A stretch of DNA of 64,000 bases from Natronococcus sp. A-GB1 (GTDB lineage: Archaea > Halobacteriota > Halobacteria > Halobacteriales > Natrialbaceae): positions 1 through 64,000 of the forward strand of contig NZ_JARUKW010000012.1 of the NCBI RefSeq assembly GCF_029688845.1. The letters are read 5' to 3'. Positions 1-64,000 of the stretch are shown here, one piece after another (the stretch's first letter is position 1; every line of letters begins with the position of its first letter). Below the pieces are notes generated by a model, which was not told the origin of the DNA, made no database searches, and saw only the letters and a list, made by a program, of their open reading frames with translations. Position numbers and translations under genes: made by a program.

Positions 1-5
1 CCACT

Positions 6-36
6 AAGCCCACACAGCGATTGCTGTGTGGGCTTT
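6..36. terminator. Perfect 13-bp hairpin terminator at the left edge
   Basis: AAGCCCACACAGC (6-18) pairs without mismatch with GCTGTGTGGGCTT (23-35) across a GATT loop, and a T-rich stretch follows. This looks like a transcript end for a gene to the left of the window; because the stem is symmetric it could also stop transcripts coming from the right. Confidence 0.7.
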
Positions 37-159
37 CTGTATTTATACCCCTACGCGACAGAAACCTCTCTGTAGAGCATAGCAAGTATTCAACACCCAT
101 CAGATCATCAAACATGTTTGGACCCGTTCTTATACGAGAGCGGTGAGATAGTCGTACAT

Positions 160-576
160 ATGTCGAACTCACCGAACCACGACGTTGCCTCCGTTTTTGA
201 ACTGTTGTCGCGCTCAAGATGTCGGTACACCGCCTGTTACTTTTTGCAAAACCAGCACACGTCGATCGAGCAGTTGACCCGTCAAATTACCGCCTGGGAA
301 CAGGAGTGTCCGCCGGACGCGGTAAGCGAAGCGGAGCGTCATCGTGTGAGGACATCGCTGATACATCACCATCTTCCCCGACTCACCGAACATGGACTCC
401 TCGAGTACGATCGCCGAAGCGGGGACGTTACGAGCACGGCGACGTTCGAGTCGATGCGCGATGAGATCAGGCGGGTGCGCACGCTCGACGATGGACCGGT
501 ACCCGACGAGGAACCGCTCGATTCGGTCCTCTACGCGGAACCGCTAACGGAAGGATCCCCGACTCCGAGCGAGTGA
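160..576 (+). CDS. DUF7344-type winged-helix protein
   Basis: A 138-residue protein. Residues about 12-95 have the pattern of the haloarchaeal DUF7344 winged helix: a FELLSRSRCRY helix, a variable linker, then LIHHHLPRLTEHGLLEYD, the HxHLPxLxxxGlxxYD recognition half typical of this family. Members are presumed DNA-binding regulators, often tied to sensory or light-response genes. The reading frame is open from a TTG at 118, but the ATG at 160 (MSNSPNHD) gives the usual family start. A paralogue lies at 4773-5159. The target is unknown. Confidence 0.8.
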   Translation: MSNSPNHDVASVFELLSRSRCRYTACYFLQNQHTSIEQLTRQITAWEQECPPDAVSEAERHRVRTSLIHHHLPRLTEHGLLEYDRRSGDVTSTATFESMRDEIRRVRTLDDGPVPDEEPLDSVLYAEPLTEGSPTPSE

Positions 577-979
577 CGACCGTCGCTCGGAGCAACGCGA
601 CTGCCGAACACGGTGTGTCCGATTCGAACCGTCTCGAGTGCGCTCGACGATCGGCACTGGTCGGCGCAGTCGCTCGAGAGAACTGAGTTGTCGCCCGGAA
701 CACTAACGTCCAGCGTCATTCCGTGGCGGCGTGCCGCGTCGGCTGGCTAACCCTCGTGCCGGGCGGGGGACTCGGTCCCCAGACGTGACGGGAATCCGTC
801 ACGGTCGAGATGTCACGTGCCCGGGTTCGCCGTACTGTCATCGCACCCGAATGGGTTCGCTCGGACGGGGACTAAAGGCACGTATTCATGCTAGGCCACT
901 GGGGTGTTTAAGTCTTGTTTGCGACTCCTGCTGGCGGGTGCTGGATAATTCGGTTTCGAGACAGGCGTATCGAGAGCGG
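577..979. other. Intergenic stretch without a recognised gene
   Basis: About 400 bases between the winged-helix gene and the broken catalase. Short frames on both strands are Arg/Ser-rich and look like shadows of high-GC DNA. A TTTAAG motif near 908 could be a promoter element, but no gene follows it. It contains one of the rare CTAG sites of the window (891). Confidence 0.5.
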
Positions 980-1531
980 TTACCCGTCTCCCTCCTCCGG
1001 AATGTTGTACGTACTCGGATCCGGCTCCGGCGGGATTCCGGATCCGTCGCCGGGCTGTTCGGCGAGGGAGGAGAACTCGCCCTTGCTGTCCGGGCAGCCC
1101 CCTGCGTCCACGGTGCTTCCGGATCCGACTGTGGGTCCTGCCTGGTCGACATGAACGAGTAGTTGACCTCCTGGTTTTCCTCTTCCTGCGGGAAACTCGC
1201 CGGAACTGGAACCGGGTCCTCGAGCGACTCGAGTGCGGCGAGCCACTGGTTCTGGCATCGTGTCGCGCGTGATAAGATACGAGAGCATGTCCTACATCCC
1301 GGGGTCGTCGGTGTACTCGTAGAGACGGGTGGCGAGAGTGCGCCCGGTCCCCTCGGCCATCACGTTCGCGTAGAAGTCGCCCGCGAGGTTTCCTGAGGCG
1401 ACCACGTGGCCGCCGGAGAACGGGATGCCGTTGCTGTCGACGGGCATCGCTGACTGGCCCGCCGAGAGGAACTGGCACGGGTTCTGCCCGGTCATCGACG
1501 CGGTGGTCGATGCGACGTCTTCGGCGTCCTC
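980..1531 (-). pseudogene. Manganese catalase remnant (C-terminal half, three lesions)
   Basis: Read on the minus strand, this is the C-terminal half of a manganese-containing catalase (hydrogen peroxide dismutation by a di-Mn site). Recognisable blocks are AGQSAMPVDSNGIPFSGG, VVASGNLAGDFYANVMAEG, TRLYEYTDDPGM, DMLSYLITRDTM, then in another frame NQWLAALESLEDPVPVP, SFPQEEENQEVNYSF and APWTQG, and back in the first frame DSKGEFS. Three lesions are visible: an in-frame TAG at 1292-1294 where family members have Lys; loss of two bases near 1255, turning the expected Met-His-Gln into a frame change; and a second frame change near 1095-1105. The N-terminal half is missing. Family members are about 280 residues. 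The frame assignments are direct reading; the family call is from memory of conserved blocks. Confidence 0.82.
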
Positions 1532-1707
1532 GCTCCTTGAGTGTGACTGCGGGAGTGATCTGAGGGAAGGGGGATACCGAATGGACCGAATCCGAGGTGC
1601 GGTATTAGAGACGAGTTGGCCCCTCGTTACTGTCGGTCTCGATCCCTGAGTGTCGGGGGTTCTGCAAACAGAGACCGTGGTTACACGAACCCGAGAGTCG
1701 GTCTCGT

Positions 1708-3093
1708 TCAGTAGAAGTACTCGTCTTCGGAGAGCTGGACGTACCGCCCGTCGCGATAGGCGAACTTGCGTTTCTTGTAGGCCGCGAGCAGCCTCGTCGC
1801 GCCGATACCGGCGGAGTAGGTCTGCTCGAGGATCGCCGTGTCCGTTCCGGAACCCTGCATCTCGTTGATGACCTCGAACGCCCGGTCCCAGTCGTCGGGC
1901 TCGTACTCGGCGACGATGTCGGCGAAGGCGACGTTACGAATGATCTCGTCGCCGATGGCACGTTTCCAGACCTCGTTGTAGTTCTCGAGGGAGTCGGTCG
2001 CGGCGAGACGTCCGGCGATCTTGCCCGTCCGTACGGCGACGTGGTAGCCGCCCTCGTGGAACGCCGACGTGGTGCCCATCGCGCCGCCGGCGACGGCGAT
2101 GTTCGCGCCGACTGGTGAATCGATCGGTCGCGTCGAGGAGATCGGGTACGTCTCCGTCCCCCTCGATTTTCCGCGATCCTCGACGATCGGGATGTCTTCC
2201 TCGATGTCGTACTCGTCGCCGTACTCCTGTTCGAGCAGTCGGCGGATGTACTCGGCTCCCGACGGAAGTTGGTCGTCGGTCGGCTCCAGCAACGCGTAGG
2301 CAGCGGGATCCGAAACGTCCTCGAGGGTCATCCCGATCGGCATCGTTAGACCGACCCGGGCGACAGTGCCGTCGTTGGGGAACACCCACGGGTAGGCGGT
2401 CTCGCCGGGCATGTACCCCCACCAGAACTTGAGCCGATCCTCCTCGAACAGTTCGGGGGGAAACTCCCGGTACTCCTGGTAGGCGATATGGTTCGCCTCC
2501 GGCGGCGAGAGGTGGTCCGAGACGCTCCGCCCCGGCGGGGTAAACTGATCCAGCGCGTCGAGGGTAATCCGGCGCTGCGGGCCGTCCGCGAGGACAACGT
2601 ACTGTGCTTCGAGTTGGTCGCCGTCCGACAGGGTCAACGTGTGGGTCGGCCCCTTCGGACTCGAGGCGCGCAGATCGGTCTCGAGGGATTTGACACCGGT
2701 TCCGACCCGGAGGTCGGCGCCGGCGTTCGCGGCGCGTTCGTGGAGCCAGTCGTCCATCCGGGCGCGGTGGAAGGTGTAGCCGAACCTCGGGTAGTCGGCC
2801 TCCATCCCCGTCGTTGTCAGTTCGAGCCGGTTCGACGGCCCGACGAATTCGGTGGCCTCGAGTTCCTGGTGGATGACGTCGTCGGGAATTTCCCGATAGT
2901 CGAAGTCCATGATGTCGATCCAGTAGTCGAGCATACCGGCCGCGTCGGTCGAGTCCGGGCCGAGTTCGTCACGGTCCTCCCGCGGGACACCCTGTTCGAA
3001 CAGCACCGTCTCGGCGCCGTGTGCGGCAGCTCGCTCCGCCGCACAGGCGCCTGCGGGGCCGCCGCCGACGATCGCGACGTCAACGCGTTCCAT
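1708..3093 (-). CDS. Geranylgeranyl reductase family FAD protein
   Basis: A 461-residue flavoprotein. The N-terminus (VDVAIVGGGPAGACAAERAA) is a Rossmann FAD-binding GxGxxG site, followed by an acidic E at the end of the second strand (LFEQG). The middle segment with FHRARMDDWLHERA and the later PYPWVFPNDGTVARVG region match the geranylgeranyl/digeranylgeranylglycerophospholipid reductase family, which saturates isoprenoid chains of archaeal membrane lipids or quinones. Haloarchaea carry several paralogues, so the exact substrate is not fixed. It starts with ATG at 3091-3093 and is transcribed away from the hydroxyacid dehydrogenase, sharing about 110 bases of intergenic DNA. Confidence 0.8.
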   Translation of the reverse strand: MERVDVAIVGGGPAGACAAERAAAHGAETVLFEQGVPREDRDELGPDSTDAAGMLDYWIDIMDFDYREIPDDVIHQELEATEFVGPSNRLELTTTGMEADYPRFGYTFHRARMDDWLHERAANAGADLRVGTGVKSLETDLRASSPKGPTHTLTLSDGDQLEAQYVVLADGPQRRITLDALDQFTPPGRSVSDHLSPPEANHIAYQEYREFPPELFEEDRLKFWWGYMPGETAYPWVFPNDGTVARVGLTMPIGMTLEDVSDPAAYALLEPTDDQLPSGAEYIRRLLEQEYGDEYDIEEDIPIVEDRGKSRGTETYPISSTRPIDSPVGANIAVAGGAMGTTSAFHEGGYHVAVRTGKIAGRLAATDSLENYNEVWKRAIGDEIIRNVAFADIVAEYEPDDWDRAFEVINEMQGSGTDTAILEQTYSAGIGATRLLAAYKKRKFAYRDGRYVQLSEDEYFY

Positions 3094-3207
3094 ACTTCGT
3101 TGGGACTGGACGGGCCGTATTAAACTGTCTGAAGTTCGGATCGATCACCGGCGGCGGTACTCCCCGCGAACTGAACGCTTTTGGGGACACCACTCGAGGC
3201 ACCGGAT

Positions 3208-4176
3208 ATGCCCGCTACCGACGAGACGGATCTGCTCGTCCTTCGTAAGGGAACTCACGGAACGCCGATCGAACGGTACGCCGAGACGCTTCGGGATCGG
3301 CTTCCCGACCGAACCGTCGAACTCGCCCGCACGCCGACCGCCGAGCGCGAACTGATCGAGGACGCCCGCTTCGTCACCGGGATGACCCTCGAGGAGGAGT
3401 TGCTCGAGGCCGCCTCGAACCTCGAGGTGTTCGCCTGTGCCTACGCAGGGACCGGTCATCTGCCACTCGACCGACTCCGAGAACGCGGTGTCAGGGTGAC
3501 CAACGCCTCGGGCGTCCACGGGCCGAACATGGGCGAACACGTCCTCGGTGCGATCTTGCACTTCACACGCCGGTTTCACGTCGCCGAGCGCAGGCAGCGC
3601 CGACGTGAGTGGCGCCACTACCAGGCCCACGAGCTTCAGGGGTCGACGGTCACCATCGTCGGCCTGGGCGCGATCGGACGGGCGACCGCCGAGCGCCTCG
3701 AGCCGTTCGACGTCGAGACGATCGGCGTCCGCTACAGCCCGGAGAAGGGCGGCCCCACCGACGAGGTCGTCGGCTTCGACGACGAGCCCTTCGAGGATGC
3801 GCTCGCCCGGACCGACTACCTCGTGCTCGCCTGTCCGCTCACCGACCTCACGCGGGGATTGATCGACCGCGAGGTCATGATCACGCTCGATCCCGGAGCC
3901 GTGATCGTCAACGTCGCCCGGGGGCCGGTGATCGACACCGATGCGTTGCTCGAGGCGCTGCGCTCGAGCTGGATCCGCGGGGCCTCGCTCGACGTTACCG
4001 ATCCGGAGCCGCTACCGGAGGACCATCCGCTGTGGAACGTCGGGAACGTCCAGATCACGCCCCACAATGCCGGACAGACGCCTCAGTACTACGATCGGCT
4101 GGCCGATATCGTCGCGGAGAACGTTCGTCGGTTCGACGACGGCGACGACGACCTCCGGAACCAGGTCGTTCCCTAA
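3208..4176 (+). CDS. D-2-hydroxyacid dehydrogenase (NAD-dependent)
   Basis: A 322-residue enzyme interconverting 2-oxoacids and D-2-hydroxyacids in the cytoplasm. The NAD fold motif GLGAIG is at about residues 152-157. The catalytic Arg lies in NVARGPVID, the Glu in DPEPLPEDHPLW, and the His in TPHNAGQ. Length is normal. The frame opens at a TTG (3181), but the ATG at 3208 begins the conserved sequence. The substrate (lactate, glycerate, phosphoglycerate or other) cannot be told; the missing C-terminal ACT domain argues against a classic SerA. Confidence 0.85.
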   Translation: MPATDETDLLVLRKGTHGTPIERYAETLRDRLPDRTVELARTPTAERELIEDARFVTGMTLEEELLEAASNLEVFACAYAGTGHLPLDRLRERGVRVTNASGVHGPNMGEHVLGAILHFTRRFHVAERRQRRREWRHYQAHELQGSTVTIVGLGAIGRATAERLEPFDVETIGVRYSPEKGGPTDEVVGFDDEPFEDALARTDYLVLACPLTDLTRGLIDREVMITLDPGAVIVNVARGPVIDTDALLEALRSSWIRGASLDVTDPEPLPEDHPLWNVGNVQITPHNAGQTPQYYDRLADIVAENVRRFDDGDDDLRNQVVP

Positions 4177-4327
4177 GCGGGCTCCGATCACGGTCGAGGC
4201 TCGCGAGTTCCGACTATACTTTTTTGACTCGCGGACACCGACCGTCGAGTATGGCATCGAGCACGATCGTTCGATCGGCGCGGCCGATTCGATTCACCAC
4301 GGGTCGACCGAAACGGAGGACAGGAAG

Positions 4328-4759
4328 ATGACGCTGACGTTCGACGGGACCGTGATTGTCCCGGCGGCGGATCCGGACGACGGGGAACGGACCGCCCGTG
4401 CCCTCGAGGGTCATCTCGCGCCGTCGAGTACGGTGATCGCCGTCAACGTCATCGAGAAAGCAGGTGGCGGGATCGACAAGGCACCGATGGAGCAACGCGA
4501 GGATCACGCCGGCGACATCTTCGAGCGGATCAGGGGTGTCCTCGACGAGTCGCCTGCCGCGGTCGAGACGGAGGTGCTGTACGGCACCGACGTCGTCGAG
4601 CGGATTTTCGAGGCTGCCCGCGAGGAGCAAGCCGACGCCGTCGTGTTCAACGCTCGAGAGGGGAACCGGATCGCGGAGTTTCTCACGGGCAACGTGGCGA
4701 GACGGCTGGTCAAGGAGGCGTCCGTCCCGGTCGTTGCCCTCCCACAGACGGAACCCTGA
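4328..4759 (+). CDS. Universal stress protein (UspA-like)
   Basis: A 143-residue single-domain protein. The N-terminal strand GTVIVPAADPDD and the C-terminal EFLTGNVARRLVKEASVPVVALP are the Usp fold; the latter is a variant of the family G-x9-G-(S/T)-V nucleotide loop (here TGNVARR). Haloarchaea have many such proteins, linked to stress survival or regulation of transporters. Upstream frame residues are Arg-rich and not Usp-like, so the ATG at 4328 is chosen. Confidence 0.85.
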   Translation: MTLTFDGTVIVPAADPDDGERTARALEGHLAPSSTVIAVNVIEKAGGGIDKAPMEQREDHAGDIFERIRGVLDESPAAVETEVLYGTDVVERIFEAAREEQADAVVFNAREGNRIAEFLTGNVARRLVKEASVPVVALPQTEP

Positions 4760-4772
4760 CCGTCGACGGCGC

Positions 4773-5159
4773 CTACTCGTCGATTCGGGTCAACCGACCC
4801 AAAAGCCCGGATCCGTTTTCACCGAGAGAGACGGCGTTCGAACCCGAATCGACGTCGACCACGTTGGTCTCGGCCAGTTTCGGAAGGTGAACGTGGTGAA
4901 GCGAGAGCCGCATGCGGCGACGCGTTCCGATAACTGCGTCGCCGACGCTGGCGACCGATCCGCTCTCGGAGCCGTCCTCCGCAAGTACCACGTGGTCTAC
5001 GAGGTCGTCTACCGAAACCGGCGCGTCGGATTCCGCGAGGCGCCGGAGGACGAGACGCCGGCGCCGGTTCGCGAGGAGGTCGAACGTCGCACTCGTTTCG
5101 TCGGCGGCTTCGGTCGACAGAGCGGTCAACGACTCCGGATCGGAGATGGCGGGAAGCAT
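4773..5159 (-). CDS. DUF7344-type winged-helix protein
   Basis: A 128-residue regulator of the same family as the gene at 160-576. The first helix is FDLLANRRRRLVLRRLAE and the recognition half is SLHHVHLPKLAETNVVDVD. The N-terminal 20 residues and the C-terminal tail are variable. It converges with the Usp gene (13 bases apart) and is divergent from nothing obvious, so no operon partner is evident. DNA binding is inferred from the fold. Confidence 0.8.
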   Translation of the reverse strand: MLPAISDPESLTALSTEAADETSATFDLLANRRRRLVLRRLAESDAPVSVDDLVDHVVLAEDGSESGSVASVGDAVIGTRRRMRLSLHHVHLPKLAETNVVDVDSGSNAVSLGENGSGLLGRLTRIDE

Positions 5160-5301
5160 CGTTCGTTGGTGGGGTCGTCCGTACTTCTGCGCCGCGCCAA
5201 ACTGTGATGGAGGGGCGCCGCGACTCCGGATTCAGGTCGGTTGCTGCAGATACGTGGTACGAACGAAAACTACAGAAACAGGACGTCGGCCGGCGACCGG
5301 G

Positions 5302-6336
5302 TTACAGGTAGCCGTTCTCGAGCAGCAGTTCGCCGTTCAATACACTCGCGCCCGCGGCGCCGCGGATCGTGTTGTGCGCGAGACAGTTGTACTGCAGGCC
5401 GAACGAGGACTCGCGGAGCCCGCCCGCGGCGACGGCCATCCCGTCGCCAAGCGAACGGTCGAGGCGGGGCTGTGGGCGGTCGGGCTCGTCGAAGACATGG
5501 ATGAGTTGGTCGGGCGAGGAGCGAAGCTCGAGCGAGGGGTACGAAGCCATTGCGTCGGCCGCGTCCTCGGGTGAGAGGTCCTCGTCCGTTTCGACCCAGA
5601 CGTTCTCGAGGTGGCCGTCGATCGTCGGGATGCGGTTACAGGAGGCGGCGACCTCGACCCTGTTGTGGCTGAGTTCGGCGCCGTCGAACTCGCCGAGCAG
5701 CTTGCGGGACTCGGTCTCGAGTTTGTCCTCCTCGCTGCCGATATAGGGGATCGCGTTGTCGATGATCTCCATCGAGGAGACGCCGTCGTACCCCGCACCG
5801 GAGACAGCTTGCAGGGTCGCGACGTGGATCTTCTCGAGGCCGTAGTCGGCGAGCGCCGCAAGGGTGGGGACGAAGGTGATCGTCGAGCAGTTGGGGTTTT
5901 TGACCATTGCGCCGTCCCAACCGCGTTCGTCGCGCTGGACCTCGAGCAGGTCGAGGTGGTCGGCGTTCACTTCTGGGATCACGAGCGGAACGTCGTCGGC
6001 CATCCGCGCGTTCGAGGAGTTCGAGGACATAACGTACCCCGCCTCGCAGAACGCGGGCTCGACCTCGCTCCCAACGCTCGAGGGGAGCGACGAGAACAGC
6101 AGGTCGACGTCGTCGGGCACCTCGTCGGGATCGGTCGCCGAGACGGTCGTCTCGGCGACGTCGTCGGGGATGGGGCCCTCGACGCGCCACTTTGCGGCCT
6201 GCCGATAGCTCTTCCCGGCACTCGAGTCGCTCGCCGTGAGGGCGGCGATCTCGAAATCAGGATGGGGATCGAGAAGTTGAATCAATCGCTGTCCGACGGC
6301 TCCGGTCGCGCCGAGTACGCCAACTCGTACTGCCAT
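5302..6336 (-). CDS. asd: Aspartate-semialdehyde dehydrogenase
   Basis: A 344-residue enzyme that reduces aspartyl phosphate to aspartate semialdehyde with NADPH, the branch point to Lys, Met, Thr and Ile. It has the NADP loop GATGAVGQR at residues 8-16, the active-site Cys in KNPNCSTI, the substrate segment AVSGAGYDGVSSMEI, and HLENVWVETDE near the C-terminus, the archaeal/fungal-type arrangement. The frame extends upstream to 6711 but without family similarity; MAVRVGVLG at 6336 is the natural start. It lies near rps17e, a neighbourhood I recall from other haloarchaea. Confidence 0.93.
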   Translation of the reverse strand: MAVRVGVLGATGAVGQRLIQLLDPHPDFEIAALTASDSSAGKSYRQAAKWRVEGPIPDDVAETTVSATDPDEVPDDVDLLFSSLPSSVGSEVEPAFCEAGYVMSSNSSNARMADDVPLVIPEVNADHLDLLEVQRDERGWDGAMVKNPNCSTITFVPTLAALADYGLEKIHVATLQAVSGAGYDGVSSMEIIDNAIPYIGSEEDKLETESRKLLGEFDGAELSHNRVEVAASCNRIPTIDGHLENVWVETDEDLSPEDAADAMASYPSLELRSSPDQLIHVFDEPDRPQPRLDRSLGDGMAVAAGGLRESSFGLQYNCLAHNTIRGAAGASVLNGELLLENGYL

Positions 6337-6544
6337 TTTCCCGACTCTCGGGGTCGTATCCGCAAAACGGTTTGGATTTCCGCGACTGCTGCCGTCCGCC
6401 GGAGGCTGTCGGCTCGTAGACGGCCGTATAGAAGAGATTAAGAAAACGGAGTCGATCATATCGACTGATGCAGTACTACCAACGCCGACGCGATCCAGGT
6501 ACCGCAACGGCAGCGTCTCACATCCTTCGCTTGAGGTGGTCGCA

Positions 6545-6811
6545 GTGACGAACTCGACGGCCGGTCTCGGCGATCTCGGTCTGTTCGAGACCCGGTTCAG
6601 TATCGGTGCGACGATCCTCGCAGTGCTCGCCGTGGTGCTCGGGATCGTTCTCGGCGTGATGGGATACCAGGAGATGAGCATCCCGCTCGCCGGAGAGCTC
6701 TCGATCGTCACCGGAATGGTCGGCCTCCTGTTCGGGCTCTTCTTCGGGATCGTCGCGTTCGTCGCCGCGGCCTACATGGACTCGGGTTACGGCGACGACC
6801 ACGGACACTGA
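6545..6811 (+). CDS. Small two-helix membrane protein
   Basis: An 88-residue protein with two hydrophobic segments (about residues 18-39 and 52-78), then the charged end DSGYGDDHGH. A GAGGTGG ribosome-binding sequence at 6533-6539 sits five bases before the GTG at 6545, which decides the start over the GTG at 6536. I do not recognise a functional family. It is divergent from asd. Confidence 0.7.
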   Translation: MTNSTAGLGDLGLFETRFSIGATILAVLAVVLGIVLGVMGYQEMSIPLAGELSIVTGMVGLLFGLFFGIVAFVAAAYMDSGYGDDHGH

Positions 6812-6898
6812 ACCGATCACCGAATCGGCCCCATCTCTTCGACCGACCGACGCGACGCTATCGACTCTCGGTTTCGGATTTCCGGGGAAGAACTCGAG

Positions 6899-7090
6899 TT
6901 ATGCCGGGACTTCGGCGCCTTTCTTTCGCGTGACGTAGCCGGCAATGCGGTTGCGAACGCCCTTGGACTCGACGTTCGTCAGCTTCGTGACGCTGTCTTT
7001 GTTCTGTTCGAAGTCGGTCGTGAACGCCTCCGGGTACCGCTCCAGCAGGAGGTTCCCGGTCTTCTTGACGTAGGCCGGTTTGATTGCCAT
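6899..7090 (-). CDS. rps17e: 30S ribosomal protein S17e
   Basis: A 63-residue protein of the archaeal/eukaryal small ribosomal subunit. MAIKPAYVKKTGNLLLERYP and the later KGVRNRIAGYVTRKKGAE are the family's conserved blocks, and the length matches archaeal members. It stands alone, upstream of the DUF447 gene region and downstream of the small membrane gene. Confidence 0.95.
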   Translation of the reverse strand: MAIKPAYVKKTGNLLLERYPEAFTTDFEQNKDSVTKLTNVESKGVRNRIAGYVTRKKGAEVPA

Positions 7091-7179
7091 ACAGATAGGT
7101 TTCCCGAGCGCGCCCTAAAGCCATTCGTTCTTCGGCGACACGGCGGGTGTGTCGCGAGCGATGACACTCGGAGGCGTCG

Positions 7180-7821
7180 TCACCACTCGGCGTGGTCGCG
7201 CACGCACTCGAGGGCCTCGCGTTCTCGCTCGCTCCCGGCACGATCGACGACCGAGGCGAAGTACTCCAGTCGCTCTCGGAGCGCGTCCTGGTCGTACGCC
7301 GGCACGCCCAGACGTGAGGCAGCGACGGTCGCCTCGATCACGGCGCCGAACCCGCGATCGATCGTCGGCACCGTCTCCGCAACGACGTCGGCCTCGAGGG
7401 GCCGGAGCGTCCACTCCTCCCACTCGGTTTCGCCCTCGAGACCCGAGTCGACCCGCTCGACCGCGACGCGTACCCAGGCGTTGGCCGACTCGAGGATCGG
7501 CTCGTCGAACTCGTTGATCGAGAGCGCGGCGTCAGCAAAGGCGACGGGGTCGACGGTGAACTGGACGTACCCCTCGCCCTGCCGGTGGAAGTTCCGTCTG
7601 GTTCGTGTGTTTCCCCACGTTTTCGCGGTGACGGGATCGTCGTTCTCGTCGCCGTCGCCGGCGAACAGCCCGAGCGGAGCGGCGTTCCACCGGTCGTTCG
7701 GCCCGAGCGTCGTCACGATCGACTCCGTGACGCCTGCAAGCAAGACGGGCCACTCGACGGTATCGGGATCGGCGCTTGTGTTCGTACTCGCATCCGCGGT
7801 TCGGTCCGAGCGCTCGGTCAC
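7180..7821 (-). CDS. DUF447 domain protein
   Basis: A 213-residue protein of the DUF447 flavin-reductase-like fold family. VTESIVTTLGPNDRWNAAPLGLFAG and KTWGNTRTRRNFHRQGEGYVQFTVDP are its conserved N-terminal blocks. The function is not established; homologues occur in methanogens and in methylotroph tetrahydromethanopterin gene clusters. The GTG start (7819-7821) overlaps the stop of the CitG-like gene as GTGA, so the two are translationally coupled. Upstream frame residues are shadow sequence. Confidence 0.82.
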   Translation of the reverse strand: MTERSDRTADASTNTSADPDTVEWPVLLAGVTESIVTTLGPNDRWNAAPLGLFAGDGDENDDPVTAKTWGNTRTRRNFHRQGEGYVQFTVDPVAFADAALSINEFDEPILESANAWVRVAVERVDSGLEGETEWEEWTLRPLEADVVAETVPTIDRGFGAVIEATVAASRLGVPAYDQDALRERLEYFASVVDRAGSEREREALECVRDHAEW

Positions 7822-8675
7822 AGTGTCACCGTTTCGTGCTCGAGGGCGATGAACAGCCCGGCTGCGGTGAGATCGGCCGTCGTCCCCGGGTTGATCCCGC
7901 GGTCGACGAGTTCGTCGGCGAACGCCTCGACCGTCTCGCGATCGGTCTCGAGCGCGTCGCGCTCGACCAGGGCAGCCGCTCGCTCGGTCACCTCGGCCGC
8001 GACGGCCTCGCCGCTGCGGTTCGCGACGAGCGTGTCGGGTCGCTCCGCGAGCAGGGAGAGAAAGACCGCGGCGGTCCGTTCGAGGATCGGTCCCTCGGCC
8101 GCGGCGAGCCGTTCGGCTGCCGCGAAGGAGCGTTCGAACCCGGTGACCCACTCGCGGGCGACGTCGTCTCCAGGGACGCTGCGGTCCATCACGTCGAACA
8201 GCGTGAGGCCGAGGTCCTCGAGGGTTGGAATCGCAGCCGCGCCGCGTCGAACGTCGAGCGGGGCCATTCCCTCGGGCGGATCGGCGACGAAGACGTCGAC
8301 GTGTTCGAACGCCCGGTAGAACGCGGCCGCGTCGGCGACGGTCGTCCCCTCGAGGACGCCCTCGACGACGGGCTGTGAGAGGTCGTCGCGGGTCGCCCGG
8401 ACGAGCGGGACGAGCAACAGCAACGCGCCGAACTGGGTGTTGCCCCCCTCCTGGTCGGTCATTCCCTCGACGGCGCGCTCGAAGGAGTGACCCACGGCCG
8501 CGCCGTTCGCGGCCAGTTCGAGCCCGTCGCGGGCACCGACGGCCCCGGCGAGGAAGTGTTCGAACCGCAGGTCCTCGAGGTCGCGGTGGCGATCGACGTT
8601 GCCCGGTTTGGGCGTCCCCGCGACCTCGAGCAACAGCGCGAGTTCGGCGGTGCGGTCGGGCGCGGCTCCGTACAT
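7818..8675 (-). CDS. Triphosphoribosyl-dephospho-CoA synthase family (CitG-like)
   Basis: A 285-residue protein. LEVAGTPKPGNVDRHRDLEDLRFEHFLAG is the CitG/MdcB signature (KPGNV-x-R), with the second block EGGNTQFGALLLLVPL and the C-terminal DRGINPGTTADLTAAGLF. Bacterial CitG makes the citrate-lyase prosthetic precursor; no citrate lyase is seen here, and archaeal and methylotroph homologues are associated instead with pterin cofactor biosynthesis. It overlaps DUF447 by GTGA, so both are probably in one step or complex. The family assignment is firm and the reaction is inference. Confidence 0.85.
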   Translation of the reverse strand: MYGAAPDRTAELALLLEVAGTPKPGNVDRHRDLEDLRFEHFLAGAVGARDGLELAANGAAVGHSFERAVEGMTDQEGGNTQFGALLLLVPLVRATRDDLSQPVVEGVLEGTTVADAAAFYRAFEHVDVFVADPPEGMAPLDVRRGAAAIPTLEDLGLTLFDVMDRSVPGDDVAREWVTGFERSFAAAERLAAAEGPILERTAAVFLSLLAERPDTLVANRSGEAVAAEVTERAAALVERDALETDRETVEAFADELVDRGINPGTTADLTAAGLFIALEHETVTL

Positions 8676-8756
8676 ACGGTCGTCTACGGTGGCCCGGGAT
8701 AGAAGTACGTCCCTTTCTTCGCTGTGAGTGCGATCTCGGCTCGGAGTCGCGAGCGA

Positions 8757-9977
8757 CTACGAGGATCGAACGGCGGTGAACTGCCCGTCTCTGTCCACGT
8801 AGATCGTTTCCCCGTCGACAACGGCGTCGATCGGGAACCCGTCGCTCCAGTGGGCCTCGTCGAACGTGAACGTCCAGCGTTCGCTCCCGTCTTCGAGGTC
8901 GAAGCCGACGAGTTCGTCAGGCGAGGACCGCCCGCGACGGCTGTGGGCGACGACCACGAGGTCGCCGACGATCGTCGGCTTGCCGTAGGCGTGGGTTTCC
9001 CGATCGTTCCACGGCGCCTCTGCACCGGTGCTCGAAAGCGTGTATCGCCCGTGAGTGACCGCCGTGTCGCCGACGGCCGCGCTGTCGAACGCGTCGCTGA
9101 CCGTCTCGACGATCTCCCGCGAGCCGACGTCGAAGACGACGACTCCCTCCTCGGTGGGCGTTTCGACGAACAGGGCGTCCTCGGTGGCTGCCAGCCCGCT
9201 CGCGGTACGGCCCGATTCCAGATGATCCGTCCACAGAACCTCGCCTGTCGTCGGATCGAGCGCCGCGAGCCCGTCCGCACTCGCGCCGGACTCGCTCCGA
9301 CGCTTATCGAGCAGGGCCCAGACCGTTCCGTCGGCGACGGCGACCGTTCCGTTCCTCGAGTGGAACCCGTAGGCGCCCTCGCCGGCCTCGGTCTCGACGT
9401 CGACCGTTTCGTGCTCCCACCGGAGCGATCCGTCGGCCGCGTCGTACGCGCGAAGGGTCCCGTCGACGCTCACGTAAACCGTTTCGAACGCGACGACGGG
9501 CGAGGAGACCGACTCGGCGTCGTCGAGCCCCTCGCTCCAGCGAACCTCGCCGGTTTCGGTCTCGAGCGACGCGACCCCATCGCCCGCGACGTAGACGCCG
9601 TCGTCAGCGATCGCCGGGGTTCCGGACGCCTCGATCGCGTCGGCCGTCCACCGGAGGCTGCCGTCCGCAGCGTCGAGCGAGTGAATCTCACCGTCGGTTT
9701 GCAAGAAGACGACACCCTCGACGACCGAAGCTGGACCGCTGTGTTCGTACTGCCAGGCGATCGCGTCGGGTCGACCGATCCCGTCGCTCGAGGGGACGTG
9801 TCGACAGTTCCCGATCGTCCCACCGTGTGAGGACCACCCCTTCGGTTCGGATTGGTCGGGGGTTACGGGGGCGTCGGGGGATTCGTTCGCGCTACTCGTT
9901 CCGACTGCTGCGAGGGCGGTTCCGGTTGCGAGCGCTGCACTCGAGACCATCACCGATCGTCTATTCCATTCACCCAT
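8757..9977 (-). CDS. Exported PQQ-type beta-propeller protein
   Basis: A protein of about 406 residues. MGEWNRRSVMVSSAALATGTALAAVG is a twin-arginine-like signal. Repeated units such as GEIHSLDAADGSLRWTADA, VASLETETGEVRWSEG, LRAYDAADGSLRWEHE, LAALDPTTGEVLWTD and DLEDGSERWTF are PQQ/BamB-type blades. It probably acts outside the membrane as a binding or scaffold propeller; no quinone-dehydrogenase active site is evident. A TATA-like CATAAAAG near 10008 suggests a nearly leaderless transcript starting close to 9983, which favours the ATG at 9977 over upstream starts at 9989 (ATG) and 9998 (TTG). Confidence 0.82.
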   Translation of the reverse strand: MGEWNRRSVMVSSAALATGTALAAVGTSSANESPDAPVTPDQSEPKGWSSHGGTIGNCRHVPSSDGIGRPDAIAWQYEHSGPASVVEGVVFLQTDGEIHSLDAADGSLRWTADAIEASGTPAIADDGVYVAGDGVASLETETGEVRWSEGLDDAESVSSPVVAFETVYVSVDGTLRAYDAADGSLRWEHETVDVETEAGEGAYGFHSRNGTVAVADGTVWALLDKRRSESGASADGLAALDPTTGEVLWTDHLESGRTASGLAATEDALFVETPTEEGVVVFDVGSREIVETVSDAFDSAAVGDTAVTHGRYTLSSTGAEAPWNDRETHAYGKPTIVGDLVVVAHSRRGRSSPDELVGFDLEDGSERWTFTFDEAHWSDGFPIDAVVDGETIYVDRDGQFTAVRSS

Positions 9978-10111
9978 ACAGACTTTCATATTTTCCAACT
10001 ATATGTCTTTTATGGAATTTTGAAGTTATAGCATAACTTGATAATCTAGTAGTGAGGAAAACGACCGCAAGTGCGAGTCCGTTTGCCCGTGGCTTCGGGC
10101 TGACCACTGAC

Positions 10112-10864
10112 TCAGAAGTCGGAACCGTCGGTCGTCTCGTCCTCCTGGTGTCGGATCAGTGCCTCCTCGATCGTCAGTTCGCCTTCGGCCACTCGTCGAG
10201 CCAGCACCTCGTCGATCGCTCGGTTCGTCTCGCTGTGCTCGCGGGCCCGATCCTTGATCATCTGCAGCTCGCCCGCGGTCGGTTCGATCTCGCGGCGCTC
10301 GACGGGCTCACCCTCGAGACGGGCGATGTTCACGGCCGCGAGCACGTCGCCCATTCCGCGCGCGCCGGTACCGAGGTAGGGTGTGGTTCCCGTCTCGTCG
10401 ACGAGTTCGACGCGGACGTCCTCGAGGTCGTTGATCAGCGTCGAACTCTGGATCCGGGCGCCGTCGCCGATCCGAACGACGGGTGAGGCGGCCTCGGCGA
10501 CCTCCCGCTGAATGGTGTCGACGGCGTCGGAGAGAGGGACCTGGAACGCGGCGACGACCATCTCGCCCGCCAGCACGGCGATGCCGGGTTTCCGTCCGGG
10601 GTCGACGCCGACAACCGTTCGACCGCCCTCGCCGCGGGCGGTCGTCAGCGCCTGGTCGACCGCCCGACGAGGTGCGTCCGGGTCCGCGACGACCGTTGTC
10701 ACGTTCGGGAACGTCTCGGCGTAGTCGGCGCCGGTGACGACGACGGTCGTTCCCTCCGGCAGCGGCTCGTCGGGTTCGACGGTCGTGAACGCGGCGCCGC
10801 GCTCGCGCAGCTCGTTGACGACGCCGTGGTATACTTCGAAGTCTGACGTGGCGACGACGATCAC
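10112..10864 (-). CDS. RNase H-fold protein next to radB
   Basis: A 250-residue protein. TVVGVDPGRKPGIAVLAGEMVVAAFQVP (about residues 84-111) is the first-strand DxGxxxxG motif of the YqgF/RuvC RNase H superfamily, and VRIGDGARIQSS follows. The Arg/Glu-rich C-terminus (about 190-250) looks like a helical tail. It may be a nuclease or a resolvase-like protein, but I do not recognise an assigned function. It is divergent from radB with about 100 bases between the starts. Confidence 0.7.
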   Translation of the reverse strand: MIVVATSDFEVYHGVVNELRERGAAFTTVEPDEPLPEGTTVVVTGADYAETFPNVTTVVADPDAPRRAVDQALTTARGEGGRTVVGVDPGRKPGIAVLAGEMVVAAFQVPLSDAVDTIQREVAEAASPVVRIGDGARIQSSTLINDLEDVRVELVDETGTTPYLGTGARGMGDVLAAVNIARLEGEPVERREIEPTAGELQMIKDRAREHSETNRAIDEVLARRVAEGELTIEEALIRHQEDETTDGSDF

Positions 10865-10963
10865 AGCCGTCCTTCACTCCCAATCCGAATAAACGTACGC
10901 GAACCGCCGTCGGCACGGGGTGGATTTCAGGAGGTTTTTGCGCGGTGGCGAGCAATACCGCCC

Positions 10964-11674
10964 GTGAACGACGAGCCGATTCCGACCGGCTGTGGGCCGA
11001 TCGACGAGCTGCTGGGAAACGGGTTCGAGCGCGGAACCGTCACGCAGCTGTACGGACCGCCGGCCGCCGGCAAAACGAACCTCGCGCTGTCGGCCGCGGT
11101 CGAGACCGCCGTCGCGGGCGAGACGGCCGTCTACATCGACACCGAGGGACTCTCGATTGACCGCTTCGAGCAGTTGCTCTCCGCGAGGGCCGACGAAACC
11201 GAGGACGTCGAACGCGTCGCCTCCCGGATCGTCGTCGAGGAAGCGCTCGATTTCGAACAGCAGGAGGAGGCCGTCCGGGACGCCGAGGAGTTCGCCGACC
11301 GCGCCTCGCTGATCGTCCTGGACAGCGCGACGGGGTTCTACCGCCTCGAGCGAACCGGCGAGGGCGACGACGGCGAGGCGCTTCGCGGGGTCGCCCGCCA
11401 GATCACTCACCTGCTCTCGCTGGCGCGCAAACACGACCTGGCGGTCGTGCTCACGAACCAGGTGTTCTCCGATCCCGACAGCGACCGAACCCGCCCGCTC
11501 GGGGGAAACACCTTGGAGCACTGGACGGGAACCGTACTCAGGATCGAGCGCTTTCGCGGGGGCAACCGACGGGCGACCCTCGAGAAACACCGCTCGAAGG
11601 CTGTCGGGGATTCGGTCCAGTTCCGGATCACGGAGACGGGTCTCGAGGGCGGGGACGGCGACGGGCTTCGCTGA
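10964..11674 (+). CDS. radB: DNA repair and recombination protein RadB
   Basis: A 236-residue archaeal RecA/Rad51 paralogue that assists RadA in homologous recombination. The Walker A motif GPPAAGKTN is at residues about 31-39, the Walker B SLIVLDSATG near 110, and the loop ending LTNQVFSD near 165. It lacks the N-terminal helix-hairpin-helix of RadA, as expected for RadB, and its length is normal. The start is GTG at 10964 (MNDEPIPTGCGPIDELLG). Confidence 0.93.
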   Translation: MNDEPIPTGCGPIDELLGNGFERGTVTQLYGPPAAGKTNLALSAAVETAVAGETAVYIDTEGLSIDRFEQLLSARADETEDVERVASRIVVEEALDFEQQEEAVRDAEEFADRASLIVLDSATGFYRLERTGEGDDGEALRGVARQITHLLSLARKHDLAVVLTNQVFSDPDSDRTRPLGGNTLEHWTGTVLRIERFRGGNRRATLEKHRSKAVGDSVQFRITETGLEGGDGDGLR

Positions 11675-11758
11675 TCTCGCACGCAGTAGATCGCCGTCAC
11701 CACTCGACAGAATGCCGTTCGGCGGCCGACTCTGTCTGTAGAGCGTCACCGATCGACG

Positions 11759-12232
11759 TTACGCCTCGCTGCGGCGGTACCCCGCGACGAGAACGCGCGA
11801 ACTCCTGTAGAGGACGACGACTCCGGCGCCTCCGACCAGGAGTCCGAGGGCGACGATACCCCAACCGAATCCGTCCAGCACTGCCGACAGCCCTGCCCAC
11901 GTCGCGGCTGCAAGCGCGGCGAACGCGAACGCGGTGAATAGCAGGTACCGAACGAGCGCGACGCGGGGCGACCCCCGCCCGAGCGCCTCGAGGCCGCCCA
12001 GCTGGACGGCGGCGACCTCGATAGCAATCTGGAGTCCGATTGCTATCGACACCACGACCAACAGCAGGCCGCCGACCGGAGGGAGCTGGTGAATGCCGGC
12101 GAGCTCGAGGACGCGGCCGACGACGAAACTCAGCACCGTCATCGAAGCCGCCACCGCCGGGATTCCGATCAGCACCGCAGCACCGAGGTAGACGAGACTC
12201 GGAACCACCAAGGAACGTCGATCGGTTGACAT
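11759..12232 (-). CDS. Four-helix membrane protein
   Basis: A 157-residue protein with four hydrophobic segments (about 10-35, 45-70, 88-110 and 118-138) and a charged C-terminus ending YRSSRVLVAGYRRSEA. The ATG at 12232 (MSTDRRSLVVPSLVYLG) is preferred over an upstream start in the same frame at 12295. No family is recognised. It converges with radB. Confidence 0.65.
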   Translation of the reverse strand: MSTDRRSLVVPSLVYLGAAVLIGIPAVAASMTVLSFVVGRVLELAGIHQLPPVGGLLLVVVSIAIGLQIAIEVAAVQLGGLEALGRGSPRVALVRYLLFTAFAFAALAAATWAGLSAVLDGFGWGIVALGLLVGGAGVVVLYRSSRVLVAGYRRSEA

Positions 12233-12444
12233 ACGATTAGTCGCTCGTATCATCGCAAAAGATTGTCGGTCACCGACGGAACAGCGCAGTAGCACGGACT
12301 TACCACTCTGGCTGTGGCGTTCTCACGCTACGCATAGGTGAACTGTGTATCAGTCGTCGGACCGAACCCGGGCCGATCAGTCTTTCTGCGGTGGCATGCG
12401 CCGTCGATCGACCGAGCGAAAGCGAGGTCGGTCGACGATGCCGC

Positions 12445-12549
12445 GCGAGGTCTTCGTGAACAGCGTGAACGAAGGCTTGTCAGAGCGTGCTCTGACAGTG
12501 GACAAGCGAGCGCAGTGAGTGAGTCGGCTGGGGAGGGCGTGGCGATCCC
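12445..12549 (+). repeat. Dispersed repeat, copy 1
   Basis: Block 1 (12445-12498, 54 bases) is identical to the reverse complement of 35964-36017. Block 2 (12526-12549) matches the reverse complement of 35847-35870 in 23 of 24 bases. The spacer differs (27 here, 93 there). Block 1 ends in a palindrome TGTCAGAGC-GT-GCTCTGACA (12478-12497) able to form a 9-bp hairpin. Confidence 0.85.
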
Positions 12550-12784
12550 CTGTGTTCGTGCGATCAGGACCTCCTACTCGTCAGCATCACCTCGAAAGCC
12601 CAGCCCCTTTCAGTCCCACCCAGCGGCGGCTGATCGGCACCGCAGACTCGAGGCCGGACGTTCCATTCGAACGCTCTACGTAGCGATTCGACCGGCTCGG
12701 ATTCAACACTACGACCGACCAACAACATTACCGAGAACCCTCGCCGTTTGCGACGGGAGGCCCACGTCTGTCCACGGTGGGACG

Positions 12785-12810
12785 AAAAAAAATCTGCCGT
12801 CTGAAACGGC
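12785..12810 (-). terminator. Terminator of the CBS-domain gene
   Basis: On the minus strand, a short stem GCCGT/ACGGC (12796-12810) is followed by eight T (12785-12792), 13 bases after the CBS gene stop. This is a T-tract terminator of the usual archaeal kind. Confidence 0.65.
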
Positions 12811-12822
12811 GTGTTCGAGGAT

Positions 12823-13980
12823 TTACAGCTCGTTGAGCTTCCGCAGCAGCTGGCCGCGGTACTCCTCGTCGTTGGTGACGCCCTTCAGCTCGAGGACGTT
12901 CCGCTCGAGCTTATCGAGTGCGACGCGGAAGGCGTTCTCGGCGCCGTACCCCTCGCCGGTGCCGGCGACCTGCCCCTTGTTGGTCCGCAGGCGGATCTGA
13001 CACTGCACCAGGGGAGTCCCCCGGAGCTTCTCCTTATGCTCGGAGAACCGAACGTGGGCGTGCATTACCTGCATGTCGGCGTACTTGTCGGCGACGTCTT
13101 GGATGCTCTCGGTGATCCCCTCGCGGGTGATCGTATCGAGCATCGAGATGTTGGTGATCTGGACGTCCATGTGCTCCTCCTCGGTGAAGGTGAGCGCCCG
13201 TAGCACGTCGGTCTTGGTGATGACACCGATGACGACGCGGTCGTCGTCCTCCGGGGTGACCATCAGTCCCGCGTAGTCGTCGTCGAGCATGGTCTCGACG
13301 GCCTCCTTCGCGGTTTTGTCGAGGGAGGTCGTCCGGACGGGACTGTTCATGATGTCGTAGATCGGGACGTCGAGCATCCGGTCGGTGTCGCCGACGCGGT
13401 CGCCGACCGTCGTCTTGTTGTTCTCCCGGATGACGAAGTCGGCGATGTCGTGTGTCGTGACGACGCCCGTCAGGAAGCCGTTCTCGTTGAGAATCGGCAG
13501 CCGCGAGACGCTGTGCTCTCGCAGGTGGTTGATCGCCTTCCCAATACCGTCTTTTTCTTGGAGCGTTACGGGGTCGGAGGTGTAGATGTCGTCGACGGTG
13601 AGTGCGTCGAGGTTCTCGAGGACCGCCTCCAGGATCGCGTCGTCGGTGATGACGCCCCACAGCTCCTCGTTCTCGAAGACGGGTGCGACCTTCGAGTTGC
13701 TCTCGATGAGCATCCGGGCGGTCTCCCGGACGTTCTCCTGGCGGTCGATCTTCGGTGCCGGCGAGTTTCGGCTCGGTTTGATCAGTGCCGCGACCTTTGC
13801 GTCGTCCTCGACGTGGGACTGGAGGACCTCGCGCTCGCTGAGGACGCCCTCGTACTCCCCGTCGTCGGTGACGATGATCCCCTTCGGGTTGCCGTCCTCG
13901 AACGTCGAACGGACCTTGCCCATCCGCGTGCCAACGTCGACTTCGATAAACTCCTTCGTCGCGATATCAGCGATATTCAT
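12823..13980 (-). CDS. Four-CBS-domain protein with ribosome-hibernation-like C-terminus
   Basis: A 385-residue protein. Four CBS repeats (about 7-60, 72-128, 134-190 and 212-275) are marked by GIIVTDDGEYEGVLSERE, VFENEELWGVITDDAIL, PILNENGFLTGVVTTHDI and VIGVITKTDVLR. The C-terminal 100 residues (MQVMHAHVRFSEHKEKLRGTP, then CQIRLRTNKGQVAGTGEGYGAENAFRVALDKLERNV) resemble the S30AE/HPF fold that sits on the 30S subunit. CBS pairs bind adenylates, so an energy-state sensor acting on ribosomes is a reasonable inference. The start MNIADIATKEF at 13980 is chosen; the upstream frame is not CBS-like. Confidence 0.85.
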   Translation of the reverse strand: MNIADIATKEFIEVDVGTRMGKVRSTFEDGNPKGIIVTDDGEYEGVLSEREVLQSHVEDDAKVAALIKPSRNSPAPKIDRQENVRETARMLIESNSKVAPVFENEELWGVITDDAILEAVLENLDALTVDDIYTSDPVTLQEKDGIGKAINHLREHSVSRLPILNENGFLTGVVTTHDIADFVIRENNKTTVGDRVGDTDRMLDVPIYDIMNSPVRTTSLDKTAKEAVETMLDDDYAGLMVTPEDDDRVVIGVITKTDVLRALTFTEEEHMDVQITNISMLDTITREGITESIQDVADKYADMQVMHAHVRFSEHKEKLRGTPLVQCQIRLRTNKGQVAGTGEGYGAENAFRVALDKLERNVLELKGVTNDEEYRGQLLRKLNEL

Positions 13981-14083
13981 CGTTCGGGTCGTCCTACTCA
14001 CGCCGGCGTATTTAACGTACTGCACGGTGCTGCCGGCTGGGATCATGGCCACCATTCTTTGCCCCGCCCTCCGTACTCGGCCT

Positions 14084-14386
14084 ATGGCACCCGATATCAG
14101 CGTCTTCGGACGATATACCTACCTCGTGACCGAGCTGTTCTGGGGCGCGATTGCGTTCCTCCTGCTCCGTCGCGCGAACGCGCTCCGGCGGGCGGGCGCG
14201 ACGATCCTCGCGCTGTACCCGATCGCCTACGTCTGGGATCGTTACACCCTCGCTGTCGGCGTCTTCGACATCAAGCTCCGGACCGGGATCGACGTCGCCG
14301 GCATCCCGCTCGAGGAACACCTCTTCATGGCGGTCGTGCCGGGGCTCGTGATCGCCTTCCACGAGACGCTGTTCGGCTCGGAGTAG
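14084..14386 (+). CDS. Single lycopene-cyclase-domain membrane protein
   Basis: A 100-residue protein with three hydrophobic segments. FDIKLRTGIDVAGIPLEEHLFMAVVP carries the PxEE motif of heterodimeric-type lycopene cyclases (CrtYc/d). Haloarchaeal CrtY is normally a fusion of two such domains of about 220-250 residues, so this is a half-size member. It may work as a homodimer or with a partner elsewhere; carotenoid cyclisation is not proven. The ATG at 14084 gives a compact protein without the shadow residues of the longer frame. Confidence 0.75.
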   Translation: MAPDISVFGRYTYLVTELFWGAIAFLLLRRANALRRAGATILALYPIAYVWDRYTLAVGVFDIKLRTGIDVAGIPLEEHLFMAVVPGLVIAFHETLFGSE

Positions 14387-14449
14387 GTACCACCTACAGG
14401 GTATGTGCAACCGCGAAGCTCTTGGTTCCCTACCACTTGAAGTGGAACG

Positions 14450-15217
14450 ATGGGAAACCGCCGCTCCGCGAGTCCGACCGCGGAGCAAGGAGAAACCGAC
14501 CGAGGGCTGCTGCGCGGACTGGTCAGGTTCGCCGTCGTCGCGGCGCTGCTCGGTGCGATCGTGCTGGCCGGCGCCGCGTACGGGCCGGCGCTCGTCGACG
14601 ACCTCGAGCAGTTCGACGACGTCGACGAGATCGAGGTTGGAACGCAGCCCTCGCCGAGTTCGGAGCCGCCGCCGACGGACGAACGTGATCCCGAGACGAC
14701 GGATCCGAACGATCCGAACGAATCGAGCTACGAGACCGACGTCGAGACCGTCGTCTCCGACGACGTCGAGGACTTCGTCCACGCCGAGGTCAACGACCGG
14801 CGGGCCGAACATGACCTCGAGTCGATCGAGTGGGACGGCACCGTCGCCTCGGTTTCGCGAGCCCACAGCGGGGATATGGCCGAGCGGGAGTACTTCTCGC
14901 ACACGAACCCCGACGGCGACCAGCCCTACGACCGGTTCAGTGACGTCGAGGGCTACTGCCAGGGGTACGGCGAGAACATCGCGATGACCTGGGTCGACAG
15001 GCCGGTCGAACAGTCGGGCGACGACGGCACCGTCGAACACCAGACCGCGGAGGGGCTCGCCGAGGGGCTGGTCAACCAGTGGATGAACTCCACCGATCAC
15101 CGCGAGGCGATCCTCGAGGAGAACGTCCCCTACGGCTGGGACCGCGGCGGCGTCGGCGTCTACATCGCCGACGACGGCCAGGTGTTCGCGACGCACAACT
15201 TCTGTCACGAGTGGTAA
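14450..15217 (+). CDS. Membrane-anchored CAP (SCP/PR1-like) domain protein
   Basis: A 255-residue protein. A hydrophobic anchor lies at about 22-45, then an acidic Pro/Asp/Glu linker (about 60-100), then a CAP domain (about 105-255) with VNDRRAEHDLESIEWDGTVASVSRAHSGDMAEREYFSHTNPDG, GYGENIA and VNQWMNSTDHREAILEENVPYGGVGVYI-like elements. It is extracellular by topology. CAP domains are secreted and stable, and their role in archaea is unknown. Confidence 0.85.
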   Translation: MGNRRSASPTAEQGETDRGLLRGLVRFAVVAALLGAIVLAGAAYGPALVDDLEQFDDVDEIEVGTQPSPSSEPPPTDERDPETTDPNDPNESSYETDVETVVSDDVEDFVHAEVNDRRAEHDLESIEWDGTVASVSRAHSGDMAEREYFSHTNPDGDQPYDRFSDVEGYCQGYGENIAMTWVDRPVEQSGDDGTVEHQTAEGLAEGLVNQWMNSTDHREAILEENVPYGWDRGGVGVYIADDGQVFATHNFCHEW

Positions 15218-15309
15218 CTACTTCCACGCCCTCTATCGTGGACTCCCGGCCGTTTTGATACCTACAGCAGGTCTTACACTCTTGGCGCTCCCGTTCGAAA
15301 CACGGGTAC

Positions 15310-16125
15310 ATGGATACGACGCGGTTCTCGACGATCTTGCTCTCGATCTACCGTACCGCACAGGACCGAGAGATCACCTTCCTCGCGGCCGGCTTCGCCT
15401 ACTACGCGTTCGTCTCGCTGATCCCGATGGTCCTGCTCGCCCTGGTCGTCGGCTCGCTGTTCGGCGGCGAGGACGCCGCCGAGCGGCTGGTGCTGGTTAC
15501 AGGGGACTTCCTCCCGCCAGCCGGCGAGGACCTGGTCGCGGAGGCGCTGGCGACCGAGTCGGGGCGCAGCCAGGCGACGATCGTCGCGCTCGCGATCGCC
15601 TCCTGGGGTGCGCTCAAGGTCTTTCGCGGACTCAGCCGGGCGTTCGACATGGTCTACGACGAGGTCGAGGAGAGCACGTTCCTCGACGAGGTGCGAGACG
15701 GATTTACCGTGATCCTGGCCGGGACCGGGGCGATCGTACTGATGCTCGTCATCGGGACGATGCTAGGGATCGCCGCGGACGTGATCCCGCTGGCGGGTTT
15801 CGCGAGCTGGATCACGCTGCTTGCCGGCCTGTTTCTGGTCTTCCTGCCGATCTACTATGTTCTGCCGCCGATCTCGGTTACGGTTCGGGAGATCCTGCCC
15901 GGGACGGTCGTCGCCGCCGTCGGCTGGACGATCCTGCAGGTCGGGTTCCAGATATACGCCGCCAACGCCGCCCAGTACGCGGCCTACGGCGCGGTCGGCG
16001 CGGTCATCCTGTTTGTCACCTGGCTCTACTTCGCCGGGATCCTGATCCTCCTCGGGGCGGTGGTCAACGTCGTCCTCTCGAGCCCGACCTTGGCCGAGGA
16101 GGGGGAGGTTCCAGAGCCCCTCTAA
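15310..16125 (+). CDS. YihY/BrkB family membrane protein
   Basis: A 271-residue protein with six hydrophobic segments. ITFLAAGFAYYAFVSLIPMVLL is the first family block; SWGALKVFRGLSRAFDMVYD and the late AYGAVGAVILFVTWLYFAGILILLGAVVNVVLS segment complete it. The family was once called ribonuclease BN by mistake; its real function is unsettled, possibly transport. The length is that of a core-only member. Confidence 0.88.
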   Translation: MDTTRFSTILLSIYRTAQDREITFLAAGFAYYAFVSLIPMVLLALVVGSLFGGEDAAERLVLVTGDFLPPAGEDLVAEALATESGRSQATIVALAIASWGALKVFRGLSRAFDMVYDEVEESTFLDEVRDGFTVILAGTGAIVLMLVIGTMLGIAADVIPLAGFASWITLLAGLFLVFLPIYYVLPPISVTVREILPGTVVAAVGWTILQVGFQIYAANAAQYAAYGAVGAVILFVTWLYFAGILILLGAVVNVVLSSPTLAEEGEVPEPL

Positions 16126-16190
16126 CCGAGAGCCGGTTCGAGGCCCTCGTTCCACCTCGAGCGAAAGCAAAGCGGAGTCGAGCACCCACA

Positions 16191-17099
16191 CTAGCCGACC
16201 AGCGTGATGAGCACGAACAGGCTGGCGACGGAGGCGACCGTCGTCGCGAAGACGTTCAGCGAGGCGAACTCGGCGTCGCCGCCGAGCTCGTTCGCGTAGA
16301 CGTATGTCGACACGGCGGTCGGCATCCCGAGCATCACGACGCCCGCGGTGAAGGTGGCGCTGTCGACGGCGAGCAGCGAGAACACCGCCCACGCGAGCAG
16401 CGGCATACAACACAGCTTCAGCGCGACGACCGAGCCGACGGCCTCGAGGTCGACGGCGTCGGCGTCGATCTGCAGGGCGGCGCCGACACACAGTAGCGCC
16501 AGCGGGAGCGCAAGCGATCCGAGTGCGTCGAGGCCGACGACGACATCTCCGGGAAACGTCACGCCGACCGAACCTACCGCGAGGCCGGCGGCCAGCGCGA
16601 GCAACACGGGGTTCGTCGCGAGGCTTTGGAGTTCTCGGCCGATCGCGGCCTCGGCTGCCCCGAACGCACTGAGCACGACGATCGTCAGCGGAAGCTGGAC
16701 GAGGGTGACGAATCCCAAAATCACGCTCGCGATGGCGGTGACCTGCGCGTCGAACGTCGCGGCGACGAGCGGGACCCCGAGGTAGCCGAGGTTCGAGTGG
16801 TACGACTGGATGATCGCGACGCTCTGTCGGTCGGTCGAGAGTCGGTTCCGGTAGGTGACCCAGGCGATGGCTCCCGTCGCGAAGAGCACGACGAGCGACC
16901 CCACGAACAGCTCCGCCGAGAGGAGATCACCGATCGACTGATCGTAGGTCGCGACGAACACCAGCGCTGGGAGGGCGACGTAGTAGGCGGCCGCGTTGAG
17001 CCGGGCGGTTCTGGTAGCGTTCAACACGCCCGAGGACCGAAGTCCGGTCCCGACCAGCAACACCGCGAGCATCGCCAGCAGCCGACCGAGAACCTCCAT
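16191..17099 (-). CDS. AEC family (auxin-efflux-carrier-like) transporter
   Basis: A 302-residue membrane protein with about ten hydrophobic segments. The sequence TYRNRLSTDRQSVAIIQSYHSNLGYLGVPLV and the closing VVMLGMPTAVSTYVYANELGGD are conserved AEC blocks around the helix breaks of the inverted-repeat fold. The substrate is unknown (often organic acids). The frame opens at 17174, but MEVLGRLLAML at 17099 starts at the first helix. Confidence 0.85.
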   Translation of the reverse strand: MEVLGRLLAMLAVLLVGTGLRSSGVLNATRTARLNAAAYYVALPALVFVATYDQSIGDLLSAELFVGSLVVLFATGAIAWVTYRNRLSTDRQSVAIIQSYHSNLGYLGVPLVAATFDAQVTAIASVILGFVTLVQLPLTIVVLSAFGAAEAAIGRELQSLATNPVLLALAAGLAVGSVGVTFPGDVVVGLDALGSLALPLALLCVGAALQIDADAVDLEAVGSVVALKLCCMPLLAWAVFSLLAVDSATFTAGVVMLGMPTAVSTYVYANELGGDAEFASLNVFATTVASVASLFVLITLVG

Positions 17100-17321
17100 A
17101 CGCGCTCGAGTTGATCCCGACTTTTCTACCGTTCGATCCCGCTTCGGGTCGTCGTCCCCCGCCAGTTCGTTCACAAGAACTGCACCTCGTACGCGGGCTC
17201 GTCAACCAGAGGAAACACGGTACAAGCGATCGCGACGAGCTCCCTCGAACCGAGGGACCGGCGGGGCTCCCCATCTCGCCCCCACCCGAGAGCGTTTCTT
17301 GCCGTGAGTAGGTGTACTCGC

Positions 17322-17966
17322 TCACGACTCGAGGAGCCGCTGAAACCGTCGCTGGTGGGCACAGACCGCGATAACGCCGAAACCGATTAGGCCGAGCTGG
17401 AGGGGCTCGATTCGAACGACCACCGTCGCGACGCCGAGCGGAATCGGCGGCGAGTCGATCGCCCAGTCGGGAACCTGGGCAGACCAGAGCAGGAGCCCCG
17501 CGCCGAGCGCGAGCAGGATCCCGGGACCGATCGCGGCCAGTCGATCGGGGTCGGCCGAACGGGATCGACACGCCGCCTGCTCGAGGGCGAGCTGGGCCGT
17601 GATAACGACTCCCAGAAATCCCGTCGCGACGATCGGCCCTGCCGGCGAACCGACGGTTTCGGCGAGTAACAACCAGCAGATCCAGCCGGCGGTCGCCACG
17701 AGCGAGAGTCCGAGCCACCGCGGTCCGCGGCGGAGCCGCCGGCTGCCGACGACGGCGGCGACGACCCGTGCTCGCAGGAGCGCTCCGCCGACCAGCACAA
17801 TGACTCCGATCAGCGCCGTCGTCGCCGTCCGCGAACCAGCCGCGAGGACGAACCAGACGCCTACCGAGACGGCCTCGACTGCTCCCGCCGAGAGGGCGCC
17901 GGTCGCACCGAGGACGTGCTGGCGTCTCGTTCGTCCGAGGACGTCCGGCTGTCGGAGCACGCTCAT
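17322..17966 (-). CDS. Predicted membrane protein
   Basis: A 214-residue protein with about six hydrophobic segments (for example ALIGVIVLVGGALL, LSLVATAGWICWLLLA, GPILLALGAGLLLW) and a basic tail HQRRFQRLLES. It is not recognised. It faces the same way as the AEC gene, but 220 bases lie between them, so co-transcription is uncertain. Confidence 0.65.
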   Translation of the reverse strand: MSVLRQPDVLGRTRRQHVLGATGALSAGAVEAVSVGVWFVLAAGSRTATTALIGVIVLVGGALLRARVVAAVVGSRRLRRGPRWLGLSLVATAGWICWLLLAETVGSPAGPIVATGFLGVVITAQLALEQAACRSRSADPDRLAAIGPGILLALGAGLLLWSAQVPDWAIDSPPIPLGVATVVVRIEPLQLGLIGFGVIAVCAHQRRFQRLLES

Positions 17967-18173
17967 ACACCTCCGTTCGGCGGCATCCGTTTCGTTATGC
18001 GATCGTTATTCTCGGTTTCGTCGGACTGTTTCTGCCCCTGATTACCGGACCGAACGTGTTCGACACTCTCCGGGGATAGCCGGTGAATTCTTCTCCTTGT
18101 GGTCCGTTACTCTCCCGCACGATAGGTCGATTCGTTGGATAAACCTATGTATCGTGATGTAGTTGGCCGGTGT

Positions 18174-18773
18174 ATGGAAGAGACCGAATCTGATAGGACG
18201 ATGTCGGAACTCGTCGTCAAGGAACTGGTCGAGCAGGGACTCGACTCCTCGATGCGAGACTCGATCCTCGAGGCCGTCGAGGAGTCCGAGGGCGACGCCG
18301 GCGGCTCGCGCAACCTACCGGTCGCGGGTGCGCTGGTCGGCGTCGGCGCCGCGCTCGGCTACCTCGCGGGCCGAGAGTCGACCGACCTTGAGGACGTCTC
18401 CCTCGAGGACGTCGAGGAGCCCGAGATTATCGAAGACGTGACGGGCGGCGACGAAGACGAGGATGCCGAGAGCGAGTCCGAGGAAGCCGAGGCCGAAGCA
18501 GCCGAGGCCGAGACCGAAGCCGAAGCCGAGACCGAAGCCGACGTCGAGGACGGCGGTTCGTCGGGCGTGCTCGGTCGACTGCTGCTGGCCGTCGGCCTGC
18601 TCGTCGGTCTCGCCGTTCTGCGCCGTCGCTTCGGCGGCGACGCCGACGAGGAGTGGGAGCCGATCGAGGAGTTCGAGCCGGCGACCGAGATCGACGCCGA
18701 CGAGGACGACGAGTTCGAGGGTGTCGACGAGGACGAGGAGCTCGAGGCCGAGACCGACGACTCCGAGGAGTAG
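18174..18773 (+). CDS. Acidic low-complexity protein with two hydrophobic segments
   Basis: A 199-residue protein. The N-terminal 45 residues form a helix-rich head (ELVVKELVEQGLDSSMRDSI). Hydrophobic segment one is at about 55-72 (VAGALVGVGAALGYLAG), then an Ala/Glu repeat region (about 95-130), segment two at about 140-156 (LGRLLLAVGLLVGLAVL), and a strongly acidic tail. The ATG at 18174 is chosen over TTG 18135 and ATG 18147. No function is recognised. Confidence 0.65.
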   Translation: MEETESDRTMSELVVKELVEQGLDSSMRDSILEAVEESEGDAGGSRNLPVAGALVGVGAALGYLAGRESTDLEDVSLEDVEEPEIIEDVTGGDEDEDAESESEEAEAEAAEAETEAEAETEADVEDGGSSGVLGRLLLAVGLLVGLAVLRRRFGGDADEEWEPIEEFEPATEIDADEDDEFEGVDEDEELEAETDDSEE

Positions 18774-18864
18774 ATCCCACACCGCTTTCTTCACCGTTTT
18801 CGCTCCCGATAGCGACGCCGTCCGACGAAGGAGCTAAGGGGGCGACGCCGACACACTCCAGTCG

Positions 18865-19923
18865 ATGGAGACGACTCACCGCGTCGTCGTCGGCGACGCT
18901 CGCGAGCTCTCGCAGGTAGACGACGACTCCGTCGAACTCGTCGTCACGTCCCCGCCGTACCCGATGATCGAGATGTGGGACGAGCTGTTCGCCGAACTCG
19001 ACCCGTCGATCGGCGACGCCCTCGAGGACGGCGACGGCCGAGCCGCCTTCGACGCGATGCACGCTCAGCTCGAGCCCGTCTGGGACGAACTCGAACGCGT
19101 CCTCGTCGACGGCGGCATCGCCTGTATCAACGTCGGGGACGCGACCCGAACGGTCGACGGCAGCTTTCGAGTGTACCCAAACCACGCCCGCGTGCTCGAG
19201 GCGTTCGAGTCCCGCGGGTTCGATCCGCTGCCGGACGTGCTCTGGCGCAAGCCGGCCAACAGCGCAGCCAAGTTCATGGGCAGCGGGATGATCCCGCCCA
19301 ACGCCTACGTCACGCTCGAGCACGAGTACGTGCTGATCTTCCGCAACGGCGGCGACAGCCGTTCGTTCGAACCCGGCGCCGACCGCCGGTACGAGGCAGC
19401 CTACTTCTGGGAGGAGCGCAACCGCTGGTTCACCGACGTCTGGACCGACGTCCGCGGCGAGCTCCAGACTCTCGAGGACGACCACGAGGAGCTCCGGGCG
19501 CGGTCGGCGTCCTACCCCCTCGAGATACCCTACCGACTGATCTGTATGTATTCGGCGTACGGCGACACCGTCCTCGATCCGTTCTGGGGGACCGGGACGA
19601 CCTCGCTGGCGGCGCTGTGTGCCGGCCGGAGCTCGATCGGGTACGAACTCGAGGAGGCCTTCCGCGAGGTCTTCGCAGACCGAGTCGAAAGCGCGTCAGC
19701 GCTTTCACGGACGATTGGGCGACGACGCCTCGAGCGCCACCGCGAGTTCGTCGAGGAGCGTCGAGCCGAGGGCGAGGAGCCGTCCTACGACGCCGTCCAC
19801 TACGAGACGCCCGTGATGACGAAGATGGAACGCGAAATCCGCTTTCGGGAAGTCAGCGGGATCGACACCCTGGAATCGGACGACGGCTACCGTGCCGTTC
19901 ACGAACCGCTCGCGCTCGAGTAG
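18865..19923 (+). CDS. DNA methyltransferase, orphan beta-class (candidate CTAG m4C enzyme)
   Basis: A 352-residue SAM-dependent methyltransferase. The catalytic motif IV TSPPYPMIEMWDELF is near residue 28 and the SAM motif DPFWGTGTTSLAAL near 237, so the order IV then I marks the beta class, usual for N4-cytosine or N6-adenine enzymes. No restriction gene is adjacent. A conserved orphan haloarchaeal methyltransferase of this type is known to modify CTAG; this gene may be its orthologue, which is inference. CTAG sites are strikingly scarce here. Confidence 0.8.
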   Translation: METTHRVVVGDARELSQVDDDSVELVVTSPPYPMIEMWDELFAELDPSIGDALEDGDGRAAFDAMHAQLEPVWDELERVLVDGGIACINVGDATRTVDGSFRVYPNHARVLEAFESRGFDPLPDVLWRKPANSAAKFMGSGMIPPNAYVTLEHEYVLIFRNGGDSRSFEPGADRRYEAAYFWEERNRWFTDVWTDVRGELQTLEDDHEELRARSASYPLEIPYRLICMYSAYGDTVLDPFWGTGTTSLAALCAGRSSIGYELEEAFREVFADRVESASALSRTIGRRRLERHREFVEERRAEGEEPSYDAVHYETPVMTKMEREIRFREVSGIDTLESDDGYRAVHEPLALE

Positions 19924-19991
19924 TGCCGGCAACCCGGGCGACGCATCCGGGACCACCAGCGTTTTGCATGGGGACCACACCCATACGATCG

Positions 19992-21659
19992 ATGGATACC
20001 GACGTCGATCCGGACCGATTCGACTCGAGACGCTCGACGGCCTACGCCAACCGCGGGATGGTCGCGACCAGCCAGCCCCTCGCCGCGGAGGCGGGCCTGT
20101 CGATCCTCCGAGAGGGCGGCAACGCCTTCGACGCCGCGGTCGCGACCGCGGCCGCACTCAACGTCGTCGAGCCGACCTCGACGGGACTGGGCGGGGACGT
20201 CTTCGCGCTGTATCGCACCGCCGACGGCGAGGTCGGCGCGATGCGTTCCTGTGGCCCCACCCCCGCCGAGGCGACGATCGAGAACGTCCGAGGTGTCCTC
20301 GAGGATGCCGACGATATCTCGGAGTACTACCCCGAATCCCGTGGGTACGCCGTCGACGGCGATTCCGATGGAGCGGACCTCGAGATGCCGTTTCTCGGTC
20401 CCCACGCCGTGACCGTTCCCGGGACGGCCCGCGGGTGGGAGGCCACCGTCGAGGAGCTGGGAACGCTCTCGCTCGCGGAGGCGCTCGAGCCGGCAATTCA
20501 CTACGCGACGGAGGGATACCCTGTCTCGCCGATCATCGCCGGCCACTGGGCGGGCGCCGAGGAGCTCTTCACCGACGAGCACGCTCGCGAGGCGTACCTC
20601 TTCGACGGCGAGGCGCCCGACGTCGGCCAGACGGTCACGCTGCCGCGACTGGGCGACTCCCTGAAGCAGATCGCCGACGAGGGCGCCGACGCCTTCTACG
20701 AGGGTGAGATCGCCGACGAGATCGTCGAGGAGATCCAGTCCGCCGGCGGTTTCATGACTCGCGAGGACCTCGCGGAGTTCTCGCCCGAGTTCGTCGAGCC
20801 CGTCAGCACGACCTATAATGGAACCGAGGTGTACGAGCTTCCGCCGAACAACCAGGGACTGGTCGCCCTCGAGGCGCTCAATATCGCGGAGGAGATCGGC
20901 GCCGGCGAGCACGACTACGACTCGCCAGAACGCGTTCATGCCTTCACGGAGGCGATGAAGCTCGCGTTCGTCGACGGTCACCACTACATTACCGATCCCG
21001 AGTTCGAGGAGGCCCCGCCGCTCGCTTCCAAGGAGTACGCCCGCGAACGCGCCGCGGCGATCGGCGACACGCCGATCCAGAATCCCGAAGTGGGAGTCCC
21101 GACGAAGGCGGCCGAGGACGCCGACACCGTCCTCCTGACAGTGGGCGACGAGGAGGGGAATCTCGTCTCGTACATCAACTCCCGGTTCGCCGGCTTCGGC
21201 AGCGGACTGGTCGCGGGCGACACCGGAATCGCGCTTCAGAACCGCGGGGCGTCGTTCTCGCTCGATCCCGACCACCCCAACAGCCTCGAGCCCGGCAAGC
21301 GCCCGTTCCACACGCTGGTTCCGGCGATCGCCAAGCTCGACGCGGACGACTGGCTCGCCTTCGGCGTCATGGGCGGCTACATGCAACCCCAGGGCCACGT
21401 CCAGGTGCTCTCGAATCTCGTCGACTACGGGATGGATCTGCAGGAGGCTCTCGATCGCCCGCGCTGGCGCTACCGCGAGGACGGCAGTCTGGGGATCGAG
21501 GAACGGCTGCCCGGCGCCGCGAAGCTCGCCCGCAAGGGCCACGACGTCCGCGTCCTCCCGCCCGTGATGTTCGGCGGCGCACAGGCCGTCCGACGACGGG
21601 GCGAGACGCTCTCGGGCGCGACCGAGCCGCGCAAGGACGGAACGCCGATCGGCTACTGA
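19992..21659 (+). CDS. ggt: Gamma-glutamyltransferase
   Basis: A 555-residue enzyme. The N-terminal block RGMVATSQPLAAEAGLSILREGGNAFDAAVATAAALNVVEP and the STGLGGDVFALYR loop are family hallmarks. GGT self-cleaves before a Thr; the likely one is Thr379 in EDADTVLLTVGD, where many enzymes have TTHxS, so the second residue differs. The FGSG and GKRPFHTLVPAI segments form the small subunit. Substrates in archaea lacking glutathione are probably gamma-glutamylcysteine or other gamma-glutamyl compounds. The ATG at 19992 is chosen, with 19968 possible. Confidence 0.88.
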   Translation: MDTDVDPDRFDSRRSTAYANRGMVATSQPLAAEAGLSILREGGNAFDAAVATAAALNVVEPTSTGLGGDVFALYRTADGEVGAMRSCGPTPAEATIENVRGVLEDADDISEYYPESRGYAVDGDSDGADLEMPFLGPHAVTVPGTARGWEATVEELGTLSLAEALEPAIHYATEGYPVSPIIAGHWAGAEELFTDEHAREAYLFDGEAPDVGQTVTLPRLGDSLKQIADEGADAFYEGEIADEIVEEIQSAGGFMTREDLAEFSPEFVEPVSTTYNGTEVYELPPNNQGLVALEALNIAEEIGAGEHDYDSPERVHAFTEAMKLAFVDGHHYITDPEFEEAPPLASKEYARERAAAIGDTPIQNPEVGVPTKAAEDADTVLLTVGDEEGNLVSYINSRFAGFGSGLVAGDTGIALQNRGASFSLDPDHPNSLEPGKRPFHTLVPAIAKLDADDWLAFGVMGGYMQPQGHVQVLSNLVDYGMDLQEALDRPRWRYREDGSLGIEERLPGAAKLARKGHDVRVLPPVMFGGAQAVRRRGETLSGATEPRKDGTPIGY

Positions 21660-21748
21660 GTCGTTTCCGCCCGCTCCGCGAACGACCCGCCGCCCGCTCT
21701 CGATTGAACCGTCGCGACGTTTTTATCCGCGCCGATCCCAGCGAGGGT

Positions 21749-24700
21749 ATGGATGCCGGACTCGAGGTCGACGGGGCGAGACCGGTCCGCGTGCTCGTCG
21801 TCGGCACCGAGCCCTGGGCCGAGACGGTGACGACCACTGTCGAGGATCGGAACGGGTTTCGGACGATCACGGGGGATGAATCTGCGACCGTACTCGAGCG
21901 GGCCGACACGGTCGACTGCGTCCTCACGAACGATCGAACCGCCGTTCAGGAGATCGACGGCCGACACCCCGTTGTCTACGTCGCCGACGACGTCCTCGAG
22001 ACCGACGTCGAGGAACTGCTCGCCGACGGTGCGACCGACGTCGTCGGTACGCGAGCGAGCGAGCGACCGGCACTGCTCGAGCGCCGGCTTCGACTGGTGG
22101 CGAGTGACTCGCCGAACCGCGCGGCGATCGGCGACGACGAGGCGTGGCACCGATCGCTGCTCGAGTGTTCGTCGGACCTGCTGCTCGTCTTCGACCCGTC
22201 GGGGAGACTCACCTACGCCAGCCCCGGCCTCGAGCGCGTCACCGGACTCGAGCCGTCCGAGTTTGGGAGTGCCCGGCTGTTCGAGGGGATTCATCCCGAG
22301 GATAGGGCGACCGTCGACGACTCCCTCGACACTGTCCGGACCGATCCGCCGGGCGAAACGCGAACCGTCACCTATCGCTATCGCGGCGAGGACGGCTGGC
22401 GCGTTCACGAGGCAGTTCTGACGAACCTCCTCGAGGATCCCGTCGTCGACGGTGTGGTCGCATCGATACGGGACGTGACTCGCTCTCACCGCGTCGAACG
22501 GGATCTGTCCGAGTCGTTCGAACGGGTCAGCGACGCCTTCTACGCGCTCGATACGGACTGGCGGTTTACCTACGTCAACAGTCGGGCCGAGGAGCTGCTG
22601 GGTCGGCCGCGATCGGAACTGCTCGGCGCCGACGTTCGGGAGCTGTTCCCCCACGGGTCCCGCTCGGAGCTGTTCGATCGGTTTGCCGACGCAATGGAGC
22701 GCCAGGAACGGATCTCGTGGGAGCGGTACTCCGAGTCCCTCGAGATCTGGATGGAGATCCACGCCCACCCGTCCGAAACCGGCCTCTCGGTGCACTTCAG
22801 AGATATCACCGACCGGATCGAGCGCGAGCAGGAACTGACCGAGCGAACCGAACGGCTGCGGATGGTCATCGAGAACGCGCCGGTCATCCATTACGTCATC
22901 GACACCGAGGGGACGGTCACGCTCTCGGAAGGACGGGGGCTCGACAACATCGGTTTCGAGGCGGCCGACGCGGTCGGCGACTCGTTCTTCGAGCTCTTCG
23001 ATGAGTATCCCGCGATCCGCGCCGACGCCCGTGCGGCCCTCGAGGGCGAGTCCGTCCACGGCCAGCGCCGGATCCTCGATCGGGTCTTCGACTCGTGGTA
23101 CCGGCCGATCGTCGAGGATGGCGAGGTCACGCGGGTGATCGGGGTTGCAATCGACGTGACGGAACGTGTGCAGTACCGGGAAGCGTTGAGCACCCTTCAC
23201 GAGGCGACCAGCCACTTACTGACCGTCGACTCGAAGGACGACGCCTGCGAGTACATCGTCGCCGTCGCCGACGACGTGCTCGATCTCGACAGCATCGTCT
23301 TCCGGTTCGACGAACAGCGCAACGAGCTCGAGCCGGCTGCGTACTCGAGCGATCTCGAACGGGCGATCGGGACGCCACCGCGGTTCGAGCCGAACGAGGG
23401 GATCACGTGGGAGACGTTTGTCACCGGCACGCCGTCAGTGTTCGAGGACGTTCGTGAGTCGGAGCTGGTCTACGACGAGTCGACGAACGTCAGGAGCGGG
23501 CTCTACATTCCTCTCGGCGAGCACGGCGTCTTCGCTGCGGTGTCGACCGTCACAGATCAGTACGACGAGGACACCGTCGAGCTAGTGAAGCTGTTCGCAA
23601 CGACGGCGAAGGCGGCGCTCGACCGGATCGGCCGCACCCGCCGGCTCCACGAGAACGAACAGGAGCTGAAGCAACAGAACCGGTATCTCGAGCAGGTAAA
23701 CGAGTCGAAACAGGTTCGTCAGAATATCGAGGAACACCTGCTGCGGGCCGATTCCCGGGAGACTATCGAGCGCGCCGTCTGTACCACACTCGCCGAGACC
23801 GAGCACTGCTCGTTCGCCTGGATCGGGGAACCAGACCCCAGCGGCAGTCGGATCAGACCGCGGAGCCACGCCGGACTCGAGCGAGGATACCTCGAGGCGG
23901 TTACGGTAACCGCCGTCGACGATTCCGCCGCGGAGCCGGCCGGCCGAGCCGTCCGGACCCGCCGTCCGGTCGCCGTCGACAACGTCGCCGACAGCGTCGG
24001 AGACGGATCGTGGCGAACCGACGCACTCTCGCGGAACTTTCAGTCGGTGATCTCGGTACCGCTCGTCTACGACGGACACCTCTACGGTGTCCTCTCGGCG
24101 TACGGCGACGACCCGAACGCCCTCGACGATCCGTTCGGATCGATGCTCACGGATCTCTGCGACAGCATCGCGTACACGATGGACGCCGTCAAGCGAAAGA
24201 ATGCACTCCTCGAGGAGCGCGTCACGGAGGTCGAACTCGAGCTCGGGGCCGAGTCGCCGCTGTGTCGGTTCGCCGACCAACTCGACCACCGCGTCGCGTT
24301 CGAGGGAGCGACGCTGCAGGACGACGGCAGTACGCTCGCGTTCGCCTCCCTCGAGCCCCCGATCGACAGCGAGAATATCGATACATCCGTCGACGGGATC
24401 GACGATCCGGTCGTGCTCACTGACTCGGATCAACAGACGCTCGTTCAGCTCCGGATAACGGGGCCGTTTCTCGGCAGAATCGTGGCCGACCACGGCGCCA
24501 CGCTGCGGGAACTCGTCAGCGATGACTCGGGCCACCGGGCGGTCGTCGACCTCCCGGCCGGGCTCGAGCTGCGGACGGTGCTGTCCGATATCACCCGTCA
24601 CGGCCTCTCGGCATCGATGGTCGCTCGCCGTGATCGGCCGTCCGGGAACGGTGCTTCGCTCGAGGGGCCGGCGCGGAAGGCGTTGCTCGACCGGCTCACG

Positions 24701-24886
24701 GCTCGACAGCAGGAGGTCGTTCGAACGGCCTACCACAGCGGATTCTTCGAGTGGCCCCGGCAGACGACGGGCGAGGCCGTCGCGGATTCGCTTTCGATCT
24801 CTCCGCCGGCGTTTCACAAACACGTCCGCTCCGCCGAACGGAAGCTCTTCGCGACGTTGTTCGAGGGCGTGACGACCGACGGTTAA
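21749..24886 (+). CDS. Bat-type multi-PAS/GAF regulator with HTH_10
   Basis: A 1045-residue sensor-regulator. In order: a receiver-like N-terminus (about 10-115), PAS domains at about 125-240, 250-365 and 370-480, a GAF domain at about 490-630, a coiled linker, a second GAF (about 655-805), a bacterio-opsin-activator domain (about 825-960), and the HTH_10 helix-turn-helix (about 980-1035) with LTARQQEVVRTAYHSGFFEWPRQTTGEAVADSLSIS. It has no kinase domain, so ligand or light/redox sensing is coupled directly to DNA binding. A TTTTAT box at 21720-21725 lies 24-29 bases before the ATG, consistent with a leaderless transcript. The HalOD1 gene follows. Confidence 0.88.
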   Translation: MDAGLEVDGARPVRVLVVGTEPWAETVTTTVEDRNGFRTITGDESATVLERADTVDCVLTNDRTAVQEIDGRHPVVYVADDVLETDVEELLADGATDVVGTRASERPALLERRLRLVASDSPNRAAIGDDEAWHRSLLECSSDLLLVFDPSGRLTYASPGLERVTGLEPSEFGSARLFEGIHPEDRATVDDSLDTVRTDPPGETRTVTYRYRGEDGWRVHEAVLTNLLEDPVVDGVVASIRDVTRSHRVERDLSESFERVSDAFYALDTDWRFTYVNSRAEELLGRPRSELLGADVRELFPHGSRSELFDRFADAMERQERISWERYSESLEIWMEIHAHPSETGLSVHFRDITDRIEREQELTERTERLRMVIENAPVIHYVIDTEGTVTLSEGRGLDNIGFEAADAVGDSFFELFDEYPAIRADARAALEGESVHGQRRILDRVFDSWYRPIVEDGEVTRVIGVAIDVTERVQYREALSTLHEATSHLLTVDSKDDACEYIVAVADDVLDLDSIVFRFDEQRNELEPAAYSSDLERAIGTPPRFEPNEGITWETFVTGTPSVFEDVRESELVYDESTNVRSGLYIPLGEHGVFAAVSTVTDQYDEDTVELVKLFATTAKAALDRIGRTRRLHENEQELKQQNRYLEQVNESKQVRQNIEEHLLRADSRETIERAVCTTLAETEHCSFAWIGEPDPSGSRIRPRSHAGLERGYLEAVTVTAVDDSAAEPAGRAVRTRRPVAVDNVADSVGDGSWRTDALSRNFQSVISVPLVYDGHLYGVLSAYGDDPNALDDPFGSMLTDLCDSIAYTMDAVKRKNALLEERVTEVELELGAESPLCRFADQLDHRVAFEGATLQDDGSTLAFASLEPPIDSENIDTSVDGIDDPVVLTDSDQQTLVQLRITGPFLGRIVADHGATLRELVSDDSGHRAVVDLPAGLELRTVLSDITRHGLSASMVARRDRPSGNGASLEGPARKALLDRLTARQQEVVRTAYHSGFFEWPRQTTGEAVADSLSISPPAFHKHVRSAERKLFATLFEGVTTDG

Positions 24887-24889
24887 TCA

Positions 24890-24926
24890 GTTAACCCTGC
24901 CGGGGGGCCGTCGTTACACGGTTAAC
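24890..24926. promoter_or_regulatory. Inverted repeat GTTAACC/GGTTAAC between regulator and HalOD1 gene
   Basis: GTTAACC (24890-24896) and GGTTAAC (24920-24926) are perfect inverted copies 23 bases apart, 58 bases before the HalOD1 start. It could be an operator for the preceding HTH protein, or a weak stem that ends its transcript. No binding data. Confidence 0.4.
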
Positions 24927-24983
24927 GAGCAGACTCTTTGCTCCCAGTCGAGAAAAGTCGCCGACGACTCACAGTGGGGCACC

Positions 24984-25283
24984 ATGACTGAAACGACACC
25001 GCAACCGCTCTCCGAATCGACGAACGACTGCTACGTCGTCCAGCACGACCGACTCAACACCAGCCCGCTCAGCGTCACGATCGCCGAGGCGGTCGCGACC
25101 TACCGCGGGACCGACGCGACGGAACTCGAGCCGCTGCACTACGCTGTCAACGCCGACGCACTCGAGCGACTGTTCGAGCCGCGAGCCGACGGCCTTCGAA
25201 CCGGCGGCTCGGTAACCTTCGAGTACAGCGACTGTTTGGTCACCGTTACGGCCGACGGCGAGATCCGAATTACGACCGCGTAA
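24984..25283 (+). CDS. HalOD1 output-domain protein
   Basis: A 99-residue protein. SPLSVTIAEAVATYRGTDATELEPLHYAVNADALERLF and GGSVTFEYSDCLVTVTADGEIRI match the haloarchaeal HalOD1 output domain, proposed to act downstream of sensory or receiver proteins. It follows a Bat-type regulator by 97 bases in the same direction, which suggests a shared pathway. Confidence 0.88.
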   Translation: MTETTPQPLSESTNDCYVVQHDRLNTSPLSVTIAEAVATYRGTDATELEPLHYAVNADALERLFEPRADGLRTGGSVTFEYSDCLVTVTADGEIRITTA

Positions 25284-25405
25284 GCTCACAGTTCCTGGCA
25301 GTCCAGATGTGGGTGATACAGAATACTATGGTGTATAAACACATTATATTGTAATTATTCAACCCCCGAAAGAGCTATACCTGCTCGATCGGAAGGACCG
25401 ATACC

Positions 25406-25510
25406 ATGTCAGAACACACCACTCAGACGATGAAAGACGTCAGCCATACGCCGCCCGCCGGCGAGTCCGTGACGAACGTCTGGAACCGCGGCCGAGACGA
25501 CGACGAGTAA
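25406..25510 (+). CDS. 34-residue microprotein
   Basis: ATG at 25406 to TAA at 25508-25510. The sequence begins MSEHTTQTMKDVSHTPPAG and ends TNVWNRGRDDDE. GGAAGGA at 25391-25397 is a good ribosome-binding site eight bases before the ATG, and a TATA-like TTATATTG lies near 25345. The composition (His/Thr/Pro then an Asp tail) is like a coding haloarchaeal gene rather than a shadow. Function unknown. Confidence 0.6.
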   Translation: MSEHTTQTMKDVSHTPPAGESVTNVWNRGRDDDE

Positions 25511-26278
25511 TCGGCCCCTTCTCGCGGCCGCTCTCAGTTCGCTCGAGTCACGACTTCTCGACGACTTCTTGAGCGGAACTACCCGATAGCACACGGTTCG
25601 GACGTAAACAGGAGGGTCGGAACGAGCGTCACCTCACACGCCGTGCAGCCCCGACCACGTGGACGGTTCCGCCGGCCCGATATCTGCTTTGTGGTTCGCG
25701 GTCGCTCGAGATCCCGCGGAACGGTGTCGACCGCCGGCTTGAGGCTGTCAGCGCGCTCGAGGCCGACGGAACTCTTGTCGAGGCAGTTGCCTCGGTTAGA
25801 TCAGGACGTGGGAACCCACCGATCCGTTGGAGTCGATCGCGGGGACGGCCTCCTGATCGCAGTCGTACTGGCTTCCCTTTCGTCCACTCCGAAGAGGCCG
25901 ATTCCATCCCGACGAGACGATCCACGAGCTATTGTAGAATGGATCTTTCGGGAAAACAGCGAGCCGAATTGAATCGGCTGTACCCTTCGTTGTCACACGC
26001 TCCCTGCAGAAAATAATGCAGAGGGGTTCCGGCATAAGCTTTGTTACTCGATCGTACCGAACTTCGCGATCCCGAGAAACACTGCACGAATCCTCGTAGA
26101 TGGATACCGTTTCGGAAGCGAAGTGGTTATCAGACCCTTAGTAGCTGATACGGCGGTCTGCCGAATACAGAGCCCGTACCGTTTACGGTCCGCTCTTCGT
26201 TCAACACAGACAGATTTGTCACCGAATAGCGTCATGAGGTTGGATTTTTATGACATATTGGAGGAGTCGAAGCGTCGG
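25511..26278. other. Gene-poor stretch, possibly decayed coding DNA
   Basis: About 770 bases with only weak open frames on both strands. A short peptide-like segment around 25753-25795 (ALEADGTLVEAVA) recurs in diverged form near 26712-26755, so this may be decayed DNA of one gene family. Towards 26000-26250 the base composition is more AT-rich than the flanking genes. No gene is called. Confidence 0.5.
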
Positions 26279-26509
26279 TCACCACAGAAGGAGCAAGCCG
26301 GCGAGAAGGAGTGCGAGTTTCACTGACGCGAACGCCGCCTCGTGACCCTCGAGCAGCGACTGGACGCGCGCCGAGTCGTGTTCGGCCGCCGTCAGTATCG
26401 AAAACTGGATCAAACACGCCGCTGCGAGCCAGTTCGTGGCCGCGACCGAGAGGCCGTACGCGAGTGCCAGCATCGCCACGAACAGGCTGAGAACGCGACC
26501 GAGTTCCAT
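26279..26509 (-). CDS. Small two-helix membrane protein
   Basis: A 76-residue protein. Hydrophobic segments at about 4-24 (RVLSLFVAMLALAYGLSV) and 58-75 (SVKLALLLAGLLLLW) flank a polar loop with TAAEHDSARVQSLLEGHEAA. The ATG at 26507-26509 begins directly at helix one. It is isolated in a gene-poor region. Function unknown. Confidence 0.65.
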   Translation of the reverse strand: MELGRVLSLFVAMLALAYGLSVAATNWLAAACLIQFSILTAAEHDSARVQSLLEGHEAAFASVKLALLLAGLLLLW

Positions 26510-27164
26510 ACACTACCTCAGGTTACGCCCGGTCTTGGCGGTTCTGATCGATGCGCCGCCCGTAGTGGACAGCCCGCTTCGTCGGTCGTTCATCGAAAGT
26601 AGACGCCGTATCTCACGAGAGCAAGGCAGCTTCCCTCGCGTCACGATCTCATCGTGTTAACCCTTACCGCGCCCGTCGCTCGAAGATGTCCGGAAGCTCA
26701 GTAACACTATAGCGCTCGGGCTCGAGGGAACTCTAATCGAGGCAGTGGGCGTCGGTCACATCGAGGCGCGACAGTCAGTTCTGACACCGTCGGAGCCAGA
26801 AATCAGAACGTCCGATGCCCGAGGGAAGTTGTTGTGAATCGCCGGAGTGACTGCTCGGTTTCGGCTTCCCGAGACAGGGGTCGGGCGGCAAGAAGGATGG
26901 TCGAAGACTCGAGTCTCGCCGCTCATACCATTTCGATTTGTATGGTGGCAGGGTGCCATAGTACCTCTCACAGCCCTATCCGGTGATTGTACGGGTCTCA
27001 TTCTGCACCTCATCTCCTGAAAACGCCGTCTCAGAATTCAAGTCGTAGTCTAACGCTTGGAATATTCTGCTCGAGAACTATTGAATGACACCTTCTACTA
27101 CGCCTATCGGTAAACAATTCCCGTAATCACTATCAATGGCTCACGGACGCGTCGTCGCGCCCGC
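26510..27164. other. Gene-poor stretch
   Basis: About 650 bases without a convincing gene. It holds the second copy of the weak repeat mentioned for 25753-25795 (here 26712-26755), whose frame ends at a TGA near 26836. Nothing else was recognised. Confidence 0.5.
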
Positions 27165-27923
27165 TTAGTCGCTCATCCCACCGATCTCCATACACTCCAT
27201 CTCCGGCGGTTCGATCGGATCGACCGCTCCCCAGGAGTGGAAATCCATCGTGCCCTCCTCGAATTCGATCCGGTGGATGTACCCCGTGTCGACGCTGACG
27301 TAGTAGGTCGTGTCCTCGTCGACTGCCCCATCCTCTGCAGCGAGGAGTTCGAAGACGTACACCTGTTCTCCGTCGATTTCGTCCGTTCCAGCCGGTTCCA
27401 GTTCCGCGTGTTCGGTGGTTTCGTCCTCGAAATCGGGATCCTCCAAGTCTTCTGCTTCGGGGTCCTCCTGGATGGCTTCGCCCGGACCCATCAGGAAACA
27501 CTCGTCGCCCTCGACCCAGTAAGTCTCGTCGCCGATCACGTACGACTCCCTCGTCCCCTCGTCGCCCTCCAGTCGCATGTAACTGTCCTCGCCGTGGACA
27601 CGCCCGATCCATTCGACCCGTTCGCCTTCCACCTCCATTTCTGCCTCGTAGGCGTAGGCGTCGGCCATCCGGACCGTCTCGCCGAACCGTGCGTCTCCTT
27701 CCCCTTCGTCTTCGTCGTCCGCGTCGTCATCGTCTTCGGCTTCAGCGTCATCTGCGTCGTCTTCGTCGTCCGTGGCGTCGTCCGGGCCGTTCGCGTCGTC
27801 CCCGGTATCATCCGATTCGTCACCGTCGTCGGTGTCGCCGCCCGCACATCCGGCGACGGCGACGATTCCGGCAACGCCTGCCACCCGCAGAACCCGTCGG
27901 CGGGCTAGCGGTTCGTTGGTCAT
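27165..27923 (-). CDS. Tat-exported lipoprotein, LolA/LppX-like fold likely
   Basis: A 252-residue protein. RRRVLRVAGVAGIVAVAGC is a twin-arginine signal ending in a lipobox Cys at about residue 26. A very acidic Asp/Glu linker (about 28-75) follows, then a beta-rich domain with YEAEMEVEGERVEWIGRVHGEDSYMRLEGDEGTRESYVIGDETYWVEGDE, resembling LolA/LppX-type periplasmic lipid-carrier folds. It is anchored outside the membrane; ligand unknown. Neighbours give no hint. Confidence 0.8.
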   Translation of the reverse strand: MTNEPLARRRVLRVAGVAGIVAVAGCAGGDTDDGDESDDTGDDANGPDDATDDEDDADDAEAEDDDDADDEDEGEGDARFGETVRMADAYAYEAEMEVEGERVEWIGRVHGEDSYMRLEGDEGTRESYVIGDETYWVEGDECFLMGPGEAIQEDPEAEDLEDPDFEDETTEHAELEPAGTDEIDGEQVYVFELLAAEDGAVDEDTTYYVSVDTGYIHRIEFEEGTMDFHSWGAVDPIEPPEMECMEIGGMSD

Positions 27924-28230
27924 CTCGGAGCCACCACCATTGTCTCGCTCGCCGTTTTGTTCCCCCTCGGATCGACTGCCGATCCGCGTTCCGTGTCGAT
28001 TGTGTCGGCTCTCATGATATTCTTCGTGGACCCTCGGTGCTCGATCGTCGGTATCGGTTCCTTGTGTCGTCTCCGAATTCGAACCCTAGGGAACCACGGT
28101 GTACGTGCCGCACTAAGAGAATATAAAAACACTCACTAATCAGTTAGCAGTACTGTTCTGAATCGCTATACTGTAGCTGAAAAAATCCTTCCCGTAGTTC
28201 GTTCCGGAGTCTCCCCGTGCCAACAGAACA
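27924..28230. other. Intergenic stretch
   Basis: About 300 bases between the lipoprotein start and the open frame at 28231. No gene, repeat or RNA was recognised; one CTAG is at 28086. Confidence 0.5.
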
Positions 28231-28815
28231 CTACGAGCAGACGGTTCGCGACGGGGTTTGGCTCGTGGAGGACTCAGATCCGATGCTCTCTGAGGACGCT
28301 TCGCTCCTCCGCAAGCACCGGCGAGAGAAGAAATGTAACGAACGCCGCCACACGACACGATGGGCGTCGTCTCGGCGAGCAAGCGACCGTGAGCTGCGAC
28401 GACCACGCGAGATGATTCCGTCACTGCCGACCGATAACCCACCTGTCGCCACGGCCTGATCCACAACCCGTGGAAACGGAGACGTTGTACGTACATTGAA
28501 CGATACGCCGTTTCGATCATTGGCATCCCGTGCTGTTTCGACGCGCCTTCCATCGATTCGCTGGCCCCTCTCTGAATTTCGCGATTGTCGGTCCCCGATC
28601 CACGTCTCTTTTACGCCCTCTAGAGACTCGCCGATTTTCCGGCTGCGATAACCGAAGATGGCTGCCGAACCGTCCTCGGACATTATGATCGGCCAAAACG
28701 GCTCGTCGGCGGTCAGATCCTCTCCAGCAACAGTCGCGTAGACGGCTCCTTCGGAAACACGCTCGAAGTTCTCGACATCGGGGCCGTGATCGCGGTTGTT
28801 GGCCACCGACGACAT
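28231..28815 (-). CDS. Small haloarchaeal protein with an abnormal C-terminal extension
   Basis: GGAGGTGG lies five bases before the ATG at 28813-28815, so the start is well supported. Residues 1 to about 68 (SEGAVYATVAGEDLTADEPFWPIIMSEDGSAAIFGYRSRK) look like a compact beta protein, perhaps of the DUF7556-like type (weak). After about residue 72 the frame turns Arg/Ser-rich and resembles non-coding DNA. A one-base frame change near there would end the protein at once at TAG/TAA, so the natural gene may be about 65-70 residues, with a frame loss adding the tail. No firm family. Confidence 0.45.
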   Translation of the reverse strand: MSSVANNRDHGPDVENFERVSEGAVYATVAGEDLTADEPFWPIIMSEDGSAAIFGYRSRKIGESLEGVKETWIGDRQSRNSERGQRIDGRRVETARDANDRNGVSFNVRTTSPFPRVVDQAVATGGLSVGSDGIISRGRRSSRSLARRDDAHRVVWRRSLHFFSRRCLRRSEASSESIGSESSTSQTPSRTVCS

Positions 28816-28956
28816 GTAGCCACCTCCACCGCTGCCGCTCGAGGACGCTCCACATTGCCATCTACTATAGAATTGTTACGACTGGAACTCGAGTTATATC
28901 CGCAGAAACCCGTCCCAACGGATGTTTTCACGTGGGGATGTAAAGAATTTGATGAG

Positions 28957-29109
28957 TGCCCGGGGAGGGCTCCGAACCCTCGATCTCCGCATGTCCCAGG
29001 TCCGAGGCTCGGCAGTCCTCTAAAGGGACACGGAGGCTTCCAAGGCGGAACCGCACCGAATCTCTGAACCCTATGAGTGCGGCGCTATGTCCAGCTAAGC
29101 CACCCGGGC
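28957..29109 (-). tRNA. tRNA-Met (CAU, elongator) with a 79-nt intron
   Basis: On the minus strand, the acceptor GCCCGGG pairs with CCCGGGC, the discriminator is A, the anticodon stem CCGCA pairs with TGCGG, and the T arm is GAGGG-TTCGGAG-CCCTC. The anticodon loop reads CTCATA before the intron and A after it, so the anticodon is CAT and the intron sits after position 37. The intron is 79 nt and the mature tRNA 74 nt without CCA. Haloarchaeal elongator tRNA-Met is known to carry an intron, removed by the splicing endonuclease. Confidence 0.93.
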
Positions 29110-29210
29110 TCGTTTTCGAGTAGTGCGGTCTGTTTCTTTAACCTTCCCTTTCGCGTCGGCCGTGCAAGCAGAACCCACGCATTTATCACCGAATCTACCC
29201 AACGCCGGAT

Positions 29211-30200
29211 ATGACCGTTCCCGTCATCGTTCGATCCGACCTCGGCGACGAGGAGGTCCGAACACGGGTCTCGCTCGGCGGTGACGACGAGCTCTTCGTT
29301 GCAGACTCGAGCAGTATCGTCTACCGTGCGGAGGGGTTGCTGACCGACGAGTCGACCGAGGAACTCACCTACGACGCAGACCGACTCACCCTCTCGGATG
29401 GGCGCCGAAAGACGTCGCTCGCCCTCGAGTACCCCCTGTCTGGCACTGCCGAGGTGACCGTTCCCGCGAGTAAGACCGACGACGTTCTCCGACCGGTGCT
29501 GGCGGGCGTGTTGCGAGCCAACGACGTTATCGACCCCGACGAGTCGCTCATCGAGGTCTACCGGTTCAGCGAGCTCACCCTGATCCTGACCGAGCGGCGG
29601 CTGATCGAACACGTCGGCACGGCGGTCTGGGACGAGGGGTACGAGACGTACCACTTCCGAGACGTGACGAACCTCTCGTTCGAGGAGGGCGACGTCGCGA
29701 CCCGTATCGTTCTCGAGGTCGACGGGCGTCCTCAGCGAATCAAGGCGCCCAACGATGCGGCCGACGACCTCCGCGAGCGACTCAAGCGGGCGCTGGTCGA
29801 CTACTACGAGCGCACCTCGGGAACCGACCCCGAGGAACCGGACCCGCTCGAGAGGTCCCAGGAGCGAGTGCCGACCGGCGAGGAGCAGACTGAACGACCC
29901 TCCCGGTCGAGGCGAGCCGTCCGTTCGGAGCCGGCGCGAGCCGACGGCCAGCGGGCCGCAGTCGAGTCGCGACCGCCGATGGCCGGAACCGCCGACGGCG
30001 CGACGGCCGACGCCACCCAGAACGTCGCGCGGGCGGCAGTCGCCGACTCCACCGGCTCCGACGGCGACGATGCGGCGAGCCAGGAGATCCTTGAGCGACT
30101 CGAGGCTCTCGAGGAGACCGTCGAGCGCCAGAACGAACGCCTCGAGGCCCAACAGCAGACGATCGAGCGACTCATCGACGAACTCCGGCAGGGACGGTAG
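29211..30200 (+). CDS. Conserved haloarchaeal protein with C-terminal coiled coil (DUF7115-like)
   Basis: A 329-residue protein. The N-terminal half (about 1-195) is beta-rich with two related PH-like units: VYRAEGLLTDESTEELTYDADRLTLSDGRRKTSLAL and ELTLILTERRLIEHVGTAVWDEGYETYHFRDVTNLSFEEG. A disordered Arg/Ala/Glu linker follows, then a coiled coil at about 288-327 (LERLEALEETVERQNERLEAQQQTIERLIDEL). The DUF7115 name is from memory. Probably cytoplasmic; function unknown. Confidence 0.7.
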   Translation: MTVPVIVRSDLGDEEVRTRVSLGGDDELFVADSSSIVYRAEGLLTDESTEELTYDADRLTLSDGRRKTSLALEYPLSGTAEVTVPASKTDDVLRPVLAGVLRANDVIDPDESLIEVYRFSELTLILTERRLIEHVGTAVWDEGYETYHFRDVTNLSFEEGDVATRIVLEVDGRPQRIKAPNDAADDLRERLKRALVDYYERTSGTDPEEPDPLERSQERVPTGEEQTERPSRSRRAVRSEPARADGQRAAVESRPPMAGTADGATADATQNVARAAVADSTGSDGDDAASQEILERLEALEETVERQNERLEAQQQTIERLIDELRQGR

Positions 30201-30204
30201 CTGA

Positions 30205-30588
30205 CTACTCCCGACCCGTTACCTTCCGAATACAGGATGAGCCGTACGGACCGAGCTCGCCGCCCTCGAGGTCAATGAAGTAGCCCGTCGAGAGCCCCGA
30301 GCCACAGCGCCGACAGGAGAACTCGCCTTCCTTCGTGATCACGTCCCGATCGAACCGCACGTACTGGCGGCTCTTCGGTCGGACGATCCCGTCCTCCCGC
30401 TCGATGATCCCGCGAAGTTCGGCCTCGTCGAGGATCGTCCGGACGACCGTCGGGTCCGTGGTGACGGTCTCGATCCGGTCGACGACGTCCGGTAGGGGCA
30501 GCGATTCGTGCTCGAGTCGCTCGAGCAGCGCCAGCCCGAGTTCGACGCGGTCGTCGGTCGGATCGACCGCACGCTCGTCGCCGTTCAT
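30205..30588 (-). CDS. DUF5830-like protein with a zinc-type CxxC
   Basis: A 127-residue protein. Residues about 15-80 look like a winged helix (LLERLEHESLPLPDVVDRIETVTTDPTVVRTILDEAELRGII). The C-terminus has SCRRCGSGLSTGYFIDLEGGELGPYGSSCIRKVTG with a CxxC and a later Cys, suggesting a zinc site. It converges with the gene before it with five bases between the stops. Confidence 0.7.
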   Translation of the reverse strand: MNGDERAVDPTDDRVELGLALLERLEHESLPLPDVVDRIETVTTDPTVVRTILDEAELRGIIEREDGIVRPKSRQYVRFDRDVITKEGEFSCRRCGSGLSTGYFIDLEGGELGPYGSSCIRKVTGRE

Positions 30589-30706
30589 CGCCGAACACTG
30601 GCCTGCCGGAGCGAATAAACGTTGTGTTGAGGCGCGTTTCGGATAGTCTCCTTCACCTCGAGCGTACGCAGGAGTCCGGAGGTGCTACCGAAGTGGCTGT
30701 AACGGA

Positions 30707-30871
30707 CTAGCGAAACGGGTCGCTACAGTCGATGACAACGCCGTGTTGCGGACAGACGTACTTGCAGTGGCGCTTGAACATCGGTGCTTCGCAGTGCGGA
30801 CAGGTGGGGGCGCCCGCGGCTCCGCTCGTCGACTCCGAACTCCCGGCATCGTCGCTCCCGCGGTCGGTCAT
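30707..30871 (-). CDS. Small zinc-finger protein (HVO_2523-like)
   Basis: A 54-residue protein. CPHCEAPMFKRHCKYVCPQHGVVIDCSDPF carries a CPxC site and further Cys/His residues, fitting the abundant haloarchaeal CPxCG-type mini zinc proteins. The start MTDRGSDDAGSS at 30871 excludes an upstream shadow in the same frame. The HVO_2523 comparison is from memory. Confidence 0.75.
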   Translation of the reverse strand: MTDRGSDDAGSSESTSGAAGAPTCPHCEAPMFKRHCKYVCPQHGVVIDCSDPFR

Positions 30872-30909
30872 ACGATTCCGTTCGCTCGAGCGCCACAAGT
30901 AGCTCCCGC

Positions 30910-31242
30910 TCACTCGGAGCAGGCGGCGATCCGGCGCACCCGCTGTGCCATCGCCGGCCTCGTAACGGCACGGATGAGCGTCGTCGCCGGCCGATACGTG
31001 AGCTCCCCCTCGCTGAACTTGGTCGCCGTGAGCGACCACAGTCCAGGTGCGTGAAAGGCGATCCGACAGCGTCCCGTCTCGTCGGTTCGGACGGCCTTTC
31101 GTCGGCTGGAGACGGTGACGCCCTCGATCGGGTTCTGCAGTCGGTCCCGAACGCGGACCGTCACGGGTTCGCCGAGCAGTACTTCGTCGGAGTCGACCTC
31201 GATAACGAGCGTTCGCGTCGTCCTCATGCTGAACGTTCGCAC
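30910..31242 (-). CDS. Ig-like/carboxypeptidase-regulatory-like domain protein
   Basis: A 110-residue protein (or 105 from the second ATG at 31227). EVLLGEPVTVRVRDRLQNPIEGVTVSSRRKAVRTDETGRCRIAFHAPGLWSLTATK is a single beta-sandwich of the CarboxypepD_reg/Ig-like kind, followed by a basic helix. No signal peptide is seen, so it is probably cytoplasmic. It lies 38 bases upstream of the small zinc protein on the same strand, so they may be co-transcribed. Function unknown. Confidence 0.65.
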   Translation of the reverse strand: MRTFSMRTTRTLVIEVDSDEVLLGEPVTVRVRDRLQNPIEGVTVSSRRKAVRTDETGRCRIAFHAPGLWSLTATKFSEGELTYRPATTLIRAVTRPAMAQRVRRIAACSE

Positions 31243-31340
31243 GCCACGATCAAAATGCTATCACCTGACCATGATGGGATAGCGGATCGATTCGCTCGAG
31301 CCAGAAAAGTCGAAACGACAGTCGCGTCAGCTACCGGCCG

Positions 31341-34300
31341 TTAGCACTCGCTCCAGCCACAGGACTCGCAGGTCTTGCAGCCTTCGGAGTAGTACAGCGA
31401 CAGCGAACCGCAGTCCGGACATTCGGGCGACTCGCCTGCGTCGATGAGGTCCTGAATCGCGTCGTCGTCGCTCGCCCCGCTCGCGGCGGCGGCGCCGCCG
31501 TCGGTCTTCGGCCCGTCGACGGCCGTCTCGGCGTCTGCGTCAGCCGCATCCTCCAAGGTCTGCTGAGTCGGGTACGGTTTGTCGATCTCCTCCTCGAGGT
31601 AGCGACGCATCGCGGTGCCGATGGCGTCGGGGATCGACTGGATCTGCTCGCCCTTGTCCCAGGCCACCTTGGGACTTCGGGTCCCGCAGAGTTCGTCGAC
31701 GATCTCTTCGGGGTCGACGCCCGAGCGAAGCGAGGTCGAGATGACCTTCGCCAGCGCCTCGGTAAAGGAGTTCGTGAATCCGCCCGAGTGGCCGATGTTC
31801 GCGAACAGCTCGAACGGCTGGCCCGTCTCGGGGTCCTCGTTGATCGTGACGTAGACCTTCCCGTAGCCGGTGTCGATGCGCTGGCTGACGCCGTGGAGGG
31901 CGTCTGGTCGCTCGCGCTTTTCGGTGAAGTCGACCTGGACGGGCTCGCGGTCGTCCGCCTCGTCGACCAGCGAACCGACGTCGTCCTCGAGGATCTCCTG
32001 GACGTTCTGGCTCTCGAGGAACGCCTCGAGGCCGCCGAAGATCTCGTCGATCTGCTCGACGAGCGTCTCCGCGGCCTCGGTCTCGTCGGCGAAGTCGGCG
32101 TTCTCGGCGCGGGTCGTCAGCACCTGCTTCGACCGGGTGCCGTCACGGTAGTAGGTGACCCCCTTGCCGCCGTGTTCGTAGATGTACTCGAAGACGTCCT
32201 TGGCGTCCTCGAGTGTGGAGTCGCTGGGCGCGTTGACCGTCTTCGAGATCGCGGAGTCGACGCCGGCCTGACAGGCGACCTGCACGCCCGCGTGTGCCTT
32301 CGCCGAGAGGTCGCCGGTCGTGACGAACAGCTCGCCGATCGCGTCGGGCACCGTCGAGAGCCCCTCGACGCCGTTGAACTGGTTGGTCGCCATCTGTTCC
32401 TGGGCCTCCTCCTTGACGGCGTCGACGTCGATGCCGTTGTCCTCCAGCACCCGGAGGAAGTAGTCGTCGAACTCGACTAACATTTCGTCGCCCTGGACGT
32501 CGTCGGAGACGTTCTTGTAGTAGGCGACGTTGTAGATCGGCTCGCAGCCGCCGGTGGTGTTGCCCACCATGCTCGTGGTGCCCGTCGGTGCGATGGTCGT
32601 CGTGTTGTGGTTGCGAATCGGGAACCCGTCGGCCCAGTCGTCGGCGTCCTCGCCGGTCTGGTGTTCGAACCACTCGCGGTACTCGGTCGGGTCCGCGTAC
32701 TTGGACTCGGTCCACTCCTCGAAGCTGCCCCGCTGCTCGGCGAGTTCGTGGGAGGTCCACTTCGAGGTGTGGTTGATGTGGGTCATCAGCTGGCGGGCGA
32801 CCTCGTTGGAGGTCTCGCTGCCGTACTCCATGCCCAGCTGAATGTACAGCTGCGCCAGGCCCATGATTCCCAGCCCGATCTTGCGCATCTCCCGGACCTT
32901 CTGCTCGATCTTCTCGACTGGGAAGTCCGACATGGTGACGACGTTCTCCAAAAAGCGCGTCCCCATCTCGATGCGACGGTCGAACTCCTCGAAGTCGACG
33001 GCCTCCTCGAGGAAGGCGTTGACGGCCGCCTCGAGGTCGTCGTACTCGTCGCCGTGCTCGTCGTACCAGACGCGCCAGTCCGGCGCCTCGAGATCGGCGA
33101 GCGTCGAGAGGTTGATGTGGCCGAGGTTACAGGCCTCGTACTCCTCGAGGGGCTGTTCGCCACAGGGGTTCGTCGCGAGGATGCGGTGGTCGGGGTGTTT
33201 CTCGACGTCGAAGGAGTGTTCCTTGTTCACTCGCTCGAGGTAGATCACGCCGGGCTCGCCGTTCTCGTGGGCGCCCTCGACGATGTCGTCCCAGAGCTCT
33301 TCGGCCGGGATCGACAGCTCCTCGCCGACCTCGACGTACTCGCCGAGACCGAACATCTCGTACAGTTCCTTCGTCTCCGCGGTCGCGATGTGGGGCTCTT
33401 CCGTGCGGGGGTTGGTGAACGTGAACTCCTCGCCGTTCTGCAGGGCCTCCATGAAGTCGTCGGTGACGCCGACGGAGATGTTGAAGTTCGAGAGGTGGCC
33501 CTCGACGGCGTTGCGAAGGTGTTTCGGAACCCGGCCCTCGTCGTCGATGAGCTCGCGGGCCTCCTCTAAGGCCGCCTGGAAGGTGGTGTGCGTGTAGTCG
33601 TCGGGGTCGTTCAGGCGCAGCGTCTCGGCCAGGGAGACGTCTTTGTTCTTGGCGTGGATGAACTGGATGACGTCCGGATGGGAGACCCGCATGACGCCCA
33701 TCTGGGCGCCCCGTCGTGCGCCACCCTGGGCGATCGTCTCGCACATCTGGTCGTAGGTGCGCATGAACGTGATCGGGCCGCTGGCGATACCTCCAGTCGA
33801 GCCGACCGCGTCGCCGTAGGGCCGCAGGCGCCAGAAAGCGTACCCCATGCCGCCGCCGCTCTGGAAGACCTGTGCGGCCTCCTTTGCGGTCTGGTGGATG
33901 TCGTCGATGTCGTCCTCGGGGGAGTCGACGAAACACGCCGAGAGCTGCTGGAGCTCGTCGCCCGCGTTCATCAGGGTCGGCGAGTTCGGCATGAAGTCGA
34001 GGTTCGCCATCATCTCCTGGAACTCCTCGGCGACGTCCTCGACGTGGGCCCGGACCTCCTCGGGCAGCTCGGGGACGACGGTGTCGTAGGCGAACTTGTT
34101 GACGTTGTAGATAGAGAGCGCGGCCTCGCTGTCGTCGTTCGCCGTGGTGCCCGCCCCGAAGACCTCGGCGGCGAGTTCGTCCCGCCGCGGATGGTCGGGC
34201 TTGAGCTGGTCGGGCGTAACCGTGATCTCGAGGTCGCGTTTCTCGGCCTCGAAGACGGCCTCCGCGAGCGCGATGTTCTTGCCGACGCGGTCGAACAGGT

Positions 34301-34463
34301 CCTCCTGGCGCTCGACGAGTTCGCCGTCGGCGTCCTTGCGGAGGTATCGGGCGGGGAGAATGTTGTCGTAGGCGTTGGCGGTCAGGCGCTCCTCGAGGGT
34401 GTCGCCCTCGGTGCGCTTGATCGGGAGGGTGAGCTCCTCCGCGGAGAGATCGGATTCGCTCAT
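31341..34463 (-). CDS. nrdJ: Adenosylcobalamin-dependent ribonucleoside-diphosphate reductase
   Basis: A 1040-residue class II ribonucleotide reductase that makes deoxynucleotides with B12. Recognisable pieces: the first redox Cys in LQQLSACFVDSP, the central loop ATNPCGEQPLEEYEACNLGHINLS with the radical Cys, the APTGTTSMVGNTTGGCEPIYN block, a TSCPD domain (about 870-955), and a zinc-ribbon-like end CPDCGSLSLYYSEGCKTCESCGWSEC. The start MSESDLSAEELTLPIKRTEG at 34463 replaces a longer frame. No intein interrupts it. No partner subunit is needed. Confidence 0.95.
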   Translation of the reverse strand: MSESDLSAEELTLPIKRTEGDTLEERLTANAYDNILPARYLRKDADGELVERQEDLFDRVGKNIALAEAVFEAEKRDLEITVTPDQLKPDHPRRDELAAEVFGAGTTANDDSEAALSIYNVNKFAYDTVVPELPEEVRAHVEDVAEEFQEMMANLDFMPNSPTLMNAGDELQQLSACFVDSPEDDIDDIHQTAKEAAQVFQSGGGMGYAFWRLRPYGDAVGSTGGIASGPITFMRTYDQMCETIAQGGARRGAQMGVMRVSHPDVIQFIHAKNKDVSLAETLRLNDPDDYTHTTFQAALEEARELIDDEGRVPKHLRNAVEGHLSNFNISVGVTDDFMEALQNGEEFTFTNPRTEEPHIATAETKELYEMFGLGEYVEVGEELSIPAEELWDDIVEGAHENGEPGVIYLERVNKEHSFDVEKHPDHRILATNPCGEQPLEEYEACNLGHINLSTLADLEAPDWRVWYDEHGDEYDDLEAAVNAFLEEAVDFEEFDRRIEMGTRFLENVVTMSDFPVEKIEQKVREMRKIGLGIMGLAQLYIQLGMEYGSETSNEVARQLMTHINHTSKWTSHELAEQRGSFEEWTESKYADPTEYREWFEHQTGEDADDWADGFPIRNHNTTTIAPTGTTSMVGNTTGGCEPIYNVAYYKNVSDDVQGDEMLVEFDDYFLRVLEDNGIDVDAVKEEAQEQMATNQFNGVEGLSTVPDAIGELFVTTGDLSAKAHAGVQVACQAGVDSAISKTVNAPSDSTLEDAKDVFEYIYEHGGKGVTYYRDGTRSKQVLTTRAENADFADETEAAETLVEQIDEIFGGLEAFLESQNVQEILEDDVGSLVDEADDREPVQVDFTEKRERPDALHGVSQRIDTGYGKVYVTINEDPETGQPFELFANIGHSGGFTNSFTEALAKVISTSLRSGVDPEEIVDELCGTRSPKVAWDKGEQIQSIPDAIGTAMRRYLEEEIDKPYPTQQTLEDAADADAETAVDGPKTDGGAAAASGASDDDAIQDLIDAGESPECPDCGSLSLYYSEGCKTCESCGWSEC

Positions 34464-35058
34464 GCGCGGGTCACCTCGAGGGTAGCCCGCTGTCGGCTGT
34501 CGATTCGGGTGCGGGACCAAGTCCTGACGAAGATCATTGTAGCGAAGAATCGATATTCATCGACATCGTATAACTTCTTCCATTTTTGGTTCACTAGTGA
34601 AAGTGTAGTTGCAAAGCTATTCCTATGCTCTATCAAGGCTCGCGGGGAAAGAGCGAAACTGCCCTTTTCGCGCTTATGAAGGACTACTACGCCAACCGAC
34701 TTAATGATTTTCAGAGCAAAATGAAAACGCATCTCTAAGAAAAGTTCTTGCCTGATTGCTATGCATATTTCATTTATAACTTCTCACCTGAATACAGATC
34801 CTGGAAATTCGGATGGAGTATAAAATATTTTCGCAGCTGAACAGGCTTCGATGATTCACAGCAGTATGAGGAGCAAATAGACGCCATTTGGCTGGCAGTT
34901 TTATACACATACCTATCCCAGATATATATATGACTGAATCTGCATAGTAGATCTGTCGCCCAGCAAGATCCGGTAGGAAGATAGCAGACTAGACGGATTA
35001 TATGCTGGGCAAAAAGCGGAATCATCTGGACTGCTGCCACAGCCCAGTGGTTGTCGCG
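34464..35058. other. Lower-GC non-coding island (left part)
   Basis: Sequence between nrdJ and a 56-residue frame. It contains repeat A (34538-34726) and then an AT-rich segment around 34740-34960 with no recognised gene. The composition is clearly unlike the flanking genes. Short frames (for example 34774-35040 minus) are not gene-like. Confidence 0.6.
34538..34726 (+). repeat. Diverged direct repeat, copy A
   Basis: Shares TGTAGCGAAGAATCG, TTCGCGCTTA and CTTAATGATTTTCAGA with copy B (35286-35484) in the same order and orientation, with the rest diverged and a few indels. On the minus strand both copies could encode a similar peptide beginning LKIIK and containing KRE and LIE, so the unit may be a decayed small gene or a mobile-element piece. 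Confidence 0.75.
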
Positions 35059-35229
35059 CTATCTGGAAAACCAGACGACCAATGCACAGGCGTAAGCTAC
35101 GAGCCCAAACACGGCTGCCACTAAGACAGTAGTGGATTCACCGGTTGAACTGGCCGCAATAGCAGGGAAAGGGGCGCCTACTGCGAAAGTCGTCTCCAGG
35201 TCTCTACTGTCCGTGTCGTTGGAGGACAT
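35059..35229 (-). CDS. 56-residue microprotein with one C-terminal membrane helix
   Basis: ATG at 35227-35229 (MSSNDTDSRDLETTFAVGAP) to TAG at 35059-35061. A polar head is followed by one strongly hydrophobic helix (TVLVAAVFGLVAYACALVVWF) and a final SR. Codon use is less GC-rich than in neighbours. A tandem pair CGCATGCGG (35248-35270 region) lies upstream and may be regulatory. It lies between the two direct repeats. Function unknown. Confidence 0.5.
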   Translation of the reverse strand: MSSNDTDSRDLETTFAVGAPFPAIAASSTGESTTVLVAAVFGLVAYACALVVWFSR

Positions 35230-35285
35230 GCTCGTTAGGGGTGTCGCATGCGGTCTTTCGCATGCGGCTCCAAGTGACGGCCACT

Positions 35286-35484
35286 TGTAGCGAAGAATCG
35301 GTATTCATCGGCGCCTCATAATTGTAGTGGTATTCTTCCATTCTTATTGTGGTAGTACAACCATGGTTGCATAGCTGGTCCGGTACTCAATCAGGGGTTG
35401 TGATGCGAGGGTGAAACGGCTCTCTTCGCGCTTACGAGTGAGTAGTACGGCGACGGCCTTAATGATTTTCAGACCAGACTGAAA
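35286..35484 (+). repeat. Diverged direct repeat, copy B
   Basis: Second copy of the unit at 34538-34726. The two copies bracket about 560 bases that include the 56-residue microprotein. No terminal inverted repeat or target duplication was noticed. Confidence 0.75.
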
Positions 35485-35599
35485 GTAAATTTGCGGACGA
35501 TGAGGTCCCTCATCCACGCCTCGAGCTGTACGGAACAGATACTGTAATCTTTGCGTGTCTTTCAAAATATCCAGAAAGACTACATAGTTGCCGTGCGGG

Positions 35600-35779
35600 A
35601 TGGAACGTATGCTCGATCCACTCACATCCAGTACGGGGATCCTCCTCGCGCTGGCCGTCCTCGTCCTCGTCATGGTCGCGATCCTCGCGGTTCGGGTCGC
35701 GATCAAACTGGCCATCCGCGTCGGCCTCGTCGCCGGCGTCGCCCTCGCGGGGCTCTACACCGTCGGCGTTATCGGATAG
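35600..35779 (+). CDS. Small hydrophobic membrane protein
   Basis: A 59-residue protein from ATG 35600 (MERMLDPLTSSTG) or 56 from ATG 35609. It is almost entirely hydrophobic: ILLALAVLVLVMVAILAV and VGLVAGVALAGLYTVGVIG, separated by a short charged break (RVAIKLAIR). Probably two membrane helices. GC content returns to the chromosomal level here. No family is recognised. Confidence 0.6.
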   Translation: MERMLDPLTSSTGILLALAVLVLVMVAILAVRVAIKLAIRVGLVAGVALAGLYTVGVIG

Positions 35780-36136
35780 GTCGTTCGAGAACCCACGGCA
35801 GTGTCGGCTGCCGAAGACTCGAGCGTGCTACTCGAGCCGACAACACGGGATCGCCACGCCCTCCCCAACCGATTTCTGCTCACGGACGCTACGCGTCCGT
35901 TCGCACGGTATGCGAGACCAGGTTCCGCGCTACACTCACTCACTTCCTTCGTTCGCTCATCCGCTGTCAGAGCACGCTCTGACAAGCCTTCGTTCACGCT
36001 GTTCACGAAGACCTCGCACGGCTTGGGTCCGAGAGCTCGCAGTTCGCTCGCTCTCGGTCAGCGCGCGCCACTGCAATGCCGGTCGCTCAGTCGGGAGTAA
36101 CAGAAGTCAAGCCAAAAGTAGCCGAACCGACACCCG
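35780..36136. other. Non-coding stretch with dispersed repeat copy 2
   Basis: Between the small membrane gene and trpG. Most of it belongs to the repeat described at 12445-12549, here with a longer spacer. The frames across it are Arg/Ser-rich shadows. Confidence 0.6.
35847..36017 (-). repeat. Dispersed repeat, copy 2 (inverted relative to copy 1)
   Basis: Block 2 is at 35847-35870 and block 1 at 35964-36017; block 1 is 54/54 identical to copy 1 after reverse complementing. The spacer is 93 bases and contains a second hairpin GGACGCT-ACG-CGTCC-like run (35884-35900). Confidence 0.85.
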
Positions 36137-36772
36137 TTACAGCCCCTCGAGGAAGTTCTCGATCACGTCGTGACCCACGGCCGTGAGCACGCTCTCGGGG
36201 TGGAACTGGACGCACTCGATGGGGTGCTCGCGGTGGCGCACGCCCATGACCAGCTCGGTGCCGTCGTGGTCGGCCGTCGCCGTTACCGCGAAGCAGTCGG
36301 GTACCTCGGTCGCGACCAGCGAGTGGTAGCGGCCGGCGCGAAACCCCTGTTCGAGGCCGTCGTAGACGCCCTCGCCGTCGTGGTCGACCGCCCAGGCCTT
36401 TCCGTGGACGGGGTCGGGCGCGCGACCGACCGAGCCCCCGTAGGCGTAGACGGCCGCCTCGAGGCCGAGGCATACCCCAAGAGTCGGCACCTCGGGGCTG
36501 ACCTCCCGGAGGACGTCCAGCGAGACGCCGACGTCGCGGTCGTTCTCCGGGTGGCCTGGGCCGGGGCTGACGATAATCCCATCGGGGTCGACGGCCCGGA
36601 CCTCTTCGAGCGAGGCCGTATTCTTCAGCACCTCGGTTTCGGTCCCGGGCTGCTGGCTGACGTACTCGACGAGGTTGTAAGTAAAGGAGTCGTAGTTGTC
36701 GATCACGAGGACCCGGACGGGCTCTCCCTCGGCTTCGTCTGCGTCCTCGGATTCGGCTCCTGTTGCGCTCAT
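36137..36772 (-). CDS. trpG: Anthranilate synthase component II (glutamine amidotransferase)
   Basis: A 211-residue class I amidotransferase giving ammonia to TrpE. VLVIDNYDSFTYNLVEYV (about 21-38) and SPGPGHPEN are family blocks; the nucleophile is Cys101 in GVCLGLEA; the His/Glu partners are in ECVQFHPES. It overlaps trpE by ATGA and is the last gene of the operon. An acidic extension of about 18 residues precedes the domain. Confidence 0.95.
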   Translation of the reverse strand: MSATGAESEDADEAEGEPVRVLVIDNYDSFTYNLVEYVSQQPGTETEVLKNTASLEEVRAVDPDGIIVSPGPGHPENDRDVGVSLDVLREVSPEVPTLGVCLGLEAAVYAYGGSVGRAPDPVHGKAWAVDHDGEGVYDGLEQGFRAGRYHSLVATEVPDCFAVTATADHDGTELVMGVRHREHPIECVQFHPESVLTAVGHDVIENFLEGL

Positions 36773-38466
36773 CGACCCACCTCCGGCGTCGCCTCGTGCC
36801 GGTCCTCCTCGATTGCTTCGAGAGCAGCGAGTACGCCGCCCATCTTCTTCTCGGTCTCCTCGTACTCGGCCGTCGGGTCGCTGTCGGCGACCAGTCCGGC
36901 GCCGGCCTGGACGGTGATCCGATCGCGGTCGCCGTCGGCTCGCGGGTTCCCCGCTCGCTTATCCGCGGTGCGTGGCGCCGCGCTCTTCTCGACGGTGGCG
37001 GTCCGAATGACGATCGCGAAGTCGGCGTCGCCCGTCCAGGAGTAGTAGCCGACCCCGCCGCCGTACAGTCCGCGCGGTTCGGCCTCGAGGTCGTCGATGA
37101 TCTCCATCGCGCGGATCTTCGGCGCGCCCGAGAGGGTCCCCGCGGGGAAGGCAGCCCGGGTCGCGTCGAACGCATCTGCGTCCTCCGCTAGCTGACCCGT
37201 CACCGTCGACTCGATGTGCTGGACGTGGCTGTACTTCAGGACGTTCATGAACTCGTCGACCCGCACCGACCCCGGTTCGGCGACCCGGCGCACGTCGTTG
37301 CGCGCCAGATCGACGAGCATCGTGTGCTCGGCCCGTTCCTTCTCGTCGGCCAGCATCTCGCCGGCCAGCCGTCGATCCTCGACGGGGCCCGACCCCCGGT
37401 CGCAGGTGCCCGCGATCGGGTTCGACATGATCTCACGTCCCCGCACCGAGACCAGGGTCTCCGGACTCGCGCCGACGACGGTCAGGTCGTCGTGCTCGAG
37501 CAGGTACATGTACGGCGAAGGGTTGACCTCGCGCATCGCCTCGTAGAACCCGATGGGATCGACCTCACCATACAGCTCCCGCGTCCGCGAAATGACGCCC
37601 TGGTAGATGTCGCCGTCGAGGACGTGCTCTTTCGCGCGGCGGACGCTCTCCTCGTACGCCTCGCGCGAGCCCGCACGTTCGTCCTCGCGAACGAACCCGC
37701 CCGAATCCGGCTCCGAGGCCTCGCCGAGGGTCTCCGCGACGTCGGCAGCCTCCGCGAGCAGTTCGTCGTAAACCGCATCAGGGTCGTCGCCGTCCTCGAG
37801 AACGGGCGTAAATACCAGCGAGACCGTCCCGTCACGCTCGTCGAACGCGAGCGTCCTCGTCGTCAGGACGAACTGCGCGTCCGGGAACCGCGAGTCGGGC
37901 CGCTCGCAGCCGACCTCCTCGAGCCAGAGGTCGTAGACGGCGTCGTAGGCGAGAAAGCCGACCAGTCCGCCCTCCAGGTGCTGACGGTCGTGATCCGGGA
38001 AGTTCTCGAGCCGGACGTCCGGCAGGGCGGCCCGGAGCGTATCGACCGTATCCCCGTCGGGATCGGTCTCGAGGGACTCGAGCGGTGGGTTCTCCGAGAG
38101 CGTCTCGACCGAGGCCCCCTCGGGACCGACGGTAACGACGGCCTCGGGATCGTAGCCGACGTAGGAGTAGCGGGCGTGGCGATCCGCCCGGGTGGCGTTG
38201 GGTCGGAAGGCGCCGTCGGGGTCGCTCGAGGCGGTCTTTTCGGCGCTCTCGAGCAGGAAGGCGTACGGCGAGCGCTCGCGGTCGCTTCCCCTCGAGCGCC
38301 CGGTCAGGGCCGCGTACGCGGCGAGTGGCGACGTCTCGACGTCGAGTTCGGCGACGGCCCGGACGACGACGGGCCGGGACTCGTCGGACTCGGCGTACCC
38401 GCGGAACGTCTCGCGATCGACGTCCAGTGCACTCGCGGCGGTCGGCGATCGTTCGGGGTCGCTCAT
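36769..38466 (-). CDS. trpE: Anthranilate synthase component I
   Basis: A 565-residue chorismate-utilising enzyme. The C-terminal catalytic block contains DGDIYQGVISRTRELYGEVDPIGFYEAMREVNPSPYMYLLE, ETLVSVRGREIMSNPIAGTCDRG, VDLARNDVRRVAEPGSVRV and FPAGTLSGAPKIRAMEIIDDLE. The N-terminal half has the Trp-feedback region. It is coupled by ATGA to trpF and trpG. Confidence 0.95.
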   Translation of the reverse strand: MSDPERSPTAASALDVDRETFRGYAESDESRPVVVRAVAELDVETSPLAAYAALTGRSRGSDRERSPYAFLLESAEKTASSDPDGAFRPNATRADRHARYSYVGYDPEAVVTVGPEGASVETLSENPPLESLETDPDGDTVDTLRAALPDVRLENFPDHDRQHLEGGLVGFLAYDAVYDLWLEEVGCERPDSRFPDAQFVLTTRTLAFDERDGTVSLVFTPVLEDGDDPDAVYDELLAEAADVAETLGEASEPDSGGFVREDERAGSREAYEESVRRAKEHVLDGDIYQGVISRTRELYGEVDPIGFYEAMREVNPSPYMYLLEHDDLTVVGASPETLVSVRGREIMSNPIAGTCDRGSGPVEDRRLAGEMLADEKERAEHTMLVDLARNDVRRVAEPGSVRVDEFMNVLKYSHVQHIESTVTGQLAEDADAFDATRAAFPAGTLSGAPKIRAMEIIDDLEAEPRGLYGGGVGYYSWTGDADFAIVIRTATVEKSAAPRTADKRAGNPRADGDRDRITVQAGAGLVADSDPTAEYEETEKKMGGVLAALEAIEEDRHEATPEVGR

Positions 38467-39122
38467 GTGTGGGCGATTGCCGCGGACGGATACTTCGCTC
38501 GTTCGACGAACTCCCGAACCGCCTCGGGATCCGTGCGCCCCTCGGCGTTCTCGATCCCGCTCGCGACGTCGACGGCGAACGGCTCGACCGCCCGAACCGC
38601 CTCGGCGACGTTCTCGGGGGTCAGCCCGCCGGCGAGGACGAGCGGGGAGTCGAGGTCCGCTGCGAGTTCGCGGGTTAGCTCCCAGTCGTGGGTCTCGCCG
38701 GTGCCGCCGCCACCGTCGACTGCGGGGGTATCGACCAGCAGCCCGTCGGCGACCGCGTCGTACGCCTCCGCGGTCGCCGCGTCGGTCTCGCCGGCCTCGA
38801 GGACGACGAGCACCGTCGCATCGACCGCTTCGCGGACCGAGGCCACCTCGTCGGGCTCGAGCGTTCCGTGGAGCTGAACGGCGTCGGGACGGACGCGTTC
38901 GACGAGCCCGATCGCCTCCGCGGGCGTCTCGGGCATCGTTACGAGCACGGTCGTCACGAACGGCGGCGCGGCCGCCGCGAGCGACCGCGCGCGCTCGGGC
39001 GAGATCTCGCGGTGGGTGTCGACGGGGACCTCGGAAATGAGTCCGATCGCGTCGGCGCCTGCCTCGACGGCCGCCTCAAGGTCGTCCTCGCAGGTGGTGC
39101 CACAGGCCTTCACCCGCGTCAT
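38463..39122 (-). CDS. trpF: Phosphoribosylanthranilate isomerase
   Basis: A 219-residue (beta/alpha)8 barrel. RVKACGTTCEDDLEAAVEAGADAIGLI holds the family's catalytic Cys near the N-terminus; the VQLHG strand and LVLAGGLTPENVAEAV, then VDVASGIE, are the phosphate-binding loops. ATGA overlaps tie it to trpD before and trpE after. MTRVKACG at 39122 is the proper start. Confidence 0.95.
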   Translation of the reverse strand: MTRVKACGTTCEDDLEAAVEAGADAIGLISEVPVDTHREISPERARSLAAAAPPFVTTVLVTMPETPAEAIGLVERVRPDAVQLHGTLEPDEVASVREAVDATVLVVLEAGETDAATAEAYDAVADGLLVDTPAVDGGGGTGETHDWELTRELAADLDSPLVLAGGLTPENVAEAVRAVEPFAVDVASGIENAEGRTDPEAVREFVERAKYPSAAIAHT

Positions 39123-40147
39123 CGTCCCTCTTGGGTCGGCGTCCGGGCTCGATTCTGCGCGCAGAGGTCCTCGAGTTTGGCCGCGGCGTCCCCGGCGTCG
39201 ATGGCCGCGCGGGCGGCGTCGACACCTGCGGCCAGCGAGTCGACCTCGCCCGCGACGTAGACGGCCGCGCCGGCGTTCGCGAGGATCACGTCCCGCTTCG
39301 CGCCGCCCACGTCGCCCTCGACGATCCCGCGCATGTCCCGGGCGTTCTCGGTCGGGGTCCCGCCCGCGATCTCTTCGATGGCGCGTTCCTCGAGTCCGAG
39401 GTCGGCCGGCTCGAGGACGTACTCCTCGACGTCGGTTCCCTCGACCTCCGCGACCTTCGTTCGGCCGTGGATCGCGATCTCGTCGGTGCCGGCGCCGTGG
39501 ACGACCAGCGCGCGGTCGACGTCCATGCGCGAGAGGGCGTCGGCGAGCACCGGAACGAGGTCGGGGTCGTAGACGCCGACGACCTGGGCGTCGGCGCCCG
39601 CGGGGTTGGTCAGCGGCCCGAGCACGTTGAACAGGGTTCGCATGCCGAGTTCCTTTCGCGGACCGATGACGGCCTTCATCGCCGGGTGGAAGACGGGCGC
39701 GAGCATGAACCCGATCCCGTCGCGCTCGATGGCGTCTTCGACGGCCGGCGGTTCGGCCTCGATCTCGACGCCGACCTCCTCGAGGACGTCCGCGCTGCCC
39801 GAGGACGATGAGACGGAGTAGTTGCCGTGTTTGGCGACCGGAACGCCGGCGCCGGCGGCGACGATCGCGCTGGTGGTCGAGACGTTGATGGTGTCGTAGT
39901 CGTCGCCGCCCGTGCCGCAGGTGTCGACCAGCGGCTTTCGGGCGGGGTCGATCGTCCGGGCGGCCTCGCGCATCCCCTGGGCGAAGCCCGCGATCTCGGC
40001 CTCGGTCTCGCCTTTCGCCCGCAGCGCCGCCAGTAGCGCGCCGATCTGGGCGTCCGTTGCGCCCTCGAACACGGCCGTCGAGGCCGCTCGAGCCTCCTTC
40101 TGTGTGAGATCCTTCCCGTCGGCCACCCGCTCGATGAACTCCTTCAT
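39119..40147 (-). CDS. trpD: Anthranilate phosphoribosyltransferase
   Basis: A 342-residue enzyme adding phosphoribose to anthranilate. [52 protein letters not shown]-type sequence is the PRPP/Mg site, followed by [13 protein letters not shown]. First gene of the operon. The frame extends upstream to 40186, but MKEFIERV at 40147 is the family start. Confidence 0.95.
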   Translation of the reverse strand: [342 protein letters not shown]

Positions 40148-40159
40148 AGTGAACACCAA

Positions 40160-40210
40160 TGTACGTAGTTGTCTTACAATGTCCAAATGAGTACACTAAC
40201 TTAAGCGTGT
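40160..40210 (-). promoter_or_regulatory. trp promoter region with paired TGTAC/GTACA boxes
   Basis: On the minus strand, a TATA-like CTTAAGTTA lies about 50 bases before the trpD ATG. TGTAC (40160-40164) and GTACA (40191-40195) form an inverted pair, one just downstream of the TATA element and one in the leader. The methanogen regulator TrpY recognises TGTACA boxes; whether a similar regulator acts here is speculation. Confidence 0.4.
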
Positions 40211-40328
40211 CGCCGGCCCGTGGGGCCGAGTTACGCACAGCGGACGATTCGAAACCTTCAATTACGGTGGCGGGCAACGAACGAGTGCAGGCGAGGTGGC
40301 GCACGACGCCACGGACGCGAAACCAGGC

Positions 40329-40403
40329 GGGTTGGTGGTCTAGTCTGGTTATGACACCTCCTTGACATGGAGGAGGCCGGCAGTTCAAATCTGCCCCAAC
40401 CCA
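40329..40403 (+). tRNA. tRNA-Val (GAC)
   Basis: The acceptor GGGTTGG pairs with CCAACCC, the discriminator is A, the anticodon stem is CCTCC/GGAGG with loop TTGACAT (anticodon GAC), and the T arm is GGCAG-TTCAAAT-CTGCC. 75 nt, no intron, CCA not encoded. It is divergent from trpD. Confidence 0.95.
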
Positions 40404-40746
40404 CTTTTGACGGAACAACAACGACGAGCGAAGCGAGTCGTTCGTTCCGTCAAAATTGTTACGGCAGTTTGAACCAGGGAGTGAAGCGAACGAAGTGAGC
40501 GGAACGACCGTGGTTCAAATCTGCCCCAGTCCCTCTTTGGTAGACTGGTAAGCGACGCGTGAAGCGATCTACTACCGCACGAGCCTCCCTCGACGAGACT
40601 CGAGCGTTGTTCGAACACCGCCACTCGAGTCCCCAGTCGCCTTTACTCGAGAACTTTCCCCAAACCCCTCCACTCGAGGCCGCTGCCGCCGATCTTGTGT
40701 TTCATGGCCAACACTTTTCTACGGCATTGAGCTAGCACGAAGCGGT
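40404..40746. other. Stem-rich intergenic region after tRNA-Val
   Basis: Directly after the tRNA, TTTTGACGGAAC (40405-40416) pairs perfectly with GTTCCGTCAAAA (40444-40455), a likely transcript end. A second hairpin joins TTTGAACCA (40468-40476) to TGGTTCAAA (40511-40519), flanked by GGCAG/CTGCC. No protein gene is seen before 40747. Confidence 0.65.
40513..40528 (+). repeat. Duplicate of the tRNA-Val 3' end (att-like)
   Basis: GTTCAAATCTGCCCCA at 40513-40528 repeats 40383-40398 of the tRNA exactly, and both are followed by similar sequence ending in a T-run (CCCACTTTT, CCCTCTTT). A partial tRNA 3' end in direct orientation is the usual scar of a tRNA-targeting integrase. Only 130 bases separate the copies, so any element has gone. 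Confidence 0.6.
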
Positions 40747-41310
40747 ATGAGCACTGAATCCGCAAGTCCCACGAACTACGGCCTCGGCGGCAGCACGAAC
40801 TGGCTGCTCGGCGGCGCGATCGGGGGCATCGTCGGCTCGTTACTCTTCGGCGCCCTGCTGTGGGTCATCGATCCCGAGATCGTGACCGACGTCATTCCCG
40901 GGATCTACGGCTTCGATACGGCCGGCGGGCTCGGTTGGGTGTTCCACCTGTTCCACGGGCTCGTCCTCGGGGTCGTGTTCGGCGCGCTCGTCTCCCGTGA
41001 GACGATCCTCGGGACGATCACCGCCGACACCCAGTTCACCGTCCTCGAGGAGACCGGCATGGCGGTGCGGTTCGTCCTCGCCGGCTTCGTCTACGGCCTG
41101 GCGGTCTGGGCGTTGCTCCCGGTCATCGCGGGCACCGTCCTGATCTCGGTCGGCGGCGCCGACCCCGTCTTCCCCGCGATCGCCGCCGAGACCCTTGCCG
41201 GCCACGTACTGTACGGGATCCTGCTCGGCGCGCTGTTCGCGGTGTTCGTCGACACCGACGCGGCCCAGGAGGTCGAGGCGCCGTTCGAAGAGGCGTCGGA
41301 CTCGAGCTGA
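40747..41310 (+). CDS. Four-helix membrane protein
   Basis: A 187-residue protein with hydrophobic segments at about 19-40, 60-80, 105-130 and 142-168. Small-residue-rich helices with VFHLFHGLVLGVVFGALV and LAGHVLYGILLGALFAVFV resemble haloarchaeal membrane proteins often mislabelled as histidine kinases; no kinase motif is present. The C-terminus is acidic. Function unknown. Confidence 0.7.
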   Translation: MSTESASPTNYGLGGSTNWLLGGAIGGIVGSLLFGALLWVIDPEIVTDVIPGIYGFDTAGGLGWVFHLFHGLVLGVVFGALVSRETILGTITADTQFTVLEETGMAVRFVLAGFVYGLAVWALLPVIAGTVLISVGGADPVFPAIAAETLAGHVLYGILLGALFAVFVDTDAAQEVEAPFEEASDSS

Positions 41311-41348
41311 CGCGCTCGACCGATGATTTCCCAGCCGCTTCGAGGGAG

Positions 41349-42293
41349 CTACCGCTCGAGGCGTGCGACCGGTTCCCCGTCCCGTTTTTCGACCTCGACT
41401 AACCCGTCGTCCGCGAGATCCGAGAGGAGCCCCTCGAGCCACGCCCGCCCGTACTCACCCTCGGGAACGTAGTCGACCCGGATCCGGTGGCCGAGCGCGT
41501 CCAGCTCGAGCTCGTCGTACTCCCGAAGCGTTCCGATGACCCGCCCGCGGAACTGCCGTCGACTCCCCTCGAAGCTGGGCTGGGTCGGCACGTCGGGAGC
41601 GGTGAAGTCGCCCGTCGCGTAGGCCGAACACCACTCCCGCCAGGGGCAGCCGACCTCGTCACAGCGGGGCGTCTGCCGGCAGGCGACCCCGCCGAGTTCC
41701 ATGACGGCGTTGTTCCAGACCCTCGAGCGACCCGCGGGCATCAACTCGTTGGCCGTCTCCTCGAAGGCCGAATCGTCGTCGGGAACGTCGAATGCCCGGT
41801 ACAGAACGCGTTTGACGTTAGTGTCGACGACCGCGTTCCCGCTGTTGAACGCGAAGCTCGCGACGGCGTTCGCCGTATAGGGACCGACGCCCATCAGCTC
41901 CTGGAGCTCCTCGGGCGTCGTCGGAAACTCGCCGTCGTACTCCGCCTCGACCTGTCGGGCGGCCTCGTGGAGGTACTTCGCGCGGTTGTTGTAGCCGAGG
42001 CTGTGGTCGGTCCAGAAGCCGACGACGTCGGCCCGATCCGCGGCCGCCAGCTCGGCCGTCGTCGGCCAGCGCTCGAGGAAGTCCTCCCAGGCGTCGCCGA
42101 CCCGATCGAGCTGGGTCTGCTGGCTCATCACCTCGCTGACGAGGATCTCGTAGGCGTCGTCGGTCTCGCGCCAGGGGTACGAGCGGTGGTCGGCCTCGTA
42201 CCACGCGATCAGCGACTCGCGGACCGGCTCGAGGTCGTCGGGTACCGACGGCTCGTCGGTCCCGGAGTCGACGTCGGCGTCGGCATCACTCAT
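41349..42293 (-). CDS. mutY: A/G-specific adenine glycosylase
   Basis: A 314-residue base-excision enzyme removing A mispaired with 8-oxoG. PWRETDDAYEILVSEVMSQQTQLDRV carries the catalytic Glu region; the helix-hairpin-helix is LMGVGPYTANAVASFAF and the catalytic Asp is in VVDTNVKRVLYR. The iron-sulfur Cys cluster ACRQTPRCDEVGCPWREWC follows, with spacing slightly unlike the classic CX6CX2CX5C. Some C-terminal recognition sequence remains. Confidence 0.92.
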   Translation of the reverse strand: MSDADADVDSGTDEPSVPDDLEPVRESLIAWYEADHRSYPWRETDDAYEILVSEVMSQQTQLDRVGDAWEDFLERWPTTAELAAADRADVVGFWTDHSLGYNNRAKYLHEAARQVEAEYDGEFPTTPEELQELMGVGPYTANAVASFAFNSGNAVVDTNVKRVLYRAFDVPDDDSAFEETANELMPAGRSRVWNNAVMELGGVACRQTPRCDEVGCPWREWCSAYATGDFTAPDVPTQPSFEGSRRQFRGRVIGTLREYDELELDALGHRIRVDYVPEGEYGRAWLEGLLSDLADDGLVEVEKRDGEPVARLER

Positions 42294-42415
42294 CGGCCGT
42301 TCTAGCGACTCCCCCGGCTTACGTCTACTGAATCGGCCCGCGCTTCGAACGTGCTCGAGGAGCCTCGTCGGGCGAGCACGAAAGGCCTATCCGGCCCGCA
42401 CGAGTCCGCTCCCGT

Positions 42416-42739
42416 ATGAGCCTCGACGATCTCAACGACGACGTCCAGGAGTCCTACGCCGACGTCGGCGACGAGCTGACTGTCACGCTCGATCGCGAAA
42501 CGAGAAACGAGCTGGCGCTGCTCGAGTCCGCCCTCGAGCCCGAGGCGACCGACGAACTCGTCCGCCGGGCGATCCACATGCTGTTCCAGACGACCGTCGA
42601 GAGCGGCAAGCTCGACTTCCAGCTGCGCTCGGGCTACGACGTCACCTACGACGAGTACCTCTCGGGGATGACCTTCGACGAGATGACCGGCGCCGACCAG
42701 TATCCGAGCATGGACGACGAGCGACGCTACCAGTTTTAA
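42416..42739 (+). CDS. Conserved small acidic protein
   Basis: A 107-residue protein. LTVTLDRETRNELALLESALEPEATDELVRRAIHMLFQTTVESGKLDFQLRSGYDVTYDEYLSG looks like a helical protein with a ribbon-helix-like first half, so DNA binding is possible. I do not recognise a named family. It converges with the histidine kinase and is divergent from mutY. Confidence 0.7.
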   Translation: MSLDDLNDDVQESYADVGDELTVTLDRETRNELALLESALEPEATDELVRRAIHMLFQTTVESGKLDFQLRSGYDVTYDEYLSGMTFDEMTGADQYPSMDDERRYQF

Positions 42740-42761
42740 CCGACGAGCGCGAGCGGCGGCC

Positions 42762-45700
42762 TCAGCGCTGCTGAGCCGGAAGCGTAACGGTGAACGTCGA
42801 CCCCTCGCCGGACTCGGAGTCGACCCGGATCTCCCCGCCGTGGCGCTCGACGATCCGCTGACAGAGTGCGAGTCCGATCCCGGGTCCAGCGTGGTCGTCG
42901 ACGGGATGGAGCCGTTCGAACACTTCGAAGACGCGATCGGATTCGCCGTCGGGGATCCCGATTCCCTCGTCGCTGACCGAGACGATCCACGTCTCGCCGC
43001 TCCGTTCGGCCTCGACCTCGATTTTCGGGGGCGTCTCGCCGCTGTACTCGATCGCGTTCTCGAGCAGATTCTGGAACAGCTGTCGGAGCTGGCTGGCGTC
43101 ACCCTCGACGCGGGGCAAGGAGCCGACCGAAAGCACCGCGTCGCTTTCCTCGAGCCGGAGCTGGAGGTCGTCGCGTACGTCCTCGAGGACGTCCTCCAGG
43201 TCGACGGGCTCGAGGGCCTGGCCCTGGTTCTCGACCCGGGAGTACGCGAGCAGCCCGTCGATCATCTCGCGCATGCGGTCGGCGCCGTCGACGGCAAACG
43301 CGAGGAACTCCTGTCCGTCCTCGTCGAACTCCGTGGCGTAGCGGTCTTCGATCAGTCGAAGGTAGCTCGAGACCATCCGTAACGGCTCCTGGAGGTCGTG
43401 AGACGCCGCGTAGGCGAACTGCTCTAAGCGCTCGTTCGACTTCTCGAGGCGGTGGTTGGATCGCTCGAGGCGCTCGTTCGTCCGCGCGAGTCGATCGTTC
43501 GTCTCCTCGAGTCGCTGCTGGTAGCGCTTGCGCTCGCTGATGTCGATGACGACTCCCTCGATGGTCTCGATGCTGCCGTCCTCGACGACCGCCCGCCCGG
43601 TCTCTTTGACCCACCGTTCGTCCCCGTCGGCGGTTTCGATCCGATAGGTCGCCGAGAACGGCTCCCGATCGGAGACGTTCGTCTGGATTCGCTCCCAGAG
43701 CTTCCTGCGGTCCGCCGGGACGACGACGTCGGTTCCCCACTGCACGTCCCCCTGCTCGAGGACGGTCGAGCTGTACCCGGTCAGCTCCTCACAGCCGTCG
43801 CTGACGAACTCCATGGGCCAGCCGCGCTCGTTCCGACAGCGGTAGACCATCCCGGGAACGTTGCCCATCAGCCGTGAGAGTTCCTGTTCCCGCGCGCGAA
43901 GCTCCTGTTCGACCTTCCGCTGGTCGGTGACGTCGCTTGCGATCCCGACGATTCGGTAGACGTCGCCGTCGTCGTCGCGGATCGGAACGGCGCGATCCCG
44001 CACCCAACGCATCTCGCCGTCCGGGCGAACGACGCGGTACTCCTCGTCGTAGGTCCCCTCCCGTTGTTCGGGAAGGGCCTCGAGGACGCGGTCCCGATCC
44101 GCCGGATGGATCGCGTCGACGAACGACGCCGGGTCCTCGTACAGCGAGTCACGACCCCGGCCCCAGACCTCCTCGTAGGCCGGGTTCACGTAGAGCATCT
44201 CGTCTTTTTCCGGGCTGCTCAGCCAGACCACCTCCGAAACGTTCTCCGTGACCTGGCGGAACTTCGCCTCGCTCTCCCGGAGGTCGGTTTCGATCCGCTT
44301 TCGCTCGGTGATGTCGACGAACGAGAACACCGCCCCCGATATCTCGCCGTCCTCACGCAGTGGCGTCCCGCTCACCGAGAGCCAGATCCGTCGTCCGTCG
44401 GCACGCTCGAGCCCGATCTCGAGGTCGTGGATCGTCTCGCCGTCGGAAAAGACCCGCCGGGTCGGAATCTCGTCGGGTGAAAACGGCTCTCCGTCAGGTT
44501 TCACGGGATCGAGGCCGGCCGTTCCGCCGGCGAGGTCCTCGAGCTCGTTGGCCGCGTACCCCGTGATCTCCTCGGCTCGTCGGTTCATCCGCTCGAACGA
44601 ACCGTCGGGGCCGAGCGTAACGATTCCGGTCGGATTCGTCTCGATGATCCGGTCAGTGAGATCACGCTCCTCGCGCAGGCGCCGTTCCCGCTCTTTCTGC
44701 TCCGAGATATCCCGGAAGTACACGGAGAGTCCCGTCTCCGAGGGGTAGACGTGGATCTCGAACCAGGTGTCGAGCGGGTCGGGGTAGTAGAGTTCGAACG
44801 AGGACGCCTCCTGGCGCTCCATGGCGCGTTCGTACTCTGTGCGGAGCTTCGAGTCGGCGGCCCACTCGAAGACGTCCCAGACGCGCTCGCCGACCAGTCC
44901 TCGACCCGTGACGTCGATCAGCTCCGCCGCACGCTCGTTGACGTGCGTGAACCGCCACTCGGCGTCGAGCGCGTAGAAGGCGTCGGTCACCCGGTCCAGT
45001 ATCTCCTCGAACTCGGTCTCGATTCGTTTCTGGTTGGTGACGTCGGTCAGCGCAAAGACCACGCCGGGACGGTCCGTGTCGTCCGTTCGCAACGGCGCGG
45101 TGTCGACCGAGAGCCAGACTCGCGTTCCGTCCGGGCGGGTCGCGCCGAGCTCCACGTCGGTGACCGGTTCGCCGGTCTCGAGGGCCCGGTCGAACGGGAG
45201 GTCGTCGGTCGAGATCGGCTCTCCGTTCGCATCGACGAGCCCCCAGCGCGGGTCGTCGTGGGCGACGTCGGCGATCTCTGTGCGACTCCGTCCGAGAATC
45301 TCCTCCGCTCGCTCGTTCGCGAACTGCAGCGTCCCGTCGGCGTCGACGACCGTGATCCCGACGGGGCTCCGTTCCAGAATTTTCCCCTTGCAGGTCCACT
45401 CCCCGCCGAGCTCGTCGTCCGCGTCCGACGACGCGGACTCGAGCGCGCCAGCGAGGACGTTCGCGATCGTCCGCAGGGTCGCGGCGTCGTCCGCGTCGAA
45501 CGCGTTCGGTACCGCGGCGCGAACCTCGAGGACGCCCCAGGGGTCGTCGATGCCGACGGGCGCCCAGAGCCCGCTCCGGACGTCGCGTTCGAGCAGCCGA
45601 TCCGGCCACTCGAGTTCGCGACCTGCTCGCAGCTCGTCGACGTCGACGGGCTCGCCGCGGGCGATCGCCCGTCCGACGGGCGAGTCCTCGGGGTCGAGCG

Positions 45701-45947
45701 AGACCGTCGTCGACGCGGCGTCGTCGCTCGCACCCGTACTCCGACGACACACCGCGCAGTTCCCGCCGGGGAGTCGCTCGAAGAGCAGCGAGGAGTCGGC
45801 CTCGAGGGCCCCCGTGGCGGCGTCGACGACCGCGTCCAGCAGCTCCTCGGTGTCATCGATCCGGAGCGCCAGCTCGGACAGCTCCGCGACGATCGCCTGC
45901 GAACTCTCCTGGCTGTCGAACGTCGTGTCGTCTCGGGACGAACTCAT
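42762..45947 (-). CDS. GAF/multi-PAS sensor histidine kinase
   Basis: A protein of about 1061 residues. In order: GAF (about 15-175), then about five PAS/PAC units to residue 810 (for example ILEIVDRVTDAFYALDAEWRFTHVN-type and FVDITERKRIETDL linkers), a coiled linker (RTNERLERSNHRLEKSNERLEQ), a HisKA dimerisation domain with the phospho-His in AASHDLQEPLRMVSSYLRL (about 845-910), and HATPase_c with VFEVFERLHPVDDHAGPGIGLALCQ (about 945-1055). No membrane segment, so cytoplasmic. Its cognate regulator is not adjacent. The ATG at 45947 is preferred over 45971. Confidence 0.88.
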   Translation of the reverse strand: MSSSRDDTTFDSQESSQAIVAELSELALRIDDTEELLDAVVDAATGALEADSSLLFERLPGGNCAVCRRSTGASDDAASTTVSLDPEDSPVGRAIARGEPVDVDELRAGRELEWPDRLLERDVRSGLWAPVGIDDPWGVLEVRAAVPNAFDADDAATLRTIANVLAGALESASSDADDELGGEWTCKGKILERSPVGITVVDADGTLQFANERAEEILGRSRTEIADVAHDDPRWGLVDANGEPISTDDLPFDRALETGEPVTDVELGATRPDGTRVWLSVDTAPLRTDDTDRPGVVFALTDVTNQKRIETEFEEILDRVTDAFYALDAEWRFTHVNERAAELIDVTGRGLVGERVWDVFEWAADSKLRTEYERAMERQEASSFELYYPDPLDTWFEIHVYPSETGLSVYFRDISEQKERERRLREERDLTDRIIETNPTGIVTLGPDGSFERMNRRAEEITGYAANELEDLAGGTAGLDPVKPDGEPFSPDEIPTRRVFSDGETIHDLEIGLERADGRRIWLSVSGTPLREDGEISGAVFSFVDITERKRIETDLRESEAKFRQVTENVSEVVWLSSPEKDEMLYVNPAYEEVWGRGRDSLYEDPASFVDAIHPADRDRVLEALPEQREGTYDEEYRVVRPDGEMRWVRDRAVPIRDDDGDVYRIVGIASDVTDQRKVEQELRAREQELSRLMGNVPGMVYRCRNERGWPMEFVSDGCEELTGYSSTVLEQGDVQWGTDVVVPADRRKLWERIQTNVSDREPFSATYRIETADGDERWVKETGRAVVEDGSIETIEGVVIDISERKRYQQRLEETNDRLARTNERLERSNHRLEKSNERLEQFAYAASHDLQEPLRMVSSYLRLIEDRYATEFDEDGQEFLAFAVDGADRMREMIDGLLAYSRVENQGQALEPVDLEDVLEDVRDDLQLRLEESDAVLSVGSLPRVEGDASQLRQLFQNLLENAIEYSGETPPKIEVEAERSGETWIVSVSDEGIGIPDGESDRVFEVFERLHPVDDHAGPGIGLALCQRIVERHGGEIRVDSESGEGSTFTVTLPAQQR

Positions 45948-45999
45948 TCGATACGCAGCGTCGCTTTTCACTTCGGAGTGATAAAGGGTGTGGCCGGTT

Positions 46000-47904
46000 T
46001 TAGTCGTCGATCAGCGCCGCACTCGAGAGCGCCTCGTCGATGTCGGCCTCGGCCATCTTCTCGATCAGGGCATCGACGACCTCCTCGCGTTTGCCCTTGA
46101 CGAACTTGATCGAGCCGACGACGAGGTGGCCGCCGCCGGAGACGCCGCCGCCGGGGATCTCTTCCTCGAGCTCCGAGACCATGTTCGGGATGTCGAGGCG
46201 AACGCCGTCCGAGCGGAGGACGGCGAAGTCCGGGCCGTAGCCGACGGTGATCACGGGGTCACCGGTCTCCTCGATCTTCCGGTCGTGGAGTTCGCCCGTC
46301 GTCTTCCCCGGCGCGGGGTAGGTAAAGCGGTGGGCGTAGTTCTCGACGTCGATCCCGTAGAGGTGGGCGCCGTTGTCGAGCTCCTCGTGTTCGACGTGGG
46401 GCAGGACGGCCTCGAGCTGTTCGTCGACCTCCTCGCGAGCGCGGTCGGCGAAGAACGACACCAGCTCGCGGTGGCGCTCCTCGTCGTCGCTGTCGACCTG
46501 GAGCAGGTCCTGGATCAGCTGATCACCGGAGTTGTACCGGAGCCAGAAGGCGGCGTAGTCCAGCGCTTCGCTGACGTCCTTCAGGCGATCCTCGTCGTAC
46601 CCCTCCTCGGCGGCGAGAGCGAGGTAGTCGTCCATCGCGTCGGCCTTCGAGCGATCGGAGAGGCCGGCGACGGCGGGGATGTGACGGAGCTCGTCGGTCA
46701 TGTCCGGGTAGATCATCCGGGCGAGTTCGACACAGAGCATCCCCGTCGTGATGCGGTAGTCCTCGTCGTGGAGGTAGGGGTTGACGTGGGCGTCGAGCAG
46801 TCCGCCGACGGCGTCGGGGTCGGGGTGGTGGTGGTCGAGCGCGACGATCGGGATATCGTAGTGGGCCAGCGTCTCGTAGGCCGGGACGTCCTCGGCCGTC
46901 GAGCCGTTGTCGAGCATCAACAGAAGCGGAAGCTGCTGGCCGTGTTTCTCGCGGTCCTCGAGCGCGAAGTTCAGATCGCGCGTGGCGTCTTCCATCTCAT
47001 AGAAGGGCGCCTTCGCGGGCAGCCGCTTGATGAGGTGTCGGGGGGCATCCTCGTCCTCGTGGACCTCGCTGATGAACCGCTCGAGGGCGATCTGGACCGG
47101 AACCGCGGCGCACATCCCGTCGCCGTCGGCGTGGTGGCGGACTCGGATGGGACGTCCCTCGAGGACGGTTCGGCGAAGCAGCGTCGCGACCTCCTGCAGG
47201 TTGGGCCGGAGCTTCTCGAAGGCGGGCCAGTCGATCAGCGGCTCGACGTCGTGGGGCTCGGCGCGCTCCTCGAGGGCGTCCTCGAGTCGCTCGCGGGCCT
47301 CTTCGGCGTCCTCGCCCTCGAGCTTCGAGAGGCCGTCGACCTCGATCTGGACGTCGCCCTCGCGGTGTTCGGGCATCCCGGTGACTCGGACGACGTCGCC
47401 GACCTCGATGGTGGGGTAGGCGCGGACGCCCGCCTCCTCGAAGGCGGCACAGGGAACGACGCCCTGCTCGTCGGCGACGTGGAAGATGGTCGGCCCGCCG
47501 GTCTGTTTGACCTGGACGACTTTCCCCTCGACGTGGATCTGGTCGCCGACGTTGGCCTCGAGACGGTTGGTGCCGGTCAGCGCGTAGTCACGGGAAACCG
47601 ATTCGAGAGTGTACTCCTCGACGTCGACGGGTTCGAACGCCATGTCGCCGTTCTCGCGGATCGACTCGAGCTCGACGACGAGTTCGTCGCCGACGGCGTA
47701 GGTGCCCTCGAGGACCGACTCGTGGACGAGTCCCGAGATCGAATCCGAGAGGTCGACGAAGACGCCGTAGTCGACGATACCGTTGATCTCGGCCAGATAC
47801 GGCCGGTCCTGTTCGAGGTCGTCTGCGGTACAGTCGGCAGCAAGATCGTAGACGACGGAATCCCCGTCGTCCGCGCCGGAGTCTCCGGCGGACTCAACAG
47901 TCAT
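46000..47904 (-). CDS. RecJ-like DHH phosphoesterase with S1 and OB domains
   Basis: A 634-residue protein. An S1-type RNA-binding domain (about 35-100: INGIVDYGVFVDLSDSISGLVHES) and a second OB fold (about 120-200) precede the DHH domain: RHHADGDGMCAAV (about 258), MLDNGSTAED, and IVALDHHHPDPDAVG (about 355). The DHHA1 end has GGGVSGGGHLVVGSIKF. This is the archaeal RecJ-like nuclease family, acting on single-stranded DNA or RNA, some as GINS-associated replication factors. Confidence 0.88.
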   Translation of the reverse strand: MTVESAGDSGADDGDSVVYDLAADCTADDLEQDRPYLAEINGIVDYGVFVDLSDSISGLVHESVLEGTYAVGDELVVELESIRENGDMAFEPVDVEEYTLESVSRDYALTGTNRLEANVGDQIHVEGKVVQVKQTGGPTIFHVADEQGVVPCAAFEEAGVRAYPTIEVGDVVRVTGMPEHREGDVQIEVDGLSKLEGEDAEEARERLEDALEERAEPHDVEPLIDWPAFEKLRPNLQEVATLLRRTVLEGRPIRVRHHADGDGMCAAVPVQIALERFISEVHEDEDAPRHLIKRLPAKAPFYEMEDATRDLNFALEDREKHGQQLPLLLMLDNGSTAEDVPAYETLAHYDIPIVALDHHHPDPDAVGGLLDAHVNPYLHDEDYRITTGMLCVELARMIYPDMTDELRHIPAVAGLSDRSKADAMDDYLALAAEEGYDEDRLKDVSEALDYAAFWLRYNSGDQLIQDLLQVDSDDEERHRELVSFFADRAREEVDEQLEAVLPHVEHEELDNGAHLYGIDVENYAHRFTYPAPGKTTGELHDRKIEETGDPVITVGYGPDFAVLRSDGVRLDIPNMVSELEEEIPGGGVSGGGHLVVGSIKFVKGKREEVVDALIEKMAEADIDEALSSAALIDD

Positions 47905-48008
47905 CGTTGCCCGTTGTTTGTGACGGGCGCGTATAACCCTTGTTAAGCCTGCCGACCCGCTGGGTGGCCTTTCGGAACGTTTAGCAACCGGAAGCCCGGA
48001 GGAGGGGT

Positions 48009-48503
48009 ATGGGGCTGTTCGACGCGCTGTTTCGCTCGAGCGAGGTCCTCGGCATCGCCGAGGAGACCCTCGAGTTCGCCATCGAGTCCTCCGAGGCGGC
48101 CCACCCCGACGAGTATATGGGCTTTCTCCGCGGGACCGAGGCTCGCGAGCTCGGACTCGAGCAAAGCGGGCTCGTCATCACGGACGTACTGGTCGTGCCG
48201 GGAACCGAATCGAACAGCGTCAGCGCGACGGTCCGGACGAGCCAGATTCCCAACGACGTGAAGGCGCTGGGGAGCGTCCACTCCCATCCTAACGGCGTGC
48301 TCCGTCCCAGCGGCGCGGACCTGGAGACGTTCGGCCGGGGGAGCGTTCACGTCATCATCGGGGCACCCTACCGCCGAAGCGACTGGAAGGCCTTCGACTC
48401 ACAGGGACGGCCGACGACGCTGAACGTGATCGACGTCGAACTTCCGGACAGCGACGAGTTCTTCGATTTCACGCAGGCCGATATCGACGAGGATCTCTCA
48501 TGA
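48009..48503 (+). CDS. JAMM/MPN metalloprotease (desampylase type)
   Basis: A 164-residue single MPN domain. The JAMM zinc site is Glu35 (DEYMGFL), His91 and His93 (GSVHSHPNG), Ser101 and Asp104 (SGAD). The haloarchaeal enzyme of this kind (HvJAMM1) removes SAMP ubiquitin-like modifiers from proteins and frees SAMPs for sulfur transfer. All catalytic residues are present. The assignment to HvJAMM1-like activity is by motif. Confidence 0.88.
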
Positions 48504-48585
48504 CTCCGAACGCGACTCTCCCGCTCGAGACGACCGACGACTCGAACACCGATCGACGGCCGGCGACGGGGGCGCGATCGACGGT

Positions 48586-49017
48586 ATGAGCCGCACCGTC
48601 ATCGCGCAGGGAACGTTCGATATCCTCCACCCCGGACACGTCCACTACCTCGAGGAGGCCGCCGCCATGGGCGACGAACTGTACGTGATCGTCGCCCGGA
48701 AGGCCAACGTCGATCACAAGGAGGCGCCCGTCTGTCCGGCGAGCCAGCGACGGGACGTCGTCGGCGCGCTCGAGGCCGTCGACGAGGCTCTGCTGGGCCA
48801 CGAGGAGGACATTTTCATCCCGATCCAGGAGATCGATCCCGACGTGATCGCGCTCGGCCACGACCAGCACCACGACGCCGGCGCGATCCGGACGGCGCTC
48901 GAGGAACGCGGCGTCGACTGCGAGGTTCGCCGAGCGAGCGCGCGCGAGCCGGCGGCCGACGACGAGATCCTGTCGACGCGACTGATTATCGATCGAATAC
49001 TCGAGCGGCGCAGCTGA
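48586..49017 (+). CDS. ribL: Archaeal FAD synthase
   Basis: A 143-residue adenylyltransferase converting FMN and ATP (or CTP) to [26 protein letters not shown] holds the nucleotidyltransferase HxGH signature (His15-His18). [11 protein letters not shown] and a final segment with [11 protein letters not shown], in place of the usual ISSTxI, follow. Length fits RibL. It lies downstream of the JAMM gene in the same direction; co-transcription is possible. Confidence 0.9.
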
Positions 49018-49041
49018 GGCCGATAGCGGTGAGAGAGGGAT

Positions 49042-49231
49042 AGTTAGCTAACTGTGGGTGTGGAAAATATACCCTCACTGAGGAACGTAGATAGCGGAAA
49101 CATAATCCTGTTCTACCCGTACCGAGTTGGCCGGCCTCGACGAAACGGTCGGTAGCTCGCGTCTCCGGCGTTCGGGCCCGTTCGAGTGAGACAAATCTTG
49201 CCTCTTCCTATGGCCCAGAATTCTGAATTCT
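49042..49231. promoter_or_regulatory. Two palindromes upstream of a lipoprotein gene
   Basis: AGTTAGCTAACT (49042-49053) is a perfect 12-bp palindrome. AGAATTC-T-GAATTCT (49217-49231) is a perfect 7-bp inverted repeat 58 bases before the next start. They may be operator sites, but nothing else supports that. Confidence 0.3.
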
Positions 49232-49289
49232 CGAGGTAGAGGGCCTGAAACCCGCAAACTTTTGAGGACGGAGTACAGAGTATCTCGGT

Positions 49290-50654
49290 ATGCAGACGAA
49301 CTCCACTCGCAGGCGGTTTCTCGCGGGAAGCACGACTGCGGGAATCGTCGCCGTCGCCGGCTGTCTCAGCGAGACGGACGGCGACGAGAGCGACGACTCG
49401 AACGGTGACGACACCGAGGAGACCGACGACACGACCGACTACGCCGACGCCGAGTACGAGGTCTGGGCGCTCGATCAGGGGACCGATAACGTCCACATCT
49501 ACGAACCCGGCGAGGGCGACGCCGAGTTCGATCTGAAGACGACGGTCGACCTGAACGAACTCGAGGGCGTCCCCGAGGAGGGCGTCGTCCCGCACATGAT
49601 CGACTTCAGCTCGGACTACGAGTACGCTGCCATCGCGTGCACGGCCGGCCAGCGCGTTCTCGTCTTCCGAACCGAGGGCTGTGAGCTCGTCGGCAACGTC
49701 GAGACCGGTCCCGGTTCGCACATGGCGATCTTCTCGCCCGACGACGAGTACATCCACGTCGACGTCATCGACGAGGAGGCGGTCGCCCGCGTCGAGGCCG
49801 ACCTCGAGAACGAGTCCTTCGAGGAGGTCGACCGCCTCGATCTGGCCGAGGACGAGACGGTCCAGGAGGCCGGCATCGAGTCGGCGAACCCGATCTGTCA
49901 CCAGTTCGACGGGCAGGGGCGATCGATCCACACGCTCGGTCCGAGCTACCACGACGCCGGCGTCGTCATCGTCGACCACGACAGCTTCGAGGTCGAACGG
50001 GCCTACTCCGGCGACGAGCTGCCGGCTAACTGCGGAACCATGCCCCACTTCGAGGACGGGAAGTTCTACCTCACCGCCGGGCTGCCGTCGGATCCCGAGG
50101 AAGGCGAGGACGGCGTCGGCAAGTACTATGTCTACGACGTCGAGGAGGACGAGATCATCGTCGACGGCGAGAGCACCGAAGGTGTCGACGCGCACGGCTT
50201 CTGGTTCACTCCCGACGGCGAGGAGCTGTGGGTGCTGAACCGCGAGACCAACGACGGCGTCATCGTCGATCCGGAGACCGACGAGGTCGTCGAAGAGATC
50301 GACGCCTTCGGACCCGCCCAATCCGACGACCCCGAGGATCGGGACGCACCCGACATCATGTGGTCCTCACCGGACGGGAAGTACATGTTCGTCACCCTGC
50401 GCGGTCCCGTCCCGCTGTCGGGCGACCCTCACGCCGCGACCGGCGTCACGCCGGGCTTCTCGGTGCTCGATATCGAGAGCCGCGAGATCGTCGACGTCGT
50501 CGAGCCGGATCCGATCGACGACTACGAGGAAGAGGAGCTACAGGCCGCACGGGACGAGGAGGAGGACGCACCCGCAATCCCGGACTTCCACGGACTGGGG
50601 GTTCGCGTGTTCAGTGACGGCGACGGCGAGATTCCGAACTCGCCACCGTTCTGA
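49290..50654 (+). CDS. Tat-exported beta-propeller lipoprotein
   Basis: A 454-residue protein. RRRFLAGSTTAGIVAVAGC is a twin-arginine signal with a lipobox Cys. A very acidic linker follows, then a seven-bladed YVTN/cytochrome-d1-like propeller (about 60-440) with repeated strands such as HMAIFSPDDEYIHVDVIDEE, HGFWFTPDGEELWVLNRET and DIMWSSPDGKYMFVTLRGP. It acts outside the cell membrane; the ligand is unknown, and no heme or copper motif is clear. Confidence 0.85.
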   Translation: MQTNSTRRRFLAGSTTAGIVAVAGCLSETDGDESDDSNGDDTEETDDTTDYADAEYEVWALDQGTDNVHIYEPGEGDAEFDLKTTVDLNELEGVPEEGVVPHMIDFSSDYEYAAIACTAGQRVLVFRTEGCELVGNVETGPGSHMAIFSPDDEYIHVDVIDEEAVARVEADLENESFEEVDRLDLAEDETVQEAGIESANPICHQFDGQGRSIHTLGPSYHDAGVVIVDHDSFEVERAYSGDELPANCGTMPHFEDGKFYLTAGLPSDPEEGEDGVGKYYVYDVEEDEIIVDGESTEGVDAHGFWFTPDGEELWVLNRETNDGVIVDPETDEVVEEIDAFGPAQSDDPEDRDAPDIMWSSPDGKYMFVTLRGPVPLSGDPHAATGVTPGFSVLDIESREIVDVVEPDPIDDYEEEELQAARDEEEDAPAIPDFHGLGVRVFSDGDGEIPNSPPF

Positions 50655-50663
50655 TCGGCGCCG

Positions 50664-50819
50664 CTAGTTCTTGTTGACGCACGACGGCGGAAGCCGTATC
50701 GAGTCCACCGTGTGGCCGGTCTCGACGAAGTGCTCGATCGCCTTCCGCGAAACCTCCTGCTCGCTATCCCCGTCATCCGTACTCGCCTTCCAGTCACACT
50801 CGAAACAATACTTGTGCAT
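50664..50819 (-). CDS. 51-residue C2H2-type zinc microprotein
   Basis: ATG at 50817-50819 (MHKYCFECDWKAS) to TAG at 50664-50666. Cys5-x2-Cys8 and a later pair His30/His36 in AIEHFVETGHTVD form a single C2H2 zinc-finger layout, with an extra Cys near the end. Clean codon use. It lies between the lipoprotein and ilvD. A relative is at 58197-58364. Role unknown; DNA, RNA or protein binding is possible. Confidence 0.65.
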   Translation of the reverse strand: MHKYCFECDWKASTDDGDSEQEVSRKAIEHFVETGHTVDSIRLPPSCVNKN

Positions 50820-50883
50820 CCCTCGTTCTGTTCGTAGTCGGGGACGGGACCGGGAAAGCCCCGTGCAGGAAATCGAAGGGAGG

Positions 50884-52623
50884 CTACTCCCGCTTGACGC
50901 CCGGATTGGTCACGGCACCGTTCGACGCCGAGTCGAAGTCCCGGCCGTACTTCGCCAGCACACCGGCGTTGTAGGCCGGCTCCGGCTGGTCCCACTCCTC
51001 GCGGCGAGCCTCGAGCTCCTCGTCACTGGCGTCGACCGCGAGAGTCCGCTCGGGGATGTCGACGGTGATCTCGTCGCCGTCCTCGAGCAGCCCGATGGGG
51101 CCGCCAACGGCGGCCTCGGGCGCGACGTGACCGATCATTGGACCCCGCGTGGCGCCGGAGAACCGTCCGTCGGTGATCAGCGCGACGTCGTCCTCGTGGC
51201 CGGCGCCGACGACCGCGGCGGTGACGCCGAGCATCTCGCGCATCCCCGGTCCGCCCTGGGGACCCTCGTTGCGAATGACGATCACGTCGCCGCTCTCGAC
51301 GTCGCCTTCCTGGACGTACCGCATGGCCTCTTCCTCGGTCTCGAAGATCCGGGCCGGCCCCTCGTGGTGGAACTGGTCCTCGCCGGTCGCCTTGAGGACG
51401 GCGCCGCCGGGGGCGAGGTTGCCCGTCAGGATCTTGATCGCGCCCTCTTCCTGTTTGGGCTCGTCGACGGTGTAGAGGAAGTCGGCCTCGATCTCCTCGT
51501 CGTCCGGGAGCCCGCGCTCGGCCTCGAGGTGCTCGAGCTCCTCGGCGACCGTCCGCCCCGTGACGGTCATCGCATCGCCGTGGAACAGGTCGGCCTCGAG
51601 CAGTCGTCGGACGACGATCGGCACGCCGCCAAGCTCGTGGAGGTCGTTCATCACGCTGTTGCCGCCGGGCTGGAGGTCGGCGATCTTCGGCGTGCGCCGG
51701 GAGATCTCGTCGAAGTCCTCGATCTCGAGGTCGATCCCGGCCTCCCGAGCGAGCGCCAGCAGGTGGAGGACGCCGTTGGTCGAGCCCCCGATCGCGGTCT
51801 GGAGTGCGATGGCGTTCTCGAAGGACTCCCGGGTGAGGATATCGGACGGGCGGCGGTCCGCCTCGACGACCTCGACGGCGAGTTCGCCCGCGCGCTCGGC
51901 GACGTCGTAGCGCTCCTCGTCCTCCGCGGGTGGGGAGGCGCTGCCGAGGGGAGCGAGGCCGAGGGCCTCCGAGACCGAGGCCATCGTGTTCGCGGTGAAC
52001 ATTCCGCCACAGGAGCCGGCGCCGGGACAGGCGTTGCGCTCGAGTTCATCGAGTTCCTCGGCGTCCATCTCGCCGGTGCCGTAGGCGCCGACGCCCTCGA
52101 ACACCTGGACGATGGTGACGTCCCGCCCCTCGTGCTCGCCGGGCATGATCGACCCGCCGTAGAGGAAGACGGAGGGGAGATCGGTTCGGATCGCGGCCAT
52201 CATCATGCCGGGCATGTTCTTGTCGCAGCCGCCGATCGTGACGAGGCCGTCCATGCGCTCGCCGAAGCTGACGAGTTCGACGCTGTCGGCGATCAGCTCA
52301 CGGGAGATCAGCGACGCCTTCATCCCCTCGGTCCCCATCGAGATCGCGTCCGAAATCGTGATCGTGCCGAACTCGATGGGCATCCCGCCGGCGGTGTCGG
52401 CACTCTCGAGGGCCGAGTCGGCGACGTCATCCAGATGCACGTTACACGGCGTGATGTCCGCGGCCGGGTTCGCCACGCCGATCATCGGCGAGGAGAGGTC
52501 CTCGTCGTCGAACCCCATCGCGCGAAACATCGCGCGATGGGGGGCTTTCTCGGCGCCCTCCGTGACCTCGCGGCTCTGAAGTCGCTCGTCTTTCCCGTGG
52601 TCGAACCGATCGTCGCTGCTCAT
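50884..52623 (-). CDS. ilvD: Dihydroxy-acid dehydratase
   Basis: A 579-residue Fe-S enzyme of Ile/Val (and CoA) biosynthesis. Cluster ligands are Cys60 (ITPCNVH), Cys133 ([10 protein letters not shown]) and the Cys in [16 protein letters not shown]. The Mg/Lys site and the C-terminal [16 protein letters not shown] are present. [18 protein letters not shown] at 52623 is preferred to an upstream start in the same frame. Confidence 0.95.
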
Positions 52624-52714
52624 GATCGGCCCTTGTCTCGAGGGGACATAAGTCACGCCTTCTCCTCAAGGGTTGCTGGCGATCGGCTCCCCGGCTACCG
52701 GGCTCGGTGAGCGG

Positions 52715-53353
52715 TTAGCCGTGGCTCGGTGTCTCGAATCGGGCGGCTGCCTCCCGAAGCGCCTCCTGCGTGTCGATGCTCTCGAAGGTGTCCCCGCTCA
52801 CTCCCTCGAGTTCGTCCTCGTCGACCACGACGACGTCGAGGTCCTCCACGGCCGCGAGAATCCGCCCGTCCTCGCCCTCGAGGGCGTCGGCGCAGGCCTG
52901 GGCCATCGGCTTGGTTCGGTAGACCGCCTGAGTCGTCTGGTACCAGCCGTCCTCGAGTTCGACGAGCGCCCCGTCGCGGCCCTCGGCGCGGTCGGCCAGC
53001 GCCTCGAGCAGGGTAGGGTCGACGAACGGCATGTCGCAGGCCACGGCGGCGGCGTACTCTCGAGTGGCGGTCTCGAGTCCGACGGCGATCCCCGCGAGGG
53101 GTCCGCGGTCGGGTTCGGGATCGGTCGCGAACGCGACGGGCTCGGGGAAGTCGACCATCGCCGCCTCGATCGCCTCGCGCTGGTCCTCGCGACAGTTGAT
53201 TACGAGTTCGTCACAGACCGTCGCGAGCTGATCAGCGACCCGCCGGATCATCGGCGTTCCCGCGAGCTCCGCGACCGCCTTGTCGTCCTCGCCGAACCGG
53301 GTCGAGTAGCCGCCCGCGAGGACGACCCCCGACAGTGATCGCTGGGAACTCAT
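52715..53353 (-). CDS. mobA: Molybdenum cofactor guanylyltransferase
   Basis: A 212-residue nucleotidyltransferase. GVVLAGGYSTRFGEDDKAVAELAGTPMI is the MobA GTP-binding signature (LAGGxSxRxGxDK); the metal-binding Asp is in VACDMPFVDP. It attaches GMP to molybdopterin for DMSO-reductase-type enzymes. It is tandem after ilvD in opposite order, with no clear operon. Confidence 0.85.
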   Translation of the reverse strand: MSSQRSLSGVVLAGGYSTRFGEDDKAVAELAGTPMIRRVADQLATVCDELVINCREDQREAIEAAMVDFPEPVAFATDPEPDRGPLAGIAVGLETATREYAAAVACDMPFVDPTLLEALADRAEGRDGALVELEDGWYQTTQAVYRTKPMAQACADALEGEDGRILAAVEDLDVVVVDEDELEGVSGDTFESIDTQEALREAAARFETPSHG

Positions 53354-53506
53354 GGTCGCCGCTTGGTGTGGAGGGCCGTAATACCTGTCGGGGACGATGC
53401 GAAACCGACCGTTCGTCCGATTCCGACACGAGGGGGAATACTAGATATCTACCATAGAATAATAACTTCACACAACAACTGAGGAACCAATCACAGCAAC
53501 ATTTAC

Positions 53507-53520
53507 CCACGAATTCGTGG
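53507..53520. promoter_or_regulatory. 14-bp palindrome before the formaldehyde-type dehydrogenase
   Basis: CCACGAATTCGTGG is a perfect palindrome 25 bases before the gene start, between the promoter region and the ATG. That position is typical of a repressor operator. The binding protein is unknown. Confidence 0.45.
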
Positions 53521-53545
53521 CAGGTACCGTGGAGTCTGATATCGA

Positions 53546-54712
53546 ATGTCAATGAACGCTGTCGTATACCAGGGACCGCACGAGGTAGCTATCGAGGAGG
53601 TCGACGAACCGGAGCTCCAGCATCCGAACGACGTCCTCGTCGACATTACGACGAGCTGTATCTGTGGCTCGGACCTCCACATGTACGAGGGCCGGACCGC
53701 TGCCGAGGAGGGAATCGTCTTCGGCCACGAAAACATGGGGATCGTCAGCGAGGTCGGTGACGCCGTCACGACGCTCGAGGAGGGCGACCGCGTCGTGATG
53801 CCCTTCAACGTTGCCTGTGGCTTCTGCCAGAACTGCGAGGACGGCTACACGGGCTTCTGTACCAACGTCAACCCCGGCTTCGCCGGCGGCGCCTACGGCT
53901 ACGTCGCGATGGGGCCGTACAAGGGCGGCCAGGCCGAGAAACTTCGGGTCCCGTACGCCGATTTCAACGCCCTGAAACTGCCCGAAGGCGACGAACACGA
54001 GGACTCGTTCGCCTTGCTCGCGGACATCTTCCCGACGGGATGGCACGGCACCCGTCTGGCGGACCTCCAGCCGGGCGAGTCGATCGCCATCTACGGCGCC
54101 GGCCCGGTCGGTCTGATGGCCGCCTACAGCGCGAAGATCCAGGGCGCCTCCGAGATCTACGTCGTCGACCGAGTGCCGAGCCGCCTCGAGATGGCCGAGG
54201 ATCACTGCGACGCTCACGCGATCAACTTCGAGAAGGGCGACCCCGTCGACCAGATCGTCGACGCACACGGCGACCAGGTCGACAAAGGTGTCGACGCCGT
54301 CGGCTACCAGGCGATCGACCCCGAGACGGATCCGGGCGACGACGCCTACGACCCCGCCCGCGAGAACCCCGCGGTCGTGCTCAACCAGCTGATCCAGACC
54401 GTGCGGCCGACCGGACAGCTCGGTATTCCGGGACTGTACGTCCCCTCCGATCCCGGCGGACCCGACGAGATGGCCCAGCAGGGCCGACTCGGCATCGACT
54501 TCGGGAAGCTCTTCGAGAAGGGCCACAAGTTCGGCACCGGTCAGTGTAACGTCAAGCAGTACAACCGCCAGCTCCGCGACATGATCATCGAGGGGCGGGC
54601 CGACCCCAGCTGGGTCGTCTCCCACCGGGTCGACCTCGAGGAGGCCCCCGAGATGTACGAGCGCTTCGACGACCGCGAGGAGGGCGTTATCAAGGTCCTG
54701 CTCGAGCCCTGA
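53546..54712 (+). CDS. Zinc-dependent dehydrogenase, glutathione-independent formaldehyde dehydrogenase type
   Basis: A 388-residue medium-chain dehydrogenase. Catalytic zinc ligands lie in CICGSDLH and GHENMG; the structural zinc Cys are in CGFCQNCEDGYTGFC; the NAD loop is GAGPVGLMAA. The long C-terminal insertion with TDPGDDAYDPARENPAVVLNQLIQTVRPTGQLGIPGLYV is typical of the Pseudomonas-type formaldehyde dismutase/dehydrogenase branch. The start is the ATG at 53546 or 53552. Confidence 0.87.
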   Translation: MSMNAVVYQGPHEVAIEEVDEPELQHPNDVLVDITTSCICGSDLHMYEGRTAAEEGIVFGHENMGIVSEVGDAVTTLEEGDRVVMPFNVACGFCQNCEDGYTGFCTNVNPGFAGGAYGYVAMGPYKGGQAEKLRVPYADFNALKLPEGDEHEDSFALLADIFPTGWHGTRLADLQPGESIAIYGAGPVGLMAAYSAKIQGASEIYVVDRVPSRLEMAEDHCDAHAINFEKGDPVDQIVDAHGDQVDKGVDAVGYQAIDPETDPGDDAYDPARENPAVVLNQLIQTVRPTGQLGIPGLYVPSDPGGPDEMAQQGRLGIDFGKLFEKGHKFGTGQCNVKQYNRQLRDMIIEGRADPSWVVSHRVDLEEAPEMYERFDDREEGVIKVLLEP

Positions 54713-54805
54713 GCCGACAGCCAACGACAACTTTTTTGTGCGATCTCCGGCCGCGAGCGTGCCGGCTACGGAGTTTTATCGCTTCGCTGCCTACTTCAGT
54801 TGTTC

Positions 54806-56497
54806 ATGCAGTACGCCGCCCTCGTCGAGTCCTATCGCCGCATCGCCGCGACCGCCTCGACCGACGAGAAGACCGCGATCGTCGCGTCGGTCCTCGAGGC
54901 GGCGACGACCGACGAGCTCGAGCGACTGCTGCCGCTGTTTCGCGGGAAGGTAACGCCAGCGTACGAGGGGGCCGATCTCGGTATCTCCTCGAGTCTCACC
55001 CTGGAGGCGATCCGCAAGGCGACCGGCGTCGCCAAATCCGAGATCCGAACGACGTGGCGCGAGACCGGGGATCTCGGCACTGCCGCCGCCGAAGCCGTCG
55101 CAAACCAGACCCAGCAGACGCTGTTTTCGACCGATCTGACCGTCGGGTCAGTTTTCGAGACGCTTCGGGACCTTCTCGAGTACGAGGGCGAGGGGAGCCA
55201 GCAGCGCCGCATCGACGCCGTCGCGAAGCTGCTCTCGAATGCCGAGCCCGAGGAGGCGCGCTACGTCGTTCGTACCGTTCTGGGCCACCTTCGGATCGGC
55301 ATCGGTGAGGGGACGATCCGCGACGCCATCGCCCAGGCGGCCCTCGACGGGAGCGACGAGGCGACCGACGCCGTCGAGTACGCCTACCAGCTCACGAACG
55401 ACTACCCGCTGGTCGCCCGAACGGCCCGCGAGTCGGGCGTCAACGGCCTCCGTGACCTCGAGATCGAGCTGTTCCGGCCGCTGCAGGTGATGCTCGCCGA
55501 TTCGGCCGACAGCGTCGAGGACGGGATCGACGCGGTTGCGACGAGTGACGGGCCGCTGCTGGCCGAGTACAAGTACGACGGCGTCAGGGTTCAGATTCAC
55601 AAGGACGGCGACGAGGTGCGGGCCTTCACCCGCCGGCTCGAGGAGATCACCGAGCAGTTTCCCGACGTCGTCGAGAGCGTCCGTACGCGCGTCGCGGCCG
55701 ACAGCTGCGTACTCGAGGGCGAGATCGTCGGCTACGATCCCGACACCGGGGCGCTGACGCCGTTCCAGGAGCTCTCGACCCGGATCACTCGAGAACACGA
55801 TATCGAGGCGGCAGCCGAGGAGACGCCGGTCGTCGTCTACCTCTTCGACCTGCTCTCGCTCGAGGGCGAGTCGCTGCTCGAGGAATCGCTCGAGGAGCGC
55901 CTCGCTCGCCTCGATTCCGTCCTCGAGCCCGAGGAGTGGGCGATCGAACCGGCACAGCACGTCCGGTTCGATCCCGCCGACCCCGAGCCGGCCCGCGAGC
56001 TCTACGCGGACGCCCTCGCCGCCGGCCACGAGGGGCTAATGTGCAAGAACCTCGAGGTTCCCTACCAGCCGGGTCGGCGCGTCGGCTACATGCTGAAGGT
56101 CAAGCCAACGATGGAGCCCCTCGACGTCGTCGTCACCCGCGGAAAGTACAGCGAGGGCCGCCGGAAGGGAAAACTCGGTCGGCTCTACCTCGCCTGTCGC
56201 GACACCGAACGCGACGAACTCAGCGAGGTCGGCCGGCTGGCGACGGGGTACACCGACGAACAGCTCGCCGCCCTCACCGACGCCCTCGAGCCGCTGATCA
56301 CCGAAACCGACGGTCGCGACGTGAACGTTCGCCCGGAGGTCGTCCTCGAGGTCGAGTATGAGGAGATCCAGTCTTCGCCGACGTACGACTCGGGCTACGC
56401 GCTGCGATTTCCCCGATTCGTGCGCCGGCGGGAGGATCTCTCGGTGTCGGACGTCGACACGCTCGAGCGGGTTGAGGCGCTGTTCGAGGCGCAGTAG
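54806..56497 (+). CDS. ligA: ATP-dependent DNA ligase
   Basis: A 563-residue archaeal ligase. The DNA-binding domain (about 1-215) is followed by the adenylation domain with the active Lys256 in AEYKYDGVRVQIHKDG, then VLEGEIVGYD, YLFDLL, and GLMCKN / YMLKVKP (motif V), and the OB fold. It joins Okazaki fragments and repair nicks. The TTG at 54800 is possible, but ATG 54806 (MQYAALVESYRR) fits the family. Confidence 0.95.
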   Translation: MQYAALVESYRRIAATASTDEKTAIVASVLEAATTDELERLLPLFRGKVTPAYEGADLGISSSLTLEAIRKATGVAKSEIRTTWRETGDLGTAAAEAVANQTQQTLFSTDLTVGSVFETLRDLLEYEGEGSQQRRIDAVAKLLSNAEPEEARYVVRTVLGHLRIGIGEGTIRDAIAQAALDGSDEATDAVEYAYQLTNDYPLVARTARESGVNGLRDLEIELFRPLQVMLADSADSVEDGIDAVATSDGPLLAEYKYDGVRVQIHKDGDEVRAFTRRLEEITEQFPDVVESVRTRVAADSCVLEGEIVGYDPDTGALTPFQELSTRITREHDIEAAAEETPVVVYLFDLLSLEGESLLEESLEERLARLDSVLEPEEWAIEPAQHVRFDPADPEPARELYADALAAGHEGLMCKNLEVPYQPGRRVGYMLKVKPTMEPLDVVVTRGKYSEGRRKGKLGRLYLACRDTERDELSEVGRLATGYTDEQLAALTDALEPLITETDGRDVNVRPEVVLEVEYEEIQSSPTYDSGYALRFPRFVRRREDLSVSDVDTLERVEALFEAQ

Positions 56498-56745
56498 CGA
56501 CTCCTCACCCTTCGCCCAAGACTTTCACTTTCACTACGGTTGGCGACGGTTTATCCGACCGTCGCCCGTTACTACGAGACGTCCCAGTTCGACGGTAAGC
56601 GACCGGTCCTGGCGCGGAATTCGGGTTAGCTGCATCGCCGGGCCGAGTGACAACGCCCGCGCTCACTACGTCCGCGACGCCCCATCACAAGTCGTCGGCG
56701 ACGGCGACCGAAGGACCGCCCATGCCGTAATCTCATATCTCAAAA

Positions 56746-56865
56746 ATGAACGAGTTCGACCCTACTCCGACCGACCGTATCGACACCGCCGCCTCGAACC
56801 ACCGCCCGCTCGCGGGCCGCGAAACGCGGGTCCACGACGACCAGCCGTTCGGAGCTGAGCATTAG
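56746..56865 (+). CDS. 39-residue polar microprotein
   Basis: ATG at 56746 (MNEFDPTPTDRIDTAASNH) to TAG at 56863-56865, ending DDQPFGAEH. It is soluble and disordered in character, with an AT-rich ATATCTCAAAA just before the start. It shares the last base of its stop with the start of the next frame (TAGTG), a termination-reinitiation arrangement. Function unknown. Confidence 0.55.
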   Translation: MNEFDPTPTDRIDTAASNHRPLAGRETRVHDDQPFGAEH

Positions 56866-56984
56866 TGTCCGACCTCGGCATCGTTTTGATCGTCGTCGGA
56901 CTCTGTCTGATGCTCGCGTCCGGACTGCTCGCGCCGATTATTAGATCCGGCTTCGAGCAGGACTCCGGAGGCGTCGACTGGTGA
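56865..56984 (+). CDS. 39-residue single-helix membrane microprotein
   Basis: GTG at 56865 (MSDLGIVLIVVGLCLMLASG) to TGA at 56982-56984. One hydrophobic helix (about 4-26), then RSGFEQDSGGVDW. It is coupled to the preceding frame by TAGTG. The two probably form one unit, a soluble and a membrane peptide. Not recognised. Confidence 0.6.
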   Translation: MSDLGIVLIVVGLCLMLASGLLAPIIRSGFEQDSGGVDW

Positions 56985-57181
56985 CCGTCGGCTGGCGTTC
57001 GCCGCTCGGCGGCCCTCGCTACGACGGACCGGGGCTCGGCGAGCCAATGCGCGAGGAGTGTCGTCTCGAGGGTCGTAACCGAGAGGCGTCGACGGATCGA
57101 AGACAGGTGGTGGATGTGGACGTCGCGACCGAGTGCAAGCACGCCGCCCATCATCGTCTCGGCCATACTGCGGGATAGCAC

Positions 57182-58171
57182 ATGCGTCGAGTTCGCCTCG
57201 GAGACGGGATCCGGTTCGATCTGACGAACGGCGAGACCGTCGTCTGCGACGGCGAGCGCTCGAGCGACGGGATTCGCGTGCTGAGCCACGCTCACGGCGA
57301 CCACCTCTATCGGGAGGACCCCGGCGCCGTGATCTGCTCGGACGTTACGGCGGCGCTCGCGCGGGTTCGACGCGAGGACACCCCGCTCGAGCGGACGACA
57401 CATCCCGCCGTCGACCTTCACGACGCCGGCCACGTCCCCGGCTCGCGCGCGACTCACATCGCGGATCCCGACGGAACGACCTACTGCTACACTGGCGACT
57501 GCTCGACGCGAGACCGGTTCTACCTCGAGGGGTTCGATCCTGACGCCGTCGACGCCGACGTGCTCGTGATCGAGGCGACCTACGGCGAGCCCGAGTACGT
57601 CCTGCCGCCCCAGGAGACCGTCGAGGCCGAGATCGTCGACTGGCTCGAGGACACCGCCGATCGTCCGGTGCTCCTGTTCGGCTACACCCTCGGACGGGCC
57701 CAGGAGCTGCAGCTTTTGGTGAATCGATCCTCGCGGGATCGACTGTTCGTCACGCAGGCGACCGAACGAATCAACGCGGTCGTCGAGGACCACTACGACA
57801 TCGACTTCGGCGCACGGCGCTACCGCGACGAGACGGAGCTCGGCGCCGGCGACGCGTTGATTCTGCCCTCCCAGACGAGCAAGCTCTCGTTCGTCGACGC
57901 GCTGGTCCGCGACGCCGACGCGATCAAGGCCGGGTTCTCCGGGTGGGCGATCGACGACAGCTTCCAGTACCGCGGCGACTACGACGTGACGTTTCCGCTC
58001 TCCGATCACTGCGATTTCACCGAACTCGTCGACGTCGTTCGCGGCGTCGATCCCGACGTCGTCTACACCCAGCACGGCTCCGCCGCGGAGCTCGCGACGC
58101 ATCTCGAGACGGTCGAGGGCTACGAGGCGTACCCGCTGGTCCGTAACCAGCGCTCGCTCGGCGACTTCTGA
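57182..58171 (+). CDS. MBL-fold hydrolase, beta-CASP/ligase-associated exonuclease-like
   Basis: A 329-residue metallo-beta-lactamase-fold protein. Metal motifs are SHAHGDHL (HxHxDH, about residue 38), HDAGHVPGSRATHI and YTGDCSTRD. The C-terminal half resembles mRNA 3'-end-processing/beta-CASP enzymes such as those near DNA ligases (FGYTLGRAQELQLL, SGWA, PLSDHCDFTEL). It lies downstream of ligA in the same direction. Nuclease action on RNA or DNA is the likely role. Confidence 0.85.
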   Translation: MRRVRLGDGIRFDLTNGETVVCDGERSSDGIRVLSHAHGDHLYREDPGAVICSDVTAALARVRREDTPLERTTHPAVDLHDAGHVPGSRATHIADPDGTTYCYTGDCSTRDRFYLEGFDPDAVDADVLVIEATYGEPEYVLPPQETVEAEIVDWLEDTADRPVLLFGYTLGRAQELQLLVNRSSRDRLFVTQATERINAVVEDHYDIDFGARRYRDETELGAGDALILPSQTSKLSFVDALVRDADAIKAGFSGWAIDDSFQYRGDYDVTFPLSDHCDFTELVDVVRGVDPDVVYTQHGSAAELATHLETVEGYEAYPLVRNQRSLGDF

Positions 58172-58196
58172 GTCGGTCGGACAGCGCGGGATGGGG

Positions 58197-58364
58197 CTAC
58201 CGTCGGAGCCAGACTCGCGGGTGGGCCTCGCGGAGGTGATCCTGGTACCGTTCGATCAGGGCGGGGTAGGCGTCGTCGACGGCGTGCCACTCGCAGTGGT
58301 CACAGGAGCGTTCGACGACGTCGGTCGTGCTGGCGACGTAGGCGCCGTTTCCGTTCGTGTTCAT
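58197..58364 (-). CDS. 55-residue C2H2-type zinc microprotein
   Basis: ATG at 58362-58364 (MNTNGNGAYVAS) to TAG at 58197-58199. Cys21-x2-Cys24 in SCDHCEWHA and His43/His48 in QDHLREAHP make a C2H2 layout like the gene at 50664-50819, with the shared (E/D)W after the second Cys. It lies 25 bases after the MBL gene on the opposite strand, near the COG0523 GTPase. Confidence 0.68.
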   Translation of the reverse strand: MNTNGNGAYVASTTDVVERSCDHCEWHAVDDAYPALIERYQDHLREAHPRVWLRR

Positions 58365-58488
58365 TGTCGATGGTCCGGCGGCGGGCCGTCGGATACCCGC
58401 TCTCGACGATACACCGGTATGGCTCTGTTGGATCGGGAGCCGGTTTCAGCGTCGGTGATAGGTTTTCGTGGCGGCGACGGAAAGGCGT

Positions 58489-58674
58489 ATGTCGACGTCG
58501 GTTCTACCCGTCTCCGTGTGCAAGTACTGTAACTACTCGTTCACCGACGGCTGGGGCCAGCTGCTCGAGTACGACGACGTCTACCAGAACGCCCTCCCCG
58601 AGTCGGTGACGACGCAGTCGACCCACGGCTTTCACGAGTCCTGGGACGAGCTCAGCGACGAACTCGAGTCATAG
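58489..58674 (+). CDS. 61-residue CxxC microprotein
   Basis: ATG at 58489 (MSTSVLPVSVCKYCNYSF). One CxxC (CKYC) lies near residue 11; the rest is polar and acidic, with HGFHESWDELSDELES at the end. It could be half of a zinc site, completed by dimerisation. It overlaps the convergent COG0523 gene's stop by 6 bases. Function unknown. Confidence 0.6.
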   Translation: MSTSVLPVSVCKYCNYSFTDGWGQLLEYDDVYQNALPESVTTQSTHGFHESWDELSDELES

Positions 58675-59850
58675 TGGAAACGGATCCGCCCAGCTCTCGG
58701 CTCCGTCGCGTTCGTCCGGATCGACCAGCATCGCCTCGAGCTCCTCGCGAATCCGCTCCTCGTCCATCTCGCGGCCGATGAACACGAGCTGCGTTCGCCG
58801 ATCGTCGTCGGGCCGCCACTCGCCGATCGGTCCCGCCTGCACCGCGGGGCCGGCCTGACTGAGCCCGATCACCTCCTCGCGGCCGGCGACGTGACAGACC
58901 CCCTTCGCGCGGATGATCGAGCCGTCCCACTCCTCGAGCCACGCGCCGAGCTCGTCGGGTCGGAAGGGGTCGTCGGCCCGGAAGACGAACGAGGAGACGC
59001 CGTGGAGGTCGGCGGCAGAGTGGCCAGGGCCGTGGTCGTGATCCTCGTGATCGTGATCGTGCATCGCATCCGCTTTCCCGTGCTCGTGTTCCGCTTCTGC
59101 GTCCCCGTGGTCGTGGCTCTCGCCGCGCAGCTCCCGTTTCCATCCCTGAGAGCGCTTCGCGTCCTCGAAGTCGAACCGCCCCGTCCCCAGTACGAGGTCG
59201 GGGTCGACCTCGGAATACGTCGTTCGCACCCGTTCGGCCCGCGGCTGAAGCCGATCGACGACGGTCTCGATCTCCTCGAGGACGTCGTCGGGAACCATGT
59301 CGGTCTTGTTCAACAGGAGGACGTCACAGAACTCGACTCCCTCGACGAGAACCTCGCTCAGCGGCCGCTCTTCGTCGGGCTGGGCACCCTCGGGGAGCGT
59401 CGCGCCCGCGTCGAACTCCTTCCAGAAGCCGTAGGTGTCGAGGACGGTCACCATCGTATCGAGGCGGAACCGCTCGGTCGGATCGATCTCGCTCTCCTCG
59501 GTTCCCTCGAGAAACACTCGCGCCACCGGAATCGGCTCGCTGATTCCCGACGATTCGACGAGCAGGTAGTCGAACTCGCGGCTCTCGGCGAGCCGACGGG
59601 CCTCCTCGAGTAGGTCGCCCTGTAGCCGACAACAGATACAGCCGTTCGAGAGGTCGATCACCCCCTCCTCTTCGTTCTCACGGGCGATCAGGTCCGCATC
59701 GATGTTCACCTCTCCCATGTCGTTGACGATCACCGCGATCTCGTGCCCCGCCTCGTTCGTGAGCAGGTGGTTGACGAGCGTCGTCTTGCCGGCACCGAGG
59801 TAGCCGCTGACGATCGTCACCGGGATGCGATCGGCTTCCGTTCCTGGCAT
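58669..59850 (-). CDS. COG0523/CobW family metal-chaperone GTPase
   Basis: A 393-residue GTPase. The Walker A motif is GYLGAGKTT (16-24); the metal-binding CxCC is at 71-74 (GCICCRLQG); then NKTD. A His/Asp/Glu-rich loop (about 255-283, HDHEDHDHG-like) is a probable metal buffer, and the C-terminal CobW_C domain follows. Members deliver Zn, Co or Ni to client enzymes, often under zinc limitation. The neighbours include small CxxC proteins, but the metal is not fixed by sequence. Confidence 0.88.
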   Translation of the reverse strand: MPGTEADRIPVTIVSGYLGAGKTTLVNHLLTNEAGHEIAVIVNDMGEVNIDADLIARENEEEGVIDLSNGCICCRLQGDLLEEARRLAESREFDYLLVESSGISEPIPVARVFLEGTEESEIDPTERFRLDTMVTVLDTYGFWKEFDAGATLPEGAQPDEERPLSEVLVEGVEFCDVLLLNKTDMVPDDVLEEIETVVDRLQPRAERVRTTYSEVDPDLVLGTGRFDFEDAKRSQGWKRELRGESHDHGDAEAEHEHGKADAMHDHDHEDHDHGPGHSAADLHGVSSFVFRADDPFRPDELGAWLEEWDGSIIRAKGVCHVAGREEVIGLSQAGPAVQAGPIGEWRPDDDRRTQLVFIGREMDEERIREELEAMLVDPDERDGAESWADPFPL

Positions 59851-60168
59851 GTCCTACCGTACAGCACGAAAGCCGGCTACTAAACGCCGTGGGGTTGAGG
59901 TCGATCTCGGGCATAACTATAGATCCGCTTCGATTCGGATTGTCGGTCACGTTCGAAGAGGGCCCTGTATTTGGACTGTATGCTCTCGAGCCAGTTGCTG
60001 GAGGAGAGTCAGCCTCGATGCCTGAGCCTGTAGTTCAGTCGGCGCGCATCGTTCCAGTAGAACTCCTGCCAGCCCGGAATTTGATGGCCTTACCTCCTTT
60101 ATTCAATTTCCCTGTCTCTATAGCATGAGTGAGCAAAGTTTTAGTTTAGAGTAGTCAAATGCCACTCG
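59851..60168. other. Intergenic leader before the phosphonate-type operon
   Basis: About 318 bases. It contains AT-rich runs at about 60095-60120 and near 60137-60160 (AGTTTTAGTTTAGAG) that probably hold the promoter of the next operon. No gene or repeat was recognised. Confidence 0.5.
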
Positions 60169-61197
60169 ATGGACCCCGACCCCGATTCGGATGCGATAGA
60201 TGTCGCGCGCCGAGCCGTACTCGCAACGACCGCTGGCGTCGCCGCAGTCGGACTGTCCGGCTGTCTCGGCGACGATGATAGTTCGGAAGAACAAGGGGAC
60301 AGTAGCGACCAGGACGGCGACCCAGATGTCGCCGATGAGTTCGTCTTCGCTATCGAGGCCCAAGACGACCCGGCAGACATCGAACGGGATTGGGGGCCCT
60401 TAGCCGAGTGGATCGAGTCTGAAACTGGTGTCCCGACCAGCATCGATACGGTCCCTGACGACGGCGCAGCTATCGGAGCGCTTGCGACAGGACAGGCCCA
60501 CGCGTCGTATCTAAGCGGCGGACCCTCGTGGGTCGGGTGGAACGAGCACGGCTTCGAAACGCTCGCGGTCGAAGCCGACGAATACGGGCAGCCGTATTAC
60601 GTTGCGGCCGCCTACACCCGCTCTGACACCGGAATCGAAACGATGCGCGACGCCGAAGGCGTTGACAGTGCCCACACGGGAGATTTGACGGGTGCAGGCA
60701 TGCTGGTTCCGACTGCGTATCTCGCCGAAGAGGGGCTGGTAGAATTCGACAAGGACGATGACGTGATGGCGATTCGTGAAGCGGTTGAGGCGTACTTCGG
60801 CGATCCAGTCGTCGGTGGTGGATACGTCGGTGCGCTCCAAGCGCTCTCCGAGGGACAAGCCGATATCGCGTTCGGGCGGGCCACCACGCCGGAAGAGTAC
60901 TGTGGCGGCGACGATGCGGAGGAGTGGTGCCTGGAGCCGGACGAATACGAGATCGTCGAGGAATTCACGCGAGTGCCGAGCCATCCGGTGCTGGCCAGCT
61001 TGGAGGCAACCGACGCGGAGAAAGAACTACTCGAGGAGGCGCTCCTCGCGCTCAACGACGACCCGGACGGTCAGGAGGTGCTCGAAGACGTCTTCGACGT
61101 CCAGGAACTCCAAGAAGCGACGTCGGAAGAGCATCTCGGCCCGTACGGCGAGCTGATCTCGAACCTGCCCGGCATCGAAGATCACCTGATCGAGTAG
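60169..61197 (+). CDS. phnD: Phosphonate/phosphite-type ABC substrate-binding lipoprotein
   Basis: A 342-residue protein. ARRAVLATTAGVAAVGLSGC is a twin-arginine signal with a lipobox. An acidic linker precedes the PhnD domain (about 55-335): DWGPLAEWIESETGVPTSI, GQAHASYLSGGPSWVGW, and VVGGGYVGALQALSEGQADIAFGRAT. It captures phosphonate, phosphite or phosphate outside the membrane. First gene of a three-gene transporter operon. Confidence 0.88.
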   Translation: MDPDPDSDAIDVARRAVLATTAGVAAVGLSGCLGDDDSSEEQGDSSDQDGDPDVADEFVFAIEAQDDPADIERDWGPLAEWIESETGVPTSIDTVPDDGAAIGALATGQAHASYLSGGPSWVGWNEHGFETLAVEADEYGQPYYVAAAYTRSDTGIETMRDAEGVDSAHTGDLTGAGMLVPTAYLAEEGLVEFDKDDDVMAIREAVEAYFGDPVVGGGYVGALQALSEGQADIAFGRATTPEEYCGGDDAEEWCLEPDEYEIVEEFTRVPSHPVLASLEATDAEKELLEEALLALNDDPDGQEVLEDVFDVQELQEATSEEHLGPYGELISNLPGIEDHLIE

Positions 61198-61242
61198 AAC
61201 AGCGACATCGGAATCGATCCTCAAAATCACAATGAAAGTGCT

Positions 61243-61971
61243 ATGACCCGATCATCACCACCGATCCGCTGCCGGAGACTTTCTGTGGGGTACGACGAGA
61301 AGCCGGTCCTCGAAGATCTCTCGTTCACGGTCGAGAGGGGATCTACGGTAGCGCTCGTTGGCCGGAGCGGCTGTGGCAAGACGACGCTGCTCAAGACGCT
61401 CGCCGGGATTCTCGACCCGCTCGACGGCGAAGCTACCGTCCTCGACACCAGTCTGCCGGACTCGACGCCGCCCGGTGAGTTGGGGTACATTCCACAAACC
61501 CTGGGACTCGTGATGCACGAACCGGTCCTCACGAACGTCCTCCACGGCAGGCTCTCGGACCTCGGGAAGGTGCGAAGCCTGCTCGGACGTTTCCCGGCGG
61601 ACGCCAAAACCGACGCGCGTGACGCGATCGAACGAGTCGGGCTCGACGGGTACGAACAGAGCCGGGTAAAAGAGCTGTCGGGCGGGCAACGACGACGCGT
61701 GGCCATCGCTCGTGCCTTCGTCCAGGAACCTCGCGTATTGCTGGCCGACGAGATGCTCTCCGAACTCGATGGAGAGACCGCCCGGTCAGTTGTGGACTGT
61801 CTCGTCTCACTCCAGCGAAAAACGGGAATGTCCGTCGTCGTCGTCGAACACGACCTCGACGTGGCGACGGACATCTCGGATACGGTTCTCAGGGTGGGGT
61901 CCGGAGGGATCGAAGATCGAATAGAATCTGTGAGTACACGCGAGCCGGCACCGCGACAGAGCAATGAGTAA
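61243..61971 (+). CDS. phnC: Phosphonate-type ABC transporter ATP-binding protein
   Basis: A 242-residue ATPase. Walker A GRSGCGKTT (40-48), signature LSGGQRRRVAIARAF (about 146), Walker B VLLADEMLSELDG, and the H-loop VVVEHDLD. The Q-loop segment is IPQTLGLV. Its stop overlaps the permease start by 8 bases (AATGAGTAA). Confidence 0.9.
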   Translation: MTRSSPPIRCRRLSVGYDEKPVLEDLSFTVERGSTVALVGRSGCGKTTLLKTLAGILDPLDGEATVLDTSLPDSTPPGELGYIPQTLGLVMHEPVLTNVLHGRLSDLGKVRSLLGRFPADAKTDARDAIERVGLDGYEQSRVKELSGGQRRRVAIARAFVQEPRVLLADEMLSELDGETARSVVDCLVSLQRKTGMSVVVVEHDLDVATDISDTVLRVGSGGIEDRIESVSTREPAPRQSNE

Positions 61972-62791
61972 TGTAGATCGGACGGTCTCCGCCGCATCGT
62001 TTCTAACGTCTCTCAAAGCGTTCAGTAGACCCCTGCTCTTCACCCTCGTCTCCGTCTTGGCGGTCTGGAGCATCTGGGTACTGGAACTCCATCAGACCGA
62101 CTTCTCGGGCGGCGCTGATGGTCTGGCTTTCCTGTATGGGGCTGCGATCCCTCCGGAAATGAGTGTGCTGGAGGTTGGGCTCCGAGGGCTTCTTGAGACG
62201 CTGTATATCGCGTACGTAGGGACACTGTTTGGGGTCCTTTTGAGCCTGCCAGTGAGTCTGATGGCGAGCCGGAACCTCTTCCCGTGGTATCTCACACTCC
62301 CTGCACGGTGGTTTCTGGCGGTGCTTCGCGTCCTCCCGAGCATTCTGTGGGCGGTGATCTTCGTCATCCTCATCGGGACGGGACCAGCGGCAGGCGTGTT
62401 CGCGATCACGCTCTATACGATCGGATTTATAGGCAAGCTCGAGTACGAAGCGTTCGAAGGGCTCGACAACGAGCCCATAGAAGCGGTCTCCTCCTCAGGT
62501 GCAACTCGGTTTCAGGTACTCCGCTTTGTAGTGCTCCCTCAAGCAGCTAACTCTCTGATCAGTCAAACGATGTTTATGTTCGAGTATAACGTGCGCCATG
62601 CCGCCGCAATCGGGATCGTTGGCGCGGGCGGCATCGGGTACTACATCATGGGGTACCTCGACTTCCTGCAATACGATAGGGTGGTCGTGCTGCTTGCAAT
62701 CGTGTTTCTGGCTGTGTTAGTTATCGACGAACTCAGCTACCGGCTGCGGTCGTTCTTTCTCGGCGACACGAGTACCAGCCTCAGCAAATAA
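61964..62791 (+). CDS. phnE: Phosphonate-type ABC transporter permease
   Basis: A 275-residue protein with six hydrophobic segments. The EAA-like loop is EYEAFEGLDNEPIEAVSSSGATRFQVLRFVVLPQAANSLISQ, which contacts the ATPase. The last helices (RHAAAIGIVGAGGIGYYIMGYLDFLQYDRV) are typical PhnE. It is coupled to phnC by overlap. Confidence 0.9.
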   Translation: MSNVDRTVSAASFLTSLKAFSRPLLFTLVSVLAVWSIWVLELHQTDFSGGADGLAFLYGAAIPPEMSVLEVGLRGLLETLYIAYVGTLFGVLLSLPVSLMASRNLFPWYLTLPARWFLAVLRVLPSILWAVIFVILIGTGPAAGVFAITLYTIGFIGKLEYEAFEGLDNEPIEAVSSSGATRFQVLRFVVLPQAANSLISQTMFMFEYNVRHAAAIGIVGAGGIGYYIMGYLDFLQYDRVVVLLAIVFLAVLVIDELSYRLRSFFLGDTSTSLSK

Positions 62792-62971
62792 AGCCTCCTG
62801 TGGCCCGTATATCGACTTAACAGGGTTCGAACGGGTTCTGATCGACAGTGTTCACCTTCAGCTGTACTGAACGCACTCTCTGGAGTCCAAACGGCACGTA
62901 GCCTGTTCCACGACACGCTCTACTTCTGTAACTACGCGTACCTCTCGACGCATGTCGGCGAGAACGACCTG
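62792..62971. other. Spacer before the PhoU remnant
   Basis: About 180 bases. One frame encodes a short plausible peptide (RSLFHDTLYFCNYAYLSTHVG) that may belong to the damaged gene to its right, but the fit to PhoU is not clear. Confidence 0.35.
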
Positions 62972-63203
62972 ACGATACGCTGTTCTCCGAGGGAACGACG
63001 AGGCTAATACGAACGGCCACCGTTCGCTCGAGGCCGTTCCGGAGATCGACGAACACACCCGTCACGTCGACGAACTCCTTCGTGATCTCGATCCCGTGCA
63101 GGCCCAGTCGCTCGGCCTGGTGCTCGACTCGCTGTCCCGCAGCGCCGACTACGGTGGCAACATCGCCGAGACGGCCCTGCAGAAGGCCGCACCCCGCCCC
63201 TGA
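62972..63203 (+). pseudogene. PhoU remnant (C-terminal part)
   Basis: The frame from just after a TGA near 62969-62971 to TGA at 63201-63203 reads ...SLEAVPEIDEHTRHVDELL, then VQAQSLGLVLDSLSRSADYG and NIAETALQKAAPRP, the conserved C-terminus of haloarchaeal PhoU-type phosphate regulators. No start and no N-terminal domain remain in this frame. It lies beside a phosphonate-type transporter, fitting a former phosphate-response locus. Confidence 0.65.
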
Positions 63204-63284
63204 TCGTCCACCAGCAAGCGAGCGTCGTCGATCGTTGCCAGCGTCGAAACCCCCTTCCCGGACGGATTCCTACGGCGAGAACAG

Positions 63285-64000
63285 ATGACTACGGCGACCG
63301 TCAGCGCGGGTGCGCGCCTCCACTTCGGCTTTCAGAACCTCTCGCTCGCCCGACGACGCCTCTACGGTGGTATCGGGGTCGGCCTCGAGCGACCACGGGT
63401 CACCGTCACCGCCGAGCCCGCCTCGACGGTCGAGGCGTCGGACTCGCTCCTCGAGCAGTACGCCCGTCGAGCCGTCGACGTCCTCGATGTCCGGGGCACC
63501 GACGTCGCTCTCGAGGAGCGACTCCCCCGCCACGTCGGCCTCGGGAGCGGCACCCAGCTCGCGCTCACCGTGCTCGCGGCGACGGCTCGAGCGCACGGGC
63601 TCGAGCCGCGGATCCGGGAGCTGGCACCTGCGATGGGCAGGGGCGGCCGCAGCGGGATCGGCGTCGCGACCTTCGAGGACGGCGGGTTCGTCGTCGACGC
63701 GGGCCACCCGACCAGTCGGTTTACGACCGAACCGCCCGCGGAGGGCGACTGGACGGTCCCCCCGGTCGTCGCCCGTCATGACCTGCCCGAGAAGTGGCGC
63801 TTTCTGATCGTTGTCCCCGACGCCGACCCGGGACGCAGCGGTGAGAACGAGGACGCGAGCATGCGCGCGGTCGTCGAACGAGCCGATCCCGCCGTCGCAG
63901 ACGAGCTCGCGGGCGTGGTCACCCGCAAGCTGTTGCCCGCCGCGGCCGAGGGTCGCCTCGAGGCCTTTGGCGAGGCGGTCGCCGAGATCGGCCGCAAGAA
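63285..64000 (+). CDS. Beta-ribofuranosylaminobenzene 5'-phosphate synthase (truncated by window end)
   Basis: The first 238 residues of a GHMP-kinase-superfamily enzyme. VSAGARLHFGFQNLS and LPRHVGLGSGTQLALTVLAATARAHG give the GHMP glycine-rich loop; GRGGRSGIGVATFEDGGFVVDAGHP is diagnostic for beta-RFAP synthase. It joins PRPP and p-aminobenzoate (with CO2 release) in methanopterin biosynthesis. The ATG is at 63285, and the C-terminus lies outside the window. Confidence 0.85.
   Translation, partial: MTTATVSAGARLHFGFQNLSLARRRLYGGIGVGLERPRVTVTAEPASTVEASDSLLEQYARRAVDVLDVRGTDVALEERLPRHVGLGSGTQLALTVLAATARAHGLEPRIRELAPAMGRGGRSGIGVATFEDGGFVVDAGHPTSRFTTEPPAEGDWTVPPVVARHDLPEKWRFLIVVPDADPGRSGENEDASMRAVVERADPAVADELAGVVTRKLLPAAAEGRLEAFGEAVAEIGRK

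What the first reader, a model, noticed from the sequence alone, without database searches (positions are those of the whole stretch)
34538..35484. Diverged direct repeats bracketing a membrane microprotein in a lower-GC island
About 190-200-base units at 34538 and 35286 share several exact strings in order. Between them is AT-rich DNA and a 56-residue frame with one membrane helix. On the minus strand both repeats could encode related peptides with LKIIK and LIE segments. This could be a duplicated small gene, an element scar, or an RNA family.
Basis: partly seen in the sequence, partly recalled or inferred. Interest (0 to 1): 0.6.

Follow-up and report, generated by a model that had tools for sequence, protein, structure and literature searches.

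The report
Membrane peptide cassette hijacking nrdJ promoter
The two repeats are copies of the control region of the gene for a DNA-building-block enzyme (ribonucleotide reductase), and between them sits a tiny membrane-peptide gene that uses one copy; similar insertions with unrelated membrane peptides occur in other salt-loving archaea, so this may be a DNA-damage-triggered membrane-peptide module of a kind not yet described in archaea.

Summary
The repeats are real (69-70% identity over about 190 nt). They are two copies of the regulatory region of nrdJ, the class II ribonucleotide reductase gene starting at 34463 on the minus strand. Relatives normally have one copy; a model of its core promoter hits 119 of 125 family genomes. 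Here it is duplicated around a cassette. Comparison with empty-site Natronococcus amylolyticus places the junction in a conserved 20-bp block between TATA box and leader. The distal copy is the native promoter and now points at the 56-residue membrane peptide; the proximal, diverged copy came with the insert and now serves nrdJ. Natrialba aegyptia has the same arrangement and junction. Further nrdJ-type promoters, some beside integrases, also precede small hydrophobic ORFs: 8 of 11 distinct cassettes against 1.7% of control windows. Three homologous ORF pairs show dN/dS of 0.34-0.52. nrdJ is UV-induced in Halobacterium. I infer damage- or dNTP-stress-inducible membrane peptides, possibly type I toxin-like; toxicity and antitoxin are untested. 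The RNA-family reading failed (no covariation), as did NrdR as regulator (absent from Natronococcus).

The parts
31341..34463 (-). nrdJ, class II (cobalamin-dependent) ribonucleotide reductase
   Evidence: ORF; N-terminal 185 aa has relatives in 123 of 125 family genomes
34460..34537 (-). Short upstream ORF whose stop overlaps the nrdJ start (ATGA)
   Evidence: frame open in 103 of 104 relatives, but no codon-type substitution signal
34537..34737 (-). Proximal repeat: insert-borne, diverged copy of the nrdJ regulatory region, now upstream of nrdJ
   Evidence: model score 29.5 bits; near background against the empty-site relative until about -100
34537..34564 (-). Block E of the proximal copy (insertion junction)
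   Evidence: Junction by empty-site comparison; block E begins at -92 of nrdJ in 104 of 121 relatives
34740..35058 (.). AT-rich spacer of the insert, no homologue found
   Evidence: no match in plasmids or phages
35059..35229 (-). 56-aa single-helix membrane peptide ORF of the cassette
   Evidence: hydropathy 2.55; no homologue in 125 family genomes
35245..35287 (-). Two perfect stem-loops at the expected 5' end of the cassette transcript (CAAGTGgccgtCACTTG and CGCATGCGaaagacCGCATGCG)
   Evidence: Sequence; fold and stem test
35285..35489 (-). Distal repeat: native nrdJ regulatory region, now pointing at the 56-aa ORF
   Evidence: 92% identity to the single copy of N. amylolyticus; model score 57.1 bits
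35285..35315 (-). Block E of the distal copy
35315..35323 (-). Probable TATA box of the proximal-type promoter in the native copy (ATTATGAGG)
   Evidence: Position as TTTATGA/TTTAAGA near -111 in relatives; assignment by sequence only
35458..35489 (-). Block A of the native copy, TTTACTTTCAGTCTGGTCTGAAAATCATTAAG, with UV-motif-like ACTTTCA
   Evidence: class-wide position; motif paper PMC2556686
35609..35779 (+). Divergent 56-aa membrane microprotein, conserved neighbour of nrdJ
   Evidence: Relatives in 110 of 125 family genomes; no Pfam match

Best explanation
Shown by sequence: the two repeats are the native (35285-35489) and an insert-borne (34537-34737) copy of the nrdJ regulatory region. 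A cassette of about 750 bp sits exactly at conserved block E, between the TATA box and the nrdJ leader. As a result the native promoter points at the cassette's 56-residue single-helix membrane peptide, and the promoter that came with the cassette serves nrdJ. The same arrangement with unrelated small hydrophobic peptides recurs in other haloarchaea, and nrdJ-type promoters precede such peptides elsewhere in genomes, some beside integrases. Inferred: the peptide is made when nrdJ is induced, that is on DNA damage or dNTP shortage, and acts on the cell membrane as TisB-like small toxins do; a 5' stem-loop, and in some cassettes a sequence repeated before and after the ORF that an antisense RNA could use, would hold translation back. 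I put the toxin-like step alone at about 0.35; the number below is for the promoter-capture cassette.
For: Repeat = nrdJ upstream region. Junction in block E in two genera by empty-site comparison. Intergenic distance mostly 400-500 nt, enlarged in the four genomes with a cassette at nrdJ. Other cassettes. Hydrophobic ORF within 300 nt in 8 of 11 cassettes against 1.7% of controls. dN/dS 0.34, 0.36, 0.52 in three homologous pairs. Stems of at least 6 bp in 6 of 11 cassettes and 0 of 121 nrdJ leaders. Direct repeats around the ORF in four cassettes. nrdJ induced by UV in Halobacterium: PMC2556686 and PMC1224876; motif [CT]ACTTTC[AG] upstream of nrdJ in 101 of 121 and 39 of 45 regions.
Against: The window's own 56-aa ORF has no homologue and its cassette lacks the flanking direct repeat, so it is called a gene by position, hydrophobicity and analogy. 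UV induction was measured in Halobacterium, another genus. TATA and start sites are read from sequence. The N. jeotgali ORF has no canonical start codon, and the ORFs of G030 and G027 have no shared start. The 11 cassettes fall into about six unrelated groups, so p-values overstate. ORFs were partly chosen by eye before the unbiased test. No toxicity or antisense RNA was tested.
Confidence: 0.75

Rival explanations
1. Neutral scar: the nrdJ promoter was duplicated by a recombination accident that brought in unrelated DNA, and the 56-aa frame is not a gene.
For: No homologue of the 56-aa ORF; no match of the insert in plasmids or phages; the proximal promoter copy is degenerate (29.5 bits).
Against: The same junction in two genera, hydrophobic ORFs behind 8 of 11 such promoters against 1.7% of controls, and purifying selection in three homologous pairs.
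Confidence: 0.18
2. Mobile-element cargo that is not a toxin: small membrane peptides for superinfection exclusion, lysis or element maintenance that borrow the nrdJ promoter for timing.
For: Three cassettes lie beside tyrosine integrases, others beside HerA-like or Orc1/Cdc6-like ORFs, recognised by eye; one is on a Natrinema versiforme plasmid.
Against: Promoter pattern absent from viral contigs; no PHROG match of note. It overlaps the toxin reading and cannot be separated from it here.
Confidence: 0.3
3. The repeat is a structured RNA (leader, riboswitch or sRNA) that was duplicated.
For: About 230 nt of nrdJ upstream DNA is conserved in order and spacing.
Against: No covarying pair in 38 leaders, no folding excess, no Rfam match near threshold.
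Confidence: 0.04
4. The shared block D is a set of NrdR boxes, and the duplication puts the peptide in an NrdR regulon.
For: The same promoter block lies directly upstream of nrdR in G128 and G174.
Against: No NrdR domain in nine Natronococcus genomes and in few of the relatives searched; half-sites about 10 bp apart, not two boxes about three helix turns apart as in PMC9110341.
Confidence: 0.06

Closest known systems
TisB/IstR-1 of Escherichia coli (SOS-induced small membrane toxin; PMC8145889 abstract)
   Same: A very small hydrophobic peptide behind a promoter of the DNA-damage response (inferred here from nrdJ induction in Halobacterium).
   Different: No sequence relation found; archaeal promoter of a metabolic gene instead of LexA control; toxicity and antitoxin unknown.
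Fst/par of plasmid pAD1 (type I toxin-antitoxin; PMC7472228)
   Same: Small membrane peptide with a direct repeat before and after the ORF in four cassettes.
   Different: The window's own cassette lacks the repeat; no antisense promoter shown; no sequence relation found.
UV-B promoter motif TTTCACTTTCA of Halobacterium (PMC2556686)
   Same: Block A of nrdJ regions carries [CT]ACTTTC[AG], in other families often with a TA-rich box 18-34 nt further on (29 of 40).
   Different: It lies about 265 nt upstream of nrdJ, and nrdJ was not among the genes for which that paper reported the motif.
Integrative elements that restore their target gene
   Same: The insert brings a replacement for the target's upstream part, and the junction is a short shared block.
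   Different: A promoter rather than a gene end is replaced, and the insert of about 750 bp has no integrase.

Membership tests
nrdJ regulatory region of haloarchaea | Ordered blocks A, D, TATA and E upstream of nrdJ | tested here: met
   the native copy has all blocks; the proximal copy has A and D/TATA degenerate
Type I toxin-antitoxin system | Small hydrophobic peptide, single membrane helix | tested here: met
   Hydropathy 2.55 for the window's ORF, at least 1.9 in 9 of 11 counterparts
Type I toxin-antitoxin system | Antisense RNA antitoxin | not testable with these tools
   No transcript data; a repeat that could serve antisense pairing exists in four other cassettes but not in the window's
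Type I toxin-antitoxin system | Toxicity of the peptide on overexpression | not testable with these tools
   Needs expression experiments
Fst/par type I family | Direct repeats on both sides of the toxin ORF | tested here: not met
   Window cassette: no repeat of 11 nt or more; met in G050b, G055, G086 and G295
TisB or another described small-toxin family | Sequence membership | tested here: not met
   No Pfam or PHROGs match above cut-off for the peptides
NrdR regulon | NrdR encoded in the genome | tested here: not met
   PF22811 absent from the window's genome and eight relatives of the genus
Integrative mobile element | Own integrase | tested here: not met
   No room in about 750 bp; integrases only beside some dispersed cassettes
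Rfam RNA family | Match or conserved base pairing | tested here: not met

The most novel reading that the evidence does not exclude
Haloarchaea carry a family of mobile cassettes that insert at the start point of nrdJ, hand nrdJ a replacement promoter and place small membrane toxins under the native, DNA-damage-responsive promoter: an archaeal counterpart of SOS-induced type I toxins. A 2025 paper (PMC12390103, abstract) states that type I systems had so far been discovered only in certain bacterial phyla.
Probability: 0.3. Interest if true: 0.82.

Novelty: new variant of a known kind. Interest (0 to 1): 0.62.

Why it matters
If true, it is a first candidate for type I-like, damage-inducible membrane peptides in archaea. 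It also gives a class-wide nrdJ promoter architecture (a distal UV-motif element about 265 nt upstream plus a proximal promoter with a fixed 20-bp block), which would help to find the unknown regulator of the archaeal DNA-damage response, and it suggests an unusual insertion strategy in which a promoter is replaced in place.

Tried and rejected
RNA family or riboswitch: no covariation, no Rfam match near threshold, no folding excess. Duplicated small gene on the minus strand: the LKIIK frame is not kept over the length of the peptides. NrdR as regulator: first suggested by an nrdR gene behind the same block, then rejected because Natronococcus has no detectable NrdR. CdrS as regulator: nrdJ is not mentioned in the CdrS paper. 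Virus or plasmid origin of the insert: exact promoter pattern absent from IMG/VR; 8 hits of a 16-mer taken as chance; no phage or plasmid DNA match to the insert. Start of the short upstream ORF at -98: start codon not conserved (ATG, ACG, CTG, GTG, GAG). VNG1642 as homologue of the divergent microprotein: it lies downstream of nrdJ.

Full report
Observation. Two diverged direct repeats are present at 34537-34726 and 35285-35484, 69% identical over about 190 nt with E = 6e-18, and they are the only two copies in the genome. They bracket an AT-rich stretch and a 56-residue minus-strand frame with one strongly hydrophobic segment.

What the repeat is. Immediately downstream of the proximal repeat, on the minus strand, is nrdJ, the class II ribonucleotide reductase (start 34463). 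All nine genomes of the genus searched (Natronococcus, by the named records) carry the repeat. nrdJ sits beside a divergent 56-aa membrane protein (35609-35779 here) in most of 125 family genomes, and the distance between the two starts is mostly about 400-500 nt. Among the genomes measured it is much larger only in the window's genome (1146), Natronococcus jeotgali (943), Natrialba aegyptia (987) and G122 (1281). The alignment of 121 upstream regions shows ordered blocks in nrdJ sense: A, ACTTTCAGTnnGgTCTGAAAATCrTTAAG at about -290 to -250; D, TTGT/ACAA half-sites about 10 bp apart, followed by a probable TATA box (TTTATGA or TTTAAGA) near -111; and E, ACCGAACCTTCGTCACGAAT, which begins at exactly -92 in 104 of 121 genomes. 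A sequence-only model of D and E (R1) finds the promoter in 119 of 125 family genomes. TATA and start-site assignments are my reading of the sequence; no transcript data were available.

Block A. The string [CT]ACTTTC[AG] lies at -330 to -230 in 101 of 121 family regions and 39 of 45 regions from other families, against 0 to 6 regions in the neighbouring windows and 1 on the other strand. It shares ACTTTCA with TTTCACTTTCA, which PMC2556686 found upstream of UV-B-induced genes of Halobacterium. That study and PMC1224876 report nrdJ itself and the downstream gene VNG1642 as consistently UV-induced. The inference that block A is a distal damage-responsive promoter element of nrdJ is mine.

Insertion. 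Against Natronococcus amylolyticus (single copy), the distal copy of the window is about 92% identical from -399 to -79 and then falls to background, while the proximal copy is near background until about -100 and then rises; both junctions share CGATTCTTCGCTACAA. So the distal copy is native, the insert ends inside block E, and the insert carried the proximal, diverged copy (29.5 bits against 57.1 for the native one). Natrialba aegyptia compared with N. asiatica shows the same switch around -106 to -87. For N. jeotgali only the native-like distal half was resolved, and G122 was not resolved by that script. Whether this is site-specific or homologous recombination is not known.

What the insert encodes. 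Behind the native promoter come two perfect stem-loops and the 56-aa ORF. Other nrdJ-type promoters precede small ORFs in N. jeotgali, N. aegyptia (two loci), Natronococcus sp. A-GB7, G122, G030, G027 (two identical loci), G055 and G086, and G295 of another family has a tandem layout with nrdJ. One further copy, in G003, precedes a transporter-like ORF instead. A test of 11 distinct cassettes finds a 30-110 aa ORF with 19-residue hydropathy of at least 1.8 in the first 300 nt in 8 of 11, against 1.7% of random windows and 1.7% of shuffles; the cassettes fall into about six unrelated groups, so the binomial p of 1e-12 overstates it. Three homologous pairs have dN/dS of 0.34, 0.36 and 0.52. Stems of 6 bp or more follow the start region in 6 of 11 cassettes and in 0 of 121 nrdJ leaders. 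Four cassettes (G050b, G055, G086, G295) have a direct repeat of about 18-23 nt before and after the ORF, as DRa/DRb do in the Fst system (PMC7472228). The window's own cassette lacks this repeat, and its 56-aa ORF has no homologue. G050b, G055 and G086 lie beside tyrosine-integrase-like ORFs, recognised by eye from the translation.

Mechanism. Best supported: a small membrane peptide gene has captured the native nrdJ promoter while nrdJ received the cassette's promoter, so the peptide should be made when nrdJ is. That it is a toxin-like effector of DNA-damage or dNTP stress is inferred from size, hydrophobicity, promoter and analogy with TisB; I put that step at about 0.35. Rivals are other mobile-element cargo and a neutral scar. 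The RNA-family and NrdR readings were tested and do not hold.

Known or new. No paper on type I systems in haloarchaea was found in the held library, and the UV motif appears in an archaeal context only in PMC2556686 among the papers listed; the library is incomplete. No peptide matches a known family above its cut-off, so I do not file it as a member of a toxin family. I rate it a new variant of a known kind.

Noticed in passing
34460-34537 (-) and 104 relatives: A short arginine-rich ORF of about 25 codons upstream of nrdJ ends on the nrdJ start (ATGA overlap); its frame is open in 103 of 104 genomes with fixed length, but substitutions show no coding signal. Possibly translational coupling.
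   Followed up: partly
35609-35779 (+): A very hydrophobic 56-aa microprotein is the divergent neighbour of nrdJ in 110 of 125 family genomes and has no Pfam match.
   Followed up: partly
nrdJ upstream regions of 166 haloarchaea, -330 to -230: A class-wide UV-motif-like string [CT]ACTTTC[AG] far upstream of nrdJ, not reported for nrdJ in the paper that described the motif.
   Followed up: partly
L214 (G174) and L216 (G128), about position 1944-2400: An nrdJ-type promoter block directly upstream of nrdR in two genomes of other families, although NrdR is absent from Natronococcus.
   Followed up: partly
L199 and L200 (G027): Two identical loci 37 kb apart with an nrdJ fragment carrying stops, an nrdJ-type promoter and a small hydrophobic ORF.
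   Followed up: partly
L201 (G003), about position 3276-3362: An nrdJ-type promoter in front of what looks like a substrate-binding transporter protein.
   Followed up: no
L196, L198, L202, L212: Direct repeats (CTCTCCGGGCTTAGGC-type and CCGGGyACACCGGTTTTGGAAGC) before and after small hydrophobic ORFs; the CTCTCC type occurs in pairs 163 nt apart in two genomes.
   Followed up: partly
nrdJ upstream regions of the family, between blocks A and D: A GC-rich palindrome-like string (GGCCGTyTCGrCGGyC) recurs between the two promoter elements; no covariation was found in the alignment.
   Followed up: no
window 25001-29000 and 62001-63000: Further lower-GC stretches (0.56-0.61) in the window.
   Followed up: no
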